From a virus, in IMG/VR virus record IMGVR_UViG_3300027659_000260, positions 1-21,023 of that record: DNA of 21,023 bases. One strand, given 5' to 3'. Shown one piece after another: positions 1 through 21,023 of the stretch. The notes below the pieces were generated by a model. That model worked only from the letters and a program-made list of their open reading frames with translations, was not told the origin of the DNA and did not search any database. How positions within the stretch are numbered: position 1 is the stretch's first letter; each line of letters begins with the position of its first letter. The position numbers and the translations under genes were made by a program.

Positions 1-126
1 TCAGAAGAAACAAAAGAAAAATTTAAAGATAGAATTTGTAGTGAGGAAACAAAAGAAAAAATGAGTGAAGCTGCTAAATTAAGATGGCAAAATAAAAAAA
101 ATAACTTACAATTAATTACCGAATAA
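1..126 (+). CDS. C-terminal fragment of a GIY-YIG/NUMOD3-type homing endonuclease (5' end outside window)
   Basis: The first 41 codons are open in frame 1 and end with TAA at 124-126; the start lies upstream of the window. The peptide contains two SEETKEK-type units, the second running into a KMSEAAKLRWQ stretch. This matches the NUMOD3 DNA-binding repeats at the end of the complete endonuclease at 2635-3138, which has SEETKLKMSEAKK followed by LYWQ. NUMOD3 repeats are known as sequence-recognition modules of GIY-YIG and HNH homing endonucleases. I infer that this is a second, paralogous free-standing homing endonuclease about 2.5 kb from the first. The catalytic domain is not visible, so GIY-YIG rather than HNH is a guess from the paralogue. 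A strong terminator follows 24 bp after the stop. Confidence 0.75.
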   Translation, partial: SEETKEKFKDRICSEETKEKMSEAAKLRWQNKKNNLQLITE

Positions 127-150
127 TTACTTTTCTATTTTATTTTAAAG

Positions 151-184
151 CCCCATCCTCATAAAGGTGGGGTTTTTTGTTTTA
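151..184 (+). terminator. Rho-independent terminator after the endonuclease
   Basis: A 7-bp stem CCCCATC/GGTGGGG (151-157 with 166-172, one G-T wobble) encloses an 8-nt loop. It is followed by six T, one G and four T. The stem end and T tract form the first part of the 47-bp repeat at 167-213. Confidence 0.85.
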
Positions 185-213
185 AATATAATACAACTAT
201 TAAGTATTTAATA
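167..213 (+). repeat. 47-bp direct repeat, copy 1: terminator 3' arm plus promoter-like leader
   Basis: The 47 bases from GTGGGG and the T tract through AACTATTAAGTATTTAATA are identical to 1344-1390. The repeat starts inside the terminator stem and ends in an AACTATTAAGTATTTA element that resembles the leaders of the tail genes at 7186, 10644 and 16777. I read it as a combined stop-and-restart transcription module. The two copies flank the three genes at 250-1321. Recombination between them would delete that cassette cleanly and leave one module. The promoter role is inferred; the sequence identity is seen directly. Confidence 0.8.
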
Positions 214-249
214 TAAATAAACAAATAAAAAAAGTCCTTATATAATATA

Positions 250-447
250 ATGAATAAAATAAATATTATATTCAATAATTTTAAAAAGTACTGGGTTGAG
301 GTATCAACTACCCTTGGTATGATTATCGTTTTAATATCTTATTTAACAAAAAATATAGATTTTAATACGTTTATTGGGGGATTAATATCTATTATAACAA
401 TTATTACATCACTAAAGCAATTATTTAAAAAAAATGGTAGAGGATAG
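250..447 (+). CDS. Small membrane protein with two predicted transmembrane segments (holin-like size)
   Basis: The 65-residue product has two hydrophobic stretches, about residues 19-33 (STTLGMIIVLISYLT) and 39-55 (TFIGGLISIITIITSL). The N-terminus and the C-terminus (KQLFKKNGRG) are basic. Size, two membrane passes and a charged tail fit a small holin or a superinfection-exclusion membrane protein, but no family motif is recognised. It is the first gene of a three-gene cassette of membrane or exported proteins, downstream of the 47-bp terminator-promoter repeat. The next gene starts inside its last codons, a 14-bp overlap that suggests translational coupling. The endolysin of this phage lies about 20 kb away, so a holin role is not supported by context. 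Confidence 0.75.
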   Translation: MNKINIIFNNFKKYWVEVSTTLGMIIVLISYLTKNIDFNTFIGGLISIITIITSLKQLFKKNGRG

Positions 448-883
448 TTTATTAACACTAGCAGTTAAAAATACTGATAACACAAAAATAAAGTCAATTA
501 AGGATTCATCAACTATTAGTAGTTTAATCTTAGACGATAATGATATATTAATAGGTATAATATATAAAAATGGTAATACTATTTTTATAAATGGTAATAA
601 ACAAGTTGGTGATTATACCGATGATATTACACCTACTAAAAAAGACTTACATTTAAAGTCCGATACAATAAAATTAGGTGATATGACTTGGATTAAATAT
701 GAACCGAGGGGTGATGTACAACCACTAAAATTATATTCAACGGATAAACCTAAATTATATAATGTTGATAAAAAAGATTTATATCCACTAAACCCCCATT
801 TTAATTCAATGATATTCGTATTTACGATTATAACAGTTTATATATTTATAATAAGATCCTACAATCTTTTATTTAAACCATAA
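434..883 (+). CDS. C-terminally membrane-anchored protein of unknown function
   Basis: The 149-residue product has a polar, beta-prone N-terminal region (about 1-122) rich in Asp, Lys, Asn and Thr. A single hydrophobic segment follows near residues 126-145 (MIFVFTIITVYIFIIRSYN), and only a few residues remain after it. There is no signal peptide, so the topology resembles a tail-anchored protein with its soluble domain in the cytoplasm. The start overlaps the preceding gene by 14 bp, which supports ATG 434 and coupled expression. The central part (GDMTWIKYEPRGD) looks like a folded domain but matches nothing I recognise. Position between a two-pass membrane protein and a secreted protein suggests an envelope-directed function, possibly superinfection exclusion. 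That is inference from context only. Confidence 0.75.
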   Translation: MVEDSLLTLAVKNTDNTKIKSIKDSSTISSLILDDNDILIGIIYKNGNTIFINGNKQVGDYTDDITPTKKDLHLKSDTIKLGDMTWIKYEPRGDVQPLKLYSTDKPKLYNVDKKDLYPLNPHFNSMIFVFTIITVYIFIIRSYNLLFKP

Positions 884-901
884 ACAATTTATATATAAAA
901 T

Positions 902-1321
902 ATGAAAAAATTTTTATTATTATTTTTATTAATATTACCAGTAGTATTAATGTCACAAATTGTTAATATTAAAGGAACTTGTACCCAAATTAAACAAGAT
1001 GTTTTTACTATTAGATATAGTATAGAAAGAGGGAGTTTAGATAGTGGTATAACTGATATAAATACTTTTTTTTATATTGAGCAAAGGATACCTGATAATG
1101 TTTATCCAATTGGATTAACCGCTGGTGGTGGTATATATTCATTTACAGACCATATTTTAACATATACTTGGTATAGCCTACCAAAAGTTGATTTTATTGA
1201 AGTGGTCTATAAAGTTAAAGTAGATCAGGTTTGTGAAGTAACTGTTTTAACGGGATGGTATTACTATTTAGTGGCGGAGGAAAAACAAGTTTATAAACTA
1301 CCCGAAGTTAGATTAGAATAA
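902..1321 (+). CDS. Secreted protein with Bacteroidota-type signal peptide, possible moron product
   Basis: Residues 1-19 form a classic signal peptide: MKK, a long Leu-rich core, then VVLMSQ. Cleavage before Gln19 is a pattern common in Bacteroidota exported proteins. The mature part of about 120 residues is rich in beta-strand-forming residues and has two cysteines (C27, C111) that could form a disulfide. The segment from about 36 to 107 (IRYSIER, FYIEQRIPD, GGGIYSF, LTYTWYSLP, VVYKVKV) reminds me of a beta-sandwich module in Bacteroidota cell-surface proteins; this is a memory-based impression, not a search result. A phage structural protein would not carry a signal peptide. Export to the periplasm or surface of the infected cell suggests a moron that alters the host envelope. 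It ends directly at a terminator. Confidence 0.8.
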   Translation: MKKFLLLFLLILPVVLMSQIVNIKGTCTQIKQDVFTIRYSIERGSLDSGITDINTFFYIEQRIPDNVYPIGLTAGGGIYSFTDHILTYTWYSLPKVDFIEVVYKVKVDQVCEVTVLTGWYYYLVAEEKQVYKLPEVRLE

Positions 1322-1327
1322 GTATTA

Positions 1328-1360
1328 AACCCCTACTCTAAAAGTGGGGTTTTTTGTTTT
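1328..1360 (+). terminator. Rho-independent terminator closing the envelope-protein cassette
   Basis: AACCCC, one bulged T, and ACT pair with AGT and GGGGTT (1328-1336 with 1343-1351) around a short CTAAAA loop. TTTTTTGTTTT follows. It is 7 nt after the stop codon of the secreted-protein gene. Its 3' arm and T tract are the start of the second 47-bp repeat. Confidence 0.85.
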
Positions 1361-1390
1361 AAATATAATACAACTATTAAGTATTTAATA
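1344..1390 (+). repeat. 47-bp direct repeat, copy 2: terminator 3' arm plus promoter-like leader
   Basis: This segment is identical to 167-213 over all 47 bases. Its AAGTATTTA element begins exactly 24 nt before the ATG at 1403. The same distance separates AA(G/A)TATTTA from the ATG in the leaders of the genes at 7186 and 10644. This supports a promoter function for the 3' half and a real gene at 1403. The 5' half acts as the terminator of the upstream cassette. Confidence 0.8.
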
Positions 1391-1402
1391 AAAAATAAAC
1401 TA

Positions 1403-1522
1403 ATGTCTGAATTATCAATTCGTCACATCGCCCAAATAGTTCGTAGAAAAATGATTACGAAGGTAAAGCCGTCTGGTAAATTATATAATAGACAACAAAA
1501 TAAAAAAAATAAAAATGATTAA
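1403..1522 (+). CDS. 39-residue basic protein ahead of the head-tail adaptor gene
   Basis: ATG at 1403 opens a 39-codon frame: MSELSIRHIAQIVRRKMITK, then VKPSGKLYNRQQNKKNKND. It is highly basic (Arg and Lys throughout) and lacks acidic clusters and hydrophobic segments. The first half could form an amphipathic helix, so nucleic-acid binding is possible but unproven. Two things argue that it is real: the start lies exactly 24 nt after the promoter-like AAGTATTTA element, and the stop overlaps the start of the adaptor gene by 8 bp (ATGATTAA), a typical phage coupling. Its position just before a connector gene also suits a small head or connector accessory protein. No family is recognised. Confidence 0.6.
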   Translation: MSELSIRHIAQIVRRKMITKVKPSGKLYNRQQNKKNKND

Positions 1523-2060
1523 TACTTTTTTTACAAGTCAAGCGTGGTTAGCGGATTACTTACCAATAACTAAAAATATTGCGTATAGTGATATTGTCCC
1601 CCATCTACAAACAAGTCACCAAATTAACCTAAACGAGTTTTTAGGTACTAATTTTTTTAACTATCTTTTGGATAGTTATTCAGCGCAAACATTAAACGCT
1701 AATGAAATAATTTTAGTGGAAGATTTTATAAAACCTTACGTAGCTTGGGTAACATTATATTATATGACACCATTTTTAACTTTTCAATTATTTAATAAAG
1801 GGATTTTACAATTAACATCTGAAAATAGTCAGCCTGTTGATTTGGAAGTAATAAAATATTTATCAAAGAATACATTAGACCGTTCTCAGTGGTTTTCAGA
1901 GCGTCTAATAAACTATCTTTGTGATAATGGGAACTTATTCCCCCAATACACTAATAACAACTCCGATGATATAATACCTTTTGGTGGGGCAACAACTTAC
2001 GAAAGTGATTTATATTTAGGTGCTGGTAATTCTTGTAATAATAGAAGGATATTTGGATAA
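1515..2060 (+). CDS. Phage head-tail adaptor (neck) protein, DUF6712-like
   Basis: The 181-residue product has the pattern I associate with DUF6712 and related gp6-type connector proteins of Bacteroidota phages. This includes an early ITKNIAYSDIVPHLQTSHQINLNEFLGTNFF-like run (positions 18-48, with key residues I27, H30, Q37, L43, G44), then the FIKPYVAWVTLYYMTPFLTF helix (71-90) and NKG at 94-96. In the known family this helical protein forms the ring between portal and tail. The C-terminal 40 residues are Asn- and Gly-rich and less conserved. The start overlaps the upstream 39-aa gene by 8 bp. Portal and capsid genes are expected nearby but are not in the window, so they may lie upstream of position 1. 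The following gene is convergent. Confidence 0.6.
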   Translation: MINTFFTSQAWLADYLPITKNIAYSDIVPHLQTSHQINLNEFLGTNFFNYLLDSYSAQTLNANEIILVEDFIKPYVAWVTLYYMTPFLTFQLFNKGILQLTSENSQPVDLEVIKYLSKNTLDRSQWFSERLINYLCDNGNLFPQYTNNNSDDIIPFGGATTYESDLYLGAGNSCNNRRIFG

Positions 2061-2067
2061 TAAAATA

Positions 2068-2556
2068 TTAAACACTACGTCTTACAAAATTCTTACTAGT
2101 ATATAAAGAAGTGGGTAATATATAACACTCCTTTAATATCATTTTAGAATCTTTAACAAATGAAGTGGTGGGGCAATTAATATTGATAACATCCAATTTA
2201 TCAAAATCAATATTATTTAAAACTATATATTGATAAACATTATCTTTAAAGTAAAATAGGTAAGTCGCTTTATATCCTAAAAATCTTTCATCATTATTAA
2301 CCAATTCTAACATTCGGTCACACTTACCTTTTTCAAGTAACATCTCACCTTTATATTTTTCATCAAACCAACTACTAGTGAAAAATCTATTTTTTAGTTC
2401 TATAATTGCTCTACCCTCGTGATAAACACAATCAAATGATTCAAATTCAGTTGAGAATTCAACAACTTTATCTTTAAAAATACGATTAACTATTGTATCA
2501 GCCTCAATAGCTTTAAACTTTTCACGATTATCCTGATATTCTTTTGATTTATACAT
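2068..2556 (-). CDS. Predicted PD-(D/E)XK-superfamily nuclease
   Basis: The 162-residue product contains an acidic residue followed by ExK: D42 (FESFDCVYHEG) and E53-L-K55 (AIIELKNR). The segment reads as two beta-strands carrying the catalytic residues of a PD-(D/E)XK fold. After them come a charged helix with W63, E66-K67, E71 and E75, and further strands (YKATYLFYFKD, YIVLNN). Known members of this fold include restriction enzymes, phage Holliday-junction resolvases and replication or recombination nucleases. Which of these applies cannot be told here. It is the only minus-strand gene in the first 15 kb, inserted between the adaptor gene and the endonuclease/sigma/methyltransferase operon. 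Pairing with the nearby methyltransferase as a restriction system is conceivable but the genes are divergent and 1.1 kb apart. Confidence 0.6.
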   Translation of the reverse strand: MYKSKEYQDNREKFKAIEADTIVNRIFKDKVVEFSTEFESFDCVYHEGRAIIELKNRFFTSSWFDEKYKGEMLLEKGKCDRMLELVNNDERFLGYKATYLFYFKDNVYQYIVLNNIDFDKLDVININCPTTSFVKDSKMILKECYILPTSLYTSKNFVRRSV

Positions 2557-2588
2557 AATTTCTATTTACAAATAAATATATAGAAATT
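2557..2588 (-). promoter_or_regulatory. 9-bp inverted repeat abutting the nuclease start (operator or leader hairpin)
   Basis: AATTTCTAT (2557-2565) and ATAGAAATT (2580-2588) are perfect reverse complements separated by 14 nt. The repeat directly adjoins the start codon of the minus-strand nuclease gene and sits in the 78-bp divergent intergenic region. It could be an operator for both directions or a hairpin in the nuclease mRNA leader. A TTGACA hexamer at 2610-2615 faces the plus strand, but spacing to a good -10 box before the ATG at 2635 is poor. Confidence 0.4.
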
Positions 2589-2634
2589 TAGCAAAAGTCA
2601 TTTTTTTTATTGACAATTCAAACTATTTATATAT

Positions 2635-3138
2635 ATGGAAAATAATTATTATATATACTTTCACATTAACCCCCTCTATAACAAAGTGTTTTACGTTGGG
2701 AAGGGTAAAGATAAACGAGCGTGGAGTAATCGTAATAGAAATCAGTATTGGAATAATACCGTTAATAAATACGGATATATTGTAGATATTTTTGAGGATA
2801 ATTTAACCGAGGATGAGGCATTCCAACGAGAAAAATTCTATATTAATAAAATAGGTAGAACTAATTTAGTTAATCTAACTGATGGTGGGGAAGGTCAAAG
2901 TGGTAATAAAAATTGGTTAGGTAAAAAACATACTGACGAAGCACGTAAAAAATGTAGTGAAACAAAAATTGGTAATAAAAATCCATTAGGAACTATTAGG
3001 TCAGAAGAAACAAAAAAGAAAATGTCCGAATCACTAAAAGGTAAAAAAAACGCATTAGGATCAATTAGGTCAGAAGAGACAAAATTAAAAATGTCAGAAG
3101 CAAAAAAATTATATTGGCAATCTAAAAAATCATTATAA
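2635..3138 (+). CDS. GIY-YIG homing endonuclease with NUMOD3 repeats
   Basis: The N-terminus carries a variant GIY-YIG motif: YYIYFHI (5-11) followed by VFYVGKGKDKRAW (18-30). R28 lies at the conserved basic site, and a helix with E61/E66 (EDEAFQREKFYI) supplies the candidate metal-binding glutamate. NLTDGGEG (80-87) is the typical end of this nuclease domain. Residues 90-158 are three 23-residue NUMOD3-type repeats, each beginning G(N/K)KN and containing SEETK or DEARK, which act in sequence-specific DNA contact in known homologues. The first residue of GIY is replaced by Y/I, as in many phage members. The stop overlaps the next ATG (TAATG), so it is translationally coupled to the sigma-like gene. 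It is probably a free-standing homing gene. Confidence 0.88.
   Translation: MENNYYIYFHINPLYNKVFYVGKGKDKRAWSNRNRNQYWNNTVNKYGYIVDIFEDNLTEDEAFQREKFYINKIGRTNLVNLTDGGEGQSGNKNWLGKKHTDEARKKCSETKIGNKNPLGTIRSEETKKKMSESLKGKKNALGSIRSEETKLKMSEAKKLYWQSKKSL
2902..3108 (+). repeat. Three tandem 69-bp repeats encoding NUMOD3 units
   Basis: Units at 2902-2970, 2971-3039 and 3040-3108 each encode 23 residues beginning G(N/K)KN. Units 2 and 3 are closely similar at DNA level (IRSEETK in both). TCAGAAGAAACAAAA of unit 2 (3001-3015) also occurs at 1-15, in the truncated paralogue at the window start. Confidence 0.7.
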
Positions 3139-3704
3139 TGAGTAAAGAAATAATAGATAACTATTTTAGCAAGCGATATAAATTTTTAAATTCGGTTGTT
3201 GTAAATGTTAATAGGGGAAAAAATATACCCGAAGATTTATATACAGATCTGGTTAATGAACTATATATTTTTATTATTAAAAATATTAATAAGATTGAGC
3301 CTATAATAGAAAAGTCGGGTGAATCTGGATTGGAGGGATTTTGTGTAATGTGGATTAAAAATCAAGTACGTTGGACATCTGACTTTAAAAAGTTAAATGA
3401 AATACATAAGTCGTTTAAGAGCGAATATATTGTTGAGTTTGATAATAGATTGATTGATGATTTATACTTCGTTAAATACGAGGAAATAGACCTATTAAGG
3501 TTTTTTACAGAAGATCAGACATCAAAAATATTAAAGACCTATAAAATAATGGAGGGGTTTGAACAATACGAAAAAAACTTATTTGAATTATATTTTACGC
3601 AGCAAAGATCAATGACCGAAATATCAAAAATGGTGGGTATATCAAAAGGTAGTGTATTTAACTTATTACACGAGATGTATAAAAAAATAAAAAGCAAATT
3701 ATAA
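3138..3704 (+). CDS. Sigma-70-like phage sigma factor
   Basis: The 188-residue product has the two-domain plan of a small sigma factor. Residues about 34-80 resemble region 2 (LYTDLVNELYIFIIKN, then FCVMWIKNQVRW). Residues about 145-188 resemble region 4 with a helix-turn-helix (MTEISKMVGISKGSVFNLLHEM) and a basic tail. Known phage sigma factors recruit host RNA polymerase core to phage middle or late promoters. Here the obvious candidates are the AACTA/AAGTATTTA leaders before the tail genes. It is joined to its neighbours on both sides by TAATG overlaps, so endonuclease, sigma factor and methyltransferase are probably made together. Region 2 is divergent, so a plain HTH regulator remains an alternative. 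Confidence 0.65.
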   Translation: MSKEIIDNYFSKRYKFLNSVVVNVNRGKNIPEDLYTDLVNELYIFIIKNINKIEPIIEKSGESGLEGFCVMWIKNQVRWTSDFKKLNEIHKSFKSEYIVEFDNRLIDDLYFVKYEEIDLLRFFTEDQTSKILKTYKIMEGFEQYEKNLFELYFTQQRSMTEISKMVGISKGSVFNLLHEMYKKIKSKL

Positions 3705-4582
3705 TGAACCATACAATAATAAATGCGGATTGTTTTGAGGAGATTAAAAATTTCGCAGATAACTCAATAGACCTAATTATAACATCACCCCCATATTCAG
3801 ATATAATTAGTTACGGAAAAAATATTGATGTTAAAAAATCTAGTGAATATGTAGATTGGATATTACCCCTATTCAACGAGATATACCGAGTTTTAAAACC
3901 TAGTGGTAGTTTTATACTTAATATCAACGATAATTGTAGTAATGGTTATAGAAACACCTTTATTTACGAATTAATATATAGAAGTTCAAAGGAAACAAAA
4001 TTAAAGTTTTACGATACCTATATTTGGCATAAAAGAAATGGGATACCTAATGGTGCTAATAAAAGATTTAGAAATAATACTGAATTTATATTCCATTTTT
4101 GTAAAGATGCTAAACAGATGAAATTTTATATGGATAGAGTTTTGATTGAACCAAAGGATTCATATAAAAATAGGTTTAATAATGAAGTTGTATATGACGG
4201 ACAGGGACAGATTGTAGAAGGAGCAAGAATTAAAAAAAAGATAAAGTATTTAACTGCTTCAGTAAATAAAACAAAAGATGGTTATACTGAAAATACTAAT
4301 ATTAGAATATTACCTGATAAAACGAGACCAGATAATGTTTTTAGATTTGCTACCGCAGGGGCATCACGAGATAACACCATTAAACATCCTGCACCATTTA
4401 ATAAAGAGTTACCCCAATACTTTATAAATTTATTAACAGATGAGGGTGATATAGTAATGGATACTTTTGGTGGTATAATGACTAGTGGTTTAGCAGCAAA
4501 AAGTTTAAATAGAAATTTTATAGGGATTGAACTTAATGAAAAATACGCTGAGTTTGGGGAAAAAAGAATTAATAAACATTAA
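3704..4582 (+). CDS. Orphan DNA methyltransferase, beta-class (N6-adenine or N4-cytosine)
   Basis: The 292-residue product carries the catalytic motif IV TSPPY at residues 27-31, close to the N-terminus. The SAM-binding motif I is near the C-terminus as DTFGG (253-257, in place of DPFxG), followed by SGLAA and FIGIELNEKY. This order defines the beta class of amino-methyltransferases. SPPY is found in both N4-cytosine and N6-adenine enzymes, so the modified base is open. The middle region (about 100-225, with WHKRNGIPNGANKRFRN) should hold the target recognition domain. No restriction endonuclease is adjacent, so it probably protects phage DNA from host restriction or marks it for regulation. 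The gene follows the sigma-like gene with a TAATG overlap. The Pro to Thr change in motif I (DPF to DTF) is mild. Confidence 0.88.
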   Translation: MNHTIINADCFEEIKNFADNSIDLIITSPPYSDIISYGKNIDVKKSSEYVDWILPLFNEIYRVLKPSGSFILNINDNCSNGYRNTFIYELIYRSSKETKLKFYDTYIWHKRNGIPNGANKRFRNNTEFIFHFCKDAKQMKFYMDRVLIEPKDSYKNRFNNEVVYDGQGQIVEGARIKKKIKYLTASVNKTKDGYTENTNIRILPDKTRPDNVFRFATAGASRDNTIKHPAPFNKELPQYFINLLTDEGDIVMDTFGGIMTSGLAAKSLNRNFIGIELNEKYAEFGEKRINKH

Positions 4583-4594
4583 AACAAAAATAAA

Positions 4595-4879
4595 ATGTTA
4601 AAATTAATAATATTATCAGTTTCAATAGGATTTTTATTTATTCACGCAGAACCCCTTATTTTATTAAAACGAGTATTAGGCTTTAAAGAAGAACATTACG
4701 ATTTCTACGGGGTTAATAAGAGGTTTATTTACCGATTATTGACTTGTGTAATGTGTGTTAGTTTTTGGATTGGGTTGATATTATCAATAATATTTAACTT
4801 ATCTTTATTTGACTTATTACTAACATCAACAGTCTCATCTGTATTAGGTGCTTATATAGAAAAAAAATTAAATGATTAA
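4595..4879 (+). CDS. Small membrane protein with CxxC-SFW motif
   Basis: The 94-residue product has three hydrophobic stretches: about 3-18, 47-68 and 72-88. At the start of the second is CVMCVSFW (C51, C54, F57, W58). This CxxC-x-x-FW pattern at a membrane helix reminds me of DUF1360-like small membrane proteins found in many phages, where function is unknown. The C-terminus (EKKLND) is charged. It follows the methyltransferase by 12 bp and belongs to the same plus-strand operon. The next gene also has a CxxC pair. A zinc- or redox-linked membrane role is possible but not shown. Confidence 0.7.
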   Translation: MLKLIILSVSIGFLFIHAEPLILLKRVLGFKEEHYDFYGVNKRFIYRLLTCVMCVSFWIGLILSIIFNLSLFDLLLTSTVSSVLGAYIEKKLND

Positions 4880-4894
4880 TTAATATTTATAGAT

Positions 4895-5116
4895 ATGGAA
4901 TACGAAGATAATTTAAAATTATTAGGGGAGTTATTAATTGAATTGCAGGGTAAGTCAAAAATACTAAACCCCCAAACTAATTTAATGTTTAAACTTAATA
5001 ACTACTTTTTCCCTAAAAATTTAGAATACGGGAAATCCTGTAGTGGTTGTCGTGGTAGGGTATATAAGCGTTTAAATAATTTTTATAATGGTATCAAAAA
5101 TAATACAACAGATTGA
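4895..5116 (+). CDS. 73-aa protein with a CSGC motif, unknown function
   Basis: A helical N-terminal half (DNLKLLGELLIELQGKSKIL) is followed by YGKSCSGCRGRVYKRL near residues 45-60, with C49 and C52. A single CxxC pair among Arg/Lys residues could bind zinc as half of a dimeric site or contact nucleic acid. Small proteins of this look sit before the terminase in some Bacteroidota phages, but I cannot name a family. The leader TAATATTTATAGATATG resembles the leaders at 19787 and of the minus-strand gene at 16213. Its last 29 bp overlap the next gene in another frame. Confidence 0.65.
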   Translation: MEYEDNLKLLGELLIELQGKSKILNPQTNLMFKLNNYFFPKNLEYGKSCSGCRGRVYKRLNNFYNGIKNNTTD

Positions 5117-5525
5117 AGATTTGGATAATGTATCTTATAATCTTTTACAATATATTAGGGGTGTTTTTATAGATGAATATCTAGATCAAAGGCAAGATAT
5201 TGATTATAAATTTAAAAAACAGATTATTGAATTATTAGATGATTCGTATATCCATATCTACGCAATATTAATAAATAAGTTTTTAGATAAGGATAAATTA
5301 AAATCATTATCAAAAAATTTAATAAATGATCTAGTATTTTTAGATATATTATTGGAGGATTATATTGAGATAGTTTCAATATTACCAACGCACCACTTAA
5401 TGTGCTTACAATTTATAAAAAATAATTTATTAGAAACAGAAAAATACGAAATATTATCAAATATTAATAAATTTTTTAATTTATTAGTAGAAGAATTAAT
5501 AATAACTGGATTATTATTAGACTAA
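5088..5525 (+). CDS. Alpha-helical protein of unknown function
   Basis: The 145-residue product is almost entirely predicted helix, rich in Leu, Ile, Asp and Lys (DLVFLDILLEDYIEIVSIL, LLVEELIITGLLLD). It has no signal peptide and no clear transmembrane segment, although the C-terminus is hydrophobic. No motif is recognised. The only good start, ATG 5088, lies 29 bp inside the preceding gene; no other in-frame ATG occurs in the N-terminal half. It is the last gene before the terminase pair and is separated from it by 24 bp. Position suggests a packaging or regulatory accessory protein, but this is not supported by sequence. Confidence 0.65.
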   Translation: MVSKIIQQIEDLDNVSYNLLQYIRGVFIDEYLDQRQDIDYKFKKQIIELLDDSYIHIYAILINKFLDKDKLKSLSKNLINDLVFLDILLEDYIEIVSILPTHHLMCLQFIKNNLLETEKYEILSNINKFFNLLVEELIITGLLLD

Positions 5526-5549
5526 ACTTAGTAACAAATATTACAATAA

Positions 5550-5918
5550 ATGGGAAAAATGGAAAAACACAAGGAATTACTAATAAAATCACTAGAAAAA
5601 AACCTAGGATTAGTAACTCAATCTTGTAAAGAAGTTAGGGTTGATAGACAAACCCATTATAGATATATGAGGGAAGATCCCGAATATAAAAGAAGAGTTG
5701 ATGAAATAAATGAAATCACTATTGATTTTGTTGAACGTAAATTATTTGATAAAATATCGGAGGGTGAGGAAAGGTCTATCTTATTTTTTATGAAGTATAA
5801 AGGTAAAGATAGGGGTTATACCGATAGACAAGAAATTGATATTACTAGTAATGGTAAGATTAAGATTCAATTCGGTAAAGATGATGACGAGGAAGAGGAT
5901 AATTTATTAAATGGATAA
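5550..5918 (+). CDS. terS: Terminase small subunit
   Basis: Residues about 7-40 form an N-terminal helix-turn-helix (LLIKSLEKNLGLVTQSCKEV, then VDRQTHYRYM). It is followed by DPEYKRRVDEI and an oligomerisation helix, and then by FFMKYKGKDRGYTDRQE (about 80-94). The helix-turn-helix plus LKxKGKDRGY-like pattern is typical of phBC6A51-type small terminase subunits, which bind the packaging site and load the large subunit. The C-terminus is very acidic (DDDEEED), perhaps the contact to TerL. ATG 5550 and ATG 5559 are both possible starts; the first is used here. The stop overlaps the TerL start by 8 bp, a usual terS-terL arrangement. Confidence 0.85.
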   Translation: MGKMEKHKELLIKSLEKNLGLVTQSCKEVRVDRQTHYRYMREDPEYKRRVDEINEITIDFVERKLFDKISEGEERSILFFMKYKGKDRGYTDRQEIDITSNGKIKIQFGKDDDEEEDNLLNG

Positions 5919-7143
5919 TGAATTAATAATAGAGTTATATACCCCCTACAAAAAACAGAGGGAAATACACAACGCTTTAAATAATAAAAATATATTTGGG
6001 GTAACTGTGGTGTGTGGAAGGCAGGTTGGTAAAACACTATTAGGTATTAATCAATCTTTAATGTGGGGATTAGCTCAAAAAAATCAAATAATAATGTTTG
6101 TATTACCCGCTGATTCACAAGCATCCAAGGTATATAAGCAGACAATAGAGGCGATAATAGATACTAAACTAATAAAGTCACATAAGGGTCAATCGGGTAG
6201 TTCTGAGATAGTATTTAAAAATGGATCAAAGATATTATTCAGAAGTGCTTTACAAGAGGATACGCTAAGGGGTTACTCTATTAATTATCTTATTATTGAT
6301 GAGGCAGCATTTATATTAGAAACAACAATAAAATCAATCTTATTACCCACCTTATCAGTTAAAGGTAAGAAAGTATTAATATTATCAACACCGAAAGGTA
6401 AGAACTGGTTATATCATTATTTTAATAAGCCGTTGGATGATAATAAGTGGATGTCATTTAAATTTACATCTTTTGATTCACCCTATATTAATAATGATTT
6501 TTTAATATCCCAACGACAATCACTACCAGACGAAATATTTAATCAGGAGTATATGGGTGAATTCGTTGATAAAGCTGGTATATTCAAAAATTTAGATGAT
6601 ATATTAATATTAAATAATCCCCAACCAAAAGGTAAAGTATATTGTGGTGTGGATTTGGGTATGATAAACGATTATACGGTCGCTACTATAATAGATGATG
6701 ATTATAATGTTATTGATATATTACGTTTTACACAAGTAACATCTAGCCAACTAAAAGAACGTCTATTAAAGTTTTTTGATAAGTGGCAACCGAGAAATAT
6801 AGTAGTTGAGCAAAATGGATTAGGGATACCTATTGTATCTGACTTATTGGAATCTAGTTGGTCTGAATATATTACACCTTTTGTAACCACCCCCAAGTCA
6901 AAAGCGGATATTATAACTAATATGGTGGGGTTATTTAACAATAAAAAAATAAAACTACCTAATGATAATAATTTAAGATTGGAGTTAGAGAACTTTATCT
7001 TTATTAATACCCCAAGTGGAGGTATTAAATATCAGGGTGCCAGCGGTATATCTGACGATATGGTTATGTCCTTAGCTTTTTCAATAGAAAGTATGACGAG
7101 GGGTAACAAAAAGGTGTTTGACTATTCCTTTACGATGTTATAA
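5911..7143 (+). CDS. terL: Terminase large subunit (packaging ATPase and nuclease)
   Basis: The ATPase domain shows Walker A CGRQVGKT (35-42), Walker B LIID-E (128-131) and the coupling motif LSTPKG (158-163). The C-terminal RNase H-like nuclease shows CGVDLG (D248), VVEQNG (E300) and SDDMVMSLAF (D382/D383), the three acidic metal-binding sites. The length of 410 residues is at the short end of the family but both domains are complete. TerL drives DNA into the procapsid and cuts the concatemer. The gene overlaps terS by 8 bp and ends 3 bp before a promoter-like leader. No portal gene follows, which is unusual, since terL is most often next to portal. Confidence 0.95.
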   Translation: MDNELIIELYTPYKKQREIHNALNNKNIFGVTVVCGRQVGKTLLGINQSLMWGLAQKNQIIMFVLPADSQASKVYKQTIEAIIDTKLIKSHKGQSGSSEIVFKNGSKILFRSALQEDTLRGYSINYLIIDEAAFILETTIKSILLPTLSVKGKKVLILSTPKGKNWLYHYFNKPLDDNKWMSFKFTSFDSPYINNDFLISQRQSLPDEIFNQEYMGEFVDKAGIFKNLDDILILNNPQPKGKVYCGVDLGMINDYTVATIIDDDYNVIDILRFTQVTSSQLKERLLKFFDKWQPRNIVVEQNGLGIPIVSDLLESSWSEYITPFVTTPKSKADIITNMVGLFNNKKIKLPNDNNLRLELENFIFINTPSGGIKYQGASGISDDMVMSLAFSIESMTRGNKKVFDYSFTML

Positions 7144-7145
7144 AA

Positions 7146-7185
7146 AACTATTAAGTTATATAAGTATTTATAAATAAAAAAACGG
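7146..7185 (+). promoter_or_regulatory. Promoter-like leader of the 1138-aa tail gene
   Basis: AACTA begins at 7146 and AAGTATTTA at 7162, 16 nt later. The latter lies 24 nt before ATG 7186 and continues into TAAATAAAAAAA. The same two elements with the same 16-nt spacing occur before 10644 and 16777. I infer a phage-specific promoter with a TATTTAT core and a very short leader. Confidence 0.5.
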
Positions 7186-10100
7186 ATGAATACAGAATTA
7201 ATAGTTTTTAAATACAACACCGACGCATCTTTTGAATTTCAAGATACTTATTTAGCGTTGTCTCCATTTGGGTTAAAATTAGGATTAGAATTTAGTGGTG
7301 ATATTACTAATACACTATACGTTGGTCAAACAATAACTATTGATAAAAGTGATAAAAATATTAACCCTTGGGCAGATGGCACAACCACTATTTTAGATAT
7401 TGGGGGTAGTACAGTATATCCCCCTCCCGGTAATTTAGTTATTACAAATACAAATTTACAATTACCAATTACTTATATATCAGGTGAAACTGGTATTATA
7501 AAGTTTAGTGGGGATAATTTAGCCTATTCACTTTACGAATCATTAGACCTAAAAGATGATGGAACTTTTCCCCTAACTTTTTCAATAGCCGATATTCGCA
7601 ATCCCGATAAACGTAATTCAACATTTTCAAAAACTATTACATTACCCGGAACAAAAAAGAATAATCAATTTTTCGGAAGTATATTTGAAGTTGGTATTGA
7701 CGGAACATTTGATGTAACGAAGAAAGTTCAAGCGGTAGTATATCAACAAGGGTTAGAACAACTTAATGGTATATTACAACTTAAAAAGATAATTAGGGAT
7801 GATTTTAATAATATAAGTTACGAGATAAATTTATTTGGTCAATTAGCAAATATATTTTATAATCTTGGTGACCTAAAATTGTGTGATTTGGATTTTAGTG
7901 AATATAACCACATCTATACTTATTCGTCCGTTACTGAAAGTTGGGGTACATCAGTTAGAAAAAATGGTAATCAATATATTAATTTTGAAACTGGTTATAC
8001 CACAACCTTTACAGATACCGAATATTTGGATGATAAGGTAGTATTGGTCACTAGTGGAGCACATTCATTCAATATAGGTGATAGTGTTTGGGTAGAAAAA
8101 GATGATGATACTATCAACCCCATTTATAATGGGATGAGTACTATTATTCAAATACCCGCCTCCGATAAAATAATGATTAATAAATTGTGGGGTCAAAATT
8201 CAGTATTAGAAAGTGGAACAGTGTATGTTAAAAATACAACTGGTGAGGGTTACGTATATCCATTCGTGGAATATGGTAATCTTAGTTTAGCGGGTAATTC
8301 AATTAGTAGATCAAAATCTTTATTTAACCCAGCAATATATACTAAAACAGTTATTGATAAAATATTTAAAGCTGCTAATTTTACTTATAATAGTGAGTTT
8401 TTTGAATCCCCATATTTTAAAAGATTAATTTTACCTTATACAGGGGAATTTTATCAATTAGATACGGCAGGAATTCAACTACAAGAGTTTAGAGCTGGTT
8501 TAACAGGAGGTACTTTATCATTACCATATGAATGGAGTTCTGATTTAAATAGTGAATATATTAATTTAAATTGTGATGTTTCTGGTGTAACAACACCCGA
8601 TTGTTATGATAATTTACAAATATCTACTAGTGGTACTAATCAAAATTATTTCCCCAATTTAGTCACGGGATCATTGTTATCAGGAAGATTTATAAGTAAT
8701 TTTAATACATCTCAAAAATTTGAAACAAATATTAATTATAATTTAAAAATTGATAGAACTGATGGGGGTAGTGGTCCTGTTATAAATTTAGGTAACGCAA
8801 CAACGGGTTTTACAAATTCTTTTTTAAAAGTAGAATTATTAACTTATAAAAAAGATGTTAATACTAATATTTTTACTGTTATTGGATCTGCTTATGATTT
8901 AATACCTTTAAATTTTATTATATCCCCAACAGGTTATACTAGCACACAACGTAATATAAGGGTTATTACTGAATCAATACTTTTATTTCCAACTGATCAA
9001 GTTTTTTCTGAATTATTAGTTAGTATTGTAAGTCCCGAAGGATATACTATAAGTTATACAGTATTAGCACTTTTAAATTTAGCAACAAATTTATTTATTG
9101 ATATTCAAGAATCATCAAGATTTTTTAATGTACCAGATAATAGATTATATTTTGGTAATCCAATTACTTTAAATAAATTATTACCCTGTGATATTAAATG
9201 TTCTGACTTTTTAATGGGGTTAGTTAAATTATTTAATTTATATATTGATGATGAAAAAGGTATTACAAATAGATTAAGAATTGAACCTAGGGATGATTAT
9301 TATCAACAGGGTGAATTATTAGATTGGACTGATAAATTAGATATATCAAAATCAATTAATATTACCCCACTTTCAGAATTAACTAATAAAGATTTTGAAT
9401 TTACTTATAAAGCGGATACCGATTATTGGAATAAAAATTATACTGATAACACAACACAAATATACGGTTATAAAAAAGTAACTACTAATAATGATTTTGT
9501 TAAAGGTACTTCAAAAATTGAAACTTTATTTTCCCCAAGTCCGCAAATAGAATATGCGGGTACTGGTTTATCATTAGTGGAAATTAAAAAGGTTACTGAA
9601 CTTGATGGAGTTACCGTAGATAATAATACAAAAGCTAATATTAGGATTTTATATTATGGGGGGTTAAAAACTTATAGCGCCTATAATAGCGATAACACTA
9701 ATATATTTAAATTTAGATATGCTAGTGGTGACACATCAGCAAATATTATTCAACGATATTATCCCTACGCTGGTATGGAAGATGATGGGTATGTTAGTTA
9801 TACATCATTAGGTTACGGATTACCGATAGCTAATCAATATACTAGACCTATAATGTCAAACGGAACTTTATATAATAGATATTGGAGTAGATATATTTTT
9901 GAAATAGGTAATAAGAATTCAAAGTCGGTTAGTTGTAATATATATTTAACCCCCGAAGACATCTTTAAATTGGATTTTAGAAATACTTTTTATATAAATA
10001 ATATCTATTACCGTTTAAATAAAATAAGTGATTATAATCCTTTAAACAACGAAACAACTAGATGTGAATTTATTAAGGTTGAGGATAGTAAATCTTTTGT

Positions 10101-10602
10101 TACCGAAGTATTAGATGTAACTAATGGTAATGATAATGGTTATAGTAGTAGCTCGGATGTTAATCCAAGAAATAATATAATGCCGATACGAAATACCCAA
10201 GGTAGTAATATCGGTTTAAATAATATTATATCCAATCAAACTTATACGGTATTAGTAAATGGTAATAATAACAACATTTTACAAAATTCAAGTAATATAT
10301 CAATAATAGGTGGAAATAATAATACTATTTTTGGGGGATTAAATAATGTTACGGTAATTGGAACAGATAATATTACGGTTATAGATTCAAATACTACCGT
10401 AATAAATGGTCAAGTTACTAAAAATGGTATTACTTTACCCTCAATGAATGTAAATGATAATGGGTTAGATATAGTATATAGTTTAAGTTCATCTATTACA
10501 ACTAATGTTTGGGATGGTGGTGATGATGTGGTAATTAATATTGGATCTAATGAAACTAATAACTCTATTGACGGGTCGTTGGATATTATTTATCAAGCAT
10601 AA
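7186..10602 (+). CDS. Large tail structural protein with C-terminal beta-solenoid-like repeats
   Basis: The 1138-residue product is beta-rich and Asn/Thr-rich, as tail tip and fibre proteins are. Around residues 125-170 it has SIADIRNPDKRNSTFSKTI, then LPGTKKNNQFFGSIF. I associate this pattern with a large tail (baseplate or tip) protein of Bacteroidota phages. Residues about 1005-1085 form short repeats such as NNNNILQNSSNISIIGGNN, then NTIFGGLNNVTVIG, DNITVIDSN and TTVING. Their period is roughly 8-10 residues with alternating hydrophobics, which suggests a beta-helix or trimeric fibre stalk. The last 50 residues (NDNGLDIVYSLSSSI, VWDGGDDVVINIGS) look like an attachment or trimerisation tip. 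A tail-tip or fibre role is likely; the exact position in the virion is not known. Confidence 0.7.
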   Translation: MNTELIVFKYNTDASFEFQDTYLALSPFGLKLGLEFSGDITNTLYVGQTITIDKSDKNINPWADGTTTILDIGGSTVYPPPGNLVITNTNLQLPITYISGETGIIKFSGDNLAYSLYESLDLKDDGTFPLTFSIADIRNPDKRNSTFSKTITLPGTKKNNQFFGSIFEVGIDGTFDVTKKVQAVVYQQGLEQLNGILQLKKIIRDDFNNISYEINLFGQLANIFYNLGDLKLCDLDFSEYNHIYTYSSVTESWGTSVRKNGNQYINFETGYTTTFTDTEYLDDKVVLVTSGAHSFNIGDSVWVEKDDDTINPIYNGMSTIIQIPASDKIMINKLWGQNSVLESGTVYVKNTTGEGYVYPFVEYGNLSLAGNSISRSKSLFNPAIYTKTVIDKIFKAANFTYNSEFFESPYFKRLILPYTGEFYQLDTAGIQLQEFRAGLTGGTLSLPYEWSSDLNSEYINLNCDVSGVTTPDCYDNLQISTSGTNQNYFPNLVTGSLLSGRFISNFNTSQKFETNINYNLKIDRTDGGSGPVINLGNATTGFTNSFLKVELLTYKKDVNTNIFTVIGSAYDLIPLNFIISPTGYTSTQRNIRVITESILLFPTDQVFSELLVSIVSPEGYTISYTVLALLNLATNLFIDIQESSRFFNVPDNRLYFGNPITLNKLLPCDIKCSDFLMGLVKLFNLYIDDEKGITNRLRIEPRDDYYQQGELLDWTDKLDISKSINITPLSELTNKDFEFTYKADTDYWNKNYTDNTTQIYGYKKVTTNNDFVKGTSKIETLFSPSPQIEYAGTGLSLVEIKKVTELDGVTVDNNTKANIRILYYGGLKTYSAYNSDNTNIFKFRYASGDTSANIIQRYYPYAGMEDDGYVSYTSLGYGLPIANQYTRPIMSNGTLYNRYWSRYIFEIGNKNSKSVSCNIYLTPEDIFKLDFRNTFYINNIYYRLNKISDYNPLNNETTRCEFIKVEDSKSFVTEVLDVTNGNDNGYSSSSDVNPRNNIMPIRNTQGSNIGLNNIISNQTYTVLVNGNNNNILQNSSNISIIGGNNNTIFGGLNNVTVIGTDNITVIDSNTTVINGQVTKNGITLPSMNVNDNGLDIVYSLSSSITTNVWDGGDDVVINIGSNETNNSIDGSLDIIYQA

Positions 10603-10603
10603 A

Positions 10604-10643
10604 AACTATTACTAGTAATAAATATTTATAATAAAAAGATAAA
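10604..10643 (+). promoter_or_regulatory. Promoter-like leader of the 993-aa fibre gene
   Basis: AACTA starts at 10604 and AAATATTTA at 10620, again 16 nt apart. The second element is 24 nt before ATG 10644. Apart from G to A at the third base, it matches the leader at 7162, and it runs into ATAATAAAAAG. The two long genes on either side are in the same direction, so this would be an internal promoter. Confidence 0.5.
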
Positions 10644-13625
10644 ATGAGTATATTATCATACAACCAAATTAACGAACTATTTAACCAAATAGCAATATCA
10701 CATTATCAGATAAAGCGTTTTGGAAGTGGGGAATTATCAGAAGCGGATATTAATAAATTTATATCTGAAAATCAGGAGTACCCCGTTTTGTGGATGACCC
10801 CCGTTTCTGTAACAACTAATTCCAACGTATTATTATATAATTTAAATTTATTAGTTTTTGACTTAGTAAATAAAGATAAAAATAATGAACAAGAGGTATT
10901 AAGTGATTGCCTACAAATAGCGTTAGATGTTGTTCGTATATTAAGATATGGTAATCAAGAGTTTAATATTATCACAGACCCCAATATTAGTCCATTTGCG
11001 GGTAGATATTCTGATTGGGTAGCGGGTTGGTCATTAGAGTTAGAATTGGAGGTTGATATTCAATCAAATAATTGTGATATACCTTACGAGGGGTTAAATT
11101 TAACACAAGTATTACAAACATTCGTCGCAGAAAGTGAGCCGGGGTTTCAGTGTATTGATTTAGAGGGGTGTGAATTAATTATTAATTTACAAGATGATGT
11201 ATCAACCGCTTTAAATAACACTATAATATCGGGAACTTATAATAGTGGTACGACTAATTTAACTTTATTTACATTAGATGGTGATGAAATAATTATTACT
11301 GGTATTACGTCAGGTGGTGGTAGTGGAGTAACCCCCAATTTACAACAGGTAACTGATGTGGGTAATATAACTACAAATGATATAGGTTTTGGGTCAGGTG
11401 TAGGAATAGAATTTATTACAAATAGTGCGAGATTAAGAGAAGGAACAATAGATGCTGGTACAGGTGGTAATAAAGGTATAGCGCAAATTTGTGCGGTAGG
11501 TTACGAATTGAAGTGGGAAGCGGGTAGTCAATACGTAATGGATGGAAATGGTTTATTAATTCGCGAGGTTAATCATAAATTTAATCTTACCCCAACGATA
11601 ACTGATGATTTTAGTAAAGGTTTTTTAATTGATAGTAGATGGATATTAGATAATGGGGACTTGTGGATTTGTACTGATAATACAATAGGTGCTGCGGTTT
11701 GGGAATTACAATATCCTGACACTTATGTTACCGCATTTACTTATAATGATAGTAATATTTTAACTATTGAACAAAATAATTCTCAACCCACATTGAGTTT
11801 ATTAATTAATCAAGTAACTGGATGGACATCAACTGGTGATGTTAATATTAGTGGTAATACAAATGTTAATGGATATGTACAATTCTATACCGCATCAACC
11901 GCCACTTCAAATGTTGCGAGATTAACTTGGAATGATACGGATGGAACTCTTGATTTAGGATTAAAAGGGGGAAATGTTACTCTCCAAATTGGTCAAGAAC
12001 AAATTGTTAGAGTTGTTAATAAAACAGGGAGTAATTTATTAGAAAGTAATTATCAAGCGGTAAGAATATCGGGAGCACAAGGTAATAGAATTAAGGTTGA
12101 TTTAGCACAAGCAAATAATGACGCAAATTCAACGGAAACTATTGGTTTGGTTACTGAAAATATTAATAATAACCAAGAAGGTTTTATTACAATATTGGGT
12201 CTAGTTAGAGGTATTAATACCACAGGATCATTACAAAGTGAATCTTGGGTTGATGGTGATATATTATATTTAAGCCCAACTATTGCGGGTAGTGTTACTA
12301 ATATTAAACCAGTCGCCCCACAACATACAGTTACTATTGGATATGTTGTTCAATCAAACCCATCTAATGGTTCTATTTTCGTTAAAGTTGATAGTGGTTA
12401 TGAACTAGATGAATTACATAACGTATCGGTTAGTGGTGTGACTGATGGTCAAGTATTAGCATATTCAGCTAGTACTCAATTATGGGTTCCGTTATCGTTG
12501 AATTTATCAAATAAATTTGACAAGAGTGGTGGAACTATAACTGGTAATGTTATTATTAATTCAGGTTTAACGGCTAATACAATAATAACAACCACTAGAC
12601 CATCGGGGGATAATACTTTAAATGTTGCTACAACAGAATTCGTTACATCTAGTTTATCAAATGTAATGAAAGAAGTTAGAGCTTGGGTTAATACTGATGG
12701 AGCATCGGTGTTGTATATTGAATCTATTGATAGATTGTATATTCATCAATCTTTACAAGCAATTACTAGATGTATAAATACATTAACTGGTGAATTGGTT
12801 GGAACTATTGCATTTGCGGCAAACCCCTCTGGCGGATTTTTAAATTATATTGATTCAGTTAATGAGGTTTGGGTAACTAGTTCAGCAACTAATGTTATAA
12901 GCAGAATTTCTACTAGTGGTAACGGAGCAACAGTAATAGGAACATTCGTTTCTAGTGGTGGAACATTTGGAAATAAAGGTGTGAAATATTCAAATACTAA
13001 ATATGTTATACCACATCAATTTGGTAATATTGTTCAATTTTATAATCCATCATTAGCTAATCCAAATTTGAGTGGTACTTCTTCTGTTGCTGCTTATGCG
13101 GCTTGTGTTAATTTAAATACAGCATCAACACATTATGATAGGGTGGTAGTAACAACACTTTCTGGTGTTATTAGAATGATAAACCCAAACACTTACGCAA
13201 CCATCGCAACAACCAATTCAGGATTTACACTAGCTAACGCTCAATCAATATTATATATTGATTCAATTGATAGGTACGTAATTGCCGATACTAATAATAA
13301 TAGATTAGTATGGTTAAAACCTGGTACCGCTACTAGATTTGATTTGGACGCATATACGTATGGTATTTTATTACCAGCGGATATAAAGTATGATTCGGTA
13401 TCTAATGTGCTTGTAGTTAGTACTAGTAGTCTTAATTCTAATAGGTTACAAATAGTTTCAGTACCATCAAAAAGTGTTGTTAGAAGTTTAACTTTACCCG
13501 GACCTATATCAAATGGTGTAAGTTGGATTAGTATAGGAACAACAGGGAAAAAAGCTTATTATACACCATCAACATCAACTGGTGGTGTTACACTAAGATT
13601 ATCAACAGAAATAATATATGCTTAA
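10644..13625 (+). CDS. Tail fibre with N-terminal tail-completion-like domain and C-terminal beta-propeller
   Basis: The 993 residues appear to hold four parts. Residues 1-150 (FGSGELSEAD, YPVLWMTPVSV, LVFDLVNKDKNNEQEVLSD, PFAGRYSDWVAGW) resemble stand-alone tail-completion or tail-terminator-like proteins of about 150 aa in Bacteroidota phages. Residues about 420-592 (ARLTWNDTDGTLDLGLKGG to ELDELHNVSV) are a widespread fibre module also seen in unrelated phages. Residues about 625-670 contain KSGGTITGNV, a known fibre repeat type. Residues 688-990 contain seven copies of a hydrophobic YI(D/E)SI(D/N)-x-(V/L)Y(I/V)-like strand pattern, near 688, 731, 779, 819, 868, 913 and 958. That 40-49 residue spacing fits a seven-bladed propeller, likely receptor binding. 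The domain calls are from pattern reading. Confidence 0.65.
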   Translation: MSILSYNQINELFNQIAISHYQIKRFGSGELSEADINKFISENQEYPVLWMTPVSVTTNSNVLLYNLNLLVFDLVNKDKNNEQEVLSDCLQIALDVVRILRYGNQEFNIITDPNISPFAGRYSDWVAGWSLELELEVDIQSNNCDIPYEGLNLTQVLQTFVAESEPGFQCIDLEGCELIINLQDDVSTALNNTIISGTYNSGTTNLTLFTLDGDEIIITGITSGGGSGVTPNLQQVTDVGNITTNDIGFGSGVGIEFITNSARLREGTIDAGTGGNKGIAQICAVGYELKWEAGSQYVMDGNGLLIREVNHKFNLTPTITDDFSKGFLIDSRWILDNGDLWICTDNTIGAAVWELQYPDTYVTAFTYNDSNILTIEQNNSQPTLSLLINQVTGWTSTGDVNISGNTNVNGYVQFYTASTATSNVARLTWNDTDGTLDLGLKGGNVTLQIGQEQIVRVVNKTGSNLLESNYQAVRISGAQGNRIKVDLAQANNDANSTETIGLVTENINNNQEGFITILGLVRGINTTGSLQSESWVDGDILYLSPTIAGSVTNIKPVAPQHTVTIGYVVQSNPSNGSIFVKVDSGYELDELHNVSVSGVTDGQVLAYSASTQLWVPLSLNLSNKFDKSGGTITGNVIINSGLTANTIITTTRPSGDNTLNVATTEFVTSSLSNVMKEVRAWVNTDGASVLYIESIDRLYIHQSLQAITRCINTLTGELVGTIAFAANPSGGFLNYIDSVNEVWVTSSATNVISRISTSGNGATVIGTFVSSGGTFGNKGVKYSNTKYVIPHQFGNIVQFYNPSLANPNLSGTSSVAAYAACVNLNTASTHYDRVVVTTLSGVIRMINPNTYATIATTNSGFTLANAQSILYIDSIDRYVIADTNNNRLVWLKPGTATRFDLDAYTYGILLPADIKYDSVSNVLVVSTSSLNSNRLQIVSVPSKSVVRSLTLPGPISNGVSWISIGTTGKKAYYTPSTSTGGVTLRLSTEIIYA

Positions 13626-13636
13626 AAATAAAAATT

Positions 13637-13828
13637 ATGTGGATAGAAATTGATATAACAGGAAATATAACAGGGATTAAAGGAACTTTATTAGTTTATG
13701 GTGAATCTACACCACCAATTGGTAGTGATATATTTATTGACGAAGTTTCACATTCAATCTATACTGAAACTTATACAGCAGATCCAAGCGGGGATTATAA
13801 TCCTAATAATTGGTCACCAATAATATAA
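13637..13828 (+). CDS. 63-aa protein within the fibre gene cluster, unknown function
   Basis: The small acidic product (ITGNITGIKGTLLVYGEST, then PPIGSDIFIDEVSHSIYTET) is beta-prone and ends in a Pro/Asn-rich tail (NPNNWSPII). There is no signal peptide or membrane segment. It starts 11 bp after the large fibre gene and ends 12 bp before the gp10-like gene, so it is part of the same transcript. Its composition resembles the fibre proteins rather than the enzymes. A small fibre cap, chaperone or virion accessory role is conceivable; no family is recognised. Confidence 0.6.
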   Translation: MWIEIDITGNITGIKGTLLVYGESTPPIGSDIFIDEVSHSIYTETYTADPSGDYNPNNWSPII

Positions 13829-13840
13829 TAATATACTTTA

Positions 13841-14275
13841 ATGTCAATTGAAACTAAAATATTAGATGTATTAAATAAATTTGGGGTAGAAATAACCTCA
13901 GACATTCAAAGTGTTTTACAAAATAATAGTGCGATCGCTAGTGGTGACTTATATAAAAGTATTGATTATAAAGTAGTTCAAAAAAAGGGTGAGTATAAGT
14001 TAGTAATAAGTTATTTGGATTACGGAGAATTCGTATTGAAAGGTAGAAAACCCGGAACTCCCCCACCTTTTGCTCGTATTATAAAGTGGTGTCAATTTAA
14101 AGGGATACCAAAAGAAGCGGCTTACCCTATTGCGAAGTCAATTGGTAAAAAGGGGGTAAAACCATTAAACTTTTTATTTCCATTTTATTCAAAACAAAAT
14201 CAAATAGAGCGTTTTTTAGAACAAAATGTCGCACTAGAAATTGAAAGAGAAATTACACTATTTAATAAAAAATAA
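13841..14275 (+). CDS. HK97 gp10-like head-tail joining / tail protein
   Basis: The 144-residue product has a helical start (TKILDVLNKFGVEITSDIQ), then ASGDLYKSIDYKVV (33-46) and a beta-hairpin ending in DYGEFVLKGRKPGTPPPFARI (60-80). A helix (IIKWCQFKGI) and an IGKKGVKPLNFLFPF segment follow. The ASGxLxxSI pattern with an extended YGxFVxxGR loop is typical of the HK97 gp10-like family, small proteins of the neck or tail-completion complex. In the family they help connect tail to head. Here the gene sits among fibre genes, away from the DUF6712-like adaptor at 1515, so the usual neck-gene cluster is dispersed. Confidence 0.7.
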   Translation: MSIETKILDVLNKFGVEITSDIQSVLQNNSAIASGDLYKSIDYKVVQKKGEYKLVISYLDYGEFVLKGRKPGTPPPFARIIKWCQFKGIPKEAAYPIAKSIGKKGVKPLNFLFPFYSKQNQIERFLEQNVALEIEREITLFNKK

Positions 14276-14291
14276 TAAATAAAAAAAAAAG

Positions 14292-15845
14292 ATGATTAAC
14301 ATTACATCCTATCCACAAGATTTTTTACCAATATATAATAATTATATATATTCTACTCAAAGTAGTTTTTATCCAAATTTACCAGCAAATTATAGGGCTA
14401 TTTGTGATGTGTATATTAATGATAATAAAGTTGGAACTTTAAAATCATACCCAAATAAAGATGGATATAATTTTTTTAGATTAGATAGAATTTGTCAGGA
14501 TTATTTTAGTTTTGATATTCACGATGAACCTAATTTTTTTGATCCATTTTATATAAATCCTAATTCAGTTAAAAATATTAAAGGATTATTTTACGAGGAG
14601 TATGGTGACTTATCAACGGGTACAACAATATATACCGCTAATACCGTAACTGGTGATACTTTAATCGCTTTTAATGGAGCTATTCCTTGGATTGGGGATA
14701 TGAGTAATAATTATAATCCGCAAGTTAAAGGAACAGGATTTCCCGTTGTAACCGGATTAAATTTTACTAATTATTGGCCGCAAAGTTATATCGCACAAGA
14801 TGGTATTCCCGGTGTTGAATCATTATTTATGACTTATGCTCCAAGAACATTAAAAATGAATTATACCGATACTTATTATCTTAATATATTAACTCAACTT
14901 ACCGATGTATTATATAAATTAGATGTAAGAACTTACGATAGTGATGGTAATTTAATTACTAGTGAAACTTGGAATAATTCTTATAACGTCGTTACTTTAA
15001 CAGGGGCTACATCAGAAACAGTATTACAATCAATAGGTATAGGACCATTAGATATTAATACACTTTCTCTTAATTCAACAGGAGCCCCCCTTATTAATGC
15101 TGATGTATCTTATTATACAATTCAAGGGTTAGATTTTTACGATTATTATTGTACTGAAAAATTTAAAGTTGTAATGAATACTAAAAAGTATTATCAAAAA
15201 TTTAGATTTAGGTGGTTAAATTCATTAGGTGGTTTTGACTCCTACACTTTTGAAGGTAGAAATTCACCAACTAAAAATGTTAGGAACTCAACTGAATTTA
15301 CAAAATTATTTGGTTATGAAAATATATTTGGTGAATACCAATATCCAAATGGTGATAGGGGTAGAAAAAATATATATCAATCCGTTGAAACACAATATAC
15401 CGTATTTAGTCAATTTATTACCGAAGCGGAGTCGTATTGGTTAAACGAATTATTCACATCACCAGAGGTCTATTTAGAGGTTATTGAAGATCCAAAAGAA
15501 ATAGCAAGTACTTTTGATTGGTTAGGGAGTGGATTATTAGGTATAAGTTATAACACCCCCCATTTATATACTACTAATGCGCTATTATGTATTATTGATT
15601 GTAATGATTCAGATAATAATCAATACGCTGGTGTAAATATTATTGATGATTTTAATATTGGACTTGCCGCATTATACGCTCCAATAACTAATGGATTAAC
15701 ATTCACTATTGACGGTCCAATAAAATTATTACCAATTATAATAAATTCAAAAACTTATAACATTAAACAGGGTATTAATCCGAGAAATATTCAAGTTCAG
15801 ATTGATTTTACATTAGCGTTGGAAGATCCTAAGCAGAGGGGATAA
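14292..15845 (+). CDS. Phage tail structural protein
   Basis: The 517-residue product starts with INITSYPQDFLPIYNNYIY (2-20) and continues with beta-rich sequence holding VGTLKSYPNKDGYNFFRLDR, then ICQDYFSF. This opening (P-x-x-F-x-P-x-Y-N, then a G-rich strand and F-x-x-DR-I) is one I associate with a conserved structural protein near the tail tip of Bacteroidota phages. Later segments (AFNGAIPWIGD, YFSFDIHDEP, TIDGPIKLLPIIIN) are also beta-rich, and the end is charged (LEDPKQRG). It is the last gene of the tail block that begins at 7186 and is followed 2 nt later by a hairpin and then a terminator. A distal tail or tip role is inferred. Confidence 0.6.
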   Translation: MINITSYPQDFLPIYNNYIYSTQSSFYPNLPANYRAICDVYINDNKVGTLKSYPNKDGYNFFRLDRICQDYFSFDIHDEPNFFDPFYINPNSVKNIKGLFYEEYGDLSTGTTIYTANTVTGDTLIAFNGAIPWIGDMSNNYNPQVKGTGFPVVTGLNFTNYWPQSYIAQDGIPGVESLFMTYAPRTLKMNYTDTYYLNILTQLTDVLYKLDVRTYDSDGNLITSETWNNSYNVVTLTGATSETVLQSIGIGPLDINTLSLNSTGAPLINADVSYYTIQGLDFYDYYCTEKFKVVMNTKKYYQKFRFRWLNSLGGFDSYTFEGRNSPTKNVRNSTEFTKLFGYENIFGEYQYPNGDRGRKNIYQSVETQYTVFSQFITEAESYWLNELFTSPEVYLEVIEDPKEIASTFDWLGSGLLGISYNTPHLYTTNALLCIIDCNDSDNNQYAGVNIIDDFNIGLAALYAPITNGLTFTIDGPIKLLPIIINSKTYNIKQGINPRNIQVQIDFTLALEDPKQRG

Positions 15846-15846
15846 T

Positions 15847-15869
15847 ATTTTAACAATCGGTGTTAAAAT
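15847..15869 (+). other. 9-bp perfect hairpin just after the tail gene stop
   Basis: ATTTTAACA (15847-15855) and TGTTAAAAT (15861-15869) are perfect reverse complements around a 5-nt ATCGG loop. It begins one nucleotide after the stop codon and ends 1 nt before the terminator stem. Such a hairpin could protect the mRNA 3' end or aid termination; it could also be a protein-binding palindrome. Confidence 0.6.
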
Positions 15870-15870
15870 T

Positions 15871-15907
15871 AAACCCCCAATATATTAGTTTATAAAGGGG
15901 GTTTTTT
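15871..15907 (+). terminator. Terminator of the 7186-15845 tail block
   Basis: AAACCCCC (15871-15878) pairs with GGGGGTTT (15897-15904) around an 18-nt AT-rich loop. A T tract ends at 15907. On the minus strand the same stem follows the small gene that stops at 15906 and is followed by AATTTT, so it may act in both directions. Confidence 0.8.
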
Positions 15908-15965
15908 ACGCTGATAAGATAAACGCTATTAAAAAGAGGGTAATAATAATTAAAATTGTTTTCAT
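15906..15965 (-). CDS. 19-residue hydrophobic peptide, coupled to the upstream minus-strand gene
   Basis: On the minus strand an ATG at 15965-15963 overlaps the stop of the gene at 15965-16213 as TAATG. The same junction joins the endonuclease, sigma-like and methyltransferase genes. It encodes MKTILIIITLFLIAFILSA and a TAA at 15908-15906. The peptide is a single hydrophobic segment with one Lys near the N-terminus, long enough to cross a membrane. It ends directly at a bidirectional stem-loop. It could be a membrane-active micro-peptide or toxin, an orphan signal peptide, or a chance frame; overlap and terminator position favour a real gene, but conservation is not tested. Confidence 0.4.
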   Translation of the reverse strand: MKTILIIITLFLIAFILSA

Positions 15966-16213
15966 TATAATTTTTTGTTTAAAATATTCATATCAAAAGA
16001 TTCAATTCGTTTAATGTCCTCTAAGGTGCTATCTTTTTCTAAGAATGTCATAACCTTACCACATTCAATATCGGGGTACTTAGATCGTCTTGTGCGTATT
16101 ATAAACGCATTTAATGTTATATCAGTAAAGTGGGCTAACCATAAATCTGATTTTGATTGATATTCTACCCCCTTATATTTACAACGACAACTAGTATGTA
16201 TATTTTTACTCAT
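15965..16213 (-). CDS. Small protein with homing-nuclease-like DNA-binding pattern
   Basis: The 82-residue product contains CRCKYKGVEYQSKSDLWLAHF (key residues C9, C11, Y13, G15, Y18, S20, S22), then ITLNAFIIRTRRSKYPD. The pattern Y-x-G-x-x-Y-x-S-x-S-D, a helix, then an Arg-rich strand recalls the small helix-turn-helix modules (NUMOD1/IENR1-like) attached to homing endonucleases. Here it stands alone without a nuclease domain. Its leader ATATTTATTAGT-ATG is identical over 15 bases to that of the chaperone gene at 19787. It lies on the minus strand inside the tail gene block, together with a 19-aa peptide. A regulator or the remnant of a homing gene is possible. Confidence 0.55.
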   Translation of the reverse strand: MSKNIHTSCRCKYKGVEYQSKSDLWLAHFTDITLNAFIIRTRRSKYPDIECGKVMTFLEKDSTLEDIKRIESFDMNILNKKL

Positions 16214-16294
16214 ACTAATAAATATAAGAATAATAATATAAAAAAAAATTATATTATTTAACTTTTACTAAATATTGATATATTTATTAGTATA

Positions 16295-16371
16295 ACATCC
16301 AAGTTATATTATTGTTGGAATATATATTATTATATAATTAATAATTAACCCCTCTACACTAACTTGGATGT
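16295..16371 (+). repeat. 12-bp perfect inverted repeat interlocked with a terminator
   Basis: ACATCCAAGTTA (16295-16306) is the exact reverse complement of TAACTTGGATGT (16360-16371). The right half lies in the loop of the terminator hairpin whose arms are 16347-16357 and 16375-16386. The order is therefore a, b, a', b': two helices that cannot both form fully, because only 3 nt join a' to b'. This looks like an attenuator-type switch or, at DNA level, a binding site pair. Confidence 0.65.
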
Positions 16372-16395
16372 ATCGTAGTAGGGGTTTTTTATTTT
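16347..16395 (+). terminator. Strong Rho-independent terminator in the non-coding gap
   Basis: AACCCCTCTAC (16347-16357) pairs with GTAG, one bulged T, and AGGGGTT (16375-16386) around a 17-nt loop. TTTTTTATTTT follows. There is no protein gene just upstream on the plus strand, so it would end a short non-coding RNA starting somewhere in the preceding AT-rich sequence. Confidence 0.8.
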
Positions 16396-16402
16396 AACCT
16401 AC

Positions 16403-16492
16403 AAATGGTGTTTCGTTTAAACTTGACGAAGGGGTGATACAAACCTAATAAAATAAAACAATCTTAAATGAGAAAATGGTGTTCTAAACTTG
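16403..16492 (+). repeat. Imperfect direct repeat AAATGGTGTT ... TAAACTTG
   Basis: AAATGGTGTT at 16403-16412 is followed 5 nt later by TAAACTTG (16418-16425). The same two blocks occur at 16474-16483 and 16485-16492 with a 1-nt gap. The copies are about 70 bp apart. In the first copy, TTCGT and ACGAA (16412-16416, 16426-16430) also form a small hairpin with the TAAACTTG in its loop. Confidence 0.5.
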
Positions 16493-16526
16493 TTTCCACT
16501 CTCAGCCCAACTAAAATAGTATTAAT

Positions 16527-16591
16527 GGTGATTATAAGTTATAGATGTTCTTTTGGGGGCCTGGGGGCATTTATAACTTATTTAAATCACC
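16527..16591 (+). ncRNA. Long hairpin with two G5 runs in its loop, candidate structured RNA element
   Basis: GGTGATTATAAGTTATAGAT plus G (16527-16547) pairs with the segment 16568-16591, giving about 20 base pairs: GGTGATT with AATCACC, ATAAGTTATA with TATAACTTAT, and GATG with CATT, with a 3-nt bulge and one G-T pair. The 20-nt loop (16548-16567) contains GGGGGCCTGGGGG. The pairing is far longer than chance allows in 65 nt. G runs of this length could pair with C runs elsewhere or stack. The call as RNA rather than DNA element is inference. Confidence 0.45.
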
Positions 16592-16734
16592 CTCAAAAAT
16601 ATAGATATAAATTAATATTTTTATTAAAGTTATTAATATATAAATTATAATAAAATTAATTAATTAATTCAAATTAAAAATAAATATTATATTACCCAAC
16701 GAATAGTATATTATAATATATCATCCTTATAAAA

Positions 16735-16776
16735 AACTATATATAAAATTAAGTATTTATTAATAAAAATATTATT
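16735..16776 (+). promoter_or_regulatory. Promoter-like leader of the fibre/tip and tape measure genes
   Basis: AACTA at 16735 is followed 16 nt later by AAGTATTTA at 16751, with ATG at 16777, 26 nt after the start of the second element. The match to the leaders at 7146 and 10604 includes the A run before AACTA and the TAATAAAA after TATTTAT. It restarts transcription after the non-coding gap. Confidence 0.5.
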
Positions 16777-17613
16777 ATGGGTAAAATTACATCATACGCA
16801 AGACAACAACACCACGGGGTTAGTAATCCTTTATCAGGAGCAACAGTACCAGTATCCAACGATCACACAGATGGTAGTTGGACTATAACCGATATTTACG
16901 ATAGGGAGTTAATGATTAACACCGGTAATGGTAAATTACAATATAGAGCGGGTAATGATATATATACATTAAGTCCTTCAAGTGGGGATACCGGACAAAC
17001 GGGATCAATTACAATAGATTTACAAAATGTAACAGAAGTATTTTATCCCGCTATAAAATTGATTCCATCAACAATTAATAGTACTAATGCTGCTATTGTT
17101 TGTGATAGTGTTCCAGTTGGTGGGATTTCTTATTCAAAAGTAGATTTTGCCGCTGGTAGTGCTTATGATGGATTACAAATAGGAACATATAGTGGTTTAA
17201 CTTATCCAGATGTTTCTGGACCTTATGCTCAAACATATTACGCAACTATTAATGTAATTACTACTGTTAGTGATCTAATAAGTATATCAGAAATTAATAT
17301 TAACCCATCAAATATTGTTATATCGGTTGATGATGGAACAGATAACGCCACTATTAATATTGAACCAAAATTAATTAAAATAAATGCTATTGAGACATCT
17401 GGAATAGTTACTTTACCAGCAGGTGGGGGAACAGTAACAGTAAATAGTTCAGGTGTTCAAGCTGCTAGTCCTATTTTTATAACCCCCCAATCAGTAATAA
17501 GCTCATCAGATTTCTTTTATGTAGATAATAAAATAAATAGTACATCTTTTGATATAACAAGTATTAACACACTTGGTAGCGCAGTAGATGTCGCTTGGTA
17601 TATCCTTAATTAA
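16777..17613 (+). CDS. Fibre or tail-tip protein with lectin-like C-terminus
   Basis: The 278-residue product begins MGKITSYARQQHHGVSNP and has a HTDGSWTITDIYDRELMIN segment (31-49) typical of fibre proteins, with a collagen-like GDTGQTGS near 70. The last 70 residues (VTVNSSGVQAASPIFITPQS, then FFYVDNKINSTSFDITSINT and AVDVAWYILN) match a C-terminal tip seen in many short tail fibres of Bacteroidota phages. There G-x-V-x-V-x-x-S-x-V, SxIxxTPQ, TSFxI and a final W-x-I mark a beta-sandwich. The tip probably binds host surface glycans. The gene starts a transcript after the non-coding gap, and its end is close to the tape measure gene. Confidence 0.65.
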   Translation: MGKITSYARQQHHGVSNPLSGATVPVSNDHTDGSWTITDIYDRELMINTGNGKLQYRAGNDIYTLSPSSGDTGQTGSITIDLQNVTEVFYPAIKLIPSTINSTNAAIVCDSVPVGGISYSKVDFAAGSAYDGLQIGTYSGLTYPDVSGPYAQTYYATINVITTVSDLISISEININPSNIVISVDDGTDNATINIEPKLIKINAIETSGIVTLPAGGGTVTVNSSGVQAASPIFITPQSVISSSDFFYVDNKINSTSFDITSINTLGSAVDVAWYILN

Positions 17614-17626
17614 ACACCCCAACGAA

Positions 17627-19762
17627 ATGGCAAAAACAGTAGATATTAATTTAATTATTAATACAGCGGGATCTGAAAAAACATTAGATCAGGCTAAGCA
17701 AAATTTATCAGATATTAATGGTATAATAACTAAATTAGGTACTAATAGTGAAACTGCGTTAGGTCAAAAATTAAATAACGCATTAGAAGAAACTAGTAAA
17801 AATGTAGTTAAATTAACAAATGAATTACAAGGTACTGGTGACGAATTAGAATCATCCTTTAATAAAGGTAAAAATGCTGCGGAGGGATTTTCTCAAACAT
17901 CAATTACATCATTAGGTAAATTAAGAAAAGAATTAGCGACTTTAAATAATGACTTAGGAGCGGTTGAAAAAGGATCAAAAGACTTTGAGTTACTAACTAG
18001 TAAAATAAAGGCAACAGAACAAGCAATTAGACGAAGTGAAGGTGCTTTTGGTGATGCGTCTGATAAGTTAAAGACATTAAGTGGAAGTGGGGTTGAAAAA
18101 GCTAATAGTTCATTCGCTTTATTAAAGGAGGGTATTGCTAATTTAGATTTTGGTAAATTTAAAATAGGACTTCAAGGAGTAGCAGGTAGTTTTAAAGCGT
18201 TAGGTACTGCGATTATATCATCGGGTATTGGAGCGTTAGCGTTAGCAATAACTTACGTTATAGCAAATTTTGACGAGTTAAGTAAATCGGGGGGTATTGT
18301 AGGTACTGTATTAAACGCTATTGGTGATTACGTTAAATTTGTTATTAATGGTTTTGAACAATTAGCCGATAAATTAGGTATTATTAATTTAGAAGAACAA
18401 AGAGCGGATGAGGCTAGACAAGCTAGAACTAAAAAATTTATTGATGATGAACAAAATAAGAAAGCGGCGGTAGCAGATAGATTCAATAAAGAAATAGCTT
18501 TATTAAAAGCCGCTGGTAAAGATACAGATGAGTTAGAAATAAAATCATTAAAGGCACAAAAAGCTGTTGTTGATAGTCAATTAGCGAGAATAAAGGCTTT
18601 TCAAGAGACAACATCAATGTTTGACTCTATATTATCCCCCCTAATTAAAAAATTAACTAAGGAACAAGAGGACGCAGCACAAGCAATAGCGGTTAAAGAG
18701 GCGGAGGTTGGTAAAAAACGAAGTGATAATGAAGTAAAAAGACAACAAGAATTAAAGGATTTAAAATTAAAATATACTGAGGAAACATTACAACAACAAT
18801 TAGTTAGGGAGGAAAAAGCTGAATTAGAAAAAGCTCAAAAATTGGGGGCCTCGGAAGCTGTTTTACAATCTATTAGAGATAGTTTTTCAAAGAAACGACA
18901 AGAGGATTTATTAAAACAAGCTAATGAAGAATTAGATGCTAATGCGGCTGCCGATAAATTACAACAAGAGGAATTTGATAAAAGACAAAAGGAGGGTAGG
19001 GACGCAAGAAATAAACGAACATTAGCCGCTAATAAAAGTTTAAATGAACAAATAGCTTTACAAAATCAAGAAGCATTAGATGCCGCTAATTTAAAATTAT
19101 TAGAAGATCCAACGTCAATAAACGCTCAAATTGAATTTGCTAAAACACAACGAGATATATTATTAGAAAATACTGAATTAACCGAAGTTGAAAGACAAAA
19201 AATTATTAATGATAGTGAGGATAAAATTAACGCTTTAAAACAACAAAAAATACAACAAGGGTTTGATATAGCAAAAGCCGGATTAAACGCTTTAAGTTCA
19301 TTAAATGATTTAGTTAATAATTTAGAATCAAGACGATTGAAGAAGGGTGAAAAATTAAGTATTGAAATTCAAAAAAAACAATTTAATAGGGGTAAAGCAT
19401 TAGCAATTGCTAGTACAGGTATTAATACGGCAGAAGCAATAGTTAAATCATTAGCAACCCCTGGTGGTCCTGCCGGTGTAGCGTTATCAATATTTGCGGG
19501 TATAACAGGAGCCGCTAGTATAGGGTCAATATTAGCTAAACAATTTAATCCCGATAGTCCTGCCGCAAGTGGTGGTGATGTTCCTAGTGTTGGCACCCCC
19601 AATTTAGGTGGTGATCAAACATTCGCACCAGCAGCATCAATCGCTAATCAACAAATTGGTGCTATTGATCAAAATGGTTTTAAAGTATTTGTAACTGAAA
19701 CTGATATTACAAGTGTAATAAATAAAGTTGATGTTATTGAATCCCAAAGTAAATTCGGTTAA
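17627..19762 (+). CDS. Tape measure protein
   Basis: The 711-residue product (from ATG 17627) shows the standard plan: a helical start (TLDQAKQNLSDINGIITKL), long Lys/Glu/Gln-rich coiled-coil regions (about residues 250-570), and hydrophobic segments at about 193-215 (AIISSGIGALALAITYVI) and 588-640 (KALAIASTGINTAEAIVKSL, GGPAGVALSIFAGITGAASIG). The hydrophobic parts are thought to enter the host membrane during DNA ejection. Tape length sets tail length at about 1.5 angstrom per residue, so a tail near 100 nm is expected. ATG 17588 would overlap the fibre gene by 26 bp and add 13 residues; I prefer 17627, which gives MAKTVDINLIINTAGSEKTL, with a 13-bp gap. Confidence 0.9.
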   Translation: MAKTVDINLIINTAGSEKTLDQAKQNLSDINGIITKLGTNSETALGQKLNNALEETSKNVVKLTNELQGTGDELESSFNKGKNAAEGFSQTSITSLGKLRKELATLNNDLGAVEKGSKDFELLTSKIKATEQAIRRSEGAFGDASDKLKTLSGSGVEKANSSFALLKEGIANLDFGKFKIGLQGVAGSFKALGTAIISSGIGALALAITYVIANFDELSKSGGIVGTVLNAIGDYVKFVINGFEQLADKLGIINLEEQRADEARQARTKKFIDDEQNKKAAVADRFNKEIALLKAAGKDTDELEIKSLKAQKAVVDSQLARIKAFQETTSMFDSILSPLIKKLTKEQEDAAQAIAVKEAEVGKKRSDNEVKRQQELKDLKLKYTEETLQQQLVREEKAELEKAQKLGASEAVLQSIRDSFSKKRQEDLLKQANEELDANAAADKLQQEEFDKRQKEGRDARNKRTLAANKSLNEQIALQNQEALDAANLKLLEDPTSINAQIEFAKTQRDILLENTELTEVERQKIINDSEDKINALKQQKIQQGFDIAKAGLNALSSLNDLVNNLESRRLKKGEKLSIEIQKKQFNRGKALAIASTGINTAEAIVKSLATPGGPAGVALSIFAGITGAASIGSILAKQFNPDSPAASGGDVPSVGTPNLGGDQTFAPAASIANQQIGAIDQNGFKVFVTETDITSVINKVDVIESQSKFG

Positions 19763-19786
19763 GATAAGTTAATAATATTTATTAGT

Positions 19787-20395
19787 ATGGAAAAAATAAA
19801 ATTAGTAATACCTGAAAGTTGGGATGACCTAAAATTATCTCAATATATTGAATTTATAACGACCGATTTTGAATTATTAAGTGATATTAATAAAATGTTT
19901 AGGGTTGTGTCAATAATGTGTGATATTGACGAAGCGGATATTAATAAAATGAATCTTGAACAAATTAATATGATAATATCCGAATTAGATTGGGTATATA
20001 TCAAACCAAAATACGAATTTGCTAGAATAGTAACTATTGATAATATTAAATACGGATCAATACCTAATTTTAATAATATAAAGGTTGGGGAGTGGATTGA
20101 TATTGAAAATTATATTAAAGATTTTAAAAAAAATATTCATAAAATATTAGCTATTATATATAGACCTATTACCGAATATCATACTGAGTATGTTTATAAA
20201 ATAGAAGATTACGATTCAAATACATTATCCCAACGATCTGACTTATTTTTAGAAAAATTTAAAGTTATTGATGCTATAAATTCATCAGTTTTTTTTTGGA
20301 ATTTCGTAGAGGCATACTTGGCAAATACAACGCTTTATTTGGAGGCTTTGAAGATGGAGACGGAAGTAGATTTAAAGATGATTATGAAGGATTAA
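19787..20395 (+). CDS. Tail assembly chaperone, 0-frame product (G-like)
   Basis: The 202-residue product (IPESWDDLKLSQYIEFI, then DINKMFRVVSIMCDIDEADI) resembles tail assembly chaperones of Bacteroidota siphophages: a Trp- and Leu-rich start, a helical core (MNLEQINMIISELDWV), and a hydrophobic helix near 165-190. It sits directly after the tape measure gene, whereas in lambda the chaperone pair precedes it. After the T run at 20289-20297 the 0-frame third codon positions turn G-rich (ttg, gag, aag, acg), unlike this genome. The -1 frame there looks normal. The C-terminal 32 residues after the run may therefore not be under normal coding selection. Confidence 0.75.
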   Translation: MEKIKLVIPESWDDLKLSQYIEFITTDFELLSDINKMFRVVSIMCDIDEADINKMNLEQINMIISELDWVYIKPKYEFARIVTIDNIKYGSIPNFNNIKVGEWIDIENYIKDFKKNIHKILAIIYRPITEYHTEYVYKIEDYDSNTLSQRSDLFLEKFKVIDAINSSVFFWNFVEAYLANTTLYLEALKMETEVDLKMIMKD

Positions 20396-20571
20396 GTAAA
20401 AAAGAAATAATAGAGTTAAAAAAAATAGAAGAACAAGAAAAAACATTTCAGTGGTATTCATTTATTTATGCGTTAGCGGATGGTGATATAACTAAATTTG
20501 ATAAAATAATTGATTTAAATTTCATTATGTGTCTAAATCATTTATCATTTAAAAAAACATTTAAAAAATGA
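20272..20571 (+). CDS. Tail assembly chaperone, -1 frame extension (GT-like fusion product)
   Basis: This frame has no ATG start of its own; it is open from 20272 to the stop at 20569-20571 and overlaps the 0-frame gene in the -1 frame. A ribosome slipping back one base at T-TTT-TTT (20290-20296) would make a 261-residue fusion: 170 residues of the chaperone plus 91 more. The added part contains EGLSKKEIIELKKIEEQEKT and FQWYSFIYALADGDITKFDK, then LNFIMCLNHLSF. The W-Y-x-x-I-Y-x-LA-x-GDI-TKF pattern is typical of the C-terminal half of such fused chaperones. T-TTA-AAG at 20371-20377 is a second in-phase slippery heptamer and also gives 261 residues. The fusion start at 19787 is inferred. Confidence 0.65.
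   Translation, partial: CYKFISFFLEFRRGILGKYNALFGGFEDGDGSRFKDDYEGLSKKEIIELKKIEEQEKTFQWYSFIYALADGDITKFDKIIDLNFIMCLNHLSFKKTFKK
20290..20296 (+). promoter_or_regulatory. Candidate -1 frameshift site T-TTT-TTT in a T9 run
   Basis: T at 20290 with 0-frame codons TTT (20291-20293) and TTT (20294-20296) forms an X-XXY-YYZ slippery heptamer within a run of nine T (20289-20297). It lies in the only stretch (20272-20395) where the 0 and -1 frames are both open. Codon composition switches to the -1 frame directly after it. A single-base sequencing error in the homopolymer would give the same picture. Confidence 0.55.
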
Positions 20572-21014
20572 AAGTAAGCGAAAGAGGTATTGACCTTATA
20601 AAAAAATACGAGGGATGTAAATTAAATAGTTATCTCTGCCCCTCAAATATCCCAACGATTGGATTTGGTAATACATACTACTTAGATGGAACAAAAGTGG
20701 AGTTAGGTCAAAAGATCACACAACAACAAGCCGATAAATTATTATTATCCACATTAACTAAATTTGAAAAAGATGTTTGGTCAGTTATTAAACAATCGGT
20801 AAATCAACGAATGTTTGACTCATTAGTATCATTTACATATAATGTTGGGTTAGGTAATTTAAAGTCCTCTACGCTCTTAAAAAAGGTTAATAAAGATATT
20901 AACGACCCCACCATTAAAGATGAATTTTTAAAATGGAATAAAAGTAAAGGTAGGGTATTAAACGGACTTTCTAAAAGAAGAAATGACGAATGGTTACTTT
21001 ATAGTTCAAAATAA
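20568..21014 (+). CDS. Endolysin, GH24 lysozyme (E-C-T type)
   Basis: The 148-residue product matches the T4-lysozyme-like GH24 (muramidase) family in length. The catalytic region YEGCKLNSYLCPSNIPTIGF places Glu15, Cys24 and Thr30 at the spacing E-8-(D/C)-5-T known for this family; Cys replaces the Asp of T4 lysozyme, a known variant. Later family patterns are MFDSLVSFTYNVGLGNLKSS (about 82-101) and GLSKRRNDEWLL near the C-terminus, matching the usual G-L-x-x-R-R-x-x-E. It cuts peptidoglycan between MurNAc and GlcNAc for lysis. There is no signal peptide, so export needs a holin or similar. It overlaps the chaperone gene by ATGA. A holin candidate is not seen next to it. Confidence 0.92.
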   Translation: MKVSERGIDLIKKYEGCKLNSYLCPSNIPTIGFGNTYYLDGTKVELGQKITQQQADKLLLSTLTKFEKDVWSVIKQSVNQRMFDSLVSFTYNVGLGNLKSSTLLKKVNKDINDPTIKDEFLKWNKSKGRVLNGLSKRRNDEWLLYSSK

Positions 21015-21023
21015 ATTTATTCA

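Follow-up and report, generated by a model that had tools for sequence, protein, structure and literature searches.

The stretch of DNA analysed here (the window) comprises the whole of an IMG/VR record, 21,023 bp in length. The record has a linear classification and is hence a fragment, with ~6 kb of the genome lying outside it. It belongs to a small tailed phage. Its genes run from the tail of an endonuclease gene through three small open reading frames (ORF1-ORF3), a 39-aa ORF, a DUF6712 gene, a 162-aa gene on the other strand and a GIY-YIG endonuclease gene to genes for a sigma-region-4-like protein, a methyltransferase and a 94-aa membrane protein, followed by small genes, the terminase, tail proteins and a lysozyme. 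Because the sole cultured-phage match of the DUF6712 protein is to Nonlabens phages P12024L/S, at 20.7% identity, the host probably lies in the Bacteroidota. In a genome scan with a terminase alignment, nothing beyond a match of 21% identity came up, in a Verrucomicrobiales MAG, and neither host nor prophage was identified.

Three genes between two copies of a 47-bp module

The left end of the window, up to the DUF6712 gene, contains the following features, all on the plus strand.

1-126, plus strand: homing endonuclease gene of GIY-YIG/NUMOD3 type, 3' end only, identified from sequence and cut by the contig end
147-176, plus strand: left, native intrinsic terminator (predicted; -15.3 kcal/mol, z -3.9)
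167-213, plus strand: left copy of the 47-bp terminator-end/leader module (repeat search)
201-210, plus strand: TAAGTATTTA, leader/promoter-like motif of the left copy, with the core [AG]TATTTA[TA] at 204
250-447, plus strand: ORF1, 65 aa, two hydrophobic segments, predicted N-in/C-in from charge
434-883, plus strand: ORF2, 149 aa, with an N domain of cytoplasmic type and a single membrane helix at the C-terminus
902-1321, plus strand: ORF3, 139 aa, signal-like N-terminal segment followed by a predicted beta-sandwich
1331-1349, plus strand: second terminator, after ORF3 (predicted; -11.3 kcal/mol, z -2.1)
1344-1390, plus strand: right copy of the 47-bp module (repeat search)
1403-1522, plus strand: 39-aa ORF, the native first ORF after the module, conserved in relatives
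1515-2060, plus strand: gene for the DUF6712 structural protein, flanking the insertion site on the right

The first-pass annotation had described two perfect 47-bp copies around ORF1-ORF3, and our repeat search confirmed them: the direct copies, at 167-213 and 1344-1390, do not differ at any position, and the exactness ends at both edges. No other exact direct repeat in the window is as long (the runner-up measures 18), and the 47 bp exceed anything in 200 order-4 Markov controls, whose longest repeat averaged 16.6 and reached a maximum of 20. When two mismatches are allowed, the similarity grows to 162-217 and 1339-1394 (56 nt, 96%) and extends to approximately the position of the native start codon at the right copy; the entire leader seems to have been duplicated along with the terminator end.

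Each copy consists of the 3' arm of a predicted intrinsic terminator, a T-tract and an AT-rich leader carrying TAAGTATTTA. The predicted stems and the recurrence of the leader motif agree with the earlier description of a terminator end joined to a promoter-like leader. The left terminator has the 5' arm GCCCCATCC, which is that of the single terminator in related phages, whereas the right one has a 5' arm of its own, ACCCCTACTC, and has only its 3' end in common with the left. Since the two differ in this arm, the terminator behind ORF3 probably arrived with the cassette.

The three genes had been annotated as encoding a two-pass membrane protein, a tail-anchored protein and a protein with a signal peptide. 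Hydropathy agrees with this assignment, although the first of the two ORF1 segments is weak; the loop between these segments is short and the ends of the protein are positive. ORF1 and ORF2 overlap by 14 nt. The codon log-likelihoods of all three genes match the rest of the phage, and every other frame is negative. Comparison with Pfam, PHROGs, NCBIfam and PADLOC yielded nothing above weak matches, which for ORF1 were to MG406, SLATT and 2TM effector families (E 0.009-0.05), none of them a holin. Homologues of the three proteins were absent from viral contigs, and none in phage records was credible. AlphaFold models computed with no alignment gave a low-confidence sandwich for ORF3 (pLDDT 63), with weak CBM and Ig-like matches that we do not treat as function, and for ORF2 a model usable at the C-terminal helix only.

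The junction in related phages

We located relatives of the window's phage via their terminase and DUF6712 proteins. Two sister phages, G002 (IMGVR 3300017777_002569) and G007 (3300031746_000766), have conserved flanks that are ~82-89% identical to those of the window. In both, a single copy of the module (44/47) comes after the portal gene, with the 39-aa ORF and the DUF6712 gene directly behind it and no cassette; the expectation in the first-pass annotation that relatives might keep a single 47-bp-like copy in place of the three genes was thereby borne out. With the window's flanks fused across one copy, 243 bp align to the empty site at 88% identity, and the only gaps are of 1-2 nt (2-3 positions), upstream of the module and none inside it. 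The module is duplicated in the window and the cassette site is empty in the relatives, so that the cassette stands between genes that are contiguous there; for this one cassette, the module flanks a gene block that varies between relatives. Those members of an outgroup (G003-G006 and G008; terminase 71% identical, ~70% nucleotide identity) that cover the junction are also without the cassette and have a GIY-YIG endonuclease gene, a terminator and a leader at that place. A module scan of viral contigs found only the two relatives already known.

Because neither the sister phages nor the outgroup has the cassette, the simplest history is that the window's lineage gained it once, and we consider it very probable that the cassette was gained at a duplicated terminator-leader module. 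Judged by comparison with the relatives, the bracketing module duplicates the intergenic signal that natively lies between portal and DUF6712 genes in this phage group, and the cassette is not free-standing. An ancestral cassette, lost from G002/G007 and the outgroup by recombination between the copies, would account for the composition of the G002/G007 copy, which joins the left terminator arm to the right downstream sequence, as a repeat deletion gives. However, the cassette would then have to be lost at least twice, in the sisters and in the outgroup, where one gain suffices. Further, the two window copies are identical to each other and depart from the relatives' copy at the same three positions (44/47 each), a pattern that points to a recent duplication or to gene conversion still in progress and fits either a duplication in the window's lineage or conversion between the copies. 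We regard ancestral loss as improbable. Still less weight falls on an assembly artefact, in which a cassette from elsewhere in this or another genome was joined across the repeat. The repeat is short, lies close to a contig end and comes from a metagenomic record, but both flanks match the native site, the codon usage is that of the phage and ordinary reads are longer than 47 bp, and we think such a join very unlikely.

In Nonlabens phage P12024L, a reverse-strand gene lies between the portal and DUF6712-like genes, which indicates that the junction tolerates insertions in the wider group. The first-pass annotation had also found an adjacent homing endonuclease fragment in keeping with a mobile region. 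A GIY-YIG/NUMOD3 tail is indeed present at 1-126, but it need not be a degraded gene, because the contig ends there and the outgroup has an intact GIY-YIG gene at the same place, directly after the portal gene. The window's two GIY-YIG/NUMOD3-type genes, at 1-126 and 2635-3138, have similar repeated C-terminal ends, and the relatives carry genes of this type at several different sites.

Further variation within the group lies away from the junction. G001 and G002 (L004, L020, L003 and L010) are >99% identical and overlap at both ends; the overlaps imply a ~27.5 kb circular map, on which no replication genes were noticed. At the position of the window's methyltransferase gene (3704-4582) these phages have a different methyltransferase. 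Tail genes also flank a variable interval, 15845-16777, which contains an imperfect palindrome of 82 nt at 16212-16293; the equivalent interval in relatives holds different small membrane or lipoprotein genes.

The leader motif and its nearest known counterpart

The core of the leader motif, [AG]TATTTA[TA], occurs in 6 of the 23 upstream regions scanned in the window (P 0.002) and in 8 of 22 in L005, a number matched by 0 of 2000 shuffles. In four window genes and in 6 of the 22 listed L005 genes it lies 19-24 nt 5' of the start codon, and it is frequently found directly 3' of a terminator. Three entries bear on its use.

Starts at 1403, 7186, 10644 and 16777: window genes with the motif 19-24 nt upstream (motif scan)
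3240, 4239, 6303, 10543, 14005 and 17245 in L005: genes with the motif 19-24 nt upstream (motif scan)
3138-3704, plus strand: sigma-region-4-like protein, present in all relatives covering the region; possible leader-motif factor

The presence of this core before start codons is kept in two phage groups, as a candidate phage-specific promoter or translation signal. From TAAGTATTTA to the ORF1 start the distance is 46 nt, outside the 19-24 nt spacing usual at other genes. A scan for standard sigma-70 promoters was uninformative in this 29% GC sequence (132 matches, against 142 in shuffles). The sigma-region-4-like protein (187-188 aa; relatives 74% and 48% identical) is assigned by weak similarity and gives only a weak match to a solved SigF; its gene possibly encodes the phage transcription factor for the leader motif. 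Together, motif and protein are consistent with a phage-specific promoter class. Because the spacing between motif and start codon is tight, a role in translation initiation is also possible.

The nearest known principle is the PeSL (promoter early stem-loop; Arbiol 2010, Comeau 2014) of T4-type phages. As described in PMC4503421 and PMC3950731, this element unites a stem-loop terminator with a promoter and recurs between genes, and homologous recombination at its copies is proposed to shuffle gene cassettes. Both window copies have a predicted stem-loop with a joined leader. Unlike the PeSL, the window module occurs in a different phage group and lacks a T4-type early promoter: its leader is not a host-type early promoter and is also found ahead of structural genes, its promoter is putative, and only two full copies were seen, around one cassette. 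As those accounts define the family, the window module is not a member, because it is neither in a T4-type phage nor tied to an early promoter.

A candidate role in lysis

Two features are central to the possible function of the cassette.

20568-21014, plus strand: phage lysozyme (PF00959), with no signal peptide, anchor or membrane segment
6180-7035 of L010: PF05105 holin and 145-aa anchored protein, between the DUF6712 gene and the 162-aa gene

Because the lysozyme has no export signal, a holin is expected. Hairpin-like membrane segments occur in the window in the cassette and otherwise only in the 94-aa protein, which is present in all relatives. ORF1 is the best candidate for a class II-type holin (holin classes as in PMC9636201): for a protein of two transmembrane helices in N-in/C-in orientation, its hydropathy and positive ends fit, with the first segment weak. 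Like a class II holin lysis cassette, the window combines a small protein predicted to have this two-helix topology with a signal-less lysozyme. Unlike such a cassette, it has an ORF1 with no match to the holin families of Pfam, PHROGs and NCBIfam, and its ORF2 and ORF3 are not spanin-like; the lysozyme gene is not adjacent, which counts against a lysis role. We considered ORF2 and ORF3 as spanins and rejected this, the sole ORF2 helix being C-terminal and ORF3 having no obvious lipobox. A distant relative has a two-helix protein close to its amidase, and ORF1 did not compare convincingly with it.

The gene content of the relatives is complementary to that of the window. Right after its DUF6712 gene, G002 has an above-threshold PF05105 holin and the 145-aa anchored protein, and in G007 the beginning of that holin gene is present. 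Neither is found at this place in the window, where the DUF6712 gene adjoins the 162-aa gene directly, and L010 6180-7035 thus marks a second presence/absence site. G001, which is >99% identical to G002 in their overlap, carries the lysozyme, and no clear membrane segment occurs in any protein encoded by the sister phages' stretch that lies outside the window's record. In the outgroup, the lysozyme gene of the window and G001 is absent at the same position (L012 3118-3140), and no lysozyme or PF05105 holin was recognised at all, so this lineage can lyse by other means. By this gene content, one module of small membrane proteins lies near DUF6712 in each lineage with a lysozyme, and the modules differ in origin. 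Lysis cassettes are exchanged for one another among P22-like phages even where their holins are non-homologous (PMC2629481), and the window's relatives would resemble them in this respect, with ORF1 as a candidate. Lysis is the likeliest job of the cassette, in a judgement we hold about evenly balanced with doubt. Because no homologue of the three proteins was found, the argument is drawn from topology and from gene-content complementarity across very few genomes, and we accept it with moderate confidence.

The first-pass annotation had called the cassette moron-like. On strict criteria, morons are inserted, usually independently expressed and without a role in morphogenesis or lysis (PMC2629481). 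In common with the morons of lambdoid and P22-like phages, the cassette is inserted between morphogenetic genes, is absent in relatives and has predicted transcription signals, a terminator and a leader, at its bounds, and to that extent the description stands. Unlike them, it is bounded by the duplicate of a native signal, its independent expression is putative, and it may act in lysis, which the definition excludes; if ORF1 is a holin, the strict label fails. A lysis role would explain the anatomy of the cassette at least as well as envelope alteration. Were it nonetheless a true moron, it would be an independently expressed, envelope-altering operon that takes no part in the lytic cycle and serves, for instance, to exclude superinfecting phages or to display ORF3 on the cell surface. 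The block's absence from relatives, the terminator and leader at each end, the predicted membrane location or export of all three products, the low-confidence Ig/CBM-like sandwich of ORF3 and the weak 2TM-effector similarity of ORF1 are compatible with this. However, no integrase or lysogeny gene was identified among the window's annotated genes, no similarity to a known exclusion or conversion protein was found, and the window's phage would be left with no obvious holin. We treat a true moron as a real but less probable alternative.

Our best explanation as a whole, to which we give about as much credence as doubt, is a gained, recombinable cassette with a role in lysis. A three-gene accessory operon would have been gained at the portal/DUF6712 operon junction with duplication of the native terminator and the immediate leader/promoter, the upstream operon keeping its terminator. 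Transcription of the cassette would start from one leader copy and stop at its own terminator, and the downstream operon would restart from the other copy. We infer both this promoter activity and recombination as the route: the identical 47-bp copies could recombine to remove the cassette cleanly, and the same homology could bring it in. ORF1 would be a class II-type holin serving the signal-less lysozyme, with ORF2 (membrane-anchored, cytoplasmic) and ORF3 (an exported beta-sandwich) as accessory or timing factors, and the cassette would take the place of the PF05105 holin and anchored protein found 3' of DUF6712 in sister phages. A wider reading, which we consider a long shot, is that the duplicated module is a general plug-in socket of this phage group, read by a phage sigma-like factor, that unrelated lysis modules are swapped through it and neighbouring sites, and that the cassette is a new holin system with cytoplasmic and exported regulators, in a layout comparable to T4 lysis inhibition.

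The window and its relatives show, at base resolution, a cassette present or absent where a terminator-promoter-like junction has been duplicated. Their phage group is little known and is not among the T4-like phages, from which this principle was described. The cassette is a specific candidate for an exchange of lysis genes that would leave the transcription of the flanking structural operons undisturbed.
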